In this document: positions 1-64,000 of the stretch, one piece after another
Layout of the letters: each line of letters begins with the position of its first letter
Position numbering within the stretch: position 1 is the stretch's first letter
Virus record (IMG/VR): IMGVR_UViG_3300047564_002270
Location: 62,001 to 126,000 of that record
Reading direction: 5' to 3' (one strand)
DNA from: a virus
Length of the DNA stretch: 64,000 nt
The notes under the pieces: model-generated
The model's database searches: none
What the model was told of the DNA's origin: nothing
Seen by the model: only the letters and a program-made list of their open reading frames with translations
Program-made: the position numbers and the translations under genes

Positions 1-1
1 T

Positions 2-67
2 ACAGATCAACCTCATGAGAACTTTGTGTTCCCAGAGGAAGTTCTACCGCGAGGTAACGCACTGTGA
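2..67 (+). CDS. psbD: Photosystem II D2 protein, C-terminal end (partial)
   Basis: The window opens inside this gene, and only the last 21 codons and the TGA are present. The translation ends in FVFPEEVLPRGNAL, the typical C-terminus of the photosystem II reaction-centre protein D2, just after a DQPHEN segment. In the host thylakoid D2 pairs with D1 to hold the charge-separating cofactors. Cyanophages carry psbD to keep photosynthesis running during infection. The final TGA overlaps the GTG start of the next small ORF (GTGA), which suggests co-translation. The identity is clear, but nothing can be said about the missing N-terminal part. Confidence 0.93.
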   Translation, partial: TDQPHENFVFPEEVLPRGNAL

Positions 68-198
68 ACGCTCAGTATTTTCTATACTTAGTTCTATTTG
101 TATTTGCTCTTATCATTATTCTCAATGAGGATCACGATAATGATGATGATCAAGACGGGGGTATTTTACAACCCGTCTATTCACAAGGACAAAGTTAA
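64..198 (+). CDS. Small membrane protein with acidic tail, coupled to psbD
   Basis: This 44-residue ORF starts with GTG overlapping the psbD stop. Residues 4-20 form one hydrophobic helix (QYFLYLVLFVFALIIIL). A strongly acidic stretch follows (NEDHDNDDDQD), then a short tail ending PVYSQGQS. The layout predicts a single-pass membrane peptide with a charged face. Its position between psbD and a terminator makes it part of the psbD transcript, so a role at the thylakoid or plasma membrane is conceivable, but no function is known to me. The gene at 3855 has the same helix-plus-acidic-tail design. Confidence 0.6.
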   Translation: MNAQYFLYLVLFVFALIIILNEDHDNDDDQDGGILQPVYSQGQS

Positions 199-210
199 AA
201 ATAAATAAGA

Positions 211-235
211 GGAGTTCTCTGAACTCCTTTTTTTT
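211..235 (+). terminator. Rho-independent terminator after psbD operon
   Basis: A perfect 7-bp stem (GGAGTTC/GAACTCC) with a TCT loop is followed by eight T residues. It closes the psbD transcript 13 bases after the small membrane ORF. Confidence 0.85.
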
Positions 236-310
236 ATGTTATTCATTCTCATAAGTTTCATACTCTTCGGATTTTTTATGTTTATTATGTCTATTACACA
301 AGATTTATGA
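236..310 (+). CDS. Possible 24-residue transmembrane peptide before the lysozyme-like gene
   Basis: An ATG directly after the terminator T-tract opens a 24-codon frame coding an almost entirely hydrophobic peptide (MLFILISFILFGFFMFIMSI then TQDL). Its TGA overlaps the ATG of the exported lysozyme-like gene (ATGA). One membrane helix next to a wall enzyme recalls small holin-type peptides. However, no Shine-Dalgarno sequence precedes it, and AT-rich DNA often yields such frames. An internal ATG at 278 would give only 10 residues. It is a candidate only. Confidence 0.3.
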   Translation: MLFILISFILFGFFMFIMSITQDL

Positions 311-861
311 AACGTATAATTTTTGCTATTCTTTTGGTTTTATTCTTTGTTCCATTAGAGTCTCAAAATAAAACTCTGAACAATTATGGAGTGAAGGATA
401 GAACAATCACACCAACGTTGATAAGTAATACAGTTTCTAATATTCCTATCACAAAGGAAATGAGTTATAAGAAACTGGAAACTTTAGTCCCTTATATCAT
501 AAAAGCAAGTCAGCAATTTAATATTCCAGAAAATGTTCTTGCTGCAGTTCTTTATGAGGAGATATTGCACCGCAAACCAGTTGATGTAAAGACCTTTGGA
601 GTTGCGCAGATGGGAGTTCAGGAGTTAGTTATTCAAGGACTTCCACCAAAGAAGCAACTACTAGAAGATGATGAAGTATCTGTATGGTTACTTGCAAGCA
701 AACTTCGCCGCCTTCAAAAGGAAACAGGTTCTTTAAAGACTGCGATTATATTGCATAATGGGTATTATGATTATTATGAGTCTATAAAAAAATCTGCAAA
801 GGACACTAAAATATTATCTCTTTTAGAGCAACGTACTAGTAGAAAAACATTATTTGTCTAA
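307..861 (+). CDS. Exported lytic-transglycosylase-like protein
   Basis: This 184-residue protein begins with a charged-hydrophobic signal (MKRIIFAILLVLFFVPLES), so it is probably exported or membrane anchored. Residues 65-150 resemble the goose-lysozyme/SLT fold. FNIPENVLAAVLYEE provides the helix and candidate catalytic glutamate, followed by FGVAQMGVQEL (compare GLMQVMP in SLT) and later IILHNGYYDYY (compare the YNAG segment). SLT enzymes cleave the peptidoglycan glycan strand. The low similarity means the fold is inferred and activity is not certain. It lies after the psbD terminator and overlaps the next ORF by TAATG. A role in lysis is plausible. A tail role is less likely because of the signal sequence. 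Confidence 0.62.
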   Translation: MKRIIFAILLVLFFVPLESQNKTLNNYGVKDRTITPTLISNTVSNIPITKEMSYKKLETLVPYIIKASQQFNIPENVLAAVLYEEILHRKPVDVKTFGVAQMGVQELVIQGLPPKKQLLEDDEVSVWLLASKLRRLQKETGSLKTAIILHNGYYDYYESIKKSAKDTKILSLLEQRTSRKTLFV

Positions 862-1001
862 TGATTACCTCCGAAACTCCATACAAACTAGCAGAAATTA
901 TAAGAGATACTTGGCCAGGTCTTTACAGAAATCCACGAGTGTCTTATAATACTAAAAACAATATACAAGATGAACGAATATTGGATCGTAACAGAAAATA
1001 A
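861..1001 (+). CDS. Small conserved-type phage protein, unknown
   Basis: This 46-residue ORF starts at the TAATG overlap with the lysozyme-like gene. The sequence MITSETPYKLAEIIRDTWPG then LYRNPRVSYN looks like a soluble helical peptide, with no transmembrane segment or cysteine motif. It overlaps the following ORF by 32 bases in another frame. No function is recognised. The translational coupling and codon content argue that it is real. Confidence 0.5.
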   Translation: MITSETPYKLAEIIRDTWPGLYRNPRVSYNTKNNIQDERILDRNRK

Positions 1002-1242
1002 GACTGGAAGAATTATTGCTCACTGTGGGGATATTAATGATGCGATAATGATGGTTTCTTTTGATCCTCAACATCGCTCATATAGTCGTCATCGTTTTCT
1101 TATGGATCAGGTAATTGATATAACTTCGACTACTGATAAACAACTTCCAGGTCAACAAGGACTTCCTGCAGGTAAAGTAGAACAACTCAATCCTCATAGG
1201 GAAAAACTTCCAGAAGGACAACAAGAACCTGTAGTTGTATGA
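970..1242 (+). CDS. Hypothetical protein with Gln/Pro-rich tail
   Basis: This ORF codes 90 residues. The N-terminal half (EYWIVTENKTGRIIAHCGD) looks like a small beta-sheet domain. The C-terminal third is rich in Gln, Pro and Gly (LPGQQGLPAGKVEQ) and probably disordered. The start overlaps the preceding ORF by 32 bases, and the stop overlaps the next ATG (ATGA). The family is not recognised. It sits in a run of small overlapping genes typical of cyanomyovirus accessory regions. Confidence 0.6.
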   Translation: MNEYWIVTENKTGRIIAHCGDINDAIMMVSFDPQHRSYSRHRFLMDQVIDITSTTDKQLPGQQGLPAGKVEQLNPHREKLPEGQQEPVVV

Positions 1243-1361
1243 ATAAAATAAAAAAAGTTATTGAATTCTTTGAAAGAGACTCTGATATTACTTTATATGA
1301 TGAGTGGCATTACATTTATATCACTATTAAAGAATGTATTAAAATATTAAAAAGTAATTAA
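1239..1361 (+). CDS. 40-residue hypothetical protein
   Basis: It starts at an ATGA overlap with the preceding gene and codes a lysine-rich peptide (MNKIKKVIEFFERDSDITLY, ending KECIKILKSN) that may form two helices. It ends five bases before the glycosyltransferase start. No function is recognised. Confidence 0.45.
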   Translation: MNKIKKVIEFFERDSDITLYDEWHYIYITIKECIKILKSN

Positions 1362-1366
1362 ATAAT

Positions 1367-3049
1367 ATGATAAAAGTATTATTCTTTGGTATAGAAACAA
1401 AAGATCATATGTGCGAATATGATTTTATCGTAAATGAATTACTTCCTAGTCAAGTTGAACGGGACGATTATTTTCTATCATTAGAAAATATTAAAAATAC
1501 TACTGAAAAATTTGATATTTTTGTATATTTCTGTAGAGAACCTCAAAATTATTCTTGGAGTTATATACCTACTTATAATGAAGTTTTAGAGGCTGTATTA
1601 AAAACAAATCCAGAAATTATAATACAATTATCTGATGAGTTTGTGAGTGAAGATTTGCAAGATCATAATAAATTAGCAAATTACTGTCAATTATTTTTAA
1701 GAAATTATCATCATAAAAATTATTTTTATACTGATAATACTGTGCATATTCCACTTGGTTATACGAATGAATGTAAAGTATTTCAAGAAAAGAAAGATTT
1801 AAATTGGTCTTTTTTGGGTGAGATTAAATCCGATAGATCCAAAATGATTACAAGTTTTTTAAACATTCCAAATCATTTTGTTGGTAGGTCTATGCCAAAA
1901 GATGAAATGTGTAAAATATATTCTAGATCAATTTTCGTTCCATGCGGCCGCGGTAATTCTTCTTTGGATTGTTTTAGACTTTATGAGGCATCTATGAATG
2001 GGGCTATTCCTGTTGTAGTTGGTTCTAAAAAAGAAATAGAAACTACATTTAAATATGAAAAAAATCCTCCTTGGATTTTTGCAACTTCTTGGGAGGATGC
2101 AGTTAAGACGTGTAAAGATTTATTGAATGATGAAGAAAAAATAATATCAATTAGAGCAGATATTTTATTATGGTGGCAAAATAGAATTAATGATATAAAA
2201 AAGATAGTTGAAAAATGTCTGATAGAAAATTCAGTAAATAAATTAAAAAACTTTCCGAAAATATATTGCGTAAGTTTGGAAGAAAATTCTCTTCGAAGGA
2301 ATATGTTATTAAGTGAATTTTCTAAATATGATATAGCAGAAATTAATTTTTTGTTATCTAAAAAATATCCAGATAATAATCATATAATAGAATCTGATTA
2401 TTTGGATGATGATATAGTTAATTTGAGAGGTGCTGACTGCACGGCGTCTCACATCAATATGTTAAATAAATGGATAGAAGATACTGATGATGACTATGCA
2501 TTCTTCTGTGAGGATGATTTAAGTTTAGAAACAGTTTCTTATTGGAATTTTACTTGGGACGAATTCTATAGTAAACTGCCAAAAGATTGGGAGTGTATTC
2601 AGTTATTCATTATAAGTGATCATTTTAAAGTTGAGTCTCTTGAAATAGCACCAAGAATGTGGAATTTTTGGGGAGCAACTGCTTATCTTATGAAAAAAGA
2701 TTATGCTAAAAAGATAGTTAATACTTATTATAAGAATAATAAATATGTTCTTAATCCCATAAACGAAACTCCAATACATTGTTATTGGAATCCTGATTGG
2801 ATGTTTCCTGATCAATCAATTGTAAGTGTTGAGTGCTGTTTATTTCATCATAAACTTCCAATTGTAGAAAATATTCTTTTTACTGGGATTGGAAAAGTAT
2901 ATAATTGTCCGATATTTATTGAAAATATTTCTATAGATTCTACTTTTGTTTCTGGGCATAAGTTTGGACATTTAGAATCTCATGAATCTATTTTGAATTC
3001 TTGGAGATTGCACAAACAAAATAAATTATCATTGCAGTTTATGGATTAA
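1367..3049 (+). CDS. Two-domain glycosyltransferase (exostosin-like plus GT25-like)
   Basis: This is a 560-residue fusion. Residues about 40-275 resemble the exostosin (GT47) fold, with the hallmark FVPCGRGNSSLDCFRLYEAS followed by GAIPVVVG. Residues about 300-510 resemble family 25 LPS glycosyltransferases: PKIYCVSLEENSLRRNML at the start, GADCTASHINML, then an acidic FFCEDD motif that probably binds metal and nucleotide sugar. Such enzymes transfer sugars to cell-surface glycans; here the acceptor could be host LPS, or virion or DNA sugars, and this is unknown. The gene is markedly AT-rich (16 of 60 bases are G or C at 1621-1680), which suggests transfer from elsewhere. A glutaredoxin follows. 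Confidence 0.75.
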   Translation: MIKVLFFGIETKDHMCEYDFIVNELLPSQVERDDYFLSLENIKNTTEKFDIFVYFCREPQNYSWSYIPTYNEVLEAVLKTNPEIIIQLSDEFVSEDLQDHNKLANYCQLFLRNYHHKNYFYTDNTVHIPLGYTNECKVFQEKKDLNWSFLGEIKSDRSKMITSFLNIPNHFVGRSMPKDEMCKIYSRSIFVPCGRGNSSLDCFRLYEASMNGAIPVVVGSKKEIETTFKYEKNPPWIFATSWEDAVKTCKDLLNDEEKIISIRADILLWWQNRINDIKKIVEKCLIENSVNKLKNFPKIYCVSLEENSLRRNMLLSEFSKYDIAEINFLLSKKYPDNNHIIESDYLDDDIVNLRGADCTASHINMLNKWIEDTDDDYAFFCEDDLSLETVSYWNFTWDEFYSKLPKDWECIQLFIISDHFKVESLEIAPRMWNFWGATAYLMKKDYAKKIVNTYYKNNKYVLNPINETPIHCYWNPDWMFPDQSIVSVECCLFHHKLPIVENILFTGIGKVYNCPIFIENISIDSTFVSGHKFGHLESHESILNSWRLHKQNKLSLQFMD

Positions 3050-3067
3050 TTAAAGGAGAATATTTAA

Positions 3068-3307
3068 ATGAATTTTACAGTTTATTCGAAGCAAGGTTGC
3101 CCATATTGCGTAAAGATCAAACAAGTGCTAGAATTGGCAGGTCTTGATCACGTAGTTTACACTCTTGGAAGCGATTTTAATAGGGATCAATTTTACGAAC
3201 AGTTTGGTTTAGGTTCTACTTTTCCGCAAGTTGTTTTAAACGATCATGAAAATCTGGGCGGATGCTCTGATACAGTCCAATACTTACAGGAGAAAAAACT
3301 AGTTTAA
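3068..3307 (+). CDS. nrdC: Glutaredoxin
   Basis: This 79-residue single-domain glutaredoxin has the active site C11-P-Y-C14 in YSKQGCPYC, a cis-proline segment TFPQVV and the glutathione-side GGCSDT motif. It carries electrons from glutathione to ribonucleotide reductase, which supports phage dNTP supply. A clear AAAGGAG ribosome-binding site lies 7 bases before the ATG. The stop overlaps the next gene (TTTAATGG). A second, diverged glutaredoxin with CQEC lies at 63135. The symbol follows T4 usage. Confidence 0.88.
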   Translation: MNFTVYSKQGCPYCVKIKQVLELAGLDHVVYTLGSDFNRDQFYEQFGLGSTFPQVVLNDHENLGGCSDTVQYLQEKKLV

Positions 3308-3666
3308 TGGAAACTAATTTTTACGAAGTTTATAATGACGTAGAAAAAGCAATCGATTTTGCTTTTCAGGGAAAATTTGTTTTGAAATTTTATGATTATT
3401 TAAAAATTCGTAAAACAAAAAGATGTGAAGTTGAGGGATTTATCAAAAGTTTCACCGCAAATGAAATCGATAGTCTTGTTAGAGATTTAGATGATTATAT
3501 TGAAGGTGGTTCAGATGAAATTCATAAACAACTTCGTGAAGGTTATGGGCATATCCCAAAACCGCAAGCAAGGAAAATTAGAAATTATTTGTCTAGTATT
3601 TTAGAAGATGCCTGGAAATATAATTATGATAAACGACCAGGAAGGCGCAAAAAGAAAACTAAATAA
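3307..3666 (+). CDS. Conserved hypothetical protein with basic C-terminus
   Basis: This 119-residue, mostly alpha-helical protein contains FAFQGKFVLKFYDYLKIRK, an acidic centre (SLVRDLDDYIEGGSDE) and a basic tail (KRPGRRKKKTK) that could contact nucleic acid. It overlaps the glutaredoxin stop by one base and the next ORF by about 41 bases. No family is recognised. Confidence 0.65.
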   Translation: METNFYEVYNDVEKAIDFAFQGKFVLKFYDYLKIRKTKRCEVEGFIKSFTANEIDSLVRDLDDYIEGGSDEIHKQLREGYGHIPKPQARKIRNYLSSILEDAWKYNYDKRPGRRKKKTK

Positions 3667-3838
3667 GTTAGATCCTCATATTAATCGGGGATTTGAATTG
3701 ATGTTAAGAACACATAATAGAAAGGAGAGGCCATCAAGACCAAAAACATTTCACATTCGTTTTGGTAAGATGTTATCTCTCTTTCGAAGAGAGATACATT
3801 TAAGTTTTGATTTTCATTTAGATATTACTAAGAAGTAA
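3626..3838 (+). CDS. Basic 70-residue hypothetical protein
   Basis: The frame is open from 3608, but the ATG at 3626 gives a natural start (MINDQEGAKRKLNKLDPHIN). The product is strongly basic (RTHNRKERPSRPKTFHIRFG) and ends with alternating hydrophobic residues (IHLSFDFHLDITKK). It overlaps the preceding gene by 41 bases and has no evident ribosome-binding site, so the start is uncertain. Its function is unknown, and nucleic-acid binding is only a guess from charge. Confidence 0.5.
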   Translation: MINDQEGAKRKLNKLDPHINRGFELMLRTHNRKERPSRPKTFHIRFGKMLSLFRREIHLSFDFHLDITKK

Positions 3839-3854
3839 CTCTCGGAGAAAAACA

Positions 3855-4085
3855 ATGTTAGCAGTAGCTCTTACTCTAGGAACATTAATATCAATTATGT
3901 TTTTCTTTATGGGAGGCGTTTTGGGTTGGATGTTAAAGCAATATACATTTGAAAAAAATTATGTTGCATATACTCACCCAGAAATGTTTGATAATAATGG
4001 CAATTTAATACCCGATGAAATTTTAGCAGTAAGGTTTGAAAATGACTATGATAGCGACGACAACGAAGAAGAAGACGACGAATAG
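3855..4085 (+). CDS. Single-pass membrane protein with acidic tail
   Basis: This 76-residue protein follows a CGGAGAAA ribosome-binding site. Residues 3-27 form one transmembrane helix (AVALTLGTLISIMFFFMGGV then LGWM). The tail is very acidic (NDYDSDDNEEEDDE). The end overlaps the next gene by 38 bases. The design matches the peptide after psbD at 64. The function is unknown. Confidence 0.65.
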   Translation: MLAVALTLGTLISIMFFFMGGVLGWMLKQYTFEKNYVAYTHPEMFDNNGNLIPDEILAVRFENDYDSDDNEEEDDE

Positions 4086-4638
4086 TGCTCCTATTCCTAA
4101 ACTTCAACCCAATCCATTTCAGCACGAAATTTTAGAACTTGCTTCGAAGCAGAGAAGCAATACGAAAAAAATAGAAGTTCTCAAAGAATATCGTAATGAT
4201 GGTCTTGTGACTCTTTTCATCATGAATTACGATGAAAGTGTAATTAGTGCTCTTCCACCAGGTCCAGTTCCTTATGCTGGTGCTGAAGATCAGACTTCCC
4301 TTGGTGGAAATATGACTGACATGATTATGAGTAAGGCAAAAAATGAAGGTATGAAGAGTAATGGATATTACGGGACTGAAAGTTTTGCCGAGGATATGTT
4401 AAAGACTTCTATTCGTAATGAGTATAAGAACTTTTACATTTTTGTGAAAGGTGGGAGTAATTCAATGTCTCAGATGCGTAAGGAGAATATCTTTATTAAT
4501 ATGCTACAAGGACTTCATCCCCTTGAAGCAGAATTGATGTGCCTTGTAAAAGATAAGAAACTTACCGATAAATATAAAATATCTTTTGATGTTATAAAAG
4601 AAGCATATCCCGATATTGTTTGGGGAGGACGTTCGTGA
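4048..4638 (+). CDS. Conserved T4-like cyanophage protein (possibly DUF6433)
   Basis: The frame opens at a TTG (4036). The ATG at 4048 gives a more natural Lys/Thr-rich start (MIATTTKKKTTNSAPIPKLQ) and a 196-residue protein. The body contains NPFQHEILELASKQ, LPPGPVPYAG and the C-terminal LEAELMCLVKDKKLTDKY. I recall this pattern as a conserved T4-superfamily protein of unknown function, probably DUF6433, but this is from memory. It is translated in a chain of overlapping genes, with GTGA at its stop. Confidence 0.65.
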   Translation: MIATTTKKKTTNSAPIPKLQPNPFQHEILELASKQRSNTKKIEVLKEYRNDGLVTLFIMNYDESVISALPPGPVPYAGAEDQTSLGGNMTDMIMSKAKNEGMKSNGYYGTESFAEDMLKTSIRNEYKNFYIFVKGGSNSMSQMRKENIFINMLQGLHPLEAELMCLVKDKKLTDKYKISFDVIKEAYPDIVWGGRS

Positions 4639-4982
4639 GTAGACTTCGTGATGTAGTAAAAAAGGCGCAGGAGAATTCTATGGCTGATGAAAAACGAGAG
4701 AATGGAAATAATTCTGCGCAATATGGTTGTGATATTCTTCTCCAAAAAACAACTCTGGAGCAGGCAAAGGATAAAAGTTTTCCAAATGATGCATATTTAA
4801 TTTGGTATAACGTAGGTGAAGAACAATGCCTTGATCTAGTTAGAGGTTCTAGAGTTCGTATTTTTGATATGTATTATGATAAGTATGGTCCTGGTGCAGT
4901 TAAAAAAATTGACTGGGGATATGGAACAGTAAGCCCTAAGATGTGGGGATATAAAGAACCTGAGAAGAAGAAAAGACGATGA
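4635..4982 (+). CDS. Conserved hypothetical protein
   Basis: The GTG at 4635 overlaps the preceding stop (GTGA) and is preferred over the in-frame TTG at 4620, giving 115 residues. The sequence has VSRLRDVVKKAQENSMADEK, then a folded-looking core (DAYLIWYNVGEEQCLDLVRG) and a basic tail (EPEKKKRR). The core is compact and could be a small beta domain. No family is recognised. The stop overlaps the next ATG. Confidence 0.65.
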   Translation: MSRLRDVVKKAQENSMADEKRENGNNSAQYGCDILLQKTTLEQAKDKSFPNDAYLIWYNVGEEQCLDLVRGSRVRIFDMYYDKYGPGAVKKIDWGYGTVSPKMWGYKEPEKKKRR

Positions 4983-5173
4983 GTAATGGTTTTGGAAGTG
5001 AAAAAGTAAAAGTTTCTTTAAGTGAAGCAGAACTAAATAAACTGATTAAAAAATATAAAGGTCTTCGTAAATATATGAAATCCCCACTTTACCAAGTTAA
5101 GGTAATGGATGGAACTGAAACTGTAGTTTCGGAACTCATGGATGAATATAACCAAGACCCCATAGATTTGTAG
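4979..5173 (+). CDS. 64-residue hypothetical protein
   Basis: It starts at an ATGA overlap and codes a Lys/Glu-rich helical peptide (VSLSEAELNKLIKKYKGLRK) followed by YQVKVMDGTETVVSEL. It lies directly before speD, so it is probably co-transcribed with it. The function is unknown. Confidence 0.55.
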   Translation: MSNGFGSEKVKVSLSEAELNKLIKKYKGLRKYMKSPLYQVKVMDGTETVVSELMDEYNQDPIDL

Positions 5174-5184
5174 GAAAAAAATTG

Positions 5185-5511
5185 ATGGGAAAGCATTATC
5201 TACTTAACTTGTATGGATGCTCGTTTGTCCTTTTGGACGACGAGCGTTGTCTTATAGACTTACTAGAAAACGCGGCGGCTGCTAGTGGCGCTACGGTAAT
5301 TCAAACTATTTCAAAAAAGTTTGAACCACAAGGAGTTACAGTTTTATGTCTTTTATCTGAAAGTCATATTAGTATTCATACTTGGCCTGAGGATGGTAAA
5401 GCGGCAGTGGATGTCTATACTTGCGGAGATTGCAATCCAAAGATTGGTTGTGATATAATTATTCAGCAGTTATATGCTACTAGTCATACGTTAAGTTATA
5501 TTGAACGGTAG
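5185..5511 (+). CDS. speD: S-adenosylmethionine decarboxylase proenzyme
   Basis: This 108-residue SpeD belongs to the short bacterial class. It self-cleaves at E59-S60 in SESHISIHTWPE to make the pyruvoyl cofactor. H65 and C80 (DVYTCGDC) match the processing and catalytic residues. The enzyme makes decarboxylated SAM, the aminopropyl donor for spermidine and related polyamines, a known cyanophage auxiliary function that may serve DNA packaging or host physiology. The ATG at 5185 is preferred over a TTG one codon upstream. The structured leader of the next genes begins right after the stop. Confidence 0.92.
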   Translation: MGKHYLLNLYGCSFVLLDDERCLIDLLENAAAASGATVIQTISKKFEPQGVTVLCLLSESHISIHTWPEDGKAAVDVYTCGDCNPKIGCDIIIQQLYATSHTLSYIER

Positions 5512-5671
5512 TCTTTTATACAAAACTTTCCGGTAAATATTAATAACGTTCATCCCTATGGGACGGAAGTAAGCCGACGCGGAACGGATCGTTCATTCGC
5601 TATTCGCAAATAGCGAACGCAAACGCCGACTGAAGGAACGCTCTTTAGCCTCAAAATTAAGGAGAACCCTA
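5512..5671 (+). ncRNA. Candidate structured RNA leader
   Basis: These 160 bases have no ORF but are rich in inverted and direct repeats. A 9-bp hairpin (TTCGCTATT at 5596-5604 with AATAGCGAA at 5609-5617, loop CGCA) is the strongest. A small TCCC/GGGA hairpin lies at 5553-5563. GCCGAC occurs at 5573 and 5624. CGTTC (5547, 5590) can pair with any of three GAACG copies (5582, 5615, 5636), which gives alternative folds. The base composition is more GC-rich than in neighbouring genes. A good ribosome-binding site (AAGGAGA, 5659-5665) and a small gene follow, so a cis-regulatory leader is likely. Cyanophage leader families such as wcaG or PhotoRC should be compared; I cannot confirm membership. 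Confidence 0.6.
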
Positions 5672-5836
5672 ATGTCAAAAGTTGTATATCGTGGTGTTGA
5701 ATACGATACCACAAATCGTCCAAATCAAAAATTTAAAATTGAACCTCACGTAGAAATCTATCGCGGATCAATGTTTTATGTTGATGAAAATGGAAACAAA
5801 CTCCATATGGAAAAATCCAAAGGAGGTGTGAAATGA
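5672..5836 (+). CDS. 54-residue protein resembling DUF4278
   Basis: It starts seven bases after an AAGGAGA site and codes a small beta-rich protein. The opening SKVVYRGVEYDTTNRP resembles the YRGxxY start of DUF4278, a small cyanobacterial family of unknown role. The middle (EIYRGSMFYVDENGNKL) repeats a YRG element. It is the first gene after the structured leader, so it is the likely regulated target. The stop overlaps the next ATG (ATGA). Confidence 0.6.
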   Translation: MSKVVYRGVEYDTTNRPNQKFKIEPHVEIYRGSMFYVDENGNKLHMEKSKGGVK

Positions 5837-5934
5837 ATACCTACTTTGTTAGTTACCTAAAGAAAAAAGCAAAGAAGGAAAAACTTCTTAAAGATGCACA
5901 ATTAAATATGGCAAAGCAACCACAAGTTGCATAA
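5833..5934 (+). CDS. 33-residue basic peptide
   Basis: It overlaps the preceding stop (ATGA) with a strong AGGAGG upstream (5821-5826). The peptide MNTYFVSYLKKKAKKEKLLK then DAQLNMAKQPQVA is probably an amphipathic basic helix. A terminator follows seven bases later. The strong ribosome-binding site supports translation. The function is unknown. Confidence 0.55.
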   Translation: MNTYFVSYLKKKAKKEKLLKDAQLNMAKQPQVA

Positions 5935-5940
5935 ATTACT

Positions 5941-5966
5941 GGAGGATTGACAATCCTCCTTTTTTT
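5941..5966 (+). terminator. Rho-independent terminator
   Basis: GGAGGAT (5941-5947) pairs with ATCCTCC (5953-5959) around a TGACA loop, followed by seven T residues. It ends the leader/DUF4278-like operon. Confidence 0.85.
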
Positions 5967-5975
5967 ATGTAAAAT
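5947..5975 (+). promoter_or_regulatory. Sigma-70-type promoter overlapping the terminator
   Basis: TTGACA (5947-5952) lies in the terminator loop region, a 17-base spacer contains the T-tract, and TAAAAT (5970-5975) is the -10. It would start RNA near 5982, just before the small gene at 5996 and thyX. Confidence 0.55.
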
Positions 5976-5995
5976 CAAAGAAAACTAATTCGCCA

Positions 5996-6175
5996 ATGAA
6001 TGTTGAAAAAGTTAAATTAATTATCAAGAATATGGAATTATTAGTTCAAGCTCTTCAATTGGAAATTGAAGAAGCAGAAAAGAAACCTAATAATGTCATT
6101 AAATTAGATGAGTTGTTCGGCAATCGCCAAGATAATTTGAGTGATTATGAACCAGACTATTACGAGGAACCATAA
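5996..6175 (+). CDS. 59-residue acidic hypothetical protein
   Basis: The N-terminal half is helical (MNVEKVKLIIKNMELLVQAL then QLEIEEAEKK) and may form a coiled coil. The acidic end is YEPDYYEEP. The stop overlaps the next start (TAATG), giving a chain with the 63-residue gene and thyX. No ribosome-binding site is obvious because the predicted leader is only about 14 bases. The function is unknown. Confidence 0.6.
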   Translation: MNVEKVKLIIKNMELLVQALQLEIEEAEKKPNNVIKLDELFGNRQDNLSDYEPDYYEEP

Positions 6176-6366
6176 TGTATGAAGATTTAACCGCTTTTGA
6201 AAGAGCACTTGCTAGATTTGGGGATAAGGTCCAATATGTAATTGGACTTGAGATTACCAATAGAATGAGTCCTGAGACTGCATATCAGGAAATTAAAGAG
6301 ATGATGAAGGAACTTAAAAAACTTCGTAAAAAAGAAAAAGAAACTTGGGAGATTGAAACTGAATGA
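6175..6366 (+). CDS. 63-residue helical hypothetical protein
   Basis: A small all-helical protein (MYEDLTAFERALARFGDKVQ, then a Lys/Glu coiled tail KEMMKELKKLRKKEKE). It is coupled by TAATG to the upstream gene and by ATGA to thyX. I recall similar small genes before thyX in cyanomyoviruses, but no function is known. Confidence 0.65.
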   Translation: MYEDLTAFERALARFGDKVQYVIGLEITNRMSPETAYQEIKEMMKELKKLRKKEKETWEIETE

Positions 6367-7115
6367 AACCTATTAAAGCAAAGGATCTACTAGAACTTGA
6401 CAAGCATCTTGAAGTGGTTAAACTTCAGGGGTATCCCATTCCAGAACAAGTCATTTGGCAGGCAGGAAAGGGTGACTATTCTGAGGTTCCGATTCATAAG
6501 GTTCAAGTTCCTAATAATCATGAATGTGGTGAATGGATTGTTGAGCAACTACTTGCGAATGACAGAGGTCACTGGGGTCCGATTGAACATCCTGGAATTA
6601 CTTTTTCTTGTTCCGGATTTGTTCATAACGTAATTGTTCAGGCAAGAACTCACCGTATTGGAACAAGTTGGGATGTTCAATCTCAGAGATATACTGGAAA
6701 GCGTGTCGTTAAAGTTGCCAAGAAAGAACTTGATATTGAAGAGGTCTTCTACGTGCGTCCTGAGGGGTTCTACACCAACCGTAAGGGTAAGAAGTATGAA
6801 TGGACTCAACAGCACCGCCAACGCAAACTAGGGCGCATTCTGAGTGAGTGTGAGGAGTATTATGAGTATTATGAACAGGGAATGTGTGAAGAACATATTC
6901 GTGATTACCTTCCTCAGGCAATTCGTCAGAACTTTGTAGTTTCATTCAATCTTAGATCTGTTCTTCACTTTATGGATCTTCGCTCAAAATTAGATGCTCA
7001 ACTTGAAATTCAAGCATTGTGTGATGCAATTGCTCCACATCTGAAACTATGGGCACCAAATGTTTGGACATATTATGAAGAAAAGAGACTACATAAAGCA
7101 AGACTTTCTCCCTGA
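6363..7115 (+). CDS. thyX: Flavin-dependent thymidylate synthase
   Basis: This 250-residue ThyX methylates dUMP to dTMP using methylenetetrahydrofolate, FAD and NADPH. The signature is seen as RTHR (95-98), then TSWDVQSQRY (101-110), which matches the RHR...SxRY flavin and nucleotide-binding motif. The late part DLRSKLDAQLEIQ matches the family's conserved C-terminal helix. Phages use ThyX to turn degraded host DNA into thymidine nucleotides, in line with the glutaredoxins here. It is translationally coupled to the upstream gene by ATGA. Confidence 0.95.
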   Translation: MKPIKAKDLLELDKHLEVVKLQGYPIPEQVIWQAGKGDYSEVPIHKVQVPNNHECGEWIVEQLLANDRGHWGPIEHPGITFSCSGFVHNVIVQARTHRIGTSWDVQSQRYTGKRVVKVAKKELDIEEVFYVRPEGFYTNRKGKKYEWTQQHRQRKLGRILSECEEYYEYYEQGMCEEHIRDYLPQAIRQNFVVSFNLRSVLHFMDLRSKLDAQLEIQALCDAIAPHLKLWAPNVWTYYEEKRLHKARLSP

Positions 7116-7120
7116 TTCAT

Positions 7121-7279
7121 ATGAAAACATGGTGCATTAAAGATCATCTTACAGGACATGTATTTAAAACTCTTATGACTGAAGAAGAGTTTCAACAATT
7201 CCTCAAAGAAAATCCAGACTTTGATGAGTGCGTTGATTGTATAGAATGTGACGATGCACCGTCAATTTGTATTGAATAA
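7121..7279 (+). CDS. 52-residue Cys-containing hypothetical protein
   Basis: It follows thyX by five bases. The sequence MKTWCIKDHLTGHVFKTLMT then EEEFQQFLKENPDF ends with several cysteines (CVDCIECDD and CIE). The CxxC arrangement hints at metal binding. The EEFxxFLKENP segment resembles short phage and FmdB-type proteins, but this is weak. The stop lies inside a late-promoter-like element for the next gene. Confidence 0.6.
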   Translation: MKTWCIKDHLTGHVFKTLMTEEEFQQFLKENPDFDECVDCIECDDAPSICIE

Positions 7280-7282
7280 ATA
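7275..7282 (+). promoter_or_regulatory. T4-type late promoter
   Basis: AATAAATA matches the late-promoter -10 core (TATAAATA) seen elsewhere in this window. It lies 26 bases before the TTG-started structural-type gene at 7308. Confidence 0.5.
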
Positions 7283-7307
7283 AATTCACATAATATGGAG
7301 TTTTAAA

Positions 7308-7553
7308 TTGGCAACATATCCCGTTATTAATAAGACCACAGGTGAACAAAAAGAAGTTAATATGAGTGTTCACGATTGGGATCAGTGGAAAAAAGATAAT
7401 CCAGATTGGGATAGAGATTGGTCTGACCCTTCAACTTGCCCTTCCTCCGGCGAGGTAGGAGATTGGAGAGATAAGCATATCAATAAAAATCCCGGATGGG
7501 GAGAGGTTCTCAAAAAAGCATCAAAAGCAGGCGCTAGTAAATCACAAATTTAA
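7308..7553 (+). CDS. Conserved cyanophage protein, unknown
   Basis: The start is TTG, chosen because a GGAG site (7297-7300) precedes it and no ATG fits the N-terminus (ATYPVINKTTGEQKEV). The 81-residue protein is rich in Trp and Asp (HDWDQWKKDNPDWDRDWSDP), followed by STCPSSGEVGDW. The N-terminal TYPVxNKxTGE segment resembles the start of zinc-ribbon FmdB-type proteins but lacks the cysteine pairs. I recall close relatives in many T4-like cyanophages beside phoH, all of unknown function. A late promoter suggests virion or late use. Confidence 0.7.
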   Translation: MATYPVINKTTGEQKEVNMSVHDWDQWKKDNPDWDRDWSDPSTCPSSGEVGDWRDKHINKNPGWGEVLKKASKAGASKSQI

Positions 7554-7562
7554 TTCACCAAT

Positions 7563-8330
7563 ATGGCAAGAAGAAGAAAGAGCAGTGGCGACATTCAACC
7601 CATTGGTATTGGGATGACCAATGCTAGGGCAATGCGTAAAAGAAAAAACCAGATTAATATTGAAAATCTTTTAGAGATTGATCCTTTAACAGATAATCAG
7701 ACAAAATTATTCGACTCCTTCGATACGGGGAAAAATATTGTCGCTTACGGTGCAGCAGGAACTGGTAAAACTTTTATCACCCTATACAAGGCACTTTGTG
7801 ATGTTCTTAATGAAAGAACTCCTTATGATAAAATTTATATCGTAAGATCTCTTGTTGCTACTCGTGAGATTGGATTTCTTCCAGGAGATCACGAAGATAA
7901 GTCATCGCTTTATCAAATTCCATATAAGAATATGGTGAAGTTTATGTTTCAGATGCCAGATGATGCGGCATTCGAAATGCTTTATGGTGGTCTAAAAACA
8001 CAAGGAACAATCAGTTTTTGGTCAACTTCTTTTATTAGAGGAACAACTCTGGATAATGCAATCATTATCGTTGATGAATTCCAGAACTTGAATTTCCACG
8101 AATTGGATTCTATTATTACTCGTGTTGGACAAGATTCTAAAATTATGTTCTGTGGTGATGCAACTCAATCAGATCTCTTGAAAACAAACGAAAAGAATGG
8201 TATTATTGATTTTATGAAGATCTTAAGAATTATGCCTTCTTTTGATGTTATTGAGTTTGGTGCAGAAGATATCGTTCGTTCTGGTCTATGTAAAGAGTAT
8301 ATTCTTGCTAAAATGGAATTAGGATTGTAA
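7563..8330 (+). CDS. phoH: PhoH-like P-loop ATPase
   Basis: This 255-residue PhoH family protein has a Walker A GAAGTGKT (63-70), Walker B IIIVDEFQN (168-175) and the sensor segment FCGDATQSD near 198. PhoH-like proteins hydrolyse ATP and may act on RNA; their phage role is unsettled, although a link to phosphate stress is often proposed. The N-terminus is basic (MARRRKSSGD). The family is a well-known marine phage marker. The stop overlaps the nuclease gene by TAATG, which suggests one translational unit. Confidence 0.93.
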   Translation: MARRRKSSGDIQPIGIGMTNARAMRKRKNQINIENLLEIDPLTDNQTKLFDSFDTGKNIVAYGAAGTGKTFITLYKALCDVLNERTPYDKIYIVRSLVATREIGFLPGDHEDKSSLYQIPYKNMVKFMFQMPDDAAFEMLYGGLKTQGTISFWSTSFIRGTTLDNAIIIVDEFQNLNFHELDSIITRVGQDSKIMFCGDATQSDLLKTNEKNGIIDFMKILRIMPSFDVIEFGAEDIVRSGLCKEYILAKMELGL

Positions 8331-9001
8331 TGTTTAATCATATTGAATTGGATCTTCCGACATTAGATCGGGAATTAATTGATGGAGTTCGTTATTACAA
8401 ATTACCAAACGGATCTAAAAAGTTAGTATCTATTACGTCAGTCACAAGCAATTTCAAAAAAGAATTCTTTGAGTCCTGGCGTAAAAAGGTTGGCGAAGTA
8501 GAAGCAAATCGAATTACTAAAAAGGCAACGAGTAGAGGAACTGATGCTCATACATTAATTGAGTATCATCTTAAAAATCTGAAATGCACTTCTGATGTTC
8601 TTCCTATATCAGAAATGTTATTTCAGATTTCTATTCCTACTCTAAGACGTATAAATAATATTCACGCATTGGAAGGTTCTCTTTATAGTGAATTTTTAGG
8701 TATTGCAGGAACAGTTGACTGTATTGCAGAATTTGATGGAGAACTTGCGATAATTGATTTTAAAACCTCAGCAAAACCAAAACCAAGAGATTGGATTGAA
8801 GGATACTTTGTCCAATGTTGTGCATATGCTTGTATGCTTCACGAATTAACTGGATTGTCAGTTAAAAAATTTGTGATCATTATGGCGTGTGAAAATGGTG
8901 AATGTGTTGTTTATGAGGAATATGATAAGACGAAATACATAAAACTTCTTGTCAAATACATTAAAAAGTTTGTTAATGACAAACTTCAACAAATTTCTTG
9001 A
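8330..9001 (+). CDS. PD-(D/E)XK nuclease (RecB/Cas4-like exonuclease)
   Basis: This 223-residue protein carries the RecB-type nuclease set: AH74 in RGTDAHTLIEYH, D130 in AGTVDCIAEF, D143-x-K145 in IIDFKTS, and Q162-x3-Y166 in VQCCAYA. These residues bind metal and DNA in the PD-(D/E)XK superfamily. Such phage enzymes probably process DNA ends in recombination or degrade host DNA. It is coupled to phoH by TAATG. The next promoter (-35 at 8998) lies in its last codons. Confidence 0.8.
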   Translation: MFNHIELDLPTLDRELIDGVRYYKLPNGSKKLVSITSVTSNFKKEFFESWRKKVGEVEANRITKKATSRGTDAHTLIEYHLKNLKCTSDVLPISEMLFQISIPTLRRINNIHALEGSLYSEFLGIAGTVDCIAEFDGELAIIDFKTSAKPKPRDWIEGYFVQCCAYACMLHELTGLSVKKFVIIMACENGECVVYEEYDKTKYIKLLVKYIKKFVNDKLQQIS

Positions 9002-9026
9002 CTTTCTTTAATCAAAGAACTATAAT
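8998..9026 (+). promoter_or_regulatory. Sigma-70-type promoter with palindromic spacer
   Basis: TTGACT (8998-9003), a 17-base spacer and TATAAT (9021-9026) form a near-consensus promoter for gp33-gp59. The spacer holds the inverted repeat TTCTTT-AATC-AAAGAA (9004-9019), which could be an operator. Confidence 0.75.
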
Positions 9027-9052
9027 ATTGCAATCGTTTATGAGTTAAAAAA

Positions 9053-9346
9053 TTGTCACCTACAATCTTAGAGTTAATGGAGAACACAATCGAAAAAGAG
9101 TTTGAAAAAGTTTTAGAAGAAAAATTTTATTGCCCCACTAAATTTGCTCAAGAAGTAGAAAAAATAGTCCAAGAAAATCCCGATGTCAATTATATTGATG
9201 CTGTGATTATTTTTTGTGAAAGGAATAAGATAGATTTAGAGTCAGTTCCTAAACTTCTTTCAAAACCATTGAAAGAAAAAATTAAGTTTCAAGCAATGGA
9301 ACTCAACTTTTTGAAAAAAACTTCACGAGCACGTTTAGTATTTTGA
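9053..9346 (+). CDS. 33: Late transcription coactivator gp33
   Basis: This 97-residue protein begins with TTG (MSPTILELMENTIEKEFEKV). Later ENPDVNYIDAVIIFCE and the C-terminal NFLKKTSRARLVF match what I recall of gp33 in T4-like cyanophages. In T4, gp33 bridges host RNA polymerase to the sliding clamp at late promoters. The 33-59-32 gene order seen here is that of T4, which supports the call. Its expected targets are the TATAAATA-type elements listed in this window. The stop overlaps the gp59 start (TTGA). Confidence 0.8.
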   Translation: MSPTILELMENTIEKEFEKVLEEKFYCPTKFAQEVEKIVQENPDVNYIDAVIIFCERNKIDLESVPKLLSKPLKEKIKFQAMELNFLKKTSRARLVF

Positions 9347-9939
9347 AATTGGATCCTCTAAATTGTTATAAAACATATCTTGCTCTCAAAAATCATTTCA
9401 CAAAACCAAATTACGATTATCAAAAATATTGCGGAAAAGTAAAAGCATCCCTTCAAGCTTTCTATAAGCGTAAAGATAGGATGTGGTTTGAAAAAATGAG
9501 TCGACAAAAAACTGACGAAGAGATTATTAATTTTTTTGTTGCCAATTTTGTTTGTTGTGATGATCCACAGTCTCTTTGGATTGGTGAAATTATAAGAGAT
9601 GGTGAAACTAGATATAAGAATTGGAAAAAAAGAACCGAGTCGATTTCTTATTTCTTTAAAGAGGAAATCGATACGGTTTTTACGTCTAAGAATTTTGAGA
9701 ATATGTTTATGATCGATGGTAATAAACATCCTCAACTGTTAAAGGAACATCTTCAAGGGAAGATTTCTCTTGAGACTATGGTTATCTTGAACAACATTCT
9801 TAACTATAAAACAGACTTCGATAAAAAACTTCAAGATCCTGTATGGGAATTCGTTTCCCTAAGGATTTTAAAATATTCTTCCTTCCTACATACAGATATA
9901 TTTAAGTGTAAAAAAATGTTAAAGGAGTGTGTATTATGA
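9343..9939 (+). CDS. 59: Helicase loader gp59
   Basis: This 198-residue protein (T4 gp59: about 217) begins with TTG overlapping the gp33 stop. The order of features matches T4 gp59: LNCYKTYLALKNHF near the N-terminus, then QAFYKRKDRMWFEKMSRQK, ISLETMVILNNILN and a C-terminal DPVWEFVSLRILKYSSF. gp59 loads the gp41 replicative helicase onto forked DNA coated by gp32. Its neighbours gp33 and gp32 keep the T4 order. The end overlaps the next start by a few bases. Confidence 0.85.
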   Translation: MKLDPLNCYKTYLALKNHFTKPNYDYQKYCGKVKASLQAFYKRKDRMWFEKMSRQKTDEEIINFFVANFVCCDDPQSLWIGEIIRDGETRYKNWKKRTESISYFFKEEIDTVFTSKNFENMFMIDGNKHPQLLKEHLQGKISLETMVILNNILNYKTDFDKKLQDPVWEFVSLRILKYSSFLHTDIFKCKKMLKECVL

Positions 9940-10277
9940 GTTTCTTTGACTCTGAAGTTGTGAGAGCAGAGATGTCCGAGATCTCTGAACTCCAGGAAGA
10001 GATCTACAAGAATGTTTTTAACTTCTTTAAAATGAGCAATAAAGATAAAATAGAGCACGTTAATCTTTTACAAAAACTTCTTCAAAAACAACAAATTCTT
10101 TATACTCGTTTAAGTCTTTCTGATGATCCAGAGGCAAAGGAGATGAAAGAACGTGTTATGGAATCTGCTACTATGATGGGTCTTCCCAAAGGAACTGACA
10201 TTAATATTATCTTTAAGAATATGGAAGCTCTTATTGATATGATGAAAGGACGTATTGACGCCGAGGGCAATCCCTGA
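9936..10277 (+). CDS. DUF1825-type protein
   Basis: The ATG at 9936, eight bases after AAAGGAG, is preferred over the in-frame GTG at 9927. This gives a 113-residue helical protein. SFFDSEVVRAEMSEISELQE and LLQKQQILYTRLSLSDDPEA match the pattern of cyanobacterial DUF1825 proteins (FFDSE..., then RFxLSDD). The role is unknown. Its place between gp59 and gp32 suggests a link with replication. The gp32 promoter overlaps its 3' end. Confidence 0.75.
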   Translation: MSFFDSEVVRAEMSEISELQEEIYKNVFNFFKMSNKDKIEHVNLLQKLLQKQQILYTRLSLSDDPEAKEMKERVMESATMMGLPKGTDINIIFKNMEALIDMMKGRIDAEGNP

Positions 10278-10283
10278 TATACT
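10255..10283 (+). promoter_or_regulatory. Sigma-70-type promoter for gp32
   Basis: TTGACG (10255-10260), a 17-base spacer and TATACT (10278-10283) form a good promoter that predicts an RNA start near 10290, about 59 bases before the gp32 ATG. Confidence 0.7.
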
Positions 10284-10291
10284 AAGGGCAA

Positions 10292-10322
10292 GCGGCTGGG
10301 GGATCCGCACCAAAGTTAACCC
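10292..10322 (+). promoter_or_regulatory. Possible pseudoknot at 5' end of gp32 mRNA
   Basis: GCGG (10292-10295) pairs with CCGC (10305-10308). The loop GGGGG (10298-10302) can pair with CCC (10320-10322), making an H-type pseudoknot at the predicted transcript start. T4 gp32 represses its own mRNA by binding from a 5' pseudoknot, so this fits the gene. The pairs are short, and the fold was not computed. Confidence 0.4.
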
Positions 10323-10348
10323 ACACAAGCCAAATACGGAGCATACAA

Positions 10349-11326
10349 ATGTCTTTCGCAAATCTTAAAAAGCAATCTAAACTTGGTTCTCTCACCGATA
10401 AACTGGTGAAAGAAGTTGAAAAAATGGGTTCTACATCTTCAGGAGAAGATACCCGTTTCTGGAAACCTACGATGGGTAAGGATAACGTAGGTTCTGCTGT
10501 TATTCGTTTTCTTCCTGCTCCAGATGGAGAAGATATTCCTTGGGTAAAAATGTTTGCTCACGGTTTCCAAGGTTCTGGTGGTTGGTATATTGAGAACTCT
10601 CTGACTACTCTTGGTCAAAAAGATCCTGTAACCGAATACAATCGCGGTCTTTGGAATAGTGGTAACGATAAAGATAAAGAAACTGTTCGTAAGCAAAAGC
10701 GTAAGTTGTCTTATTACAGCAACATTTATGTTGTAAAGGATCCTACCAACCCTGAGAACGAAGGTAAGGTCTTCCTGTTTAAGTTCGGTAAGAAAATCTT
10801 TGATAAAATTCTGAATGCAATGCAACCAGAATTTGAAGATGAGACTCCTATTAATCCCTTTGATTTTTGGGGTGGAGCAAACTTCCGCCTTAAGATCCGT
10901 AAGGTTGAAGGTTATTGGAACTACGATAAATCTGAGTTTGATTCTTCTGGACCTCTTCTTGATGATGACGATGCAATGGAAGCAATCTGGAAGAAAGAGT
11001 ATTCTCTCTCTGCTTTGATTGCCCCAGATCAATTCAAGACCTACGAAGAACTTGAGAAGCGCCTGAACTATGTTCTTGGCGTAGGTAAAGTTGCTCCTAA
11101 GTCTGCTTCTGCTGATGTGGAAGAAGAATACGAGTCTTATATGCCTAAGCGTTCTTCTGAAGAGAATGTGATGGAAGAACTTGAAGAGTCTTATCGGAAG
11201 AGTAAATCTGCTCCCCCAGTTCCTCAGAGTGTCAAAGAAGAACTCAATCGACTGTCCTCTTCTGCTTCCGATGATGAAGATGAAGACGATGCAATGAGTT
11301 ACTTCAAGCGTCTTGCTGAAGAGTGA
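10349..11326 (+). CDS. 32: Single-stranded DNA-binding protein gp32
   Basis: This 325-residue gp32 coats single-stranded DNA during replication, recombination and repair. The N-terminal basic segment (MSFANLKKQSKLGSLTDKLV) matches the cooperativity domain. The core holds TRFWKPTMGKDNVGSAVIRF and FRLKIRKVEGYWNYDKSEFD. The C-terminus is acidic (SASDDEDEDD), as needed for partner binding. The protein contains no cysteine, so the zinc site of T4 gp32 is absent. A GGAG site (10338-10341) precedes the ATG. The stop abuts the converging gp53 gene with no base between. Confidence 0.94.
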   Translation: MSFANLKKQSKLGSLTDKLVKEVEKMGSTSSGEDTRFWKPTMGKDNVGSAVIRFLPAPDGEDIPWVKMFAHGFQGSGGWYIENSLTTLGQKDPVTEYNRGLWNSGNDKDKETVRKQKRKLSYYSNIYVVKDPTNPENEGKVFLFKFGKKIFDKILNAMQPEFEDETPINPFDFWGGANFRLKIRKVEGYWNYDKSEFDSSGPLLDDDDAMEAIWKKEYSLSALIAPDQFKTYEELEKRLNYVLGVGKVAPKSASADVEEEYESYMPKRSSEENVMEELEESYRKSKSAPPVPQSVKEELNRLSSSASDDEDEDDAMSYFKRLAEE

Positions 11327-11998
11327 TTAGTTCTCGTAAAGTCTGATATCATCAACTCTCTTAAGGGTGGGGTCAATGTATTGATCTCCACCCTCTTTAT
11401 ATGGCATTGTATTTTCCATATCATTCATAATGACAGGAACATAGTCTGATTTAAGTAGAAAAATATTTCTTTTTTTCTCTTCTTTTCTTACTTCATAATC
11501 ATAGTTTGAAATCGCAATAGTTATATTAAACTCCTGTTTATCTTGACCTAGACCATAATCAAAATATCTCACATTAAAAGATGATGGAACAGTTAGACCA
11601 GATTTAACGATAATATTTCCAGAACTATCTTTAACTTCTATGGTCTCATAGTGGTGAGTGCCATAAACAACATCATAAGTATTATATTTTTCTAGTAAGT
11701 ATTTGTCGAATGTTTCTTGACTCATTGGCCACTCATCATATACGTTAACTATATTATTTGACAAAAGAACGATCCAATCTAAAGAAGAATCTCCATAAAT
11801 TTTTTCAGCAATATTATCAGGTCTTTCGTCTCCGATGATGTTATATTTGGTAAAGAAGATTAGATTTCCAAAAATATCATCTCTAATTTTACCCCTTTTA
11901 AATAAATTTTTTGTTCTTGTGTAATTTGATATTTGATCTTGAGACGTATTTCTATTGATATATTCTAAATTTGGTAAGTATCTAAAGTAGTATGCCAT
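11327..11998 (-). CDS. 53: Baseplate wedge protein gp53
   Basis: This 223-residue protein on the minus strand (start at 11998) matches gp53 of T4-like phages. The opening MAYYFRYLPNLEYINR is followed by DERPDNIAEKIYGDSSLDWI, a LysM-like stretch known in gp53, and LLSNNIVNVYDEWPMS. It completes baseplate wedges and lets them join into the dome. It lies three bases downstream of gp48 in the same transcript. The stop touches the gp32 stop in tail-to-tail orientation, with no terminator between. Confidence 0.88.
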   Translation of the reverse strand: MAYYFRYLPNLEYINRNTSQDQISNYTRTKNLFKRGKIRDDIFGNLIFFTKYNIIGDERPDNIAEKIYGDSSLDWIVLLSNNIVNVYDEWPMSQETFDKYLLEKYNTYDVVYGTHHYETIEVKDSSGNIIVKSGLTVPSSFNVRYFDYGLGQDKQEFNITIAISNYDYEVRKEEKKRNIFLLKSDYVPVIMNDMENTMPYKEGGDQYIDPTLKRVDDIRLYEN

Positions 11999-12001
11999 TT
12001 T

Positions 12002-13363
12002 TTACCATCCCATTCCTGTTTTACCATCGCCCTTTTCATAATCTGGTTCGTAGATAGGATCAATCTCTCCGAAAGTCATACTTAAATCATATTGAGTCAT
12101 TGATCCTCCCTCAGCATAAGTCATATAATTTCCATCTGGTGAGTAATTAACAGAGAAATCTCTTAATGCTGCTACTTTAATTCTATTTAAGTATGGGTGA
12201 TTTTCTGCTCTATCTCCTCTTCCAGTGTAAATGTATCTTATTTTGAATACATTTGGCGCTAATAGGAATAGTTTTGATTGAGATAGACCAGGAACCATAC
12301 TCTTTTTAAAGTATCTGATGATGTCTTTAATCAGTTGTGCTTCTTTTGGTTCTCTTGGAGTCAGTTTAAAATTAAATGTAAAACTTCTTAGCATCGGTCC
12401 ATTGAATAATAATTCAAGGTTATTGTTTATTGCTCCTCCAATTGTTCTTGAAAGCAATCCTGGTCTTCCGACTGCTTGCTCCGTAAAATAATTGATTAAA
12501 AGTGCTCTTAATTCTGGACCAGCTGACTCAAAAGATTTTCCTACATCTCTAGTCGAGTTAGCAATTTCCTTAAAATAATTACCCACATCACCAGCACCTG
12601 CTGCACCAATTATATTATAAGCAGCACTTGCAAATGCTGCAGTGATTGGATTTAGATCTCCTGATCCCCAATCGACTGACATTGAGTCAACAATTCCCGA
12701 TTGAATTGGGAGGCAAATTGTTGCCAATGTTTCTGATTTTCTATCCTCCATTCCAGTTAAGGCAACACTAAAACGACCTGTTCCTTGCGTTCCAGCTGGT
12801 GCAAGACCAGATTTTTTATATGATTTAATTTCAAATTGGATATAATCACCACCAATACCTTGCCTATTTAAAGGATAAACAAGAAGTGTTCCTTTATCAT
12901 AATTGTTTATTCTCTGGGTTGCTTCTCCAAAGGGATTGGTATTTGCATCATAAGCAGATGTTCCTCCAGTATTTGGTGCTGCCGTTGACGCTGGGGCAGG
13001 GGGATCAGTTGCAGTTGCTGGACCAACTCCAGCAGTTTTAGCACCGTTAGATAAGTATGATTGAACGGATGCTTTTAATTTTTCAGTTGTTGCCGCATTA
13101 TATCCGGATATTTGTCCATTTGCAACATCTTGAATACTAGTATATTGAGATGTTGCAGCACCTGTTCCTCTTCGATATAATATATCTCCATTGTTTGCAA
13201 TCGAGATATACATTGTTTTGACAATCGGATCTGTACTATTTGGATCTAAAGGCACAAATCCATTCGTTGCCAATTTATTATTTCCATTCGCGTCCTTATA
13301 TGTATTATTTACAAAAGTTTTTTCGTTTGTAATTGTAGTATCTTTGACATTCCAAAAAGGCAT
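12002..13363 (-). CDS. 48: Tail tube cap protein gp48
   Basis: This 453-residue protein reads leftward from 13363. It carries the gp48 features I recall: LVYPLNRQGIGGDYIQFEIK, a Gly/Ala-rich middle, FNGPMLRSFTFNFKLTPREP, and a C-terminal DFSVNYSPDGNYMTYAEGGS. gp48 caps the baseplate hub and starts the tail tube together with gp54. It is longer than T4 gp48 (about 364 residues) because of an insert rich in Ala, Thr and Pro (residues 105-150). A perfect late promoter lies 87 bases upstream. gp53 follows. Confidence 0.88.
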   Translation of the reverse strand: MPFWNVKDTTITNEKTFVNNTYKDANGNNKLATNGFVPLDPNSTDPIVKTMYISIANNGDILYRRGTGAATSQYTSIQDVANGQISGYNAATTEKLKASVQSYLSNGAKTAGVGPATATDPPAPASTAAPNTGGTSAYDANTNPFGEATQRINNYDKGTLLVYPLNRQGIGGDYIQFEIKSYKKSGLAPAGTQGTGRFSVALTGMEDRKSETLATICLPIQSGIVDSMSVDWGSGDLNPITAAFASAAYNIIGAAGAGDVGNYFKEIANSTRDVGKSFESAGPELRALLINYFTEQAVGRPGLLSRTIGGAINNNLELLFNGPMLRSFTFNFKLTPREPKEAQLIKDIIRYFKKSMVPGLSQSKLFLLAPNVFKIRYIYTGRGDRAENHPYLNRIKVAALRDFSVNYSPDGNYMTYAEGGSMTQYDLSMTFGEIDPIYEPDYEKGDGKTGMGW

Positions 13364-13449
13364 CAGAAATTCCCCCTACGCGCAAGGGATGCAAGAACTT
13401 TACGTGATCTATTCCTTATTGACATTTTGACGATAAAGTTCTTTATGTA

Positions 13450-13457
13450 TATTTATA
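13450..13457 (-). promoter_or_regulatory. T4-type late promoter for gp48-gp53
   Basis: Read on the minus strand the bases are TATAAATA, the exact T4 late consensus. It lies 87 bases upstream of the gp48 start and overlaps the last codons of gp4. Confidence 0.7.
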
Positions 13458-13908
13458 GACCTAATTCGTCCTCTGTGATAATTCTGAATTCTATTCTTCG
13501 ATCATCACACCATTCTTTTGCTGCTCTCCATTTAGCAACATTTTTTTCATAAGTTAGTGCTTCAGTTATATATGTTTTATTTTGTTTTTTTGGAGAACGA
13601 ACAGGTGGTTTAGTTTGTTTTTTTGGTTTGACTTCAATTAAATATTTTTTAATCAATCCATTTTGCTCTTGAACCTTGATAATAAAATCTGGATAGTATC
13701 TTCTGACCTTATTAGTTGTTGGATCTACATAAGGAATAAAAAATTCTTCACTTCCCCACTCTAAAATATTTACCTTTCGGTCACAATATCTCATAAATCG
13801 AAGTTCCCAAGAACTCCTGTAAATAATATTTCTTGGATCTCCTTTATATTTTTGAGGATTTTGTGGGTTAAATCTTCCCTGATGATACTTACTTTCCCGA
13901 TCTCTCAT
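13453..13908 (-). CDS. 4: Head completion protein gp4
   Basis: This 151-residue protein matches T4 gp4 (about 150 residues): GRFNPQNPQKYKGD, IIYRSSWELRFM and ILEWGSEEFFIPY are the family landmarks. D74 in YYPDF and E92-x-K94 in LIEVKPKK form a PD-(D/E)XK-type nuclease site like that of TnsA endonucleases, so it may trim packaged DNA ends when heads are completed. Transcription runs leftward, away from gp54. A late-type promoter lies in the 38-base gap between the divergent starts. Confidence 0.88.
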   Translation of the reverse strand: MRDRESKYHQGRFNPQNPQKYKGDPRNIIYRSSWELRFMRYCDRKVNILEWGSEEFFIPYVDPTTNKVRRYYPDFIIKVQEQNGLIKKYLIEVKPKKQTKPPVRSPKKQNKTYITEALTYEKNVAKWRAAKEWCDDRRIEFRIITEDELGL

Positions 13909-13935
13909 ATCCTGACTACATAATATATAATAAAA

Positions 13936-13943
13936 TATTTATC
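13936..13943 (-). promoter_or_regulatory. T4-type late promoter for gp4
   Basis: Read on the minus strand the bases are GATAAATA, 28 bases upstream of the gp4 start, in the divergent gap with gp54. Confidence 0.55.
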
Positions 13944-13946
13944 CTA

Positions 13947-14849
13947 ATGGCAGGAGCTGTAGCAAAGCATTATAAGGTTTCGGAAATTAAACAGAAATTG
14001 ATGCGTCCGGCGCAGACTTCTGTTTATATGGTAGAGGTATTAACAAACCAAGAAGTAAATTCTTTTGTTTCTAGTAGGGGAGTCAGTGAAGCAAAACATA
14101 AGGAAATGATTAATCTTGCTTGCTGTGAAGCAAGTCTTCCTGGATCTAGTTTGGCAACGCACGAAGTCAATAATGACTATCACGGATCAACTGAAAAAAT
14201 GGTGTATCGTAGAATTTACGATGACACTATTGATTTAACTTTTTATGTTGATCACGAATATGCAGTTATTAAATATTTTCAGGGATGGATGAATTTTATT
14301 GTTGGTGAAGGGGAATACTTTGACTCAGAGCAGTATAAAAATCCTGCAACTTTTTACAGGATGCAATACCCAAAAAGATACAAGAGTGACATTCACCTTA
14401 TTAAATTTGAAAAAGATGTAAGTAAAAATTCTCCCAGACCCACACTTCAATATCAATTTATACAAGCATTTCCGATCAATATTGTTTCTACTCCAATATC
14501 TTATGATGCAAGTGATTTATTAAAAATTACGGTTTCTTTCTCTTATGTTAGATATGTAATGACTAATAGATTTAGTCCTTCTTATCAAAATGCAACTAGA
14601 AAACCTCCCATCATAGGAGATCCTGCAGATCAAGCTACAATAAATGGAAATGCTTTAAGTCCTTCATATCCATTTACTCCAGGAGTTCCTGAGTTATATA
14701 CTGCAGCAACAGCATTGGACGGAACTCAATATTTTAATGACAGTTTAAGAAATTTACCAAATACATTTTCTTATAACTCTTTTGCACCAAATGCTTCTAA
14801 CCCACCAGTTGGTGATTTTGGAACTCCTGGAACCTCTGGATTTGCGTAA
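13947..14849 (+). CDS. 54: Tail tube initiator gp54
   Basis: This 300-residue protein (T4 gp54: about 320) has a tail-tube-like fold signature, FPINIVSTPISYDASDLLKI followed by TVSFSYVRYVM, preceded by DDTIDLTFYVDHEY. gp54 binds gp48 and nucleates tube polymerisation by gp19. A tube subunit itself would be shorter, about 160-200 residues, and gp54 pairs by context with gp48. The last 80 residues are Pro/Asn-rich and probably flexible. It is transcribed away from gp4. No clear plus-strand late element was found in the short gap. Confidence 0.8.
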   Translation: MAGAVAKHYKVSEIKQKLMRPAQTSVYMVEVLTNQEVNSFVSSRGVSEAKHKEMINLACCEASLPGSSLATHEVNNDYHGSTEKMVYRRIYDDTIDLTFYVDHEYAVIKYFQGWMNFIVGEGEYFDSEQYKNPATFYRMQYPKRYKSDIHLIKFEKDVSKNSPRPTLQYQFIQAFPINIVSTPISYDASDLLKITVSFSYVRYVMTNRFSPSYQNATRKPPIIGDPADQATINGNALSPSYPFTPGVPELYTAATALDGTQYFNDSLRNLPNTFSYNSFAPNASNPPVGDFGTPGTSGFA

Positions 14850-14855
14850 TAAATA
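14848..14855 (+). promoter_or_regulatory. Late-type promoter for gp26
   Basis: AATAAATA overlaps the gp54 stop and lies 25 bases before gp26, which has its own AGGAGA ribosome-binding site. Confidence 0.5.
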
Positions 14856-14880
14856 AAACACCTGAATTGTATAGGAGATT

Positions 14881-15600
14881 ATGCCTTTACCAAAGATTTC
14901 TACTCCGACTTATGAGTTGGAATTGCCATCAACTGGAGAATCAATTAGATATAGACCGTTCTTAGTAAGAGAAGAAAAACTTCTTGTTCTTGCCCTTGAG
15001 AGTGAAAACACTAAAGATATTACGAATGCAATTAAAACAGTTATTAAAAATTGCATTCAATCAAAAGGAATTAAAGTTGAAATTCTTCCTACATTTGATA
15101 TTGAATATTTGTTCCTTAACATTCGTGGAAAATCAGTTGGCGAAGAAATAGAAGTTAATTTGATTTGCCCAGATGATAGTGAAACAACAGTATTAACTAA
15201 GATTGCTGTTGATGATATTCAGGTTAAAAAGAATGAAGAGCATACTAATCAAATTAAGATTGATGATAATTTGATGATGGAAATGAAGTATCCATCATTA
15301 GATCAGTTCATTAAGAGTAATTTTGATTTTTCTTCTGGAAACAATATGGATCAATCTTTTGATTTGATTGTTTCTTGTATTGCTAAGATTTATAACGCAG
15401 AAGAAGTTTGGTCTTCATCAGATGTGACTAAGAAAGAACTTGTCGATTTCTTAGATCAAATGAACTCATCACAATTTAAACAAATTGAAAAGTTCTTTGA
15501 GACTATGCCTAAACTTTCCCACGAAGTTAAGATTACAAATCCAAATACAAATGTTGAAAGCACTGTTGTTCTTGAGGGGCTATCGAGTTTTTTCGCGTAG
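14881..15600 (+). CDS. 26: Baseplate hub / tail chaperone gp26
   Basis: This 239-residue protein has the gp26-type pattern: MPLPKISTPTYELELPSTGE, then IRYRPFLVREEKLLVLALES and LPTFDIEYLFLNIRGKSVGE. T4 gp26 is needed for hub assembly and is related to tail assembly chaperones that precede tape-measure genes in many phages. The ribosome-binding site is AGGAGATT just before the ATG. Near the 3' end the codons AGT TTT TTC contain the slippery heptamer T TTT TTC (15588-15594). A -1 shift there would bypass the TAG and run in frame into the following 57-codon ORF, giving a 298-residue fusion. Confidence 0.88.
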   Translation: MPLPKISTPTYELELPSTGESIRYRPFLVREEKLLVLALESENTKDITNAIKTVIKNCIQSKGIKVEILPTFDIEYLFLNIRGKSVGEEIEVNLICPDDSETTVLTKIAVDDIQVKKNEEHTNQIKIDDNLMMEMKYPSLDQFIKSNFDFSSGNNMDQSFDLIVSCIAKIYNAEEVWSSSDVTKKELVDFLDQMNSSQFKQIEKFFETMPKLSHEVKITNPNTNVESTVVLEGLSSFFA

Positions 15601-15618
15601 CAATGGTCCATATGGACC
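15588..15618 (+). promoter_or_regulatory. Programmed -1 frameshift site (slippery heptamer plus hairpin)
   Basis: The heptamer T TTT TTC (15588-15594) is in the correct zero frame of gp26 four codons before its end. Ten bases later GGTCC (15605-15609) and GGACC (15614-15618) form a hairpin with loop ATAT. After a -1 shift the codons CGC GTA GCA lead in frame to the ATG at 15603 with no stop. Confidence 0.75.
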
Positions 15619-15776
15619 TTGAGAATTATTATAAATTAAATTTTGCTTTGATGCAGTATCATAAATACTCATTGACCGAAATTGAAAACTTGATGCCTTG
15701 GGAACGTGATGTTTATGTTATGCTTCTAGAGCAGCACTTAGAAGAAGAAAGACAAAAACAACAGCAAAAACAGTAA
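15603..15776 (+). CDS. 51: gp51-like tail assembly chaperone extension
   Basis: This 57-residue ORF holds a compact helical unit (LNFALMQYHKYSLTEIENLM then PWERDVYVMLLEQH) and a Gln-rich tail. It sits where T4-like cyanophage maps place gp51. The pattern of a hydrophobic helix, Ser, Glu, Met-Pro, Trp and Glu-Arg resembles the second, frameshifted ORF of tail chaperone pairs such as P2 E/E'. No Shine-Dalgarno sequence precedes 15603, and its ATG lies at the foot of a hairpin, so it is probably made mainly as a -1 frameshift extension of gp26. T4 gp51 itself is much longer (about 249 residues), so the symbol is tentative. Confidence 0.72.
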   Translation: MVHMDLENYYKLNFALMQYHKYSLTEIENLMPWERDVYVMLLEQHLEEERQKQQQKQ

Positions 15777-18569
15777 ATGGCAGTCGAGGATCCTACTAAA
15801 AAACAAATAGAAGAAGTAGATCCAGAAGTTGCCAAAATTCTTGGGTTGGAGGATAACTTTGACTTAGAATATGATGAGTATATGCAATTGTTGAGAGAAA
15901 CAATTGTTAAAAGTTCCTTCGATGAAAAGTCAAAGTTATCTGAAGATGATCTAGCAAAACTTGCTAACGAAAGAAAGAGAATAAGAGATCTTAAAGGATC
16001 TAAATTTACTGCAGCAAAAAAAGGAATAAATGTAGACTCTTTTTTTAATAAGAAACCTCAAGGTCAAGGGACAAATCAAAAACCCGTCACAGATCCTGCA
16101 AAGTTATTATCAGGATCTGGAGGTGCTTTAGCAAATTACCAACCACCAGAACCTGAACAAGAACAAGAAAAACAGGTAGATAATAATTCAAAAAAGATTG
16201 GGGAAATAGAAAAGTTTTTAAATGGATCTCTACTTGATATTGTAAAAGAAATTAGAGGATTGACCGAGAGTATCCTTTCTATATTACAAAAACAGTCTTC
16301 TGCTGATAAAAAGGGATCGGAATTATCAAGAAGAGAAAGAGAGAAGACTGGAAAGGAAGGTAAGGAGAAAGATTTAGAAGGCAAGAAGGAAGAGAAAAAG
16401 GGTTTAGGACTAATCAATAAAATTCTTAAACCCTTTACGAGTATCTTTGATACGATTAAGAATTTTATAATGATGGTTCTTCTTGGGTCTTTGGTTAATT
16501 GGTTATTTACTGTCTTACAAAATCCAATGACATTACTCAAACCTATACAGGGTTTGATTGATGGTATAACTGGTTTCTTTAATACAGTTATACAATTTAT
16601 TGATAAGATGGTTGTTCAACCGGTGAGAAATTTTATTGATGCAATTAATTCTGCATTGAATGGTTTTATTGGTCTTTTGAATGGTGCATTAAAAATGCTT
16701 CCGGGTTCCCCTCAAATAGGGTCTGCGAATATTCCTAACATTCCACAAGCTCCAGAACTTCAAGCACCCAATATTACTGGTGAACCAAAGAACCCAGAAC
16801 CTAAACCAACTGCAGGTCCACCAATTAATCTTAAATTTACTGGTGGAGAAGTTAGACCTCCAAAAGTAGTAAAAAAAGAAACTGGTGGATCTATTCCAGG
16901 AAATGCAGCAGATAGGAAAAAATTATCTTTTAATGATACAGTTTCAAGAGAGGGTGGAAATGTATCTTCTAAAACTACTTCATTCAATGTTTCTGGTCTA
17001 GGTCCCGATAAACATCTAACTGCTCTTTCAACTGGAGAATATGTATTAAAGAAAGGTGCTGCTGATTGGTTAGGAGGTCCAGTATATCTTGATAATATCA
17101 ATAAGATGTTTGGTGGAACAACTGAAAGAAAAGTTGCTAATCTTGGAGATATTAAAATTGAAGCGAAGTCGACTGGAGGTCAGATTGGTGGATCTAGTGG
17201 TTCCAATGGTGCTAGAGGATCTAGTGGTTCCAGTGGTTCCAATGGTGCTAGAGGATCTAGTGGTGCTAGTAGTTCTGGAGGTTCTTCAAATGGATTTAAG
17301 ATTGGTGATAGAATTTTTAGCCCGACAGAATATAGTAAGAATGTAATATCAACTCGTTATATTACAGTTGGTAAAAATCCTCCAAAATCATATGTTCTTG
17401 GATATGTTAGAGATAGTGCAAGTAGTGGAAAATATACTATTAAAATGGTCAATAAACTAGTGTCTTCTGCTGGATTGGGAAAGTTAGTTGGAAAAAGCGA
17501 CGAATTGACCGGAGTTCTTCCATCAAGTCCAGAAGGACAATCTATTTTAAAATCTGCAAACGTTGCTGATTATTTTAGAACTGTAGTTGGCACTGCAAAA
17601 ATGTTTAAACTCGAATTGAAATATGATAAAGATGCGGATATTCAATATTGGTATAATCAAGCATATCAAACACATTATAATGATTGGAAGGATAAATTAG
17701 GAGTATCTGATGAAAAGGCTAAGCAGATGGCATCAGTTGCTGCTGCTGAATTTGCAATATCTAAATCTAAAGGATCTAAAGGGTCTTGGTTGCCTGGATC
17801 ACCACAATCCAAAGCTCCTGAGTCTTTAAGATATCAAGGTGTTGAAACTGATAATCTATCGGGACCTGCATCTGCAGACTCTCCGGCAGCAGATGCTCCT
17901 AAAGACGATAAAACATTAAAATTTGATGATGCCGCTTTAACCTCAGGAACAATCTATGGGGACCCTGCAAAAGACTCTTATGCAAGTCCATCTACTCCAT
18001 TAATTCCTACTGGACCTGGATCTAGAAATCCTCAAAGTGAAACTGGAGAACCTAAGAAATCAACTCAATCTCAACCATCAACACCATTAATTCCTTCTTC
18101 ACCACCATCATCTTCATCATTATCTGAAGACCAACTTAATAAAATGTCGGTGGATCAATTGAGTAAAATGTTAGATCCATCAAAAGTTGGAGCATCTAAT
18201 CCAGCAGTTTTTGAAGCTGCTACAAGAGCTAGAGAAGAGGGTAAAGCACAAGGTCTTACTGGGGAAGTATTAGAAAAGAAAGTATTAATAGCATCTATTT
18301 TAGCAAAGAAAGGTGGAGCATCATCTGCTGTTTCTTCACCTACAACTTCTCCTTCTATAGCACCTGGGAAACCACCTAATATACCAGGTGTTCCCGAAAG
18401 TCAACCAAGTGTATCTATGTTGCCACTACCATCTGTTGGGAAAGGAGGAAACCCACAATCAGGAATGACAAAAACTGGATCAACACCTGTTGTTTATTTT
18501 AATTCTTATGACAGTAGTGAGGCTGCTATAATTACAACCGCAGCTCTTTATAACATCTGGGGAATGTAG
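15777..18569 (+). CDS. Large tape-measure-like tail protein 1
   Basis: This 930-residue protein directly follows the chaperone ORF (TAA then ATG), the usual place of a tape measure. An acidic helical start (residues 1-80) leads to charged helices (155-215) and a hydrophobic segment (MMVLLGSLVNWLF, about 232-245). The middle has STGEYVLKKGAADWLGGPVY (about 420-440), a pattern seen in tail tape proteins, then Gly/Ser repeats (GSSGSNGARGSSG, about 465-500). LTSGTIYGDPAK (about 721-732) recurs twice in the next protein. The C-terminal 200 residues are Pro/Ser-rich. It shares helix and membrane features with the 1415-residue neighbour, so the two look like duplicated genes. Confidence 0.65.
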   Translation: MAVEDPTKKQIEEVDPEVAKILGLEDNFDLEYDEYMQLLRETIVKSSFDEKSKLSEDDLAKLANERKRIRDLKGSKFTAAKKGINVDSFFNKKPQGQGTNQKPVTDPAKLLSGSGGALANYQPPEPEQEQEKQVDNNSKKIGEIEKFLNGSLLDIVKEIRGLTESILSILQKQSSADKKGSELSRREREKTGKEGKEKDLEGKKEEKKGLGLINKILKPFTSIFDTIKNFIMMVLLGSLVNWLFTVLQNPMTLLKPIQGLIDGITGFFNTVIQFIDKMVVQPVRNFIDAINSALNGFIGLLNGALKMLPGSPQIGSANIPNIPQAPELQAPNITGEPKNPEPKPTAGPPINLKFTGGEVRPPKVVKKETGGSIPGNAADRKKLSFNDTVSREGGNVSSKTTSFNVSGLGPDKHLTALSTGEYVLKKGAADWLGGPVYLDNINKMFGGTTERKVANLGDIKIEAKSTGGQIGGSSGSNGARGSSGSSGSNGARGSSGASSSGGSSNGFKIGDRIFSPTEYSKNVISTRYITVGKNPPKSYVLGYVRDSASSGKYTIKMVNKLVSSAGLGKLVGKSDELTGVLPSSPEGQSILKSANVADYFRTVVGTAKMFKLELKYDKDADIQYWYNQAYQTHYNDWKDKLGVSDEKAKQMASVAAAEFAISKSKGSKGSWLPGSPQSKAPESLRYQGVETDNLSGPASADSPAADAPKDDKTLKFDDAALTSGTIYGDPAKDSYASPSTPLIPTGPGSRNPQSETGEPKKSTQSQPSTPLIPSSPPSSSSLSEDQLNKMSVDQLSKMLDPSKVGASNPAVFEAATRAREEGKAQGLTGEVLEKKVLIASILAKKGGASSAVSSPTTSPSIAPGKPPNIPGVPESQPSVSMLPLPSVGKGGNPQSGMTKTGSTPVVYFNSYDSSEAAIITTAALYNIWGM

Positions 18570-18581
18570 GGGGATAGATAG

Positions 18582-21500
18582 ATGCTTCCTTTATTACTTG
18601 GCGCAGGAAGAATGTTAGCAGCAGGAGCAGCAAGAGGTGCTGCTACAGGGGCAGCAAGAGGAGCAATTGTTGGAGGAATTAAAGAGACTGTAAAGAAAGG
18701 TATTGTTGATGGGGCAAAGAAAAAAGCGACCTCATTTATTAAGAAAAAAACTACCAAAGCTAATAAGAAAATATCTCCAGATAAATTAATACCAAAAGGA
18801 AGTAAGGGTAGTGGCACTGGAGCATTAGTTCGTCGTAAGTCATCTGCAATTGTTCGTCGTCCAACTTCTGCTCTTGTTAAACCCGTCGATAAAGAAACTG
18901 GGGTAGAAGAAAAGCAACAAAAAGAAGAACAAAAACCCTTTGATGGTGGAGATCTAATCAAGGAATTAATTGCAATCAAAGAAACTTTGATTAAAATTAA
19001 AGGAGTTTTTGGATCTAATTTAGCAAATACTTTAAGAAATCAAAGAAGTCAAAGAATTCTTAGAAGTAAAGAAAAGGCATCTAAGAGAGAGGCAGAATTA
19101 GAGAAAAAAGGTCCTGAGAAAAAAGGTAAGATATTAGAGGGTCCTAAAAAGAAACTAAGTTTCTTTGATATGATTTGGAATTATATTAGTAATGTTTTAT
19201 TAGGAAGTCTTGCAAATTTCTTATTTAATTATGTTCCTCAGATTATTAAAATGTTTGGGGAAATTGCTAAAGGTCTTGAAAATCCTTTACAGCAATTAAG
19301 ATTAGGAATAATTGCTCTCACAACTTTATTCCCGAAACAAATTAAGTTTCTTGCTAAACTGACAGGGATGATCATTGGTCCCCCTGCAAGATTGATAGGA
19401 AAACTTTTATTAAAAGCAGGAGGAGTCGCTAAGAACTTATTTAAGAAAGCAGGAACTCTTGTTTTTAATTTAATTAAGGGCCCTCTTACAAATTTAGTAA
19501 AGAGAATTGGTGGAGAAGCATTAGAGCAAGGTATAAAATCAACTGCTAAAGGTGCTGTTAAATTTGCAGGAAAAGCAGCAGCAAAAGCAGGTACTGCTAT
19601 AGGAACTAGTGCTAGATTTTTAAAACGATTTAGAGCATTTTCTAAAATGTTTAAAAGAGTTCCAGTTATTGGGGCTTTGATTGGCATTGGTATTGATATG
19701 GCAATGGGAGAGCCATTGGATCGTGCTATTATAGGTGCTGCCGGTGCTAGTTTAGGTTCAGCAATTGGTGGATTAATAGGACAAGGTGTTATTCCAATTC
19801 CTGGTCTTGGTGCTCTTGTTGGTGCTGGTATTGGTGGTGCTATTGGTGATTGGGGGGCAAAAGAAATTTATAAAAATTTGTCAGGAAGAACTGGTCCAGT
19901 TGATAAGGCAAACCCAATTCCCGTTGAACGTCGTTATGCTGCAGGTAGAGTTGGTGGTGGTTCTAGATCTATGCCAAGTAGGACTACCAATATACAAGCA
20001 AAACCTGCAGTAGCAACAACTAAAGTTTCTGCCGATGTTGAAAGTAAGGCAAAGGAAGATATTCTTAAGGATGAGAAAAGTTTAAACAGATTTAAATCTC
20101 TCTCATCAACTTTTGCAGGAACTCCATTTATTGGTCAGTTATTGAAGATGGGTATTGATATTGGAATGGGAGCACAAGTTCAAAAGACACAGACTGATGC
20201 TGCTGCTCAAGACCTTGGATTTACTATTGGTAAAGCATTAGAAGATGATGAGTTTTCAGTTCCTGGTTTAAACAAAAGAATTATTGGACCTTTATCTAAG
20301 AATTTAACTGAGTGGGCAAAGAAAAGAATATTTTATGAAGTAAAATCAAGAGAAGGATTGTTCCCATCAATCGAAAAATCAAAAGACCAGGCAGGTAAAG
20401 CAGGTGAGGGTGGACAGCAACCAGCAACTGATGGTGGAGGAGTTAATATACAGGGAGGAGATGCTGATTTTTGGACACTGGCAGCAGTAGTTTCTAGAGA
20501 GGATGGTGATCCACAAGGACAGGCAGACGTTGCGCAGTCAATTTATAATAGACTTGCATCCGGTGCTTATGGTGGAAAAACTATAAAAGATTTAATTACC
20601 AGAACCTGGCAGTATGAACCAACTTGGAGATATCCAGGTGGTGCAACTAAAGGAAGAGGTAATCCTAATCCAGAATGGTTTAATATAAAAGATTTAGCTA
20701 GCGCAGCTGCTGCGACAGGAACTTCAGAATTCCACGTTTCTCAAGCTGCTAAAGCTATTCTAGATGCAAACCTTCAAAAAAATTCAAAAGAATTTGTTCA
20801 AGGAAGAACTGATTTTACTGGATACGCTAAATCTGCTAGAAGAGGTCAAATCCAAAGAAAGAGTGGTGACAATTATTTTGGATGGGACTTTAATTATTCT
20901 GGTAATAAAATAGCATTAGTCCCCAATTTCAATGCATCTGCATCATCTTCTTCTGGAGGTGGTGGAGGAGGAAAAAATGAACCTAACGTAGCTCAAAAAG
21001 ACAAAAAAATATTCTTACATTGGACTGCTGGCGGATATAATGATAATCCTAGTGGATTTGGATATAATGCTGTTTTTGATGGTAGTGGAAAGAAACAACA
21101 AATTCGCCCATATAATCAGGCAGGAGAGCATACTTGGCGTAGAAATGCAAATTCTGTAGGACTAGCAGTTGCTGCTATGGGTGGAAAAACTGATCCTTGG
21201 AGTGTTCCTCCTAAAGCAAATCAAATTTCAGCAATGACTGCTGAAGCTGCTAAAATTGCTAAATCTTGGGGTTGGAAAGCATCTGATGTTAATTCCAAAA
21301 ATATTATGACTCACGCTGAGATTGCAAAGATAGATGGTTATGGACCTGGATCTGGTGATAAACAAATGAGGTGGGATTTCCTTCAAACGGAAAAAGGAAA
21401 ACCTGATTGGTCTGGAGGAAATGAACTTCGTAGTAAGATTAAATCTTCTATGGGAGGTGGATATGGTTTTAATCATCAGCATATTGTTCCATCTTTTGCT

Positions 21501-22829
21501 ATGGGTGGAAATCACGTAGTAACTTCATCAATGGGGATGAGAAATTTTGCTCTATCTCCCGGTATGCATATGGGAGTTGACATTGCGGGATCCACTGGAG
21601 AACCTTTGCAAGCATTTACTGATGGAACTGTTGAAGCAACCTCTCCACCATCACCTTCTGCTGGTTATGGAAATTGGGTAAGTTGGATTGATAGCAATGG
21701 TATTGGGCATCTCTATGGGCATATGAACAAGCCTCCTTTTGTAAGAGCGGGTCAAAAGGTAAAGAAAGGAACTGTTCTTGGAGAACTTGGAAGCACTGGA
21801 AAATCTTCAGGACCTCACTTACATTGGGAAGCAGCAACAAATCCACAAGATACTGGAAGACCAAAGAGTTCAGTTCTTTCAAGATTTAATCCACTATCAA
21901 GATATAACAAAGAAGCTCCTTTTGGTGGAACTATTAAATCCGATGGTTCTGTTCCAGAAAGTTCAGGAACTTCATCCAACCACGATGCAGCACCTGGTTC
22001 AACTTCCCCAGGAACTTCGAGTTCAAATCAATTATCTTTCTCTGATAGTGCTCTGACTTCAGGAACAATCTATGGAGATCCTGCTAAGGGTGGTGGATCT
22101 GGAACTAGAGGTAAAATCGTAGAATACTTAACTGGAGATCCTAATAGTCCTAACATTGCAGGAAAAGCATATGATAGGGCAGGACACGGAACACCTGGCA
22201 ATTATCACGATCACGTTGCCTTTAATGATCGTCAGACTGCAATAGATGCTTATAAATTCTTTAAATCAAAAGGTGTAGATGTCACTGAATTTAAAGGATT
22301 TGGTAGTGTTGGTGGCCACGCAATAAATTCTTATCATTATTCCGGTTTAGCATTTGATATTCCAGGATATCAATGGGGTGGAAGTGGTCCTGTTGGTGAT
22401 AAAGATTATGCTGGGTCAAGAAAAGTTAGAGCACTTCTAAATGAATTTTTTGGAGGATCAATACCTGTTGGAAGTGGACCTCCTCCTTCAGATATTGCTC
22501 AAGGATCTCAACCAAATGCAGATGGATCGAATAATGGAGGATTACAGTTCTCTGAATCTGATTTAACTTCGGGAACAATCTATGGAGATCCATCAAAAGA
22601 ATTCTATAAAAAGGAGATGGCAAATATTGATCAACTCAAGCAAAAACCATCTTATGATCAGAGTGGGAAACAAAGTATAGTTATGTTGCCACCTATGCAG
22701 GCACAATCTGCACCAGGACAATCTGGTGGTGGTAGGGGTATTTCACCTATTTCTGGTGGGTTAAATAATAAAGAAGTTTCCGCGCTTTCTGTCCGTCAAA
22801 TTCTAGCATCAGCACTTTATAAAATTTAA
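18582..22829 (+). CDS. Tape-measure-like tail protein 2 with four wall-hydrolase-like domains
   Basis: This 1415-residue protein has an Ala/Gly/Lys-rich start, a hydrophobic segment (NVLLGSLANFLF, near 205) and glycine-zipper regions (about 360-430). Four enzyme-like domains then follow. SleB-like hydrolase spans about 630-770 (E640 in SREDG, SIYNR). Amidase_2-like spans about 800-960 (H813 in FLHWTAGG, H911 in MTHAEIAK, D926). M23 endopeptidase spans about 985-1090 (H996 and D1000, H1047, H1079-x-H1081). An M15-like domain spans about 1175-1310 (H1252 and D1259 in SYHYSGLAFD). The motif LTSGTIYGDP brackets the M15-like part (near 1158 and 1328). The role is probably tail length control plus peptidoglycan penetration during DNA entry. 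The M15 third ligand is not evident. Confidence 0.75.
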   Translation: MLPLLLGAGRMLAAGAARGAATGAARGAIVGGIKETVKKGIVDGAKKKATSFIKKKTTKANKKISPDKLIPKGSKGSGTGALVRRKSSAIVRRPTSALVKPVDKETGVEEKQQKEEQKPFDGGDLIKELIAIKETLIKIKGVFGSNLANTLRNQRSQRILRSKEKASKREAELEKKGPEKKGKILEGPKKKLSFFDMIWNYISNVLLGSLANFLFNYVPQIIKMFGEIAKGLENPLQQLRLGIIALTTLFPKQIKFLAKLTGMIIGPPARLIGKLLLKAGGVAKNLFKKAGTLVFNLIKGPLTNLVKRIGGEALEQGIKSTAKGAVKFAGKAAAKAGTAIGTSARFLKRFRAFSKMFKRVPVIGALIGIGIDMAMGEPLDRAIIGAAGASLGSAIGGLIGQGVIPIPGLGALVGAGIGGAIGDWGAKEIYKNLSGRTGPVDKANPIPVERRYAAGRVGGGSRSMPSRTTNIQAKPAVATTKVSADVESKAKEDILKDEKSLNRFKSLSSTFAGTPFIGQLLKMGIDIGMGAQVQKTQTDAAAQDLGFTIGKALEDDEFSVPGLNKRIIGPLSKNLTEWAKKRIFYEVKSREGLFPSIEKSKDQAGKAGEGGQQPATDGGGVNIQGGDADFWTLAAVVSREDGDPQGQADVAQSIYNRLASGAYGGKTIKDLITRTWQYEPTWRYPGGATKGRGNPNPEWFNIKDLASAAAATGTSEFHVSQAAKAILDANLQKNSKEFVQGRTDFTGYAKSARRGQIQRKSGDNYFGWDFNYSGNKIALVPNFNASASSSSGGGGGGKNEPNVAQKDKKIFLHWTAGGYNDNPSGFGYNAVFDGSGKKQQIRPYNQAGEHTWRRNANSVGLAVAAMGGKTDPWSVPPKANQISAMTAEAAKIAKSWGWKASDVNSKNIMTHAEIAKIDGYGPGSGDKQMRWDFLQTEKGKPDWSGGNELRSKIKSSMGGGYGFNHQHIVPSFAMGGNHVVTSSMGMRNFALSPGMHMGVDIAGSTGEPLQAFTDGTVEATSPPSPSAGYGNWVSWIDSNGIGHLYGHMNKPPFVRAGQKVKKGTVLGELGSTGKSSGPHLHWEAATNPQDTGRPKSSVLSRFNPLSRYNKEAPFGGTIKSDGSVPESSGTSSNHDAAPGSTSPGTSSSNQLSFSDSALTSGTIYGDPAKGGGSGTRGKIVEYLTGDPNSPNIAGKAYDRAGHGTPGNYHDHVAFNDRQTAIDAYKFFKSKGVDVTEFKGFGSVGGHAINSYHYSGLAFDIPGYQWGGSGPVGDKDYAGSRKVRALLNEFFGGSIPVGSGPPPSDIAQGSQPNADGSNNGGLQFSESDLTSGTIYGDPSKEFYKKEMANIDQLKQKPSYDQSGKQSIVMLPPMQAQSAPGQSGGGRGISPISGGLNNKEVSALSVRQILASALYKI

Positions 22830-22834
22830 GATTA

Positions 22835-24178
22835 ATGTCAAATCAACAGGTTAATGCTTCCGATATTAAAACATTTACTATCTTTCCTACCAATGGAGAT
22901 GATAAAGATAAAGGAGTTGATATTGTAGCCTTAATTCAAGAGTTGAAATATTATGAAAATGTTCTATCAAACTCATTATCTTTGAGTGTTATTGTTGCGG
23001 ATAGTGGAGGATTGGAACTTTATAAAGATAATATGATAGGTATTTTGGACGGAATACCTATTAGAGGTGGAGAAAGAGTTGCTATAGAATTTTCAGACTC
23101 TCAAGAGAAAGAAACTACTTTATCTTTTGGCACTCATAGTTTTTATATTAATAGGATTAAAAACGTTAATCCTGGAACATCCAATGATGTCTTTATTTTG
23201 GAATTATGCACAAGAGAATTTTTGGCAAATGAACAAGCCAGAGTTGTTAAAAGATATGATGGAAAAATATCTGACAGTATTAGAACAATACTGACTGACC
23301 CAAAAGGTCTGAAGACAAAGAAAAATTTGGATATCGATGCAACAGTTCTTCCATATAACTTTATAGGAAATGACAGAAAACCTTTCTATATTTGCACTTG
23401 GTTAGCATCTAAAAGTGTTCCAGAAGCATCCGGAAAAATTAATGGTGCTGCCGGTTATTTCTTTTTTGAAACATATGACGGATTTAAATTTAAATCGATT
23501 GATGTTTTACTTTCCCAACCACCAAAGGATAAGAAAAAATTTGTTTATACTAACGCACCAAATATAGAAGGACCAACAGATTATACTACAAAGATTACCT
23601 ATGTTTCTATTGAAAGAGATATGGATTTGCAACAAAATCTTTTGATGGGAACTTATGCAAATCGTAGTTTGTTCTTTGATTTTTATGCAATGGATTATGA
23701 AATAAGAAATTATAATTTAAAGAACGATCAGAAGGATAAAATTAAACCTGCAGAAGATAATATATTATTTGTTCCTGATGAATTTACACAAACTCCATCA
23801 AGATTTATGAATTTACTTCTGGATCTTGGAGCATTGCCATCTGGAGAAACGCCAGACAAACAACTTGAAACTTGGAAAAATAATCCCAAGCAACCTAACT
23901 TTGATGCACCTCAGACAATGGTTCAAGCAATTATGAGATATAATCAACTATATACAATTAAGACTAACATTGTTATTCCAGGTGATTTTAGTCTTAGGGC
24001 AGGTGATATAATTGAATGTGATTTTCCAGATCTGTCTAAAAAGAACAGTAAAGAGCCAAATAAAGAGACGAAAGGATTATATTTAATTGCCAGTTTATGT
24101 CATAGGATTACACCCAATGATACTTATACAAGTTTAACACTCGTTCGTGATTCGTTCAACAGCACTACCATCAAGTAA
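22835..24178 (+). CDS. 27: Baseplate hub protein gp27-like
   Basis: This 447-residue protein begins five bases after the hydrolase gene. It shows the gp27-type order: IKTFTIFPTNGDDKDKGVDI, ELKYYENVLSNSLSLSVIV, THSFYINRIKNVNP, and the late VIPGDFSLRAGDIIECDFPD segment typical of hub proteins. gp27 trimers form the hub that joins the tail tube to the gp5 spike. T4 gp27 is about 391 residues. The gp5-like gene lies just downstream, separated only by the CP12 gene. Confidence 0.82.
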   Translation: MSNQQVNASDIKTFTIFPTNGDDKDKGVDIVALIQELKYYENVLSNSLSLSVIVADSGGLELYKDNMIGILDGIPIRGGERVAIEFSDSQEKETTLSFGTHSFYINRIKNVNPGTSNDVFILELCTREFLANEQARVVKRYDGKISDSIRTILTDPKGLKTKKNLDIDATVLPYNFIGNDRKPFYICTWLASKSVPEASGKINGAAGYFFFETYDGFKFKSIDVLLSQPPKDKKKFVYTNAPNIEGPTDYTTKITYVSIERDMDLQQNLLMGTYANRSLFFDFYAMDYEIRNYNLKNDQKDKIKPAEDNILFVPDEFTQTPSRFMNLLLDLGALPSGETPDKQLETWKNNPKQPNFDAPQTMVQAIMRYNQLYTIKTNIVIPGDFSLRAGDIIECDFPDLSKKNSKEPNKETKGLYLIASLCHRITPNDTYTSLTLVRDSFNSTTIK

Positions 24179-24179
24179 A

Positions 24180-24395
24180 ATGGACAGAACACTTCAGCAA
24201 CATATTAATGATGATCTTGATGAATTAAATAACCCAACTACTAGTGGTCAACGCCGTCGTCATCTTGAAGAAGAAGTTGAGGCACTTGAACAGTATCAAG
24301 TAAATCATCCTGATGAAAATTATGATCCAACACCATTAGAGTTATATTGCGATTCTAACCCAAGTGCCTTAGAGTGTAGAGTATACGATGATTGA
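24180..24395 (+). CDS. cp12: CP12-like Calvin-cycle regulator
   Basis: The ATG at 24180 gives 71 residues; an in-frame ATG at 24147 would overlap gp27. The C-terminus LELYCDSNPSALECRVYDD is the CP12 tail, whose cysteine pair (C57, C66) forms the loop that binds GAPDH. The core helix (HLEEEVEALEQYQ) replaces the longer host core, and the N-terminal cysteine pair of long CP12 is absent. CP12 ties GAPDH and PRK into an inactive complex; phage CP12 is thought to shut the Calvin cycle and spare NADPH for dNTP synthesis. The gene lies between gp27 and gp5 and overlaps gp5 by 8 bases. Confidence 0.85.
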   Translation: MDRTLQQHINDDLDELNNPTTSGQRRRHLEEEVEALEQYQVNHPDENYDPTPLELYCDSNPSALECRVYDD

Positions 24396-27333
24396 ACAGG
24401 AATTATTTAAAAAACATTTTCTAGGTAGAGATGGATTTGTCTGGTGGGTCGGGCAGATTGCCGATGCCAAAATGTGGAAGACAAATCAACCTGGAAAAAG
24501 AACTTTAACTAATGCAGATCATAAAGGATTTGCTGAAAGATATAGAGTTCGTATTATGGGATACCATACTGCTGACAAAGAAGCATTAAAAGATAATGAT
24601 CTTCCTTGGGCAACAATAATGTATCCCGTGACTGCAGGTTCTGGAGGAGCAACAGCATCTGAGTCGGCCCAACTTAGACAAGGAACTTTTGTCTTTGGTT
24701 TCTTTATGGATGGTGAAGATGGGCAAGTTCCCGTCATTATGGGAGTTCTTGGGTATAATGAATATACCACAGTAATGCGTAATGTTCCTCCAGTTCCTTT
24801 TCTTCCTTTTGATGGATATGAAAAATTAGATAGAAGATCTCAGCAGGCAATTAAAGAAAAAAAGGAAAAGGTTCAGGCAACTCAAGTAAAACCACCAGGA
24901 AGAACTCCTGTAGATCCACAACCAACAATTCAACAATCAACAGTAGGTCAAAATCAATCTAATCATTCTGCTCAAGAAGAGTCTCAAAAGAAAGAAGGAA
25001 ATATTCCAACACCTGAAGCAAAACCAAGACGTGATGGTCCCAATCAAATTAAAGGATTGCAAATTGATATTCGTAATCTAGTTCAAAAAGTAGAATTAAT
25101 TACAAGAGATCTTTCAAAATTTGGAACAGAACAAAAAGGATTAATTAATAAGTATTCCGAAAAAATACAAAAGGCAATGGATGAGGCAACTAAGTTTGTC
25201 TCAGAAAAAGTTAAGTGGATCGTTAAAGAATTAAGAAAAAATACTGTAGAGAGAGTTAATAATGCAGTAAAAGATACTTATTATTTCTTTTTCCCAAACG
25301 AAAGACCTAAAGTAAAAGCAGCACAGGATAAAGCATTAAATAAAATTTCCTGTGTCTTTGATAAAGTAGTTAAGGGTCTGTTTGGTTTAGTTGGAAAATT
25401 CTTAGGATCACTCGTTAGTAAAATTGTAAATGTTGCTGCTTGTGTGATTGAAAATTTTGTTGGTGGTTTGGTTGGGAAAATAGCAGGATTTCTTTCTGGT
25501 GCTCTTGATAATATTTTAACACCTTTAAATTCTCTACTTGGGTTAGTTTCAAGTATAGGTGCAGTGGGAAATTCTTTAAAAGGATTTAGTGGATTTAAAA
25601 TCGATGCCGTTGCAAATGTTTTTGAGTCAGTTAAATCTTTACGTGGTTTCTTTAGTTGTGAAACAAAACCAGTTTCTCAGGTCACTGACCAATGGAGTAT
25701 ATGGCAGGGGGCAGGTGATAATGGAGAGTCTCTTGCAAAATTAAAGTCAGTATTCGATAAAGCAAAGTCAGTTGGAAGTCAAGCAGTTAGTGCAGTAAAT
25801 CAAGTTACTTCACTTGGAGATTCTATTGGAAGTTCATTAAAGAGTTTAGATTTTTCAGATTTATTTGAGGATACTTGTAATGTTGGCGCAATCTTATGTG
25901 GTCCACCGAAGGTTTCCTTTTTTGGAGGTGGAGGTTTTGGGGCAGCAGCAAATGCTATTGTAAGTGCATCTGGGGATATTATTGGAGTTGATATGATTAG
26001 TCCTGGATCTGGTTATATTGATGCTCCTTTTGTTTCTTTTAGCGACCCTTGCGGAAAGGGTAGGGGTGCAGTAGGAAAAGTAGTTTTGAATAACTTTAAT
26101 AAAGGTGGATCCGGAACAGGACTTGGTTTAGATTCTACTCTAGTTAACTTAGCTAATCAAAATAATTTTTGGTCAGGAGACGAAAATCTAGCATTGTTTG
26201 ATCAGATTTCAAATTCAACTAATTTGGATCCAAATTCTTCAGCAGGAGGAACTGGAACTGACGGAACTGGAACTGGAACTGACGGAACTGGAACTGACGG
26301 AACTGGCGGAACTGGAACTCCAAATAATGATAATATTATTGGAGTCCCTATAGAAATATCTTTAGGTTCTTCTGGAATTGATTATGAAAATTCTTCAAAT
26401 GTTTCCACAATAGGAGGATCCGGAACTGGATTGACAGTCAATATAGAAACTGAGGATGATATTAATCTGGACGAAGATGATGCAATAGGTGGAGCAATTG
26501 TTAGTATTTCGATTTATGATCCTGGAGTTGATTATAAGGTCGGAGATATTGTAAGTATTGAAGGTGGTAGTGGAGGAACATTCAGAATTGATAAAGTTGA
26601 AGGTCCAGCATCTGGGATTGCTGTAAATTCTCAGACTCCATCTGCAGGGGGGATAGCGAGAGTTATTATTATAGATCCTGGAACTGGATATTTACCCGCC
26701 CCCGATGGTGATACTGGTGGGGAAGGAAGAATATGGAAAACAAAAGATCAAACAGAAGTGAGGAGATCGACTTTAGATTATGATAGACCTTACGATCCTG
26801 GTCAAACTATTAATTTAAATCCAGGAGATACAGTTAATCTTCCAATAGGATCTTCGGAAACTATTTCTGATGTAAATGGAAATATTCTGGAAGTTATTCC
26901 CGGTGGAGTTCCATATACTGTTTCCAATTCGGGGACAATTACTGCTCCTGTTGGAATTCAAACCTCTATTATACCAGAATCTCCTACGTTATCTAACGGT
27001 CAATATCCTGTCGTATTGGAACTTGAAGAAGTTTATGTGAAAAATTCTGGGTTTGAGTATAACCCAGAAGATAAAATTGTTATGGAACCAAATCTAGGTG
27101 CAATTTTAGAACCAATTTTTAATGATGTTGGATCCTTACTTGGAGTCAATATTATAAGAGGTGCAGAAGGATTTACTGAGATGCCTGAAATTTATATTGA
27201 AACTGAAACTGGTTATAATGCAGAATTGGTTCCAGTATTCAAGGTAAATAGAGTTGGAGATAATATTGATGTTATGCGTCCTTCCTTGGGAGAGAAAGTA
27301 ATTTCAGTTATTGATTGTGTAGGTAAATTCTAA
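24388..27333 (+). CDS. 5: Baseplate hub gp5-like protein without lysozyme
   Basis: This is a 981-residue protein. Residues 1-140 match the gp5 OB-fold: GRDGFVWWVGQIADAKMWKT, YRVRIMGYHT, LPWATIMYPVTAGSG, and a FGFFMDGEDGQVPVIMGVLG end. After this comes a helical, Gln/Lys-rich region (about 180-300) and hydrophobic helices (about 310-400). From 510 on there are glycine-rich modules with repeated PGSGYIDAPFVSF-type units (also DPGVDYKVGDIVSI, DPGTGYLPAP), and a Gly/Thr/Asp repeat near 625-645. No T4-type lysozyme motif is seen, unlike T4 gp5. The wall-degrading role may sit on the 1415-residue neighbour. The C-terminal spike appears to be a separate gene next door. Confidence 0.78.
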   Translation: MIEQELFKKHFLGRDGFVWWVGQIADAKMWKTNQPGKRTLTNADHKGFAERYRVRIMGYHTADKEALKDNDLPWATIMYPVTAGSGGATASESAQLRQGTFVFGFFMDGEDGQVPVIMGVLGYNEYTTVMRNVPPVPFLPFDGYEKLDRRSQQAIKEKKEKVQATQVKPPGRTPVDPQPTIQQSTVGQNQSNHSAQEESQKKEGNIPTPEAKPRRDGPNQIKGLQIDIRNLVQKVELITRDLSKFGTEQKGLINKYSEKIQKAMDEATKFVSEKVKWIVKELRKNTVERVNNAVKDTYYFFFPNERPKVKAAQDKALNKISCVFDKVVKGLFGLVGKFLGSLVSKIVNVAACVIENFVGGLVGKIAGFLSGALDNILTPLNSLLGLVSSIGAVGNSLKGFSGFKIDAVANVFESVKSLRGFFSCETKPVSQVTDQWSIWQGAGDNGESLAKLKSVFDKAKSVGSQAVSAVNQVTSLGDSIGSSLKSLDFSDLFEDTCNVGAILCGPPKVSFFGGGGFGAAANAIVSASGDIIGVDMISPGSGYIDAPFVSFSDPCGKGRGAVGKVVLNNFNKGGSGTGLGLDSTLVNLANQNNFWSGDENLALFDQISNSTNLDPNSSAGGTGTDGTGTGTDGTGTDGTGGTGTPNNDNIIGVPIEISLGSSGIDYENSSNVSTIGGSGTGLTVNIETEDDINLDEDDAIGGAIVSISIYDPGVDYKVGDIVSIEGGSGGTFRIDKVEGPASGIAVNSQTPSAGGIARVIIIDPGTGYLPAPDGDTGGEGRIWKTKDQTEVRRSTLDYDRPYDPGQTINLNPGDTVNLPIGSSETISDVNGNILEVIPGGVPYTVSNSGTITAPVGIQTSIIPESPTLSNGQYPVVLELEEVYVKNSGFEYNPEDKIVMEPNLGAILEPIFNDVGSLLGVNIIRGAEGFTEMPEIYIETETGYNAELVPVFKVNRVGDNIDVMRPSLGEKVISVIDCVGKF

Positions 27334-27917
27334 TGGCAGAAAAGAAAAATTATCACGCCCATAGAAAAGGGACAAAGGATAGCGAAACTAAGAGAGGACA
27401 TATTCATAACGATAATGTTCTATCTGCTTATATGGTTCGTAGTGGATATGACTATCGACATTATATGACAATGGATGCAGATGCTCATAGAACTGGATGG
27501 ACGATCCTCAGATGCCCTGGAGCATTTAATGTTAAGGCAGGTGATGATATTCCATATAATTCAAATTCAATTTATTTTGAAGCAATTAATGGTGATATTG
27601 TTTTAAAAGCAAAAAATGGAAGAATTAAACTTGATGCTGAAAATATACAATTGATTGCTAAAGGCGGTAGTAATAAAACTGGAACAATTCTTTTAGAGTC
27701 TAACGAAGATATTACATTAAACTCTAAGAATATTAGATTGAATGCTGACTCTGTCTGTAAGTTCTTTTCTTCTGGATCGATGCAAATAGTAGCAGATGCT
27801 TCTATGGACATTTATGCAGGTCTAGCTGATTGTGCTACAGGAGCTTGTAAAATTAAAAAATCTAAATATCCATCTAAAATTGCAAAGATACATAATAAAG
27901 GAAACTTTGTAGTTTAA
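27333..27917 (+). CDS. Beta-helix spike-like protein
   Basis: This 194-residue protein is coupled to gp5 by a TAATG overlap. It begins with a His-rich part (NYHAHRKGTKDSETKRGHIH). Residues 85-150 have short repeating strands (YFEAINGDIVLKAKNGRIKL, IQLIAKGG, LLESNEDITLNS), the pattern of the triple-stranded beta-helix found at the C-terminus of T4 gp5 and VgrG. The tail has four cysteines (VCKFF, ADCATGACK). It likely forms or caps the membrane-piercing spike that in T4 is fused to gp5. Confidence 0.6.
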   Translation: MAEKKNYHAHRKGTKDSETKRGHIHNDNVLSAYMVRSGYDYRHYMTMDADAHRTGWTILRCPGAFNVKAGDDIPYNSNSIYFEAINGDIVLKAKNGRIKLDAENIQLIAKGGSNKTGTILLESNEDITLNSKNIRLNADSVCKFFSSGSMQIVADASMDIYAGLADCATGACKIKKSKYPSKIAKIHNKGNFVV

Positions 27918-27925
27918 TATAGAAA

Positions 27926-28714
27926 ATGGCATTTTCTTTCGATGATATTGCTATAGGAAAAAGATTTTTCCTTGGATTTGGAAAACCTGAAATTTTAGGA
28001 AGAGGTCCAGCAGAAATTCGTGGATCTATGTTTGCTGAAGGTCCTGCTATTTTTGGGAACGCTACAGCATTTCCTTCTATTTGGGCAACTGTAATGATTG
28101 GCCCAAATAAGAATAGAGATTCACCCCCCTGCGTAATTCCTGGAAATTTAGCTGCTTGTGGAGGAGTCAATAATTCTCCATACTCTCTTGCAGTCAAAGG
28201 AAATGCTGCTATTTTTAATCATTTAGATGTTTCCAGAAATATTACTGCAGGAACTAATATTTTCGCAGGGGGCAATATTAGAGCACAGGGTGATGTTGTT
28301 TCTCATTGTGGTGGACATCGTTTATCTAATAAGAAAAACTTTGATATTCCCCATCCATCAAAAGAAGGTTGGAGACTGAGACACACTTGTCCAGAAAGTC
28401 CTTCCAATGATGTTTATATTCGAGGTAGAGTTAAAAATAAAACCACAATCGAACTTCCAGAATACTGGAAAGATTTTGTAGATACTAAAAATATCACAGT
28501 TACATTGACTCCAATTGGTTCTCACCAAAGTGTAATCGTAAAGAGTTGGGATAATGAAAAAGTTTATCTCCAATCAAATGGTGGTTTGCCAATTGATTGT
28601 TTCTACACAATCTATGCAGAAAGAGTTGATGGTGACAAACTCATTCCCGAATATGAAGGATTGACGCCTGATGAATATCCAGGAGATAATGGTGAATATA
28701 ATATTAATACTTGA
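27926..28714 (+). CDS. Conserved virion structural protein, baseplate region
   Basis: This 262-residue protein follows the spike gene. The first half is Gly/Ala-rich with beta repeats (GSMFAEGPAIFGNATAFPSI). The second half has NFDIPHPSKEGWRLRHTCPE followed by a beta-sheet domain (TVTLTPIGSHQSVIVKSW). Relatives of the second half are common in cyanophage and cyanobacterial tail or fibre genes, where it appears near the distal end. Its exact place in the particle is unknown. Confidence 0.6.
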   Translation: MAFSFDDIAIGKRFFLGFGKPEILGRGPAEIRGSMFAEGPAIFGNATAFPSIWATVMIGPNKNRDSPPCVIPGNLAACGGVNNSPYSLAVKGNAAIFNHLDVSRNITAGTNIFAGGNIRAQGDVVSHCGGHRLSNKKNFDIPHPSKEGWRLRHTCPESPSNDVYIRGRVKNKTTIELPEYWKDFVDTKNITVTLTPIGSHQSVIVKSWDNEKVYLQSNGGLPIDCFYTIYAERVDGDKLIPEYEGLTPDEYPGDNGEYNINT

Positions 28715-28717
28715 TTT

Positions 28718-29386
28718 ATGAAGATCCACGAAGTTTTTCCCATAGTTGTTGCCCAAGACGAAATAGACGTTCATCAAGAATTTAAAACCAAATACTTTGA
28801 AGAACTTAAAACTCTTTGGTTTAATGGATATGAAAATGAGACTCCCGAAAACTCCGGGAGATGTGCTCTTCATTTAAATCCAAACTATAAATTTTTCTTT
28901 GAGTCATTAAAAAGATCTGTTACTAAGTATCTTGATTTGATGGAAGTTGATTCCCATAAATTAAGTTTTCATATTACTAAATCTTGGATTGGATATCATA
29001 ATAAAGATATACCTCAATTAAAACCACATACTCATAATGCATCTGATATTTCTTTTTGTTATTATATTTCTTCCGATCAATCTTCGGATAAATTCTGTGT
29101 TCATAACAAAGAAAACTTGAATGAGGTTTCAGATGCACTCTTTGAAACCAGTAATAAATATAATTTGATTAGGAAGTTTAATCGATACAACTGTGATTAT
29201 TATACAATTACCCCTCACGAAGGAACGGTTGTTATATTTCCCAGTAAATTAATTCACTCAACTTTAAAGAAGGATAATTTAACTGATAGATATGTAATAG
29301 CAGGTGACATTAAACTCTGTTTAAAAGAAGAATATAAATTATATCATCAGACACTGCCTCACCCAAATCAATGGTTGTCATTTTAA
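28718..29386 (+). CDS. 2OG-Fe(II) oxygenase
   Basis: This 222-residue protein has the double-stranded beta-helix signature: KPHTHNASDISFCYYIS (H104 or H106 and D110 as iron ligands), H180 in FPSKLIHSTLK, and R191 in DRYVIAGDI for 2-oxoglutarate. The TPHEGTVVIFPS segment precedes the distal histidine. Such oxygenases hydroxylate proteins, nucleobases or small molecules, and the substrate here is not indicated. Cyanophages often carry several. It sits between baseplate and fibre genes. Confidence 0.82.
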   Translation: MKIHEVFPIVVAQDEIDVHQEFKTKYFEELKTLWFNGYENETPENSGRCALHLNPNYKFFFESLKRSVTKYLDLMEVDSHKLSFHITKSWIGYHNKDIPQLKPHTHNASDISFCYYISSDQSSDKFCVHNKENLNEVSDALFETSNKYNLIRKFNRYNCDYYTITPHEGTVVIFPSKLIHSTLKKDNLTDRYVIAGDIKLCLKEEYKLYHQTLPHPNQWLSF

Positions 29387-29397
29387 GGAATTAAATT

Positions 29398-31887
29398 ATG
29401 AATGAAGAAGAATATCTTGCTATGCTATTGGAACAACAACTTGTTCCAGAAGATGCTCCCCCCGATCCACTACCGGCAGCAACACAGGATGTCTTCTTTA
29501 ATGTTGACAATGAGACAGGAACTGTCGGAATAGGAACTTCTCAAGCAGTCAATGCAAGAGTTCATATTGTATCTAGAGATCCTTTTCCTGCAGTTAGAAT
29601 CATTCAAAAGGGGACTGGAGATGTTCTTTTAATTGATAATAAAGATCTTGCAGATCAGAATGATCCTCCCACTACACCATACTTTAATATTAAAAATGAT
29701 GGAAGAATTGGTGTAGGAACAACAGTTCCATTAGCAGAAATGCATCTTGTCACTGAAGGTGAGGGTGATATTCTAATTGGTGGTGTCATAGGAACAGGAC
29801 CTTTAGTTTCTCCTACAGACTCTGGCATATTCTTTTCTGGATTAGGTAACACAGTTTCTTCAGGTCTTTTTACCGAAGTTGATGGGTTGTTAGTTGATCT
29901 CGCAGCAAACGTAGAACAAGTTGGAACCGTAGATACAAGTCGAGTTGGTGGAATTATTCGACTGGATACTCGTAAAGAAGGTGAATACAGTTCAGACCTT
30001 GGAGATTATAATAGCTTTACGCTCAAAGGGTATCCGATTGGACTGGGAACTACAGGAGAATATAATGTCTTAACCGCAAATCTTGATACTGCAGACATTC
30101 ATATTGCGCCTGTGAAGGGTGAAGTGTATGTAGGTGCATATTCTTCTACTACATCTCTTGGAATTGCAACGGATATTATTGATGAACAATATCGTTTTTA
30201 TGTAAATGGCAATGCTGGAATTGCAGGAACATTATCTCTTCCAGATGATTCTAAAATAACTGTCGGAGTCTCAAGTGATCTTTCAATATATCATGATCCA
30301 GTAACAAACAATAGTTATATACTTGAAAATAATACAACGGGTAACTTAGTAATTGCTGGTGATAATATTGAGTTTAAAGATACTTCATTAACAGAAAATT
30401 ACGCAGTCTTTACAACTAATGGTGCAGTAGAACTATACTATGATAATGTTAAGAAACTTGAGACAACTGCAGATGGTGTCTTTATTGGTGCTCTAGGATT
30501 TTCAACGACTGGAATTATAAGTGGACCTCAAGAAATTATAATCGATCCTGCAGTTGTTGGTGATGATACTGGAATTGTAAGAATTAAAGGGGACCTCTAT
30601 GTAGATGGTGGAACCACACAGATCTATTCTAGCGTTGTTATGATTGCCGATGCTAGAGTTGGAATTGCGACTACAATATCTGATAGTTTTTTACTAAATG
30701 ATGCTGGAATTGAAATTGGTATTGGAGCAAGTCAGAAGAGATTTGCGTATAATTATATAACCGATTCTTTAAGATCCTCAGAAAATATTAATATTTTCCC
30801 AATTGATAAGGTATATAAAATAGACGGAAATACTGTTCTGAGTATATCGACAGTCGGATCTTCTGTTACAACTTCTTCTTTGGAAGAAGTAGGAATCTTG
30901 CAAAGGTTGAGAGTTAGTGGTCTATCCACTCTAAATGACCTTTATGTGAGTGGAGTGGCTACTGTTCCTAATCTTAATGTTACTAATTTAAATCTACCTT
31001 CTGGAATAGCAACGATTGGTTATGCAACTATTACTGCAGCAAATATAGGTGTTGCTACGATTGGGTTTGGTTCAGTTCAAAATTTAATTGTTCCTACAAC
31101 TGGAATTGCAACAATTGGAATTGCAACAATTGGAATTGCAACAATTGATAATGCAAGAATTACAAATCTTGCTTTAGGAACTACTGATGGGTCTCCATTA
31201 GGTCAAGTTGGAATTTTGACAATTGCAGCACTGTCCCCATTTGGTCAATTTGGTGGTGGTTTTATTGGTTCTGAAGCTCAGGTTTTAATCGCAACTGGAA
31301 GCACATATTTTAACAACACTGGAATTGGTATAAGTTGGTCAGAATTTTCTCTTTCTGCTATTGGAGGAACTACTGGTATTGCTATCACAGCAGTTGACCC
31401 CCTTACAGATACTAGAGAATTTTATTTACCCGGAGTTCCTACTGAAGATGTAGATGGAGCGTTGAGTGGAGTTGCTATTGCGGCAACAATGTATGCGGGG
31501 GGATTGAAATATAGCCCATCAACTAGAACATTATCTGATTTAAATGGTAATTTCAGAGCAATTCCTCCAAGAGATCCAATACCAGAAGCAGCTCCTGCAG
31601 CTATTACATCAGCAGATGTCGGTAAATCTAGAATAGTTCTTAGTAATATTACTATACAGAATGGAGATTTTCAAGTCGGAGATGCAGTTACAATCGTAAA
31701 TAGAAATACTGTCACAATCAGTATTTTGACCGGAGGATCTACTCTCATTTTAGGTGCTCAAAATAGTAATACATCATCAAATAGAAACTTATCTAGAAAT
31801 GGTATTGCGACTTTATTATGTGTGGATAGGCAAGCCTCTGGTCCAGGGTTTACTAATACATTTTTAATTTCTGGAGTTGGTCTATAA
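29398..31887 (+). CDS. Tail fibre-like structural protein
   Basis: This 829-residue protein starts with an acidic helix (MNEEEYLAMLLEQQLVPED). Beta-rich fibre repeats follow: GTVGIGTS, RIGVGTTVPLAEMHL and later the tandem GIATIGIATIGIATID (about 565-585). The C-terminal 90 residues (NRNLSRNGIATLLCVD and ISGVGL) match the end of the collagen-like protein at 52446. This suggests a shared trimerisation or attachment cap. There is no enzyme motif. It is likely part of a short or side fibre. Confidence 0.65.
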   Translation: MNEEEYLAMLLEQQLVPEDAPPDPLPAATQDVFFNVDNETGTVGIGTSQAVNARVHIVSRDPFPAVRIIQKGTGDVLLIDNKDLADQNDPPTTPYFNIKNDGRIGVGTTVPLAEMHLVTEGEGDILIGGVIGTGPLVSPTDSGIFFSGLGNTVSSGLFTEVDGLLVDLAANVEQVGTVDTSRVGGIIRLDTRKEGEYSSDLGDYNSFTLKGYPIGLGTTGEYNVLTANLDTADIHIAPVKGEVYVGAYSSTTSLGIATDIIDEQYRFYVNGNAGIAGTLSLPDDSKITVGVSSDLSIYHDPVTNNSYILENNTTGNLVIAGDNIEFKDTSLTENYAVFTTNGAVELYYDNVKKLETTADGVFIGALGFSTTGIISGPQEIIIDPAVVGDDTGIVRIKGDLYVDGGTTQIYSSVVMIADARVGIATTISDSFLLNDAGIEIGIGASQKRFAYNYITDSLRSSENINIFPIDKVYKIDGNTVLSISTVGSSVTTSSLEEVGILQRLRVSGLSTLNDLYVSGVATVPNLNVTNLNLPSGIATIGYATITAANIGVATIGFGSVQNLIVPTTGIATIGIATIGIATIDNARITNLALGTTDGSPLGQVGILTIAALSPFGQFGGGFIGSEAQVLIATGSTYFNNTGIGISWSEFSLSAIGGTTGIAITAVDPLTDTREFYLPGVPTEDVDGALSGVAIAATMYAGGLKYSPSTRTLSDLNGNFRAIPPRDPIPEAAPAAITSADVGKSRIVLSNITIQNGDFQVGDAVTIVNRNTVTISILTGGSTLILGAQNSNTSSNRNLSRNGIATLLCVDRQASGPGFTNTFLISGVGL

Positions 31888-31889
31888 TT

Positions 31890-34800
31890 ATGTCTATTAT
31901 TCAGATGTTATTCACTGGTGGTGGAACTTTTTTGAGTAATGAATTTCCCACCACAGGAAATGCTAAACCATTAACTACAGTAATTCCTTTCGTAGAAAGT
32001 AATTTTCTTATTCCTACCGGAGTTTCTAATATTACCGCTCAAGTATGGGGTGGTGGAGGAGCTTCTGGTTCTTGTTATTTTGGAACCAGTGGTGCCGGTG
32101 GTGGAGGTGGATACGTTTCTGCGTCTATTCCGGTTTCTGATTTGGGCATTACTGCTCTTACTATAAGATCGGGTGGTGGTGGAGGAAATCCAACTTATTA
32201 TACAATACCTTCAGATGAATATACAGCCCAAAACACTTCTACTATTGAATTTGTTGGAGGAGAATCTGCTTCAAGTGCCCCAACCTATAATACAATTGCT
32301 CTCAGAGGAACGTCTTCTTCTTCAAGTTCTTTATCAGTTTCTACGATTACTTTTGTTGGTTCAGTTTCTGGAACTACTGTAACTTCTTTAACTTTACCAG
32401 CAACTCAGGAAGGAGACATTGTTATAATAGCATCTGCTGCAGATCAAAATGCTGTAATTATACCTACAGGATACACATTTATTAACCTTGATGCAACAGC
32501 AGCAAGTTATACGCTATCATATAAAGTGATGGGAGCAGTTCCAGACACTGAGATTACTGGTTTGCAGGACACTAACGGCACCGGTGCTGGTGTAAGAAAT
32601 GTTGCTCACCTTGCTATGGTTTTTAGGGGAGTATCTGCAACAAATCCAATTATTGAAACTGCCGCTCCTATTAATAATGCTCCCATTTCAACTAATATAC
32701 TGTTACCAGATGTTACTGTGGATAGTGTTGGTTGTATGTCAGTTGCATTTGGATTTTTAGACGATGTTGGTGCAAATGTTACTGCCAGTCCTACTGGTTA
32801 TTCACCATCAATAAGTCAAATAGCAGATGCTATAGACCCAGCAAATCCAAACAATGATGAAGTGACTATTATGTCTGCATTCAGGCTTTTAACTGCTAGT
32901 GGATTGGAAAATCCTGACCAATTTACAGTTGATAACAATGATAATTATAGTTCATTTACATTAGCATTAAGACCCCAAAAGACTATAACCCCACCCTCAT
33001 CAACATTACCTTTACCAACAAACACTCAAGTGGGAGATTTTCTTTTAGTTGCCTCAGTTGCTGATGGATCTACCTTACCTTTAAATCTTCCATCGGCATT
33101 TGATGGTATAACTACGACTCCATACGCAAACATATCTAATGCCAATGCAACAAATACTGCTTCTTATAGGTTGTCCTGGAGAAGAGTGTCTTCATTAGCA
33201 GAAACTATAACCAACTTATCGACAGAGGGAATTATTGATAGTGGGCTTACTGGGATTGCTAATGGAGAACCGGCAGGGGTTGCGCATTTCGCAATGTCTT
33301 TTAGTAATGTAGACACACTTAACCCATTTATCAGTGCAGTATCTTCTGCAACAGGAAACCCAGATCCTCCAGCAACAACAAATTTGAATATTGGTGGATA
33401 TATGGCAGTTGCATTTGGATTTTTAGATAATGTAAGTCAAATTCCATCTACACTTCCAACTGGTTATGTTAGTGGTGGTGATATTAGAGTTGGAACAGAT
33501 GCAAATGGAGCTAATGAAGCATCTATAATGACTGCTTATAGAATAAGACCTAATACTGGTATTGAAAACCCAGCATCCTTCACAGTTTCGGGAACCAATC
33601 CATACACAGCAATCACTGTTGCATTAAGACCCAGTCTACAAAGTTCTGGTGCTTTAACCCAACTTCCTCTTCCGTTAGGGTCTGCTGCAGGGGACATTGT
33701 ATTTTGCTCTTCAGTTGCTGATGGAGGAACTTTAAATCCACCACCTGGTTTTATTGGGATTAGTTCAAGTGTTGGTAATGATAATGTTTCTTATCAATTA
33801 TCATATAAAATATTAGCAGCAGGAGAAACTTTAATAACAGGATTAACTCCAGCAGGGGCCATTGATGGCGGTGCCGGTGATGGAGATCCTGCTGGTGTTG
33901 CTCACGCTTGTTTAGTTTTTAGGGGATTTGATCCTGCAAGCCCACCAACCTCAACAATAGCAACTGGAACAGGAAACCCAGATCCACCAAACATTACAGG
34001 ATTATTGGCAGGTGATACTGCTATTGCTCTTGGATTTTTAGATAATGTAAGTATTACACCAACAGGAGTTCCTGCAAATTTCATTAGTGCGGTTAATGTT
34101 AGAGTCGGAACTGATAATAATGGAAATAATGAAGCATCCTTTATGTCTGCTTATAGATTAACAATACCAGGGACTTCAGAAAATCCAACAACCTTTAATG
34201 TTGGTGGGGGAGGAGAACCTTGGACTGCCATTACTATTGGATTAAGAGCTGCTAGATCTCAAAAATTCTCCATTATAACAGGAGGTTGTGGTGGTTCTGG
34301 TGGTGGTTATAGTGGAATTTTTTATAATCTAGGTGGAATATTAACTCCTTTATTGATCGCCGGAGGTGGTGGCGGAGGAGGTGGTGCTTCTATTAATGCT
34401 ACTACTTCCGGTGGAGTTGGAGGTGCTGGAGGAGGAGGCGCTGGTGGTCCAGGATTTTCTGGTTTAGGTGGTCTTAACTCTGGACCAGGAGGTGGTGGAG
34501 GAACTCTTATCTCTGGAGGTGCTGGTGGATTTAATCTCGGTTCTGGTCTAAACCCAGGAGAAGCAGGTTTTTTTTGGGATACTGCTGAGGTATCGGGATT
34601 TTTGACTGGCGGGAGAGGTGCAAATTCTCCTGTTGCTGATACAACATCAGTTCCATTATATGGAGCAAATGCAACTGGTGGATGGATAAGAGGATCTGGT
34701 GGTGGAAGTTCTAGAAATCTAGATCCATATATTACATCACCTATTCCTACAGACTGTGGTGGTGCAGGTGGGGCAGGTTATTATGGAGGAGGAGGTGGTG

Positions 34801-35030
34801 GCGCTGGAAATAACGCTGGTGGCGGTGGAGGTGGTGGAGGATCTAATTATATAAATCCACTAGTTTCTGCTTTAGATAATTTTGTTGCAATAGGAACTTC
34901 TCCGGGAGTTGTTTATGATGGTATAATAGGATATGGTGGTAATAGTGTTATCGGGAATGGAACTGCTTACGTTTCAGGTCTTGGGGGAGGTAATGGATTG
35001 GTTGCAATTTCCTTTATTCAACCAGCATAA
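31890..35030 (+). CDS. Glycine-rich fibre protein with three tandem repeats
   Basis: This 1046-residue protein starts two bases after the previous fibre gene. The N-terminal part (about 40-105) is glycine-rich. Three homologous units of about 200 residues then follow, each with a GD...ASVADG start, SYxLSxK, GVAHxAMxFxxV, and a VAFGFLDNVS core, ending in an ALRP-like segment (about 32328-34259 in DNA). The C-terminal 250 residues are dominated by glycine runs with GGAGGAGYYGGGGGG-type segments. The unit recurs in the 837-residue protein at 54763. It is likely a fibre or adhesin surface. No catalytic motif is seen. Confidence 0.65.
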   Translation: MSIIQMLFTGGGTFLSNEFPTTGNAKPLTTVIPFVESNFLIPTGVSNITAQVWGGGGASGSCYFGTSGAGGGGGYVSASIPVSDLGITALTIRSGGGGGNPTYYTIPSDEYTAQNTSTIEFVGGESASSAPTYNTIALRGTSSSSSSLSVSTITFVGSVSGTTVTSLTLPATQEGDIVIIASAADQNAVIIPTGYTFINLDATAASYTLSYKVMGAVPDTEITGLQDTNGTGAGVRNVAHLAMVFRGVSATNPIIETAAPINNAPISTNILLPDVTVDSVGCMSVAFGFLDDVGANVTASPTGYSPSISQIADAIDPANPNNDEVTIMSAFRLLTASGLENPDQFTVDNNDNYSSFTLALRPQKTITPPSSTLPLPTNTQVGDFLLVASVADGSTLPLNLPSAFDGITTTPYANISNANATNTASYRLSWRRVSSLAETITNLSTEGIIDSGLTGIANGEPAGVAHFAMSFSNVDTLNPFISAVSSATGNPDPPATTNLNIGGYMAVAFGFLDNVSQIPSTLPTGYVSGGDIRVGTDANGANEASIMTAYRIRPNTGIENPASFTVSGTNPYTAITVALRPSLQSSGALTQLPLPLGSAAGDIVFCSSVADGGTLNPPPGFIGISSSVGNDNVSYQLSYKILAAGETLITGLTPAGAIDGGAGDGDPAGVAHACLVFRGFDPASPPTSTIATGTGNPDPPNITGLLAGDTAIALGFLDNVSITPTGVPANFISAVNVRVGTDNNGNNEASFMSAYRLTIPGTSENPTTFNVGGGGEPWTAITIGLRAARSQKFSIITGGCGGSGGGYSGIFYNLGGILTPLLIAGGGGGGGGASINATTSGGVGGAGGGGAGGPGFSGLGGLNSGPGGGGGTLISGGAGGFNLGSGLNPGEAGFFWDTAEVSGFLTGGRGANSPVADTTSVPLYGANATGGWIRGSGGGSSRNLDPYITSPIPTDCGGAGGAGYYGGGGGGAGNNAGGGGGGGGSNYINPLVSALDNFVAIGTSPGVVYDGIIGYGGNSVIGNGTAYVSGLGGGNGLVAISFIQPA

Positions 35031-35038
35031 TTATTTCC

Positions 35039-35067
35039 TTGACTTCCCAGCAAGAAAGTGCTACACT
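35039..35067 (+). promoter_or_regulatory. Sigma-70-type promoter
   Basis: TTGACT (35039-35044), 17 bases, then TACACT (35062-35067). It lies just after the fibre gene and reads into the small genes beginning at 35091. Confidence 0.65.
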
Positions 35068-35090
35068 AGGATCGGTGTTACGTTTTTACT

Positions 35091-35273
35091 ATGCAAGAAG
35101 AGTATTTGACCCGATGCGTGGTTGATCCCCTTAAAAGGACTGTTTATATTTACTCCAGTGAGGGGACAGAACGAGAAGTGTCCTGTGATACCGTTGATGA
35201 GTTTATGAATGTGCTAGAGTTCGTTCGTGCAACTTTGGATGAAAAAACTCTCTCATATGCAAATCCACTTTGA
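35091..35273 (+). CDS. 60-residue conserved-type hypothetical protein
   Basis: A small protein (MQEEYLTRCVVDPLKRTVYI, then YSSEGTEREVSCDTVDEFMN) with beta-rich and helical parts, and no known motif. It is the first gene after a good promoter, so it is probably expressed early or in the middle phase. The function is unknown. Confidence 0.6.
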   Translation: MQEEYLTRCVVDPLKRTVYIYSSEGTEREVSCDTVDEFMNVLEFVRATLDEKTLSYANPL

Positions 35274-35334
35274 TTTTCATTTTTTAGGGCAAAAATTTTC
35301 CCAGTAAAAATTTTCACATAAGGATTTTTAAGAT

Positions 35335-35514
35335 ATGCGTCCAGAAACAAAAGAATCAATGGAAATGTTGTTTTCAGCAAAATGGAATCTTCCAGAAGCA
35401 GCAAGAAACTGTGGATTAACTAATAAAGAAATGAAAATTACTTTTAACGAATACTGCACTTTACATCCCCCAACATATACTCCAGAAACTGATTTTAAAA
35501 CATCATCTAAATAA
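35335..35514 (+). CDS. 59-residue protein with possible HTH-like helices
   Basis: MRPETKESMEMLFSAKWNLP is followed by EAARNCGLTNKEMKITFNEY, which looks like a small helix-turn-helix with spacing similar to transposase or repressor helices. The tail CTLHPPTYTPETDF is probably loose. The start follows a short spacer with AAGGA (35319-35323). The stop lies within a CTAAATA element. The function is unknown; DNA binding is only a guess. Confidence 0.55.
   Translation: MRPETKESMEMLFSAKWNLPEAARNCGLTNKEMKITFNEYCTLHPPTYTPETDFKTSSK
35507..35513 (+). promoter_or_regulatory. Late-type promoter (CTAAATA)
   Basis: CTAAATA lies 26 bases upstream of the gene at 35540, which also has a TAGGAG site. It resembles the same motif at 36950 and 52397. 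Confidence 0.4.
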
Positions 35515-35539
35515 ACAAAAAGTAATAGGAGTTGTTCCT

Positions 35540-35809
35540 ATGAAATACAGGATAGATGCAGCATATGTTTGGTATAACCGAAAAACGCAGATAGTCTTGA
35601 TGTATTTCATAAATCAAATTCCATTTACTTTTGATGAACTTCCAGATTATTGTATGGATGATCTGGAATTAGTTGAAATGGCAAACAATGAACTCAAATT
35701 TGAACCTGAGGACTTGTATCAATCTTCACATTACCTTATAATGGAAGAGTGCCATCCTCTCATGTTTGAATTAGAACTGGAAAATCCAGAAATGTTGCCT
35801 GTTGATTAA
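35540..35809 (+). CDS. 89-residue hypothetical protein
   Basis: An acidic, likely mixed alpha/beta protein (MKYRIDAAYVWYNRKTQIVL, then LPDYCMDDLELVEMANNE). It is preceded by ATAGGAG. It ends three bases before the tRNA gene, so it may be co-transcribed with it. No family is recognised. Confidence 0.6.
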   Translation: MKYRIDAAYVWYNRKTQIVLMYFINQIPFTFDELPDYCMDDLELVEMANNELKFEPEDLYQSSHYLIMEECHPLMFELELENPEMLPVD

Positions 35810-35812
35810 ATT

Positions 35813-35884
35813 GCCCTTGTAGCTCAGTGGTAGAGCAACGGTTTTGTAAACCGTTGGTCGCTGGTTCAAATCCAGTCGGGGGCT
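35813..35884 (+). tRNA. tRNA-Thr (UGU)
   Basis: The cloverleaf is complete. Acceptor GCCCTTG (35813) pairs with CGGGGGC (35877-35883) using two G-T wobbles. The D arm is GCTC/GAGC, the anticodon stem ACGGT/ACCGT holds loop TTTGTAA with anticodon TGT, and the T arm is GCTGG TTCAAAT CCAGT. A T is the discriminator, and CCA is not encoded. It reads ACA codons, which are frequent in AT-rich phage genes but less so in GC-richer hosts. Confidence 0.95.
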
Positions 35885-35904
35885 TGAGTTCTTAAAACTC
35901 CAAA

Positions 35905-36099
35905 ATGTCATTAATTTCACAAAAAGATCGAAAACTTGCTATTGAAGCATTAGAGTATTATAAAACACAAATTCCATTAACCATTACTGTAGGAGAACTT
36001 GTTTCCGATACCGTCATTGAACAAGACGAACAAAAAATGATGGAACTTAATGCTCTTATAAATTGGATTAAATTAGAATACTTCAAAAATGAAAATTAA
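35905..36099 (+). CDS. 64-residue helical hypothetical protein
   Basis: The sequence MSLISQKDRKLAIEALEYYK then VGELVSDTVIEQDEQKMMEL predicts a helical hairpin. It follows the tRNA by 20 bases and overlaps the next ORF by 11 bases. The function is unknown. Confidence 0.55.
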   Translation: MSLISQKDRKLAIEALEYYKTQIPLTITVGELVSDTVIEQDEQKMMELNALINWIKLEYFKNEN

Positions 36100-36259
36100 T
36101 CTGTGGTATTGCCAATCTATGAATATGTGGCGTTGGACACTGACTGATGACTCTAGACCTATCTTAAAACAAGAAGCAGGTCAACAACCAGATCTTCGTG
36201 CTGCAATGAATGATGTTGCAAACACTGTAGAATATATGATGAAATCCTCACACGAATGA
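36089..36259 (+). CDS. 56-residue Trp-rich hypothetical protein
   Basis: It has NLWYCQSMNMWRWTLTDDSR at the start and LRAAMNDVANTVEYMMKS at the end, giving a short beta segment and a helix. It overlaps the preceding gene by 11 bases and the Mom-like gene by ATGA. Similar small genes recur in cyanomyoviruses as far as I recall, with no assigned role. Confidence 0.6.
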   Translation: MKINLWYCQSMNMWRWTLTDDSRPILKQEAGQQPDLRAAMNDVANTVEYMMKSSHE

Positions 36260-36891
36260 GTAAAAATACTCAGTTTTTTATAGATAGAGTAGGTAAAGAA
36301 GAAATCAAAAATCTTCTTTATAATTATCATTATTTAAAAGACGAATCAAAGGACTTTAAGAGTGGATACAACTACGGTTTATTCAAATCCAGTGTTTCTG
36401 ATATTTTGCATATTGGTGACTGCCTCGCTGCTTGTATCTTTACTAAGATCCCCGTCCCAGAAATAGCAGTCGGGGCATTTGGATTGCAAAGAGATGAACA
36501 AGACGGTCTTTATGAATTATCGAGATTATGTGTTCACCCAGATATTCAAAAAACAGAATACAACATCACTTCTTGGTTTGTCAGTCGTTGTATAAAGAGG
36601 TTTAAAAAAGATGCCCGCGTTCGTTGTATTCTTAGCTATGCTGATGCTAATCACCACTCTGGAGTTATATACAGAGCTTGTAATTTTACTTACTACGGTT
36701 TAACTGATCCTAAAAAGGATTTTTATTATTCTGATGGATCCAAACACTCAAGAGGTTCTGTAAAAGGTTCTGAAGGTGAATGGAGAGAAAGAAGTCGAAA
36801 GCATAGATATCTGATGCTATTCGACAAAGAACTTAAAAAACGCTTGACTTGGAAAGAAGAAAAGTGGTATAATAATACAGGCGATACTTAA
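36256..36891 (+). CDS. Mom-like GNAT acyltransferase
   Basis: This 211-residue protein resembles the Mu Mom family: YELSRLCVHP (86-95), then SWFVSRCIKRFKKD, LSYADANHHSGVIYRACNF (126-144) and YGLT. Mom proteins are GNAT-fold enzymes that alter adenines in phage DNA and protect it from restriction. The basic C-terminal half (KKRLTWKEEKW) could bind DNA. The gene overlaps its upstream neighbour (ATGA). Its 3' end contains a sigma-70-type promoter. The match is by motif order from memory; some relatives are only called N-acetyltransferases. Confidence 0.65.
   Translation: MSKNTQFFIDRVGKEEIKNLLYNYHYLKDESKDFKSGYNYGLFKSSVSDILHIGDCLAACIFTKIPVPEIAVGAFGLQRDEQDGLYELSRLCVHPDIQKTEYNITSWFVSRCIKRFKKDARVRCILSYADANHHSGVIYRACNFTYYGLTDPKKDFYYSDGSKHSRGSVKGSEGEWRERSRKHRYLMLFDKELKKRLTWKEEKWYNNTGDT
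36844..36873 (+). promoter_or_regulatory. Sigma-70-type promoter inside the Mom-like gene
   Basis: TTGACT (36844-36849), an 18-base spacer and TATAAT (36868-36873). RNA should start near 36880, but a strong terminator begins only 38 bases later. Confidence 0.6.
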
Positions 36892-36917
36892 ACCAGATTC
36901 CCTTCCGTGTGACTTGA

Positions 36918-36942
36918 AAAACCTCCCCCAAAGGGAGGTTTT
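36918..36942 (+). terminator. Rho-independent terminator
   Basis: A 10-bp stem, AAAACCTCCC/GGGAGGTTTT, with loop CCAAA is followed by CTTG. It ends the Mom-like gene transcript and the short RNA that the 36844 promoter would make. Confidence 0.75.
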
Positions 36943-36949
36943 CTTGTTG

Positions 36950-36956
36950 CTAAATA
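36950..36956 (+). promoter_or_regulatory. Late-type promoter (CTAAATA)
   Basis: CTAAATA lies just after the terminator and 29 bases before the 1881-residue virion gene, so it is likely the late promoter for the fibre block. Confidence 0.5.
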
Positions 36957-36985
36957 ATCTATAACAGAATTTATAGCGCAATAAA

Positions 36986-39900
36986 ATGGGTCTCAGTCGT
37001 CTGGATAATTTTCTGAAGAGCACTCGTGGAGAAATTCTTTATGTTGATCCATCAAGTATCGACTCTACAGATAGTATAGAAAATAAGGGTAATTCATTAA
37101 CTAGACCCTTTAAAACTATACAAAGAGCATTAATAGAAGCAGCAAGATTTTCATACCAGAAAGGTTTAGATAATGATAGGTTTGGTAAAACGACCATTCT
37201 TCTTTATCCAGGTGAGCACCTTATTGATAATCGTCCAGGGTGGATTCCAGATATTTCCCTCGGACAGAATACTTATCTTTTGAGAAATGGAACTTCAAGT
37301 AATGATTTTACTCAATTTGATGTAAATACCAATTTTAATATTGCATCAGAAAATAATATTCTCTACAAAATGAATAGTGTCCATGGGGGAGTTATTATTC
37401 CTCGCGGAACTTCTATTGTCGGTTATGATCTTCGTAAAACCAAAATTCGTCCTAAGTATGTCCCAAATCCTGACGAAGTTGATGGAGCAAATATTGAAAG
37501 ATCTGCTATTTTTAGAGTAACAGGTGCTTGTTACTTATGGCAATTTACTGTTTTTGATGCAGATCCAAATATTCCTTGTTATATCGATTATACGACAAAC
37601 ACATTTTTCCCAAGATTTTCTCATCATAAACTTACTTGTTTTGAATATGCAGACGGAGTAAATCCAGTAACTATCAATGACGAGTTTATTCAGAACTTTT
37701 CTACAACTCGAACTGACTTAGATATTTACTATGAAAAAGTTGGAATTGCTTATGGGGAAAGTAGTGATAGAGGAATTTCAAACGATTATCCATCATCCTT
37801 ATTAGATATTCAACCAAAGATTGATGAATATTTGATCGTAGGTTCTCGTGGAGATGAAATAGGTATTACAAGTATTCGTGCAGGAAATGGAACAGTATCT
37901 GGTAATACAATTACCGTTGAGTTATCAGAGCCATTTGAAAACATTGATGTTGACTCTCCTATTCAAATTAAAGGAATTGGTCCAGCAGGATATAATGGTC
38001 AACAAGTTGTAAGTAAAGTTATCAGTGATAGCGTAATTCAGTATAAGGTTCAAACTCCTCCAGAAACTCCGAGTATCCCTTCTCCTCCTGGAGCAACTTT
38101 AAGTCTTATTTTAGATACTGTTAATTCTGCCTCTCCATACATTTTCAACTGTTCTCTAAGATCCGTGTATGGTATGTGTGGTCTTCACGCAGATGGAGAC
38201 AAGGCAGGTGGATTTAAGAGTATGGTTGTTGCGCAATTCACCGGAATTGGTCTACAGAAAGATAATAAGGCATTCGTAAAATATAATCCAAATACCGGAG
38301 AATATGATGACGAACTGGCAACTGGAGATCAAAACATTTATGCCAATTCACTAGCACGTCATAAACCATCTTATGAAAGTATTCATATTAAGTGCAGTAA
38401 CAATGCGTTTATTCAGGTAGTTTCCGTATTTGCAATTGGATTTACTCGCCACTTCTTAACAGAGTCTGGTGGAGACCTTTCGATCACAAACTCAAACTCC
38501 AACTTTGGAGCAAACTCATTAACTGCGACTGGATTTAGAAACGAAGCGTTTTTAAGAGATGATGTTGGTTATATTACTCACATCATTCCACCAAAAGAAA
38601 TCGAACCAATTGAAACAAGTTCTGAATTTAATGCGATTGATGTAGCATTGACCATTTCCAGAGGATCTGCGGGAAGCAATAGATTATACTTGTACAATAA
38701 AAAATCTTTAGATGCCCCACCAAATCATATTTTGGATGGATATAGAATTGGAGCAAAGACTGACGATAAACTTTATTTTACAATAAATCAGAGTGGAGTT
38801 ACTTCAACATATTTTGCTAACATTGTTATCCCAGGAACTTCTCAAAGCAAAGAAAAATTATCCTATGTTTCTAGAAGTAATTCTTTAAACAACATTACTG
38901 ACGATATAATTAATTTTTCTTCACCACACTCTTTTTCAACAGGGGAAAAAATTAGAATTATTAGTGAAAATGGTTATTTGCCTGATGGAGTTAAAGAAGA
39001 TCAGATATATTATGCGATAACAAATTCGTTACCCGGTTCTTCATTAACTACATCACAGTTAAAGATTGCAAAATCTTTCAATGATGCCCAAAACAATAAT
39101 TTTATAAGTATCAATAATAGAGGTGGTTCATTAAAGGTAGTAAGTAGAGTTTCTGATAAAAAACCAAACGAAATTGGACATCCTATTCAGTGGGATATCT
39201 CATTGTCGCAGTGGTATATTTCTGTTTCTTCAGATGGAGCAAATAATACGATATATGATGCAATTGTTGCTGCAGGAGTTGCAACTCTTGGTCCAGCAAC
39301 CTCTAGAACTTATATTGAAAGAACAATAGATACTAGATCTTTATCGGATACTCTTTACAAAATTAGATATGTAATCCCATCAAGTTCATCAATTACTTCA
39401 AGACCTCCAAGCGAAGGATTTATTCTTCAAGAGTCTAATAAAACAATTGGAGCAAGTGATGATGAAGTTACAAAATATTTTAGAAATTTAAATAACCCTG
39501 CAACTCTTGGAAATATTAATGAACTAAGAAATTTCAGATTTATTTCTAATGCAACTTGGTCTAATACTAACAAGGATGTTACTATTACTACTGAACTAGA
39601 TCACGGTCTATCTGTAGGTTCCGAAGTTGAAATTAAGAGTATTAAGAGTACAAGAAATGCTACAGGAATTGATAAGATTGGATTTAATGGTTTATTCACA
39701 GTAACCGCAGTTCCCACTAGAAGAACTTTTAAATATGCTTTGATTACAAACCCAGGTAATTTCACTAGTAATACTTCAGCGAGAACTGTCGATCTTCCAA
39801 GATTTTCCCGTAAAAAGTATTCTGGAATTTACTCAATTTACAAATCTGAAGAAATTAAACCTTATATCAAGGGGCAGCAAGATGGAGTATATCACTTAAC

Positions 39901-42631
39901 AATTACAAATTCTTCAAACTCACCTTCAGCATCTCCATTTGATTCTTTTAAATTGAGTCAACCGATTCAAAATCTTTATCCAAGAACAAATAGAGATGAA
40001 CCAGTTTCTGACGCACCTTCTGCTTCTTCTTTTGCAGTTCCGGATCCAGTTGGAAAAGTTGTAGTTGATGATCCAGAAAATAGTATTACTAAAGAAACTA
40101 TTGATAGTTCTTTATTAGATTTCAATCAGTCAATAAAAATTAATAATATAATTTCAATAGACGCTAACACTCATGACATTTATACTTCATCTGATCACGG
40201 TCTAAATCGTTTAATTTCAGCAACTGTTTTAACTCCTGGGTCAAATTATGGAACTGGTTCTGGAGTAACCGAAACTTATTACAATGCCCAATTAATTAGT
40301 AATACTGGTTTTGGAACAGAAGCATCTGCAAAAGTTGTTGTTAGTTCTGCCGGAACAATTTTTTCAGTTGAAATTATGAATCCCGGAACTGGATATTTTG
40401 TTAATGAAGAGTTATCTGTGGTTGGAATTGCTACTACAGGTCTTCATACTCCAGGAACAGTAAGAGTATCTAATGTATATAATAATATTGGCGATAATAT
40501 AAAAATTTCCAATATTAAAGATCCATCTTATAAAAAGTATAATGGACTTTATAAAATTACATTATTAAATAGCTCTTCTAACAGAATTAGAGTTGCATCG
40601 TTAAATCCTATTTCATCCCCTGTTGTTGGATCCGGAATAGGAGCTACAGTATCTCAGCCTTCATTCATAAATCTGACAGGAAAAAGTTTGACGATTACTG
40701 CGGCCAGTTATAATTCTACATCAGGTATTGCAACTTTTGCATCTTCTTCTCCTCATGGATTATTCAAAGGAAATAAAATTTCAATTTCTAGTTCGACAGT
40801 AGAATATAATCAATCATTTATCGTAAATCAAGTTCCTCTTAATAATACATTCTCAGTAAATGTTGGAAAAGGTCTTTCCCCAGCAGGTGTTGGAGGTGCT
40901 GTTTTAAACTATGAGGGGGTATCTTCAAGAGGTGAATTAACTTCTACTGAAGATGAGAATGTTTCCGAAAGAATGATCTTTAATTATGGAAATCTAACAA
41001 CTTATACTTCAGCAACATTAGGACCAGAACTTTCAAGCACTCAAGTTACACTTTCTGATAGATACGATTTGAGAATTGGTGATTTTATACTGATTAACAA
41101 TGAAATTATGAGAGTGAAGACGACTGTAACAAGTAATGTTATACAAGTTGATCGTGCTCTGGTAGGAACATCACCAGAAAATCACGCTTTAGGTTCTTTA
41201 GTAAGAAGAATTAATATTATTCCAATTGAATTCAGAAGAAATTCTATTTTAAGAGCTTCTGGACATACATTTGAATATCTTGGATTTGGTCCAGGAAATT
41301 ATTCGACTGCATTCCCCGAGAGGCAAGATAGGCAGTTAAGTCCTCAAGAAGAATTATTTGCACAGTCTGCTAAATTTGGCGCAGGTGCTGTTATATTCAC
41401 TGGAATGAACAGTGATGGTGATTCCTATACTGGAAATAAAAAGGTCAGTTCTTCAGGAAGGGGTGAAACTTATGATACGCCAATTCCAAGCTTTGTTGGA
41501 GATCCTCCAGAGTCTTCTAATACACTTGGAATTGATTACATAAATCCTGATGTTATCTCTGTAAGTAGATCTATCTCGGTTGATGGTGGAGTTGAAGGAA
41601 ATAACATTTCTAACTTTAATGGACCAGTAATCTTCAATGAAAAAATTACATCCAATTCTCCAGATGGAATTGAAGCAAGTACTCTTTTACTTCAGGGTGA
41701 TGCAAGAATTTCAAGAAGATATACTGTAGGTATATCAACTCCGACTGTTGCTGGCAATCCAGGTGATGTTATTTTTGATGCTGCTCCTAATGTTGGTGGA
41801 TCTATTGGTTGGGTATATACTAACCAAAATAATTGGTCTAGATTTGGTTCAATTAATCTTTCCGAATTTTCATCCATTGGAGTTTTTGATGATTTAACTA
41901 TTAATAATTCCGATTTTAAAGTTTCAACTGGAGTACAGCAATTTACTGTAAGTAATGGATTAGTTGGTATTGGAACTGCGCCAGAAGCTGGAACTGCATT
42001 AAAAGTTAATGGAAAAATTGTTGGGGATGGTTCTGGACTTACAGGTGTTTCTGATATTTGGGTTACCGATGCAGTTGGTATTCATACAAATACTCCTATT
42101 GGAATTAATACCACTAGTGCTAAGTCAGAGTATGCAATGTATGTTGAAGGAACTATGGCAATCAATGGATCCTTACGTGTATTTGAAATCATTGAAAAGG
42201 CAACCATTGATAACAGAACTTTAACAAATACTACTATTCCAGTTTATTTGGCTGATAATAATGTTTATTATTTCGTAAATCCACCCACTGGCGATTGGAC
42301 TTTAAGTTTCTTGGGAGATAGTTCTAAATTAACAACAGAACCTGGATATTTCTTAGCTGGAGATAATGGTTTCTTAAATGTAGGAGAAACAATGACCGTT
42401 GCGATTATAACAAATCAAGGAGCAATTCCATACTATAATCCTACAATTCTTGTTGATAATTCTAATATTAATCCTTATTATTATGGTGGAGAAAAAATAA
42501 CAACAGGAAATCCGAATGGTATTGATGTTTATACATATGTTCTCATAAGAAAAGCGGGATCGGCAGCAGGAGCGATATCCAATCAGATTACTGTTCTATA
42601 TTCTCAGGCACAATACACCCAAATACCTTAA
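36986..42631 (+). CDS. Giant virion protein with beta-helix start
   Basis: This is a 1881-residue structural protein. The N-terminus, with ILYVDPSSIDSTDSIENKGN then PFKTIQRALIEAA and TTILLYPGEHLI, matches the entry of right-handed parallel beta-helices (DUF1565/pectate-lyase type). The body is beta-rich with SFFDSFKL-like Ser/Asn segments. Around 1670-1700 KVNGKIVGDGSGLTGVSDIW is the fibre motif seen in many tail fibres. The last 200 residues form a compact beta domain (NNVYYFVNPPTGDWTLSFLG). A close relative is common in cyanomyoviruses, where it is labelled only virion structural. It is probably part of the baseplate or a long fibre. Confidence 0.7.
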   Translation: MGLSRLDNFLKSTRGEILYVDPSSIDSTDSIENKGNSLTRPFKTIQRALIEAARFSYQKGLDNDRFGKTTILLYPGEHLIDNRPGWIPDISLGQNTYLLRNGTSSNDFTQFDVNTNFNIASENNILYKMNSVHGGVIIPRGTSIVGYDLRKTKIRPKYVPNPDEVDGANIERSAIFRVTGACYLWQFTVFDADPNIPCYIDYTTNTFFPRFSHHKLTCFEYADGVNPVTINDEFIQNFSTTRTDLDIYYEKVGIAYGESSDRGISNDYPSSLLDIQPKIDEYLIVGSRGDEIGITSIRAGNGTVSGNTITVELSEPFENIDVDSPIQIKGIGPAGYNGQQVVSKVISDSVIQYKVQTPPETPSIPSPPGATLSLILDTVNSASPYIFNCSLRSVYGMCGLHADGDKAGGFKSMVVAQFTGIGLQKDNKAFVKYNPNTGEYDDELATGDQNIYANSLARHKPSYESIHIKCSNNAFIQVVSVFAIGFTRHFLTESGGDLSITNSNSNFGANSLTATGFRNEAFLRDDVGYITHIIPPKEIEPIETSSEFNAIDVALTISRGSAGSNRLYLYNKKSLDAPPNHILDGYRIGAKTDDKLYFTINQSGVTSTYFANIVIPGTSQSKEKLSYVSRSNSLNNITDDIINFSSPHSFSTGEKIRIISENGYLPDGVKEDQIYYAITNSLPGSSLTTSQLKIAKSFNDAQNNNFISINNRGGSLKVVSRVSDKKPNEIGHPIQWDISLSQWYISVSSDGANNTIYDAIVAAGVATLGPATSRTYIERTIDTRSLSDTLYKIRYVIPSSSSITSRPPSEGFILQESNKTIGASDDEVTKYFRNLNNPATLGNINELRNFRFISNATWSNTNKDVTITTELDHGLSVGSEVEIKSIKSTRNATGIDKIGFNGLFTVTAVPTRRTFKYALITNPGNFTSNTSARTVDLPRFSRKKYSGIYSIYKSEEIKPYIKGQQDGVYHLTITNSSNSPSASPFDSFKLSQPIQNLYPRTNRDEPVSDAPSASSFAVPDPVGKVVVDDPENSITKETIDSSLLDFNQSIKINNIISIDANTHDIYTSSDHGLNRLISATVLTPGSNYGTGSGVTETYYNAQLISNTGFGTEASAKVVVSSAGTIFSVEIMNPGTGYFVNEELSVVGIATTGLHTPGTVRVSNVYNNIGDNIKISNIKDPSYKKYNGLYKITLLNSSSNRIRVASLNPISSPVVGSGIGATVSQPSFINLTGKSLTITAASYNSTSGIATFASSSPHGLFKGNKISISSSTVEYNQSFIVNQVPLNNTFSVNVGKGLSPAGVGGAVLNYEGVSSRGELTSTEDENVSERMIFNYGNLTTYTSATLGPELSSTQVTLSDRYDLRIGDFILINNEIMRVKTTVTSNVIQVDRALVGTSPENHALGSLVRRINIIPIEFRRNSILRASGHTFEYLGFGPGNYSTAFPERQDRQLSPQEELFAQSAKFGAGAVIFTGMNSDGDSYTGNKKVSSSGRGETYDTPIPSFVGDPPESSNTLGIDYINPDVISVSRSISVDGGVEGNNISNFNGPVIFNEKITSNSPDGIEASTLLLQGDARISRRYTVGISTPTVAGNPGDVIFDAAPNVGGSIGWVYTNQNNWSRFGSINLSEFSSIGVFDDLTINNSDFKVSTGVQQFTVSNGLVGIGTAPEAGTALKVNGKIVGDGSGLTGVSDIWVTDAVGIHTNTPIGINTTSAKSEYAMYVEGTMAINGSLRVFEIIEKATIDNRTLTNTTIPVYLADNNVYYFVNPPTGDWTLSFLGDSSKLTTEPGYFLAGDNGFLNVGETMTVAIITNQGAIPYYNPTILVDNSNINPYYYGGEKITTGNPNGIDVYTYVLIRKAGSAAGAISNQITVLYSQAQYTQIP

Positions 42632-42650
42632 TTATAAGGAGTAATAAAAA

Positions 42651-45600
42651 ATGAGTCCATTACTTGGTTCTACTGGAGGTTCTTCTGAATATGCTTATAG
42701 AGGAACTTTAGACGATTGGCCTAATCCATTTGCAACTGCTCTCAGTGCCCAAAATATTATAGGAACACAAAGCCCAACAATTGCTGCTACTGCCATTTTA
42801 ACTATTACTGGGATTAACTATAAAGCAAGGGTCGTTGTCGAAAACGATAATGCAACTTTATCGATTGATGGTGGAGTTACTTATGTTCCAGCAAGGTCAA
42901 CGGATGCTTCTGTATTTGTCAGAGATAATACTACCATCCAAATTAGACTTCAACCAACTTCAGGAACTCTGAGTGATTTTAACAAATCATATACAATTCC
43001 TGTTAAAATAGGAAAAAGAACAGGGACTTGGGAAGTTTCTACAAGATCAATTGACGAAACTCCGAATAATTTTATTTTTAATGGATTATTAGACCAGCAA
43101 CTTGGAATTACTACAGTAAGTAATATTGTTACTGTTTTGGGATTAGAGGCAGGATTTTCTTTTCCTATTTCTGCTTCTGCAAATCAAACTGGAGAGGGAA
43201 CAACGATTAATATCTATAAAAATGGATCACTAATCGGAGTTTCAGGAACAGTTGCAAATACTGATCAGATATACCTTTCAACACAAACTCCAAATTTATA
43301 TGCAACAACAAGAACATTTACTGTTCAGGTAGGAACTTTCACAACTACTTGGGGTCTTATAACTAGAGATGCTATTACTACAATAGATCCATTTAGTTTC
43401 ACTGGCATTTCTTCCGCAAATCAACTTGGATTTGGATATACAAGTGGATTTATGACAATATCTGGTGCTGATACGGGACCAGCAAATGCAGACCCATTAA
43501 CTTGGCCAGGAGATCCAGCTGCGTTATTAGTGTCAAGAACTGGAACTGGTTCTTTCCAAATTCTGAAATCAGATGGAACTCTAAGATATACTGATCCAGT
43601 AAATCCAAGTGCCCCAACTTATTTTCAAACCTCATCAACCTATGCATTTAATGGTGATAAAATAAATGTTAAGGTGCCTTCTTCCACAAGTTATAGCACA
43701 ACCACTACAACTACATTGAACGTATCGGATAAATCGGCAGCATTTATTGTTACAACAAGACCTGCCCCAATTGATACTATTCCTGCAACATATACATTTT
43801 CAGATCTTACAGATCAAGGAAGAGGTGTAGTAGTCACAAGTGGACCAATTACTTTAAGTGGCATGATTGCCGGATCAAATGGCGTAGCATCTATACCAAG
43901 TTCAACTGCAGGAGTTTCTGCAGAATATAATATAAATGGTAGTCCAACTTGGGTAGCAGGACTCAACCCAGGTCCTGTTAAAAATGGAGATATTATCCGT
44001 GTAAGAATGACAACTCCTGTTGCAAATACTGCGAATGGTGTAACTAATAATACACTAACTTTTAGAGTTAATGGAACAGACACAACAGTAAATAATTCAA
44101 CCCCAATAGATAATCCAGAAGGATATACAACTATAACAGGTTTTCAGGAAGATATTTGGAATGTTAGCACTATTGCAAGAAGTTGTCCAATTACTACCTT
44201 CAGTATAGCAAATATAACCAATTCTCCTTTAAATTCTGACGAAATTATAGACTTCACAGTTGGTGGATATAACACTGATTGTCAAATGAATGTCACTGTC
44301 AATTCAGTATCTTCTGCTTTTAATTTTACTCAATTAAATGGATCAACGATAACTCCAGTTAAGACATTAACAAACGTTACACCAGGATCCACTGTTAGAT
44401 TAACGGTAAGATCTAGCCCTTCTTATATCACAGGCGTAGCATCGACCATTACAGTTTCCAATAGTGCCTCTGGAGTCACTCCATCAGTTGGATTTAATAC
44501 GTCCTTTACTATTACTACGGTTGCTGATACTACTCCTTGGGCATTGTCTCTTACTGCAAGTCCCACAACTATCGAAATAGGATCACCTACTACTTTAACC
44601 TGGTCTTCTACTAATTGCACAAGTATTCGCTCAGTAAGTTGGTCTGCAACTCCACCAACAAGTCTGAGTGGAACTACTGCACAAACACCAGTAACTACTG
44701 GGTCTATTACTTATACAATCACGGCATTTGTAAATCCAGCTTCTTCTACTTATACCACTGGAACTACTGTCGAGGGATCTAATAGGTATGCAACGGCATC
44801 GGTTACAATTACTGTTAATGAAGATTATACTCCTACTTTAAATCCTAATACAACCATATTTTCTTCTCTTACAGGAGTAGAGCCTTCAACTGCAATTCTC
44901 AATCTCCTTTCATCTGGTAATTTAACAGTGTCTGGAATTACTGCTGCTATAACCGGTTCAGTTACAGGTAGCCCTGGAGCAGCTTTTGCTCTTCCAGTAG
45001 CAGGATCTATTACTAACTCAAATATTGCTAATAATACTGTCATTCAATTAAGAGTAAATGCTTCGACCGATTTCCTTACAGCAACTAGCGCATTTATAAA
45101 TTTTACCGACCCTTCAGGAAATTCTGTTGCAACCCAAAGAGAATTTAGAGTGACGACAAGAGAATGTATTCCAGAAGAAAATTCATTTCAATGGCCAGTT
45201 GGTCCAGTTGCTAATAATGTTACACTAACTTATTATACTAATGCGCAATTTACTAATACTTTGGGAACAATAATTTCGGGGGAAACGTTATTAAAAAGTA
45301 GACCTCCTACAGGTCTTGTTGCAGTAGGTGATGCAACAGCATATTATAACTCAATACTTGCAGGATCTGGAAATTTCCAAGGATCTACTGCATCTATTCA
45401 ATGGACGGACTTGGTATCTGCTATTTGGGATGCATTTACTTTAAATGCACAAAGACCTCCTGCGCAATTTGAGATTGAATCTTTATTGCAAAATCTTAAC
45501 CCCAGTAGTTATACTGGAATTGCGGTTGGAGCAACTCCTTGGCAGACTGTCCTTAACTCAGCAGCAACAAGCAATACTACTAGAATTAGAGATACTGCGT

Positions 45601-45668
45601 TTCCAATTCTTAACAGTTGCACTACCAGAGCAGCGACAGTTGGGACTATCAAAACTGGTGCATATTAA
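42651..45668 (+). CDS. Multi-domain Ig-like virion protein
   Basis: This 1005-residue protein is preceded by an AAGGAGT site. About seven beta-sandwich units of 90-150 residues end in similar strands: RTGTWEVSTRSID, FTTTWGLITRDA, AAFIVTTRPAP, EDIWNVSTIARS, FTITTVADT, ASVTITVNE and REFRVTTRE. These look like bacterial Ig-like repeats that phages use to extend surface proteins. A C-terminal 130-residue part (ENSFQWPVGPVANNVTLTYY) differs and may cap the chain. It is encoded between two giant fibre-type genes and is likely a fibre shaft or head-surface protein. Confidence 0.65.
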   Translation: MSPLLGSTGGSSEYAYRGTLDDWPNPFATALSAQNIIGTQSPTIAATAILTITGINYKARVVVENDNATLSIDGGVTYVPARSTDASVFVRDNTTIQIRLQPTSGTLSDFNKSYTIPVKIGKRTGTWEVSTRSIDETPNNFIFNGLLDQQLGITTVSNIVTVLGLEAGFSFPISASANQTGEGTTINIYKNGSLIGVSGTVANTDQIYLSTQTPNLYATTRTFTVQVGTFTTTWGLITRDAITTIDPFSFTGISSANQLGFGYTSGFMTISGADTGPANADPLTWPGDPAALLVSRTGTGSFQILKSDGTLRYTDPVNPSAPTYFQTSSTYAFNGDKINVKVPSSTSYSTTTTTTLNVSDKSAAFIVTTRPAPIDTIPATYTFSDLTDQGRGVVVTSGPITLSGMIAGSNGVASIPSSTAGVSAEYNINGSPTWVAGLNPGPVKNGDIIRVRMTTPVANTANGVTNNTLTFRVNGTDTTVNNSTPIDNPEGYTTITGFQEDIWNVSTIARSCPITTFSIANITNSPLNSDEIIDFTVGGYNTDCQMNVTVNSVSSAFNFTQLNGSTITPVKTLTNVTPGSTVRLTVRSSPSYITGVASTITVSNSASGVTPSVGFNTSFTITTVADTTPWALSLTASPTTIEIGSPTTLTWSSTNCTSIRSVSWSATPPTSLSGTTAQTPVTTGSITYTITAFVNPASSTYTTGTTVEGSNRYATASVTITVNEDYTPTLNPNTTIFSSLTGVEPSTAILNLLSSGNLTVSGITAAITGSVTGSPGAAFALPVAGSITNSNIANNTVIQLRVNASTDFLTATSAFINFTDPSGNSVATQREFRVTTRECIPEENSFQWPVGPVANNVTLTYYTNAQFTNTLGTIISGETLLKSRPPTGLVAVGDATAYYNSILAGSGNFQGSTASIQWTDLVSAIWDAFTLNAQRPPAQFEIESLLQNLNPSSYTGIAVGATPWQTVLNSAATSNTTRIRDTAFPILNSCTTRAATVGTIKTGAY

Positions 45669-45671
45669 TTT

Positions 45672-45679
45672 TATAAATA
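45672..45679 (+). promoter_or_regulatory. T4-type late promoter
   Basis: TATAAATA is the exact T4 late consensus. It lies 34 bases before the 1820-residue virion gene. Confidence 0.7.
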
Positions 45680-45713
45680 TATAAAAGGGTGGATAGGGAA
45701 ACCCGGGGGAACT

Positions 45714-48700
45714 ATGGCCATAGATAAGAATTTTGTCGTTAAAAATGGTCTTGAAGTAAGTGATAATTTAATCCACGCTGATGCAGTAACCAAAAGAATC
45801 GGTATTGGAACTGATCAGCCAGAATATCTTTTAGACGTTAAGGCAATTCCGAAACCCGGAGAAGTTATAGTCGGAATTGCAACAACGACCGTTGCAATTT
45901 TTAGAGGAGATGTCATAATTCAAGGTACTCTTGATGTTGCCAATGATGAAATTAATTTAGACTATGGAGACATCACAAATATCATCGGTGAAAATTTAAA
46001 TTATGGTATTGGAACTATTAGGAACTTTACTTCCACCAACGCAGGAATTACAACACTAACAGTAACAAATATTAATGCTGGTCCAGGAATTGCTTCCTTA
46101 CCTCTTATAGTAAGTGGTATTGCAACGGTTGATCTTGGAATCGGAAATACATTAAGATATCAGACTGGTTTTATAACTTCAATAATAGGGTCTAATTTAA
46201 ATTATAGTATCGGAACGATTACGAATCTAAGTGGAACTATTTCAACAATTACAACTTCCACTGGCACAGATTTAGAATATACTAATGCTTACATCAGCAA
46301 TCTTTATGCACAAAGTGGAATTGTCACAACATTAAATTCAACTAATGCCACTTTAACTAGTGTATCAGGGGATAACTTAACATATAATACAGGAACCATT
46401 ACTACATTTACTTCAAGTGATGGAACTATTACAAATCTAACAGGAACTGCAGTTACTTATTCTGCAGGAAATTTCACTAATATTGTTGGTGTTTCTGTTA
46501 CTGCTACAGATTTTAGTGGAGAACAAGCGACTATTAATGTTCTTGACGGAGAGCAATTAAACTATGCAATAGGAACTTTTAGAAATTCACTTTACGTCAA
46601 TAGTGCTCTTTATGATGATAATAGACAGTATGGAAATTATGGTCAATATCTAAAATCTTTAGGAGGAACTGGAGGATCTGATGGAGGTCCAGCAGTTCAA
46701 TGGGAATCTTTTGGTGTTCTTAGAAATAGAGAAGTATTTACTGCATCTGCAGGGCAATCTGAATTTGCATTCCAATATGATTTATCAACTTTAGGAGATC
46801 CCCCAGGAATCGGAATCGGAGTAAATCCAGAAGCATTATATCTTGACGTTTATCTAAATGGAGTTAAGTTAATTCAAGGTGATGATTATATTGCAACTTC
46901 TGGAGTCGGAATTACCTTAACTACTCCAGCAGATTTAGGTGATATTATTGAGATGAATGCTCTCATTGATAATGATCTAATTTTGATTGATGGTGCAACA
47001 ATCACAGTCAGTAATTTCGGAGAAAATGCTGGTATAGCATCTTTTATTGATTTTACAGACAATATGTTTGTAATTGGAGCAGGTGGACCTGGTATTGTTA
47101 CTGTTGGTGTTGCTCTGAGTGGAACTTATGTAATTGACGTTGCTGGTATTAGTTCATTTACAGATACTGTTCTAATTAATCAAGTTTCAACTGCTAATAC
47201 ATTTTATGCAGTCAATCTTACTGATTTGACTGGTGGAATAGGAACTTATAAGGATACTTTTGTTGATGCTGATCTAGCAGGTCTTATCTATTACCCATTA
47301 GGACCAAAACTTGGAATTGGCGTTAGTATATTAGAGGATTATAATTTAACAGTAGCAATTGATGCCAAAATTGGTAACATTGCTCTAGAAACAAATACCC
47401 TTACTGGAGAGGCAAAAATTTCTCCAACTCAATCGGTAGTTTCTTTAGGAACAACTGATAGAATTACAATTGGTTCTTCTCTTGCTGTTGAAAATGATAT
47501 AACTGCCGAAGGTTCAGTAACTGCAGAAGAATATTATGGTGATGGTGTAAATCTTGTAGGGATTGTAACTCAGATTGTTGCTGGAATTGGTGTTAATGTT
47601 TTCGGATCTCAACCACAAGGAAAGGGTGTAGTTAAGATTGATGCATATCGTCCAATCGGTAAAACAATTTATGTTTCTCAAACTGGTGATGATAATAATA
47701 CTGGATTGGCAGAGAATTATCCAAAGAGAACAATCAAAGCAGCTGCTGGTGCTGCTCTATTTGGAGATACTATTAAAGTATTCCCTGGAGTTTATGTTGA
47801 AGAAAATCCCATTCTTCTTAAGAAAACAGTCGCAGTTGAGGGAACTGAACTCAGAAACTGCGTTGTTACTCCAAAGTATCCCAACCAAGACTTATTCTTT
47901 GTAAACAATGGTTGCCACCTAACAGACTTGAGTTTCATTGGTCCTCAAATGACCAATGGAGCAGCAATTGTTTCATTCGAACGTTTGCTGGGCGTTTCAA
48001 CTGGTAGATACTTTGATGCTGCGAGATTAATTCGTTTAAATCTTGATTACATTGCTAAAGAGTCCGTAGGTTTCCTTACAAGTGGATTTAGTGGATTTGC
48101 AGGAACTCATAGAGAGCAGGATGCTGGTAGACTACTTGATCTAAATCTCGATTTCATTGCAGAAGAAACTGTTGCTTGGTTATACACTCCTAATGCTGAT
48201 CCATCACAAGGATATCTTGGTTCAGCAGGTCTTGCTTTAACAACAACGGGTCTTACAGGATCTCCCCCTCCAGTCCCAGCAACAGTGAAGCAAAGTTGTA
48301 AGGATGATGTTAAGGACATTATCCGCTCCATTTCGAATGATTTAAAAGCAAATAGCAATAGAAATTCAGTTGGAGCAGGAAAATCTTATTATGATCCTTC
48401 AGGAAACTTACTTCATATTAATGGGCAGGATGGAAATGGTAATAGCATTCGAGCGGCAACAGTTGCTGCAATTAACCATGCGGTAGGAATTGCAACATAT
48501 ATTATCAATAATATTGATTATAAGGCTCAACCTGGAATTGTATCATTTACAAGTACAAATCAAAACTTTAGTTATTCTCCGATCATTGTTCCTGGAGGAT
48601 GTCCAGAAACTATTACCAAAATAAATGGACTACGTGATAATATTGTGAATATTATCAGTGATTATAGCACTCTTGCCGGAATTACCACAATATATGGAGT

Positions 48701-51176
48701 AAATATTGACTCAAGTCTTTGCGCAAAAGACGTTAAAAATATTTGGAAAGGAATTTGTTTTGATATTACAAGAGGTGGAAATTCTAAGTCTGTGGGTGCT
48801 GGCAAATCCTATTATGATGAAGATTGGAATTTAAAAACAGGAATTCTTAAGAACCCATCAGAAGTTGAGCAAACTATTGCGACTTTAGACTACTCATTTA
48901 AAGTAGCACGTTCAATAGTCAATAACTGCACTTGGGGAGGATATCCGGTAGGAGTTGGAACTAGCGTTTCTAACGCAGTTTATGATCATGTAACTGGAAT
49001 TACTACTATTACAACTAATGGTCCTCACGGATTGAGTAAAGATGATCCAGCTAGAATTGTTGGATTAGCATTTACTTGTAGTTATGATGGTGGGGCAACA
49101 CAATTAATTTTCCCAAGGGAAGGTGATTATGGTGTTATATTCCCAGTTCAATCTGTAGTTGGACCAAATACATTTACTTTTGTCGGCGGAGCATCAACAC
49201 TCCCTCATTATTACACTACTGGAGGAACAGTTCAGAAATATCAAAACTTCCAACAAGAATTTACTCAGGTTAAAGATCTTGGAATTCAGGTCGACCCAGA
49301 AACTGGATTTAATAATAGTGTTAATTCTTGTGCAAATGTTATTTCTGCAATGCATTCTTGCATCGGAGTTGTAACTTCTATTGTTGGTTTAGGATCAACC
49401 GCGTTCTCCACTGTTGGATTTAATACAACATATCCAGGAAACAGTGGATATGGATTTAATTCAGTAACATCAGTAATTGGCGCAACATATGATAATACAA
49501 GTGGAATAGCAACAATTACTGCTCCAGGAATTCTAGTTAAAAAAGGTGATTTAATTGAGATTAGAGATCTTGAGTTCTCTTGTTCATATGACCCATCAAA
49601 CATATTAAAGTTTCCATCAGGTTATTATGGATATGATTTTAATATTGATAAAATAAATCCAGATGGAAGTTTTGCAATTAATGTCGGAGTTTCAACAATT
49701 GTTCATAATTATGAGGGTGGTGGATTTATTGTTAAGCGTTCTATAGGTGTCACAACTGCTTCTTATAATAATGTAACTGGTATTACTACAGTAACAGCAG
49801 CAGGTGCAGTTGTTAAGAAGGGAGATCTAGTTGTTCTTAGAGATCTTGAGTTTTCTTGCACAAGTGGTGCTGGAACTACAACATTATATCCAACTGGTAA
49901 TAGAGGATTTACTTTTGAAGTTCTTAATATTATTGGTGGAGACTCAGATGGTTCCAATACATTTGTTGTAAATGTTGGACCATCAACAATTCCTCATACT
50001 TATCAGGGTGGTGGAGTTGTTCTTCCACCATATTCCAAAGGAACTGGACCTGTAACTCAAGGTCCTTATGTAAGAAACTGCACCAACTTTATTCCAGGAA
50101 GTATTGGAATGCTTGTGGATGGTGTTAATGCTGAACCAGGAGACCAAGACGATATTGGTGTTACTGGAGCAATGAGCGTTGACTCATATACTCAATATAA
50201 TCAAGGTGGTATTGGAGTTTCTATTACCAACGGTGCTTATTGTCAGTTAGTTTCTATCTTTACAATTTGCGATGATATTGCGATTTACACAGGATCTGGC
50301 GGTCAGTGTGATATTACAAACTCTAACTCATCATTCGGTAATTATGGTCTTGTTTCCAATGGTGTTGGTGGACCAGATAGTAAATCAATTTATAGATATA
50401 CTGGAAATATTATTGTAAATAAAGACGGAAATGAACCTGCCGCTGAACAGGCAACAATCACAGTTTCTGGAATTGGATCATATAGACCATATGATGGACA
50501 AGCTCTCTACTTTGGTGAACTGTTCTATACTGTTCAAAGAGTAGAAATTACTGATGGTGGAAGTGGATATAACGAGGATGATCCTCCAATAGTAACTTTT
50601 GATGATCCTGAAGGTGAAAATGGAATTACTGCAGAAGCATTAGTAACTGTAGAAAATGGAAAAGTCGTTTCAGTTGACCTTGTAAGTAGCGGAAGTCAAT
50701 ATAGAACTCCACCAGATATTAGATTTAGTGGTGGGGGAATTGGCATTACAACTGCTACTGCACAGGCAGTAATGACTCCAATTTATTATACAATTGAAAG
50801 TGCAACTCTTCCTAGTGCTGGAATTTCTACAATTATATTGAATACAAATCTAAATAATAACGTAAGTGTAGGAACCACGGTTTATTTCTCCAGATTAAGT
50901 TTGCAGATTGCTACAACAATTTCTTTTGAATGGGTTGGGGCAGGAACAGACATTAATAGAGCAAAACCAGGATTAGGTGGTGTAGTTGTTCCAGAAAATC
51001 AAGTTGTTAAAATTGACGGCGGACAAGTTGTTTATACCAGCACAGACCAGGCTGGTAACTTTAGAATTGGTGATGGTGTAACCGTCAATCAGCTTACTGG
51101 AACCGTATCTGGTAGAGCATTTAATCAAAGTTTGTTAAATACAGTAACTCCACTCATCATCGCATTAGGTAAGTAA
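45714..51176 (+). CDS. Giant tail fibre protein with beta-helix domain
   Basis: This is a 1820-residue protein. The start MAIDKNFVVKNGLEVSDNLI is a hallmark of cyanophage fibre proteins. The first 300 residues repeat short strands (NLNYGIGTIRNFTSTNAGIT, later GTITNLSGTISTITTS). Near 645-720, IGKTIYVSQTGDDNNTGLAE followed by IKVFPGVYVEENPILLKKTV is a beta-helix (DUF1565-like) entry, as in pectate lyases. The middle has repeated GVTTASYNNVTGITTVT modules. The C-terminus GNFRIGDGVTVNQLTGTVSG is a common fibre-tip element. A perfect late promoter precedes it. It may bind or cleave host glycans, but no catalytic residues are obvious. Confidence 0.7.
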   Translation: MAIDKNFVVKNGLEVSDNLIHADAVTKRIGIGTDQPEYLLDVKAIPKPGEVIVGIATTTVAIFRGDVIIQGTLDVANDEINLDYGDITNIIGENLNYGIGTIRNFTSTNAGITTLTVTNINAGPGIASLPLIVSGIATVDLGIGNTLRYQTGFITSIIGSNLNYSIGTITNLSGTISTITTSTGTDLEYTNAYISNLYAQSGIVTTLNSTNATLTSVSGDNLTYNTGTITTFTSSDGTITNLTGTAVTYSAGNFTNIVGVSVTATDFSGEQATINVLDGEQLNYAIGTFRNSLYVNSALYDDNRQYGNYGQYLKSLGGTGGSDGGPAVQWESFGVLRNREVFTASAGQSEFAFQYDLSTLGDPPGIGIGVNPEALYLDVYLNGVKLIQGDDYIATSGVGITLTTPADLGDIIEMNALIDNDLILIDGATITVSNFGENAGIASFIDFTDNMFVIGAGGPGIVTVGVALSGTYVIDVAGISSFTDTVLINQVSTANTFYAVNLTDLTGGIGTYKDTFVDADLAGLIYYPLGPKLGIGVSILEDYNLTVAIDAKIGNIALETNTLTGEAKISPTQSVVSLGTTDRITIGSSLAVENDITAEGSVTAEEYYGDGVNLVGIVTQIVAGIGVNVFGSQPQGKGVVKIDAYRPIGKTIYVSQTGDDNNTGLAENYPKRTIKAAAGAALFGDTIKVFPGVYVEENPILLKKTVAVEGTELRNCVVTPKYPNQDLFFVNNGCHLTDLSFIGPQMTNGAAIVSFERLLGVSTGRYFDAARLIRLNLDYIAKESVGFLTSGFSGFAGTHREQDAGRLLDLNLDFIAEETVAWLYTPNADPSQGYLGSAGLALTTTGLTGSPPPVPATVKQSCKDDVKDIIRSISNDLKANSNRNSVGAGKSYYDPSGNLLHINGQDGNGNSIRAATVAAINHAVGIATYIINNIDYKAQPGIVSFTSTNQNFSYSPIIVPGGCPETITKINGLRDNIVNIISDYSTLAGITTIYGVNIDSSLCAKDVKNIWKGICFDITRGGNSKSVGAGKSYYDEDWNLKTGILKNPSEVEQTIATLDYSFKVARSIVNNCTWGGYPVGVGTSVSNAVYDHVTGITTITTNGPHGLSKDDPARIVGLAFTCSYDGGATQLIFPREGDYGVIFPVQSVVGPNTFTFVGGASTLPHYYTTGGTVQKYQNFQQEFTQVKDLGIQVDPETGFNNSVNSCANVISAMHSCIGVVTSIVGLGSTAFSTVGFNTTYPGNSGYGFNSVTSVIGATYDNTSGIATITAPGILVKKGDLIEIRDLEFSCSYDPSNILKFPSGYYGYDFNIDKINPDGSFAINVGVSTIVHNYEGGGFIVKRSIGVTTASYNNVTGITTVTAAGAVVKKGDLVVLRDLEFSCTSGAGTTTLYPTGNRGFTFEVLNIIGGDSDGSNTFVVNVGPSTIPHTYQGGGVVLPPYSKGTGPVTQGPYVRNCTNFIPGSIGMLVDGVNAEPGDQDDIGVTGAMSVDSYTQYNQGGIGVSITNGAYCQLVSIFTICDDIAIYTGSGGQCDITNSNSSFGNYGLVSNGVGGPDSKSIYRYTGNIIVNKDGNEPAAEQATITVSGIGSYRPYDGQALYFGELFYTVQRVEITDGGSGYNEDDPPIVTFDDPEGENGITAEALVTVENGKVVSVDLVSSGSQYRTPPDIRFSGGGIGITTATAQAVMTPIYYTIESATLPSAGISTIILNTNLNNNVSVGTTVYFSRLSLQIATTISFEWVGAGTDINRAKPGLGGVVVPENQVVKIDGGQVVYTSTDQAGNFRIGDGVTVNQLTGTVSGRAFNQSLLNTVTPLIIALGK

Positions 51177-51177
51177 A

Positions 51178-51534
51178 ATGGCAGCAGTAGCTCTTAATAA
51201 ATTCAGAACAATCCGAGTTGGCATTACAACCAATATGGTAGGAATATACACTTGCCCTATTGGTGTTGCTTCCATTATTATTCTTTCTCAGGTTACTAAT
51301 ATTGGAACAGGATCTTCTGTTCATACAGTAACTGCGGTTCATTCTCGCAATAAATCGACTGATACTGGAGATTATAAATTTGCTAATGGAGTTTCTATTC
51401 CACCTAATGATAGTGCCATTTTAATTCCAGATGGAAGACTTGCTCTTGAGACTAATGACTCTATTAAGATTAAAGGAAGTGAGAATGGAGTTCTTGAGTT
51501 GGTATTAAGTGTTCTGGAGACTGCGAAGCAATGA
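51178..51534 (+). CDS. Small fibre-associated structural protein
   Basis: This 118-residue beta-rich protein (MAAVALNKFRTIRVGITTNM, then VGIYTCPIGVASIIILSQVT) ends KIKGSENGVLELVLSVLE. It starts two bases after the giant fibre gene and overlaps the collagen-like gene by ATGA. It has no enzyme motif. A fibre connector or minor tail protein is likely from position only. Confidence 0.6.
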   Translation: MAAVALNKFRTIRVGITTNMVGIYTCPIGVASIIILSQVTNIGTGSSVHTVTAVHSRNKSTDTGDYKFANGVSIPPNDSAILIPDGRLALETNDSIKIKGSENGVLELVLSVLETAKQ

Positions 51535-52400
51535 CACGAAGAACTAGGATATTATCAATACTGGGAAGTTCTATTGGTATTAATACAATTACCAATTCAG
51601 TATCTCTTGGGTCTTCAACTTCCCCAATGTCATTTCAAAATGGTATTATTGATTCTAATGCAGGTGTTGGATCTACTGGATTTGTTTTAACTTCTATTGG
51701 TGCTGGAGTTAGTTGGTCTTCATTAGGACAAAGTGCCCAAGGAATTCAAGGACGTCAAGGAACTACAGGAATAGGATCACAAGGACTTCAAGGAACTCAA
51801 GGTGTTCAAGGACCTAGTGGTGTGGGAACTGGAGGATCTGGATCTCAAGGAATTCAAGGTCTCTCAGGTTCTGTTGGTGTTCAAGGTGCTACAGGTGCTA
51901 CAGGAATAGGATCACAAGGACTTCAAGGTGTTCAAGGTGCTACGGGAATAGGATCACAAGGAGTTCAGGGAGTTCAAGGTCCAAGTGGTGTAGGAACTGG
52001 AGGATCTGGTTCTCAAGGAATTCAGGGAGTTCAAGGGATTTCCGGCATTGTTGGAGTTCAGGGAGTTCAAGGATCTACTGGATCAAGTGGAATAGGATCT
52101 CAAGGTGCTCAAGGAGTTCAAGGGATTTCCGGCATTGTTGGAGTTCAGGGGGTTCAAGGATCTACTGGTCCCGTAGCAGGATCTGCTAATCAAGTAGTAT
52201 ACAAAAATGCATCAAACGTTGCAACAGGTTCTTCATCACTAACTTTTGATGGGTCAATTCTTTCAGCAAGTGGAATTATCATTGCTGCTAATGGATTTAT
52301 GAGTTCTGCATCAGACTATCCAGTGAAAATTGATGTTGTTGGAAGTACACTTGTATTTTCTGTTGCTGGTATTGGATCAGCTACATTGAACCTGGTCTAA
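51531..52400 (+). CDS. Collagen-like fibre protein
   Basis: This is a 289-residue protein. Residues about 69-215 are Gly-X-Y triplets such as GIQGRQGTTGIGSQGLQGTQ, with repeated GPSGVGTGGSGSQG and GVQGVQGSTG units, the signature of a collagen-type triple helix. The N-terminal 65 residues and the C-terminal 75 residues (VVYKNASNVATGSSSLTFDG) are beta-rich caps. Trimeric fibre shafts are a known use of collagen repeats in phages. It overlaps the previous gene by 4 bases. The repeats may expand or contract. Confidence 0.78.
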   Translation: MTRRTRILSILGSSIGINTITNSVSLGSSTSPMSFQNGIIDSNAGVGSTGFVLTSIGAGVSWSSLGQSAQGIQGRQGTTGIGSQGLQGTQGVQGPSGVGTGGSGSQGIQGLSGSVGVQGATGATGIGSQGLQGVQGATGIGSQGVQGVQGPSGVGTGGSGSQGIQGVQGISGIVGVQGVQGSTGSSGIGSQGAQGVQGISGIVGVQGVQGSTGPVAGSANQVVYKNASNVATGSSSLTFDGSILSASGIIIAANGFMSSASDYPVKIDVVGSTLVFSVAGIGSATLNLV

Positions 52401-52403
52401 ATA
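52397..52403 (+). promoter_or_regulatory. Late-type promoter (CTAAATA)
   Basis: CTAAATA spans the stop codon of the first collagen-like gene, 42 bases before the second one. Confidence 0.45.
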
Positions 52404-52445
52404 ATGAGAACAAGAACTAACATAATTCACCTCAAAAATAGTTAA

Positions 52446-54761
52446 ATGGCGAGATTAAATTCTGGAAGAGTTGTAAGAACTCCACAATCAAGAATTACTT
52501 CCGATAGGTATCAGTTTCTTGGATTAGAGCAAGCTGAACCAAATCTCGGTGACCCTTTAGTAGGACCATCTTCGGTTACTGCAAAACCGCTTCCTTTAGG
52601 TCAGTATTATACTGTAATTGGAGTAGGAACTCAACCAGGAGAACGATATTGGGCCACAGGCAATATTGGAATTGGAACTACTCAAGGTCTTATAAGTGTT
52701 TTTGATAGAGGTACTTTGCCATCCAATGCCTTCACTAGAATTGGGGCATTAAATTTTGTAGGAACGGGAGTTACCGTAGAAACTTCCTCATTTGAAATGT
52801 TTCCTGGAGTTGGTGTAGCAACAATTAGAATTGCAGTTGATGAAGTTTTAAATCAAGGAAATGTAGGTGAATTCCTTGTTAATACTTCAACTGGATTTGC
52901 ATTTGGAACTCCTGATTTATTTTATAATGCATCAACTCGTAGGGTTGGTGTAGCAACAAATAATCCGATTTTTACATTAGATGTTGCTGGTGATGGTAGA
53001 TTTATCAGTTCCGTTACTGCTCCCGATTTTTATGGCGATTTAAGTGGAACTGCAACAACTGCAACTAATCTAACCAGTGCTGCGAATATTACTGGAGGAT
53101 TTTTAAGCACAGAAAGAGTAGATCCAAGTGAATTTTATCCAATTTATGTCAATAAGGCAAAGGAAGCAGAAAATATTAGCGGAATTGCAGAAACTTCTAG
53201 AAATGTAATCGGTGGTATTGGTTCTATTACATCACTATATGTTGGTGGTGGAGCAGCAATTGTCGGAGTTGGAACTTCAATAGGTTTAATTTTAGAAGGA
53301 TTTTTGGCATATGATGCTGATGATATTGATGGAACTAGTGGAACAACTACTTCAGTATTAATGTCTCAAGGACCTGGCCTTGGAGTTACTTGGAAAACCG
53401 TTCAAGAAGCTGCTCTTTTTGGTCTTCAAGGTATTCAAGGAATTCAAGGAATTCAAGGACGTCAAGGTATTCAGGGAATTCAAGGACCTCAAGGTATTCA
53501 AGGACCTCAAGGTATTCAAGGAACTGCAGGTCCTCAAGGACTACAGGGAATTAGTGGTGATTTTGGAACTCAGGGTCTCCTAGGAATTCAAGGACTTCAA
53601 GGAACCATAGGACCTCAAGGAATTCAAGGAAATCAAGGTCCTTTAGGAATTCAAGGAATTCAAGGAATTCAAGGGGTTCAAGGAACTTTTGGGGGTGTTG
53701 GGGTTCCAGGTGCTCAGGGTCTTCAAGGAATTCAAGGAATTCAAGGAATTCAAGGAAATCAAGGTATTCAAGGTATTTCCGGAACTCTTGGAACTCCAGG
53801 TGTTCAAGGTATTCAAGGTGTTCAAGGATCTCAAGGTCTTCAAGGTATTCAAGGACCTCAAGGTCTTCAAGGAACTGCAGGTCCTCAGGGACTTCAGGGA
53901 CTTCAAGGAATTCAAGGTCTTTCTGGTGGAGCAGGAACACCAGGATCTCAAGGACTTCAAGGTATTCAAGGAACTACAGGCTCTCAGGGACTTCAAGGAA
54001 TTCAAGGACTCCAGGGAACTCAAGGACCTCAAGGTATTCAAGGAATTCAAGGAAGTCAAGGTATTCAAGGTCTTTCTGGTGGAGCAGGAACACCAGGATC
54101 TCAAGGACTTCAAGGTCTTCAAGGTATTCAAGGACCTCAAGGACTCCAGGGAACTCAAGGACTCCAGGGAACTCAAGGACCTCAAGGTCTCCAAGGAATT
54201 ACCGGAGCAGGAACTCAAGGTATTCAGGGAATTCAAGGACCTCAAGGTATTCAGGGAATTCAAGGACCTCAAGGTATTCAGGGAATTCAAGGACGTCAAG
54301 GTATTCAGGGAATTCAAGGTCCTCAAGGTCTCCAAGGAATTACCGGAGCAGGAACTCAAGGTATTCAGGGTATTCAAGGACCTCAAGGTATTCAGGGAAT
54401 TCAAGGACGTCAAGGTATTCAAGGCGTTCAAGGAACCTTTGGTCCTGCAACTATACCCCAAACGCTTGCAACACCACCTTATACATTAGATCCATCAGAT
54501 AATGGAAAACACGTATCAGTTGGTGGTGCTGGAGCAACTGTAACAATTCCAACTGGATTATTCTCTTCAGGAAATAATGTGGTTATCTATAATTCTGGAG
54601 CAACATCTATTGGAATTAATACCACAGGATCTACTGGAGTGGTATTAAGATTTGCAGGAAGCACTTTAACTGGAAATAGAGATCTTGCTCCTTATGGGGT
54701 CGCTACGCTTTTATGTGTAAATACTAATGAATATGTAATTTCTGGAGCAGGTTTATACTGA
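52446..54761 (+). CDS. Long collagen-like fibre protein
   Basis: This is a 771-residue protein. The first 320 residues have beta-rich fibre motifs (IGIGTTQGLISVFDRGTLPS, later FYGDLSGTATTATNLTSAAN). Residues about 326-665 are roughly 110 Gly-X-Y triplets dominated by GIQ, GLQ and GPQ. The C-terminal 105 residues (DPSDNGKHVSVGGAGATVTI, ending ATLLCVNTNEYVISGAGLY) match the end of the protein at 29398. The chain should trimerise into a long thin shaft with a globular tip. Repeat-rich DNA makes length variation likely. Confidence 0.78.
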   Translation: MARLNSGRVVRTPQSRITSDRYQFLGLEQAEPNLGDPLVGPSSVTAKPLPLGQYYTVIGVGTQPGERYWATGNIGIGTTQGLISVFDRGTLPSNAFTRIGALNFVGTGVTVETSSFEMFPGVGVATIRIAVDEVLNQGNVGEFLVNTSTGFAFGTPDLFYNASTRRVGVATNNPIFTLDVAGDGRFISSVTAPDFYGDLSGTATTATNLTSAANITGGFLSTERVDPSEFYPIYVNKAKEAENISGIAETSRNVIGGIGSITSLYVGGGAAIVGVGTSIGLILEGFLAYDADDIDGTSGTTTSVLMSQGPGLGVTWKTVQEAALFGLQGIQGIQGIQGRQGIQGIQGPQGIQGPQGIQGTAGPQGLQGISGDFGTQGLLGIQGLQGTIGPQGIQGNQGPLGIQGIQGIQGVQGTFGGVGVPGAQGLQGIQGIQGIQGNQGIQGISGTLGTPGVQGIQGVQGSQGLQGIQGPQGLQGTAGPQGLQGLQGIQGLSGGAGTPGSQGLQGIQGTTGSQGLQGIQGLQGTQGPQGIQGIQGSQGIQGLSGGAGTPGSQGLQGLQGIQGPQGLQGTQGLQGTQGPQGLQGITGAGTQGIQGIQGPQGIQGIQGPQGIQGIQGRQGIQGIQGPQGLQGITGAGTQGIQGIQGPQGIQGIQGRQGIQGVQGTFGPATIPQTLATPPYTLDPSDNGKHVSVGGAGATVTIPTGLFSSGNNVVIYNSGATSIGINTTGSTGVVLRFAGSTLTGNRDLAPYGVATLLCVNTNEYVISGAGLY
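53421..54437 (+). repeat. Coding minisatellite of 9-base Gly-X-Gln units
   Basis: About one kilobase of near-identical 9-base units (GGAATTCAA, GGTATTCAA, GGACCTCAA, GGACTTCAA, GGTCTTCAA) encodes GIQ, GPQ and GLQ triplets. Larger blocks also recur, for example the GLSGGAGTPGSQGLQG and GITGAGTQGIQG interruptions each occur twice. Confidence 0.85.
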
Positions 54762-54762
54762 T

Positions 54763-57276
54763 ATGACTTTTCCCGCACAATTATTATCTTACATAAATTC
54801 TCAACAAAATCAAGTATCTTATACTACAGCAGGAGTTAGTAGTTATTTTACAGTTCCTGAGGGTGTAACTTCACTATCTGCAGTCTGTATTGGTGCAGGT
54901 GGAGGTGGTGGTGGAACTGGATCTGATAGTTTTGCTGCAGGTGGAGGCGGTGGAGGAGGTCTCACTTGGGGAATTTTTTCTGTTGTCCCAGGAGATGTTT
55001 TAGAAATTTTTGTCGGAACTGCAGGTGTTGCTGGAGCAGCTTCGAATGCTGCTGCGGGGGTAGGGGGAGCGGGTGGAGATACGTACATTAGATTATTTTC
55101 AAGAGTTGGTGGCGGCGCAGGTGTAGGAGGTAATATTCTAATTGCTGAAGGTGGAAGAGGCGGGGGCAAAGCAACTACTAACACAGGTTCTGCTGCAGGA
55201 GGTGCAGGTGGTCGTGGTGGTTCAACTTCTTATGGAGCTCCAACTAATGCAGGAATTACCGTTTTTAAATATAATGGAGGTGCCGGAGGTAATGGTGGAT
55301 CTTGCACAGGTGGGGGTGCTGGCGGCGGAGGTGCCGGCGGTTATATTGGAGCGGGCGGCAATGGCGGTTCAGTTAATCCAAATACAGTTGCTACTTCTGC
55401 CGTAACCGGATCTGGTGGTGGTGGTGGAGGTGGTGGAACCGGAACTGGTGGTCTTTCTCAAAAAGGATATGGAGGTGGTGGCGTTGGTGCCTATGGAATT
55501 GACATAACAGGAGAACTTAATTCAACAGGAGAACCTGGTAGTAATGACACTGGTAGTGGAGGGTCTGGTGGTGGAGGAGGATCTTTCTTCAACGATCCTG
55601 GTTTAGGAATTGCTGCACAATATATTTCAGAATCTGTTTCAACAACAACCTCTATTGATTATCCCGTTGGAATAACCACAGGAGATTTTCTTCTTTTAAT
55701 GTCAGGATCTGATGTTTATACTGGAGACAGACAATTAGCAACCAATTTTACATCTATTCCAGTTCCAGTAGGATTTACTACTATCAGTCAATCAGTCAAT
55801 GGCGTATATAGAATAAGTTCTTCAGGAATAGCCACAGAAGCTATTCCTGCTAATGTTACAGCTATTGCCAATAAATCAAGAGATTTAAATTTCACATCAT
55901 CTTACAGATTTGTTCCTGAAGGTGGTCTTAGTGGAACATTAGCTGGTCTTACAACATCTTCAGTTCATAATATGTTTGCTCTTAGGTTTCTACCTAATCC
56001 ACCAACAATTAATTATTTGACAACAAGTGGAAATCCTGGTCTTCAGGTTAATACTGGCGGTTCACTTATGCCAAATCCCCCAGCATATGTTGGAACTCCT
56101 AGAGGAGCATTTTCACTTGCTCTTGGATATTTAACTAACGCAATTTTATTAAGTCCAGGGTCAACTACTGCAGGGGCAGGAACAACAGAAATTGCTACAG
56201 TAAATGGAGGAAGAACTCCGCCAAGGGGTGGTGAAGGGGTTGGACTAGTCGCATCTTATCGACAGGTTGCAACGGGAACTACTGAAACATTTGATCCTGG
56301 GCCCTTTTTAACCGGAACAACATCACATGCCCGTGCTTGGTCAATTGAAGTTCCACGATCAAATACGGCAAATCCAGTTTCTATTATCGGAACTGCTTCC
56401 ACATCGACATGGAACGAACCAGATACAGACAATTTTACTTTACCAACAACACTTGATATATCTGGTATTGTATCAGATGGTTGCACAGTTATGGTTATTA
56501 GTGCTTATGATAATAACGCTACTCCCAGTACTCCACAACTTACCGGTGTTGCACTTGACCGTTTTATTGCCGGCAGCAGCGGGCCCGCTTCCTTTGATAC
56601 CGGTGGAATGGGATGGAATATTCGATGGGGTATTTGGAATACTGGAGACGGGACAAACATTACAAATTTAGAAGAAGCATCAACAAATATTCCGGCAGCT
56701 CATCTAGTAATTACATTTTCTAATGCAAACATACCAGCAACACCAAATGCACCATCTTTTGACAATAATTCTACTTTTTATGGATCTCCCAATCCTCCTC
56801 AAATAACTACAACACAAAACGGATCTCTCATTCTTGCTATTGGAATGGTTGATAATATCAGAGTATCTAATATTACTAGCGTTCAAGAACCCATTAATGG
56901 TTACAGTCCAATCACAGTTCAAACATATGGAGTAACTGATAATGGTGCAATTCTTATGTCCGCATATAAAAATAATTTAGATCCAGATACTCAAGATATT
57001 CCGGGCACTGAAGATCCAGAACCATTTCGTGGTAATGGGGGTAATGTTTGGGTGGCACAAACAATCATCATTGGAGGTCCTGGAAGTAATACTAGTGGAG
57101 GTCCTAATAATGCAGGACAATGGGGTGGTGGTGGAGGATCCGGAAGAGAGAATGAATCCGTCAGTGGTATGGCTGGTGCCCAAGGATCCGCAAGAATTAT
57201 GTGGGGAAATTCACGTCAATACCCAGCATCAGCTACTGCAGGGAATGCTCCAATAGTTCTAGACTGGACTCCATAA
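54763..57276 (+). CDS. Glycine-rich fibre protein
   Basis: This is an 837-residue protein. Residues about 25-275 are dominated by glycine runs (GAGGGGGGTGSDSFAAGGGG) between beta segments (FTVPEGVTSLSAVCIGA). Two or more units of about 190 residues related to the repeats of the protein at 31890 follow (ITTGDFLLLMSGSD, LTGVALDRFIAGSSG, LILAIGMVDNIRVSN). The C-terminus GGGGGSGRENESVSGMAGAQ ends ARIMWGNSRQYPAS, a tip pattern common in cyanophage fibres. It starts one base after the collagen-like gene and ends before a strong terminator. It is likely an adhesin at the fibre tip. Confidence 0.65.
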   Translation: MTFPAQLLSYINSQQNQVSYTTAGVSSYFTVPEGVTSLSAVCIGAGGGGGGTGSDSFAAGGGGGGGLTWGIFSVVPGDVLEIFVGTAGVAGAASNAAAGVGGAGGDTYIRLFSRVGGGAGVGGNILIAEGGRGGGKATTNTGSAAGGAGGRGGSTSYGAPTNAGITVFKYNGGAGGNGGSCTGGGAGGGGAGGYIGAGGNGGSVNPNTVATSAVTGSGGGGGGGGTGTGGLSQKGYGGGGVGAYGIDITGELNSTGEPGSNDTGSGGSGGGGGSFFNDPGLGIAAQYISESVSTTTSIDYPVGITTGDFLLLMSGSDVYTGDRQLATNFTSIPVPVGFTTISQSVNGVYRISSSGIATEAIPANVTAIANKSRDLNFTSSYRFVPEGGLSGTLAGLTTSSVHNMFALRFLPNPPTINYLTTSGNPGLQVNTGGSLMPNPPAYVGTPRGAFSLALGYLTNAILLSPGSTTAGAGTTEIATVNGGRTPPRGGEGVGLVASYRQVATGTTETFDPGPFLTGTTSHARAWSIEVPRSNTANPVSIIGTASTSTWNEPDTDNFTLPTTLDISGIVSDGCTVMVISAYDNNATPSTPQLTGVALDRFIAGSSGPASFDTGGMGWNIRWGIWNTGDGTNITNLEEASTNIPAAHLVITFSNANIPATPNAPSFDNNSTFYGSPNPPQITTTQNGSLILAIGMVDNIRVSNITSVQEPINGYSPITVQTYGVTDNGAILMSAYKNNLDPDTQDIPGTEDPEPFRGNGGNVWVAQTIIIGGPGSNTSGGPNNAGQWGGGGGSGRENESVSGMAGAQGSARIMWGNSRQYPASATAGNAPIVLDWTP

Positions 57277-57300
57277 GAACCACTTCTAGAACCGTCACAG

Positions 57301-57328
57301 ACCCCCCTAGGATCTCTTCCAGGGGGGT
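57301..57328 (+). terminator. Rho-independent terminator of the fibre block
   Basis: ACCCCCCT (57301-57308) pairs with AGGGGGGT (57321-57328). An inner GGA/TCC pair can extend the stem, and TTT follows. It closes the virion gene run. Confidence 0.75.
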
Positions 57329-57360
57329 TTATAGTATATGAGCAACCAAAGACCCCGTTT

Positions 57361-57465
57361 ATGAGGTTTTCCTCCTTTGATCGCCTTCTTTTCCTCAGTT
57401 CTTTTCTACTTTTTATGAACTGGGGAGTTCGCCTTACACAATCTATTTTTAATTATTTCTTCTGA
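57361..57465 (+). CDS. Possible 34-residue hydrophobic peptide
   Basis: The frame MRFSSFDRLLFLSSFLLFMN then WGVRLTQSIFNYFF ends with a TGA overlapping the ATG of the SprT-like gene (TGATG). The peptide has one hydrophobic helix. There is no clear ribosome-binding site. Translational coupling is the main support. The rest of the 57277-57464 gap holds only the terminator. Confidence 0.35.
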   Translation: MRFSSFDRLLFLSSFLLFMNWGVRLTQSIFNYFF

Positions 57466-57887
57466 TGGTTTATCTTGATATTAATGGTTTCGGTTTTGGT
57501 GTCCGTAAGAAACTTTGCAAAGATGTCATTGAATATTTTTGCGATAAGTATCTTCCCCGCCACAAACTTGACATCACTGTAAAGCATCGGAATTTACGTC
57601 GAGATAATGTATATGGGTGGTGTAATATTGAAGGGGATGCCTATCGTCCTCGTGAGTTTATGATTGAAATTCACAATGGACTTGATAAGGAAACCTATAT
57701 TAAGACTCTGTTTCACGAATGCACTCACGTTCTTCAACACGTTCGAGGTGATCTAAAGGAAAGGCACAATAAACAACTCTGGAAAGGAGTTGATTATAGC
57801 AAAGTTTCTTATGAAGATCAACCTTGGGAACAAGAAGCAGAAGAGAACGAAGAGAAACTCTACTACGAATACTTGACATGGGGTTGA
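57465..57887 (+). CDS. SprT-like zinc metalloprotease
   Basis: This 140-residue protein has the zinc motif HECTH (84-88) in TLFHECTHVLQHVRG, and DQPWEQEAEENE near 125 could supply the third ligand. The fold matches small SprT-like phage proteins. SprT/SPRTN proteases cut DNA-crosslinked proteins, but phage substrates are unknown. The upstream ORF overlaps by one base. The -35 of a promoter for the methyltransferase genes lies in its last codons. The size is close to a minimal SprT core. Confidence 0.75.
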   Translation: MVYLDINGFGFGVRKKLCKDVIEYFCDKYLPRHKLDITVKHRNLRRDNVYGWCNIEGDAYRPREFMIEIHNGLDKETYIKTLFHECTHVLQHVRGDLKERHNKQLWKGVDYSKVSYEDQPWEQEAEENEEKLYYEYLTWG

Positions 57888-57901
57888 AAATCCCTGTATA
57901 A
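57872..57901 (+). promoter_or_regulatory. Consensus sigma-70-type promoter (distal)
   Basis: TTGACA (57872-57877), an 18-base spacer and TATAAT (57896-57901), both hexamers exact. It lies about 80 bases upstream of a second promoter for the methyltransferase genes. Confidence 0.8.
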
Positions 57902-57952
57902 TGTGCCTTGTCACGGTTGATAGGATATCTCTAAGTTCTTTAAGGTTTCTAA

Positions 57953-57981
57953 GTTGACTTAGGGACCTTTTTGTTGTATAA
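57953..57981 (+). promoter_or_regulatory. Consensus sigma-70-type promoter (proximal)
   Basis: TTGACT (57953-57958), 17 bases and TATAAT (57976-57981). The -35 sits in an inverted repeat CTAAGT-TG-ACTTAG (57948-57961), and CTAAGTT also occurs at 57930, which suggests a repressor site. The predicted leader is nearly absent before the ATG at 57998. Confidence 0.75.
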
Positions 57982-57997
57982 TGAATAAAAAAGTTAT

Positions 57998-58582
57998 ATG
58001 AGATTTACACTAGCAATTATTAATCCTCCATATGGTGTTGGTGGAAATCTTGCGATTAAATTTCTAAACAAGATTTCTGAGCACACTGATGATGTTCGAG
58101 CAGTCTTACCAACATCAGTCAGAAAACCATCTTCTTTAAATAAAATTAAAGATCATCTTCATTGTGTTTTAGATGAAGATCTAGATTCTTCTACATTCCC
58201 AAATGGTATTAGTGCTGTGAAACAATACTGGGAGGTAAAAAACACGTCGAGATTTCAGGTAGGTGTAGGTGAAATTCCGATGTTAAGAGAACATCCTGAT
58301 TTTGAATTCCTGCCTTATGAAAGAAGATTTGATGCCGATGTATTTGTTGGTGAATATGGATGTGGTCCAAGTGGTCGAGTGAAGACAGAGAACTTCACTC
58401 ATTATGCTAAGGGACATCACTTTCTGAAGGTTCGAGATAAAAGTGTAATTGATAATATGGTAGAATTTGCTGATAGGTTTAGAGAGGCAGCAAATCAATG
58501 TAATGGAAGATATCATTTTGGAAAGAATGATTTGATTTCAACCTATATTAAATGTCTAGAGGAGCGAGATGACAAAGAATAA
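57998..58582 (+). CDS. Adenine methyltransferase fragment with NPPY motif (split, part 1)
   Basis: This 194-residue protein starts MRFTLAIINPPYGVGGNLAI. NPPY (9-12) is motif IV of N6-adenine methyltransferases, which flips and methylates adenine. The rest should supply motifs V-VIII and target recognition. Motif I, which binds AdoMet, is absent here but present in the next ORF (58569). So the enzyme is probably a two-chain protein with the order IV then X-I, reversed from the usual gamma-class order. The genes overlap by 14 bases, which favours co-translation. Activity, target site and protective role are not known. Confidence 0.78.
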   Translation: MRFTLAIINPPYGVGGNLAIKFLNKISEHTDDVRAVLPTSVRKPSSLNKIKDHLHCVLDEDLDSSTFPNGISAVKQYWEVKNTSRFQVGVGEIPMLREHPDFEFLPYERRFDADVFVGEYGCGPSGRVKTENFTHYAKGHHFLKVRDKSVIDNMVEFADRFREAANQCNGRYHFGKNDLISTYIKCLEERDDKE

Positions 58583-58970
58583 ACATAATCTAGAAGTTGG
58601 ATCAACTATTGAAAGATCCGACGAGAGAATTAAAGAGACACAAGAAGTCTTTACTCCGATGGATCTTGTCGAGAGTATGGTGAATGATATTGACATCGAG
58701 ATTATTAAAAATCCAGAGAGCACCTTTATCGATAACTCTGCAGGATCTGGAAACTTTTTGATTGCTCTTAAAAATCGTTTATGTCAATATCACGAAGAGA
58801 AATATGTTCTGGATCATATGCTCTATGCCGTCGAGATGATGGAAGATAATCATAAGGAGCTTTGTGAGAGGTTAGGTGTGTCTACAGATCATCCTCATTA
58901 TGTGTGTGCGGATGCTCTGGAGTATGATTACTCATTTGGAAATCTTATCGGTATTGAAAAGTTTTTCTAA
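58569..58970 (+). CDS. Adenine methyltransferase fragment with AdoMet motif (split, part 2)
   Basis: This 133-residue protein has ETQEVFTPMDLVESMV (motif X, as in type I/gamma methyltransferases), FIDNSAGSGNFLIAL (53-67, motif I, AdoMet binding), LYAVEMMED (motif II) and VCADALEYD (motif III). It stops at SFGNLIGIEKFF, just where motif IV (NPPY) should follow. The NPPY half is the upstream ORF, with which it overlaps by 14 bases. The two halves would make one complete gamma-type enzyme. A frameshift break is less likely because the halves are in swapped order. Confidence 0.8.
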   Translation: MTKNKHNLEVGSTIERSDERIKETQEVFTPMDLVESMVNDIDIEIIKNPESTFIDNSAGSGNFLIALKNRLCQYHEEKYVLDHMLYAVEMMEDNHKELCERLGVSTDHPHYVCADALEYDYSFGNLIGIEKFF

Positions 58971-58982
58971 TGGGTCGAGGGG

Positions 58983-59011
58983 TTGACGGGGCGGTTGATC
59001 CATCGTATATT
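58983..59011 (+). promoter_or_regulatory. Sigma-70-type promoter
   Basis: TTGACG (58983-58988), 17 bases and TATATT (59006-59011), in the 99-base gap between the methyltransferase and ParB-like genes. Confidence 0.65.
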
Positions 59012-59069
59012 ACTCACATCGGCAAGGAATTCGTTCGCCGCCGATTTGTTCTTTACCTGACTAACACAA

Positions 59070-60074
59070 ATGTCACACGTTGTTATTGATCGGTGCTCCG
59101 CACCAGATCCTTCAAATTCACTTTTGATTTCTCTTCCGCGAAAGGAATTCAAAGGTGCTCGATATATTGAAACTGTAATTCTTCCAGTGGAAGATGTAGA
59201 TCGTGGTGGTGATTGGGAAGAAAATCAACATCGCGCAGCTGGAACTGATGGTGATAACAAACAAGGTCTTTTAGAAGACCTTCAAAGAGGTATTCGCTAC
59301 GATCAGCTTCCGCCAATCGTAATTAAGGACGAGGAAGAAAACAAGTTTAAACTTTTGGATGGTTTTACTCGAACTTGGGCGCTCCTTGAACTTTCACAAA
59401 AGTATTGGGTTTTTGATCTCTATGAATTTGATCCTGGTGTCAATTCCAAAAACTTAATTGAAGATATTAGTTTGGGGGCAAATTCTCACCCATCTTGTAA
59501 AAGTGCCACAAAAGATGACTTTATCAAAATTGGTGTTGCTCGTGTAAATCGTGGCGATCTGGCCAAAGACATGGGTGCCATTCTTGAATGGATTGAAAGT
59601 GTCCCAAATGTGCTTAGTCAAAGGACTCGAAAAACAATTGCGACTAACATTTACAAAGAAACTGTTAGTGTCAGCAAACTTCGGGCTCTTGAACTTCAAG
59701 ACGTCAAGAAGATTATTCGCACTCAAACTGAATACCAAGTTGGCGGTAAAATCGATCAGAAGAACCGATTTGGTCGTGTTGTGAATGCTGCTAACGATCT
59801 TTACACTCTTCGTAACTTCAAGTTCATTCTTGAAGATTATTCCAAAACTGGTCGAACAACTATGGTAACTCTGTATAGTTCAAGTGCTATCAGTCCTGAG
59901 GAACTGAAAGAGCAGCGGAATACTGCTAAAGCAGAGTTGGAGTCCTTTCACACGATGGCAATTCGTTATGTTTCTAAGTTTCTTGAAACTGGAGTCAAAC
60001 CATTTGAAATCGTAGGTTCGATTGCTCAAATTAAGGGTGAAGAAACGGATCAAGTAATTGTTCCTTTCTCTTGA
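59070..60074 (+). CDS. ParB/Srx-like protein
   Basis: This is a 334-residue protein. Residues about 30-115 match the ParB/sulfiredoxin fold: RYIETVILPVEDVD, LLEDLQRGIRYDQLPPIVIK and LLDGFTRTWAL (95-105) in place of the GxxR motif. ParB-like domains bind nucleotides or DNA, some act as nucleases, and phages use them in anti-restriction. The rest is helical (KKIIRTQTEYQVGGKIDQKN) without a recognised domain. It has its own promoter and a UUCG-capped terminator. It sits between the split methyltransferase and the helicase, so a joint role in DNA modification or protection is inferred. Confidence 0.7.
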   Translation: MSHVVIDRCSAPDPSNSLLISLPRKEFKGARYIETVILPVEDVDRGGDWEENQHRAAGTDGDNKQGLLEDLQRGIRYDQLPPIVIKDEEENKFKLLDGFTRTWALLELSQKYWVFDLYEFDPGVNSKNLIEDISLGANSHPSCKSATKDDFIKIGVARVNRGDLAKDMGAILEWIESVPNVLSQRTRKTIATNIYKETVSVSKLRALELQDVKKIIRTQTEYQVGGKIDQKNRFGRVVNAANDLYTLRNFKFILEDYSKTGRTTMVTLYSSSAISPEELKEQRNTAKAELESFHTMAIRYVSKFLETGVKPFEIVGSIAQIKGEETDQVIVPFS

Positions 60075-60095
60075 TCCACTTCCCAAACTGGCACA

Positions 60096-60118
60096 GGGGT
60101 CCTTCGGGACCCCTTTTT
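60096..60118 (+). terminator. UUCG-capped Rho-independent terminator
   Basis: GGGGTCC (60096-60102) and GGACCCC (60107-60113) pair around a TTCG tetraloop, followed by TTTTT. It is a very stable terminator after the ParB-like gene. Confidence 0.9.
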
Positions 60119-60155
60119 GTGCTGCTACAATACCTGTATTGAAACGCAAAACACG

Positions 60156-61385
60156 ATGATCCAACTCCGCCCCCACCAACAGACTGCTCTCGATGCTCTC
60201 GCTCAGCATTCTAAGGGTATCTGTGTGTTCCCCACTGGCGGTGGCAAGACTAACGTTGCCATCTTTGATGCTATGCGCGTGTTTCAATCCGAAACTCCTA
60301 AGACTGTTGTGGTGGTTGCTCCCCGCATTCTGCTTGCTGAGCAACTCTCCTGCGAGTTTCTTGAGTTCATCACCAATGCTTCTGTGTTTCACGTTCATAG
60401 CGGTGAGACTCACCACGAGAGCAGCACCAATCCTGAGAAAATCTACAACTGGTATGCAACTAACAACTCTCGCCACAAACTGATCTTCACCACCTATAAC
60501 TCCCTTGAGCGTCTTGTTGATGCCGAGGTTGAGGTGGATACGATCTACTTTGACGAGGCACACAATAGCGTTCAGCGCCACTTCTTCCCTGCGACTGAGC
60601 ACTTCAGTCAGGAAGCAAAGCGTTGCTACTTCTTCACTGCAACTCCTAAGCATTCTCTGGCAGTTGGCAAACCTGGTATGAACGATGTTGCTGTCTATGG
60701 ACAAATCATCGCCAAGGTTCCTGCTCCCGAACTTGTTCAGGGTGGTTACATCATTCCCCCTAAGGTGATTGCAACGGAAATGCGCCTCTCTGTGCCTGGT
60801 GAGGATGTTGCTATGCGCGATTGTGAGTATCTGCTGCAGATCATTCAGGACAATCCTGTCAACAAGATCCTGGTGTGTGCCAAGGCAACCAAGCATATCA
60901 TCAATCTGCTTTCTGAGTCTGATTTTGTTGAGCAGATTGCCGAACAAGGTTACTCTGTGATGCACATCACTGCCAAGCACGGTGCCTACATCGATGGGCA
61001 GAAAGTCAACCGCGAGGTGTTCTTCGACACTCTCAACGAGTGGGGTAAGGATGCTGACAAGAAGTTTGTGGTTCTTCACCACAGCATCCTTGCCGAGGGT
61101 ATCAACATCTCTGCTCTTGAGGCAGTTGTGTTCCTCCGCTCTATGGATATTGTGGGCATCGGTCAAACCGTTGGGCGCACTCTTCGTCTTCACCCACAGG
61201 ATGCTGCTGGTATTCGCTCTGGCGCTATTCAGGCAGGTGATCTGGCATCTTACACCAAATCTTACGGTTTGGTGATCTGCCCCGTGTTCGACAAGAATAC
61301 GACCTCTACTGCCAAGAAGGTTCAGAACGTTGTTGACATCATCTTCCAGCAGGGTGATGTGGCAGTGTCGGTGGTTCGCAAGTGA
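60156..61385 (+). CDS. SF2 DEAD/DEAH-type helicase
   Basis: The ATG at 60156 gives 409 residues and the natural start MIQLRPHQQ; an upstream TTG frame at 60117 is less likely. The motifs are in order: Q-like LRPHQQ, Walker A PTGGGKT (26-32), DEAH (133-136), TATP (161-164) and the motif VI core GQTVGRTLRL. This is the SF2 core of type III restriction and UvsW-like helicases. The gene is clearly GC-richer than the rest (33 of 60 bases at 60181-60240), with C-ending codons, which points to recent gain from a GC-richer host. A weak TACAAT (60126) may be its promoter. Its place beside the methyltransferase halves suggests a role in modification, restriction or repair. Confidence 0.85.
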   Translation: MIQLRPHQQTALDALAQHSKGICVFPTGGGKTNVAIFDAMRVFQSETPKTVVVVAPRILLAEQLSCEFLEFITNASVFHVHSGETHHESSTNPEKIYNWYATNNSRHKLIFTTYNSLERLVDAEVEVDTIYFDEAHNSVQRHFFPATEHFSQEAKRCYFFTATPKHSLAVGKPGMNDVAVYGQIIAKVPAPELVQGGYIIPPKVIATEMRLSVPGEDVAMRDCEYLLQIIQDNPVNKILVCAKATKHIINLLSESDFVEQIAEQGYSVMHITAKHGAYIDGQKVNREVFFDTLNEWGKDADKKFVVLHHSILAEGINISALEAVVFLRSMDIVGIGQTVGRTLRLHPQDAAGIRSGAIQAGDLASYTKSYGLVICPVFDKNTTSTAKKVQNVVDIIFQQGDVAVSVVRK

Positions 61386-61413
61386 TCCACCCCCCCTGCC
61401 TGAAGCGGTTCCC

Positions 61414-61445
61414 TCACCCCAAACCCCTTGCGGTCACTGGGGTGA
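61414..61445 (+). terminator. Hairpin after helicase gene, terminator-like
   Basis: TCACCCCA (61414-61421) pairs with TGGGGTGA (61438-61445), with a 16-base loop. The following AAAACCCGATTTTC lacks a pure T-tract, so termination is only probable. Confidence 0.45.
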
Positions 61446-61458
61446 AAACCCGATTTTC

Positions 61459-61487
61459 TTGCAATTCTGCGGTAAGGGTGCTATCAT
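61459..61487 (+). promoter_or_regulatory. Sigma-70-type promoter
   Basis: TTGCAA (61459-61464), 17 bases and TATCAT (61482-61487) are upstream of the small genes that begin at 61524. Confidence 0.6.
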
Positions 61488-61523
61488 ACCTTCGCCACGT
61501 TCCCACGACCGATTTTTTGATTT

Positions 61524-61694
61524 ATGGAAGGATTTGAAACAGAAGATGGGTATGCTGCTGTTCCTTGGGGCAAAAGGTTAGTCATCATTTATGGTGGTTA
61601 TCAATTGACCGATGTGAGCACAGCAAGGCAAGCACATAAGTTCATCAAAGAACATCGCACCAATCCACAAACTGGCACAGTATTTGTCCAATAG
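61524..61694 (+). CDS. 56-residue hypothetical protein
   Basis: MEGFETEDGYAAVPWGKRLV followed by IIYGGYQLTDVSTARQAHKF gives a small mixed beta/helix domain that ends in TGTVFVQ. It starts 36 bases after a good -10. It is GC-richer than many neighbours. No known family is recognised. Confidence 0.55.
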   Translation: MEGFETEDGYAAVPWGKRLVIIYGGYQLTDVSTARQAHKFIKEHRTNPQTGTVFVQ

Positions 61695-61712
61695 AGATTT
61701 TTTTCAACTACA

Positions 61713-61931
61713 ATGACTTCAACTCTGATTAAACAAGTGAAAAAGAAATTTGTGAATGTAACTCCTATGAGTTCAAAAGCAAAAAATCGGTTTATTAACA
61801 ATATGGATTGCTTTCATGCTTGCGAAGTTGAGCAGGAAAAGGATGGTAAATTGTTTCTTGTTTCACTAAATCGTAAATACTGCTTTTGGTTGCAGAAGGA
61901 AGGGAACGAACACTGGAAGGTTGAAAAATGA
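61713..61931 (+). CDS. 72-residue basic hypothetical protein
   Basis: MTSTLIKQVKKKFVNVTPMS then KAKNRFINNMDCFHACEVEQ and a beta-type end (KLFLVSLNRKYCFWLQKEGN). It overlaps the RlpA-like gene by ATGA. It may be conserved among cyanophages, from memory. The function is unknown. Confidence 0.6.
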   Translation: MTSTLIKQVKKKFVNVTPMSSKAKNRFINNMDCFHACEVEQEKDGKLFLVSLNRKYCFWLQKEGNEHWKVEK

Positions 61932-62239
61932 TTGGATTGATTGCTGGTCTTGCATGTGGCGTAGCTACATATTATGGTGTAGGAGATGGTTTTCATGGGC
62001 AAATCACCGCTAACGGCGAACGGTTTGATGCTTATCGTTGGACTGCAGCTCATCCTTATCTACCTATGGGGACACGCATCAAGGTAACAAATCAAGATAA
62101 TCTCAAACAAGTTATTGTGAGAGTAAATGATCGAGGACCTTATTCTCACGCGGATCTTGACCTAAGTTATGCTGCCTTTGCACATATTGCCTCCACAAGT
62201 AAAGGTAATGCCACTGTGTGTTGGAGGGTCGTGGGATGA
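61928..62239 (+). CDS. RlpA-like exported double-psi beta-barrel protein
   Basis: This 103-residue protein starts with a hydrophobic signal-like segment (MIGLIAGLACGVA). ATYYGVGDGFHGQITANGER, then WTAAHPYLPMGTRIKVTN and VRVNDRGPYS (64-73) match the RlpA/DPBB fold, which binds or cleaves denuded peptidoglycan. The catalytic Asp is probably the one in RVNDRGP. It lacks the SPOR domain of bacterial RlpA. It may aid lysis or cell-wall passage. It is coupled on both sides by ATGA overlaps. Confidence 0.82.
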   Translation: MIGLIAGLACGVATYYGVGDGFHGQITANGERFDAYRWTAAHPYLPMGTRIKVTNQDNLKQVIVRVNDRGPYSHADLDLSYAAFAHIASTSKGNATVCWRVVG

Positions 62240-62412
62240 AAGTCACGGAGCATAATATACACGAAACTGATCTAGATCTCACTGATATCACTGAATTAAT
62301 TCGTCTCTGTAAGGAAGAATCTATAAAGCATCAGGGGGATAGGGAAACTCTCTTGTATTATGGGGCATTGATTGGAAAGTTAGTTTGCATTCGACACGAT
62401 TTAATCTCTTAA
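62236..62412 (+). CDS. 58-residue hypothetical protein
   Basis: The ATG at 62236 overlaps the RlpA-like stop and is preferred over the ATG at 62218. The peptide MKVTEHNIHETDLDLTDITE then LIRLCKEESIKHQG is acidic and helical. It has no recognised motif and is translated as part of the same chain. Confidence 0.55.
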   Translation: MKVTEHNIHETDLDLTDITELIRLCKEESIKHQGDRETLLYYGALIGKLVCIRHDLIS

Positions 62413-62451
62413 TAAAAGTTTATTAAATAGTAGTGAATTGAGGAAGAAGTT

Positions 62452-62637
62452 ATGGTTGTATTACTATCAACAACTATTATTACTTGTTCTCAGGCAATGA
62501 ATATTATTCAACGCCTTACTAATGTAGTAGGATTAACTGAATCTCAAAAAACTGAAATTATTCAGGAGGTTCGTAAGACTATTCCTTATTGTCCCATTAA
62601 AATAGTAGAAGATGACGCAAGAAACACAAGAAGATAA
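62452..62637 (+). CDS. 61-residue hypothetical protein with signal-like start
   Basis: It follows a GAGGAAG ribosome-binding site. MVVLLSTTIITCSQAMNIIQ is hydrophobic with a cysteine, like a weak lipoprotein or signal segment, followed by a helical part (ESQKTEIIQEVRKTIPYC). It overlaps the next ORF by 26 bases. The function is unknown. Confidence 0.55.
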   Translation: MVVLLSTTIITCSQAMNIIQRLTNVVGLTESQKTEIIQEVRKTIPYCPIKIVEDDARNTRR

Positions 62638-62785
62638 ATGGAACCGTGGACTTACTCTATTTGAGGAAAGTGTATTGAAACCAGATCCTGAACTTCGTCA
62701 ATGTGCTCATAATCAAAAATGTTACAACGAACTCATGCAAGTTCGTGATAATGTGTTAGAATACTTAAAGACAATAAGAAAATAA
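62612..62785 (+). CDS. 57-residue acidic hypothetical protein
   Basis: MTQETQEDKWNRGLTLFEES then LRQCAHNQKCYNELMQVRDN looks helical, with a C...C pair that could bind metal. It overlaps the preceding frame by 26 bases and ends inside a late-type promoter element. No family is recognised. Confidence 0.55.
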   Translation: MTQETQEDKWNRGLTLFEESVLKPDPELRQCAHNQKCYNELMQVRDNVLEYLKTIRK

Positions 62786-62788
62786 ATA
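62781..62788 (+). promoter_or_regulatory. Late-type promoter (AATAAATA)
   Basis: AATAAATA overlaps the preceding stop and is 27 bases upstream of the gene at 62815. Confidence 0.45.
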
Positions 62789-62814
62789 TTGTAAAATTAT
62801 ATGGAAAACCGAAG

Positions 62815-63135
62815 ATGCTATCAACACAATATCGGTTGAGACTTGAAGAAATTTGTGATCGTATCGCAAGACGCGAACCTGTTGGATTGGAAGATATGAT
62901 CTGGGCAGAAAAACTTGCGAAAGCAAATCGTTCTGCTGCTACTATTCTTCGTCAAGCAAGAAGAAAAGCAGAAAATCCTAATATGGTTGAGGGGGGTATG
63001 GATGACTTTCTCAATCAATTAGATATTGGTGGGTTTGGTAATGAGAGATTTGGTAAAAGAGGATTTGATAGTGTTGATGATATGATTGATTGGTGGACTG
63101 AAGATAAACCTGAGGATTGGAGGCAAAGAGATTGA
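62815..63135 (+). CDS. 106-residue conserved-type hypothetical protein
   Basis: The N-terminal half is helical and basic (MLSTQYRLRLEEICDRIARR then KLAKANRSAATILRQARRKA). The C-terminal half is acidic (DSVDDMIDWWTEDKPEDW). Such a layout suggests a nucleic-acid or protein adaptor, but nothing is proven. It overlaps the glutaredoxin start (TGATG). Confidence 0.65.
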   Translation: MLSTQYRLRLEEICDRIARREPVGLEDMIWAEKLAKANRSAATILRQARRKAENPNMVEGGMDDFLNQLDIGGFGNERFGKRGFDSVDDMIDWWTEDKPEDWRQRD

Positions 63136-63371
63136 TGAAAGCTGTATTGTATTCTAAAGAAAACTGCCAGGAATGTGATAGGGCAAGATCTCTTTTAGAA
63201 AGCTTAGGAGTTTCTCATTTAGAGTATAAACTTGGAAGTGATTATAATGAGAAACAGTTTCGTGCCGAGTTTGGTAGTAATGCTCAGTTTCCTCAGGTTG
63301 CAATTGATTATAAGCACATAGGAAGTCTTAAAGAAACTCTTCAATATCTCAAAGTAGTAGGAGTAATATGA
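63135..63371 (+). CDS. Glutaredoxin-like protein with CQEC site
   Basis: The ATG at 63135 gives 78 residues. The thioredoxin-fold start MKAVLYSKENCQECDRARSL has an unusual C11-Q-E-C14 active site; FPQVAIDYKHIGSLKETLQY supplies the cis-proline and C-terminal helix. It shares LGSDYN...QFRAEFGS with the CPYC glutaredoxin at 3068, so the two are paralogs. The altered centre may change redox potential or partner. It is coupled to the preceding gene by TGATG and to the next by ATGA. Confidence 0.78.
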   Translation: MKAVLYSKENCQECDRARSLLESLGVSHLEYKLGSDYNEKQFRAEFGSNAQFPQVAIDYKHIGSLKETLQYLKVVGVI

Positions 63372-63841
63372 GCGAAGTTCAATTTAAAAAGCATAGAGTA
63401 TTCCGCGAAACGGATGCTGTTGTTTTCTACGATATTTCTGTAGAAGACTCTAATGCACAAGATCTTGTAGTTCATACTGGTCCTGCTATTTCTCCTCCCG
63501 ACGATATTGTAGGGGCAAAACAATTTTATATTCACCATCACCAGGTAGATCACAATCGTGTTCTATCTGGTCTTCGCACATTTGAATTGGTAAATCTGGA
63601 ATGGAGATATCCTTATCACATTGTGCATCTTAATCGCACATCTGGTGCTCTTGTAATTCCTAAGATGACCTTCCATCGTTCATATTCTGGACCTGATGGA
63701 TCCATTGTGATTAATCAGGCAATTCGTGATGATGAATTTAATCCAGAAACAGAATTTGTTCCAGTTTCTGCCGCTAAAAATAAAGATCTTTATCATATAC
63801 TTGCACACGAAAAACCAGTCATTCATACTCTAGGAGAATGA
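63368..63841 (+). CDS. Cupin-like protein
   Basis: This 157-residue beta-rich protein has histidines in YIHHHQVDHNRVLSGLRTFE and a later KMTFHRSYSGPDGSIVINQA, the two-motif pattern of a cupin barrel. Cupins bind metal and often modify sugars, but the substrate here is unknown. It overlaps the glutaredoxin stop by ATGA and the next membrane gene by ATGA. The fold call is by motif only. Confidence 0.55.
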   Translation: MSEVQFKKHRVFRETDAVVFYDISVEDSNAQDLVVHTGPAISPPDDIVGAKQFYIHHHQVDHNRVLSGLRTFELVNLEWRYPYHIVHLNRTSGALVIPKMTFHRSYSGPDGSIVINQAIRDDEFNPETEFVPVSAAKNKDLYHILAHEKPVIHTLGE

Positions 63842-64000
63842 AACAAGCAGTTATTCTTTCACTCTGTTTTCTTCCTCTTGCAATCATCTATGTGATTATG
63901 AAAGTTTCGTTATGGTTGTCTAGTAGTGTATCAGAAATCAAGTATGTAAAGGACGATGCAAAACGACCACACGGACCCTACTTGGAAAACCCATATGGAG
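63838..64000 (+). CDS. Single-pass membrane protein (cut by window end)
   Basis: The ATG overlaps the cupin-like stop, after an AGGAGA site. The visible 54 residues start with a hydrophobic helix (MKQAVILSLCFLPLAIIYVI) and go on to a polar part (SEIKYVKDDAKRPHGPYLEN). The gene continues beyond the window, so its full length and role are unknown. Confidence 0.6.
   Translation, partial: MKQAVILSLCFLPLAIIYVIMKVSLWLSSSVSEIKYVKDDAKRPHGPYLENPYG

Follow-up and report, generated by a model that had tools for sequence, protein, structure and literature searches.

Is the small open reading frame that follows gp26 in this virus, known as gp51 in its relatives, a gene in its own right, or the end of a longer gp26 product made by ribosomes that slip into the -1 frame? 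The question arises in a stretch of 64,000 nucleotides, referred to as the window, which comes from a virus record of 159,419 bases with T4-superfamily, cyanophage-like character; the positions given below are those of the window, and all the features described lie on the plus strand. A programmed -1 frameshift joining gp26 to the gp51-like ORF had been proposed in the initial annotation, and this proposal is supported by the conservation of a T6N heptamer (six T and a variable last base) together with an open -1 frame in relatives.

Gene order and the putative slip site at the end of gp26

The locus begins with a gene for a tail tube-like protein (13947..14849; Pfam Phage_TTP_2, E 1e-17; PHROG 45 tail tube, E 1.1e-32), which lies directly upstream of gp26 (14881..15600). 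The 239-aa gp26 product belongs to the Pfam family T4_baseplate (PF12322, E 5.4e-76) and would be the short form of a tail assembly chaperone (TAC-N). The -1 frame extension (15588..15776), the putative C-terminal domain of the long form (TAC-NC), includes the ORF called gp51 (15603-15776) and is identified by its matches to PHROG 634, PHROG 150, and T4 gp51. It is followed by a 930-aa ORF (15777..18569), likely a tape measure or tail-core protein judging from its position right after the chaperone pair and from weak PHROG tape-measure matches, the best of which has an E of 1.8e-04 and is outscored by two families of unknown function. A large tail protein of 1415 aa comes next (18582..22829; Pfam Peptidase_M23, E 3e-23). 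The same chain carries weaker matches to Amidase_2 (4.2e-05) and to the cell wall hydrolase family Hydrolase_2 (4.1e-04), both below the curated cut-off.

The gp26 frame ends AGT TTT TTC GCG TAG, and rechecking of the coordinates placed the heptamer T TTT TTC (15588..15594) in the X XXY YYZ register of the zero frame, 10 nt before the stop codon TAG (15598..15600). The -1 frame reads TTT TTT CGC GTA GCA ATG from the slip site and joins the 57-codon ORF 15603-15776 without a stop, giving a long product of 238 + 3 + 57 = 298 residues. The hairpin GGTCC-ATAT-GGACC (15605..15618) starts 10 nt past the heptamer, and the gp51-like ORF has no Shine-Dalgarno sequence, a purine-rich stretch being absent just 5′ of its ATG at 15603. 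All of these elements had been pointed out in the initial annotation and were found as described. An additional one is the Shine-Dalgarno-like stretch GAGGGG (15574..15579), which ends 8 nt before the heptamer.

Taken by itself the T6C heptamer is not rare in the window, with 39 copies on both strands where 41.3 are expected. Scanning the window's 59 non-overlapping ORFs with a length of at least 60 aa revealed 33 zero-frame T6N or A6N heptamers, and only in gp26 does the stop of the ORF follow within 15 nt. It is conservation in relatives that lifts the site far above chance.

The heptamer and the -1 frame among relatives

The survey covered 258 loci, namely the window, 244 loci from IMG/VR (two of them identical in sequence to the named records pf16 and phiAS5), and 13 named phage records; four loci, all from IMG/VR, end before the gp26 stop, so that 254 were scored. 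T6N stands in register in 253 of these, comprising the window, all 240 scorable IMG/VR loci, and 12 of the 13 named phages. The absence of a slippery heptamer, which the initial annotation had named as a result that would count against the shift, was thus seen in a single locus of the 254, a Vibrio phage. The heptamer takes the form TTTTTTC at -10 in 180 loci and TTTTTTA at -10 in 22; in 29 loci T6N stands at -31, and the rest have other last bases or distances. Conservation extends to diverged sequences: when proteins are clustered at <70% identity, 54 of the 55 clusters keep T6N, and at <50% 18 of 19 do so. Twenty-nine loci between L116 and L173 have a gp26 that is 7 codons longer, with T6N 31 nt before the stop, and a heptamer with a gp51-like -1 frame is present at 3265-3447 of L257, a contig of 233,234 bases. 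A scan of viral contigs for relatives of a Desulfovibrio phage gp26 found none.

Codon choice at the site is also unusual. Among the <70% clusters, the residue before the heptamer varies (S, D, N, or T) while its codon always ends in T, a base that elsewhere fills only 54% of the third positions of codons for S, D, N, T, and A; selection therefore acts on the nucleotides. The first F codon of the heptamer is TTT in 54 of 54 clusters compared with a 67% share of TTT among F codons elsewhere, an outcome with a probability of about 4e-10 from codon usage alone, kinship not being corrected for. At the last base of the heptamer, C (28 of these clusters) is followed in frequency by A (17), T (8), and G (1).

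The -1 frame was found to be constrained as well. Counted from the gp26 stop, it stays open for at least 35 codons in 247 of the 254 loci and reaches the contig end in the other 7, whereas the +1 frame, taken as a control, is open over this length in none. Early stops in the -1 frame, the other observation that the initial annotation had set against the shift, were accordingly seen in 0 of 254 loci, 7 of which meet the contig end.

The gp51 start codon, by contrast, is not maintained. The first ATG, GTG, or TTG occurs at codon 16 or later, or is absent, in 105 of 253 loci; when only the 246 loci with at least 40 codons present are considered, there is none before codon 16 in 101 of them, and the same holds for 35 of 53 clusters (<70%). 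The conserved block of the -1 frame is already under way at codon 16, and hence it could not be produced whole from a start of its own at or after that codon. In the window the ATG lies two bases past the gp26 stop, a position at which 53 of the 80 closest IMG/VR relatives also have it and the other 27 have CTG, TTG (in 5), CTC, or other codons. Because the starts are not conserved, ‘gp51’ has the appearance of an extension at the C-terminus of gp26; most likely, these comparisons indicate, the gp51-like ORF encodes the C-terminal part of the long form and is no gene of its own. The joining of the ORF to gp26 by a -1 shift is retained from the initial annotation, with this correction.

Existing annotations reflect the same difficulty. 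Since the block begins before any start codon, the annotated gene starts far inside the frame in S-RIM2, syn9, P-HM2, phiAS5, and OLIVR5, that is, in 5 of the survey's 12 named records that carry annotation, and a joined gp26-gp51 gene is annotated in none of these 12. Among the matches listed, which include 60 phage records out of 561 matched, a separate annotated gene underlies the match in 44. The frameshift reading would correct this standing misannotation.

The exceptions are found in Vibrio phages. Phage K469 has the gene pair but lacks T6N and shows a TAATG start overlap, and K357 and 1.255.O, chosen for their likeness to K469, likewise carry the pair without T6N and with TAATG, while Vibrio phage XZ1 has T TTT TTC. 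The presence of a TAATG pair without the heptamer in three Vibrio phages shows that an organisation suited to separate initiation also exists at this locus, and in the K469-type lineage the frameshift may have been replaced by re-initiation or by a different slip site. In these three loci (L091, L276, and L277) gp26 ends LF-x-TAA, and the TAATG start lies in the -1 frame.

Candidate stimulators and the proposed mechanism

Pairing of the hairpin arms was examined in the clade of the window, using 60 unique sequences from 81 loci, the window included. The arms are paired in 0.867 of cells, and sliding them by 1 lowers this share to 0.607 and 0.573. At one position the pair is G-C in 30 of the sequences and A-T in 9, while two of the five positions are unpaired in 16 and 17 of the 60 sequences. 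Beyond this clade, the 36 nt past the slip site fold more stably than synonymous shuffles, with a mean z of -2.32 over 140 loci (<90% identity) and of -2.0 over 54 clusters (<70%), 33 of the 54 lying below -1 and 6 above 1, compared with -0.41 and -0.53, respectively, for a control stretch inside gp26; the shuffles preserve the -1 reading and not the few zero-frame codons. The stem sequence differs between clades, and the hairpin is absent or weak in several relatives, such as S-RIM2 and phiAS5. Judged by arm pairing and folding, the 3′ hairpin downstream of the heptamer is probably a stimulator. Long stems of 9-10 bp are predicted 3′ of the slip site in L152 and L143, which belong to the group with T6N at -31.

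The stretch upstream is harder to interpret. Between -16 and -7, AAGG or GAGG is present in 128 of 140 loci (<90% identity) and in 49 of 54 clusters (<70%), against about 4% in control windows (4.3% in the cluster comparison). The motif may nevertheless be a by-product, because a conserved Glu-Gly (or similar) pair spells AAGG or GAGG anyway. Among the <70% clusters, GAG is enriched at the Glu of the motif (21/35 vs 10/32, p 0.03) and GGG is not enriched at its Gly (4/35 vs 2/32, p 0.67). Selection for a Shine-Dalgarno-like stimulator had appeared from a GGG excess in the larger set (36/139 vs 51/800, p 1.4e-10), but this excess is gone at <70% identity. A role of the upstream stretch as a 5′ stimulator is therefore possible and unproven. 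The -1 signal of E. coli dnaX consists of a purine-rich stretch, a heptamer, and a stem-loop, an order of elements that resembles that of the window. The dnaX heptamer is different and the gene unrelated, and in this comparison the hairpin of the window is deduced from conservation and its upstream element is the unproven one.

By far the best reading of the locus, and one held with high confidence, is a programmed -1 frameshift by which one gene yields a short and a long tail assembly chaperone. Most ribosomes would end at the TAG at 15598-15600 and release the 239-aa short form. A minority would slip one base back on T TTT TTC, probably aided by the downstream hairpin and possibly by the Shine-Dalgarno-like stretch upstream, and would continue in the -1 frame to make the 298-aa long form with the added C-terminal domain that is called ‘gp51’ in relatives. 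By analogy with lambda gpG/gpGT, both forms would coat the tape measure protein, recruit tail tube subunits, and then leave. The sequence elements, the conserved heptamer and open -1 frame, the homology to T4 gp26 and gp51, and a chaperone-like fold are what the analysis shows; that ribosomes slip, how often they do so, what the stimulators contribute, and that the proteins act in tail assembly are inferred.

The main competitor is translational coupling, in which gp51 would be a separate small protein made by ribosomes that end at the TAG and restart at the ATG at 15603. Some re-initiation is possible because this ATG sits two bases past the gp26 stop and 53 of 80 close relatives retain it; the three Vibrio phages with a TAATG overlap and no heptamer show such an organisation, and public records annotate gp51 as its own gene. 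On the other hand, 27 of the 80 close relatives have other codons at this position (the five with TTG could still start there), the first 15 codons lack ATG, GTG, and TTG in the 105 of 253 loci and 35 of 53 clusters noted above, and coupling leaves the T6N heptamer unaccounted for, so that as the general explanation it is improbable. Slippage of the RNA polymerase on the T run, adding or removing a base in some mRNAs to give a fused product, might be expected from six T in a row and from the seven found in some relatives, for example pf16. Six T are short for polymerase slippage, and a run that is fixed in the X XXY YYZ register but varies at its last base, with a favoured hairpin behind it, fits ribosomes better; this explanation is given even less credence than coupling. 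The least probable alternative of all is that gp26 and gp51 are unrelated neighbours and that the heptamer and the open frame coincide by chance. Although T6C is as common in the window as expected, retention of the heptamer in 54 of 55 diverged clusters and the in-frame fusion of both domains in T4 gp51 speak against coincidence, which is refuted as far as comparative data allow.

Probable chaperone identity and relation to known systems

In the favoured reading gp26 is a tail assembly chaperone, and its predicted fold is consistent with this. An AlphaFold2 model of gp26 built from 40 sequences (pLDDT 85.4, pTM 0.79) has a chaperone-like fold in residues 1-96, which align with the HK97 tail assembly chaperone 2ob9 (Z 7.9, 84 residues, 3.9 Å), 3fgx (Z 7.8), YqbN 3klu (Z 7.4), and 5ir0 (Z 5.2), the next chain reaching Z 3.2; with this structure aligner, a Z under 8 can reflect a common arrangement. 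Foldseek alone ranked 2ob9 fourth (E 1.2) and returned nothing at E ≤ 0.001 for the model against the PDB, and a profile search of the gp26 alignment against solved structures gave three matches (best E 0.13), none of them a chaperone. Overall, the modelled fold match moderately backs the chaperone identity. While the N-terminal fold of gp26 resembles 2ob9, gp26 has in addition a long second part (residues about 100-239).

Comparison with T4 clarified what the two reading frames correspond to. PF12322 matches both T4 gp26 (E 8.8e-64) and T4 gp51 (E 3.9e-52), as it does gp26 of the window. The -1 ORF matches PHROG 634, ‘baseplate hub assembly catalyst’ (E 1.3e-27), and the C-terminal end of PHROG 150 (E 6.4e-05); the same ends of PHROG 150 and 634 are matched by the final 44 aa of T4 gp51, and the T4 gp51 C-terminus aligns directly with the -1 ORF of the window (BLASTP E 9e-05, 12/36 identical). 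T4 gp26 and gp51 thus belong to one family, with T4 gp51, which carries in frame the domain found in the -1 frame of the window, built like the long form and T4 gp26 like the short. T4 has two PF12322 copies in two separate genes, whereas the record of the window and 13 others have one copy each, in the case of the window a single gene with a -1 extension; the T4-type arrangement was not found in the 159,419 bases of that record, which may be incomplete. In a T4 review gp26 and gp51 are named hub assembly chaperones (PMC3004832).

This relation casts a different light on two older observations of Sullivan et al. 2010 (PMC3037559): cyanophage gp51 has only about 20% of the length of T4 gp51, whose initial 200 residues it lacks, and Aeh1 has no gp51. 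Under the frameshift reading both would be explained, the absent part being gp26 itself, reached by frameshift.

The locus belongs to a kind that has been recognised before. Vladimirov, Gautam and Davidson, writing in Virology in 2022, reportedly found frameshifting conserved in several T4-like groups and named T4 genes 26 and 51; they are said to regard T4 gp26 as the short and gp51 as the long chaperone. Their identification of tail assembly chaperone genes in T4-like phages, some with one short and one long fused gene, is described in PMC10885494, and poly-T is referred to as a known -1 signal in TAC-N genes of T4-like phages in a 2025 paper that cites them (PMC12846349). Because such chaperones and signals are already published, the locus is a further case of frameshifted chaperones known in T4-like phages. 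The initial annotation had been unaware of any description for gp26/gp51 of cyanophages; a frameshift in the cyanophage pair is described in none of the titles and abstract openings listed by a literature search, but the kind was published in 2022 for T4-like phages, and that account may extend to cyanophages. As far as the accessible portions of published accounts of T4-like chaperones extend, they mention neither the hairpin nor how widely the site is conserved, nor the exceptions among Vibrio phages.

Outside the T4 superfamily the closest parallels are the chaperones of lambda (gpG/gpGT) and HK97 with their -1 frameshift (Xu, Hendrix and Duda 2004), which share with the window the order of tube gene, chaperone, -1 extension, and large tail protein and the position of the slip site at the short gene's 3′ end; a sequence relation to gp26 was not found in the profile search of solved structures. 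G-T frameshifting is described as widely conserved, T4 excepted (Atkins et al. 2016, PMC5009743). In the Vandenendeviridae and Andersonviridae, which are other phage families with the slip motif GTTTTT, a -1 extension also precedes the tape measure gene, is open in every relative studied there, and is usually annotated as a separate hypothetical gene (PMC12846349).

A broader generalisation can be offered only tentatively and is somewhat easier to doubt than to accept. According to it, in nearly the whole T4 superfamily outside T4-type lineages ‘gp51’ would be a frameshifted tail of gp26 set by T6N and a fast-changing hairpin, perhaps with a Shine-Dalgarno-like element in front, and the T4-type lineages would have swapped the slip for two genes and the K469-type Vibrio phages for a start-stop overlap. 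The locus would then be a natural test of exchanging a decoding event for separate genes.
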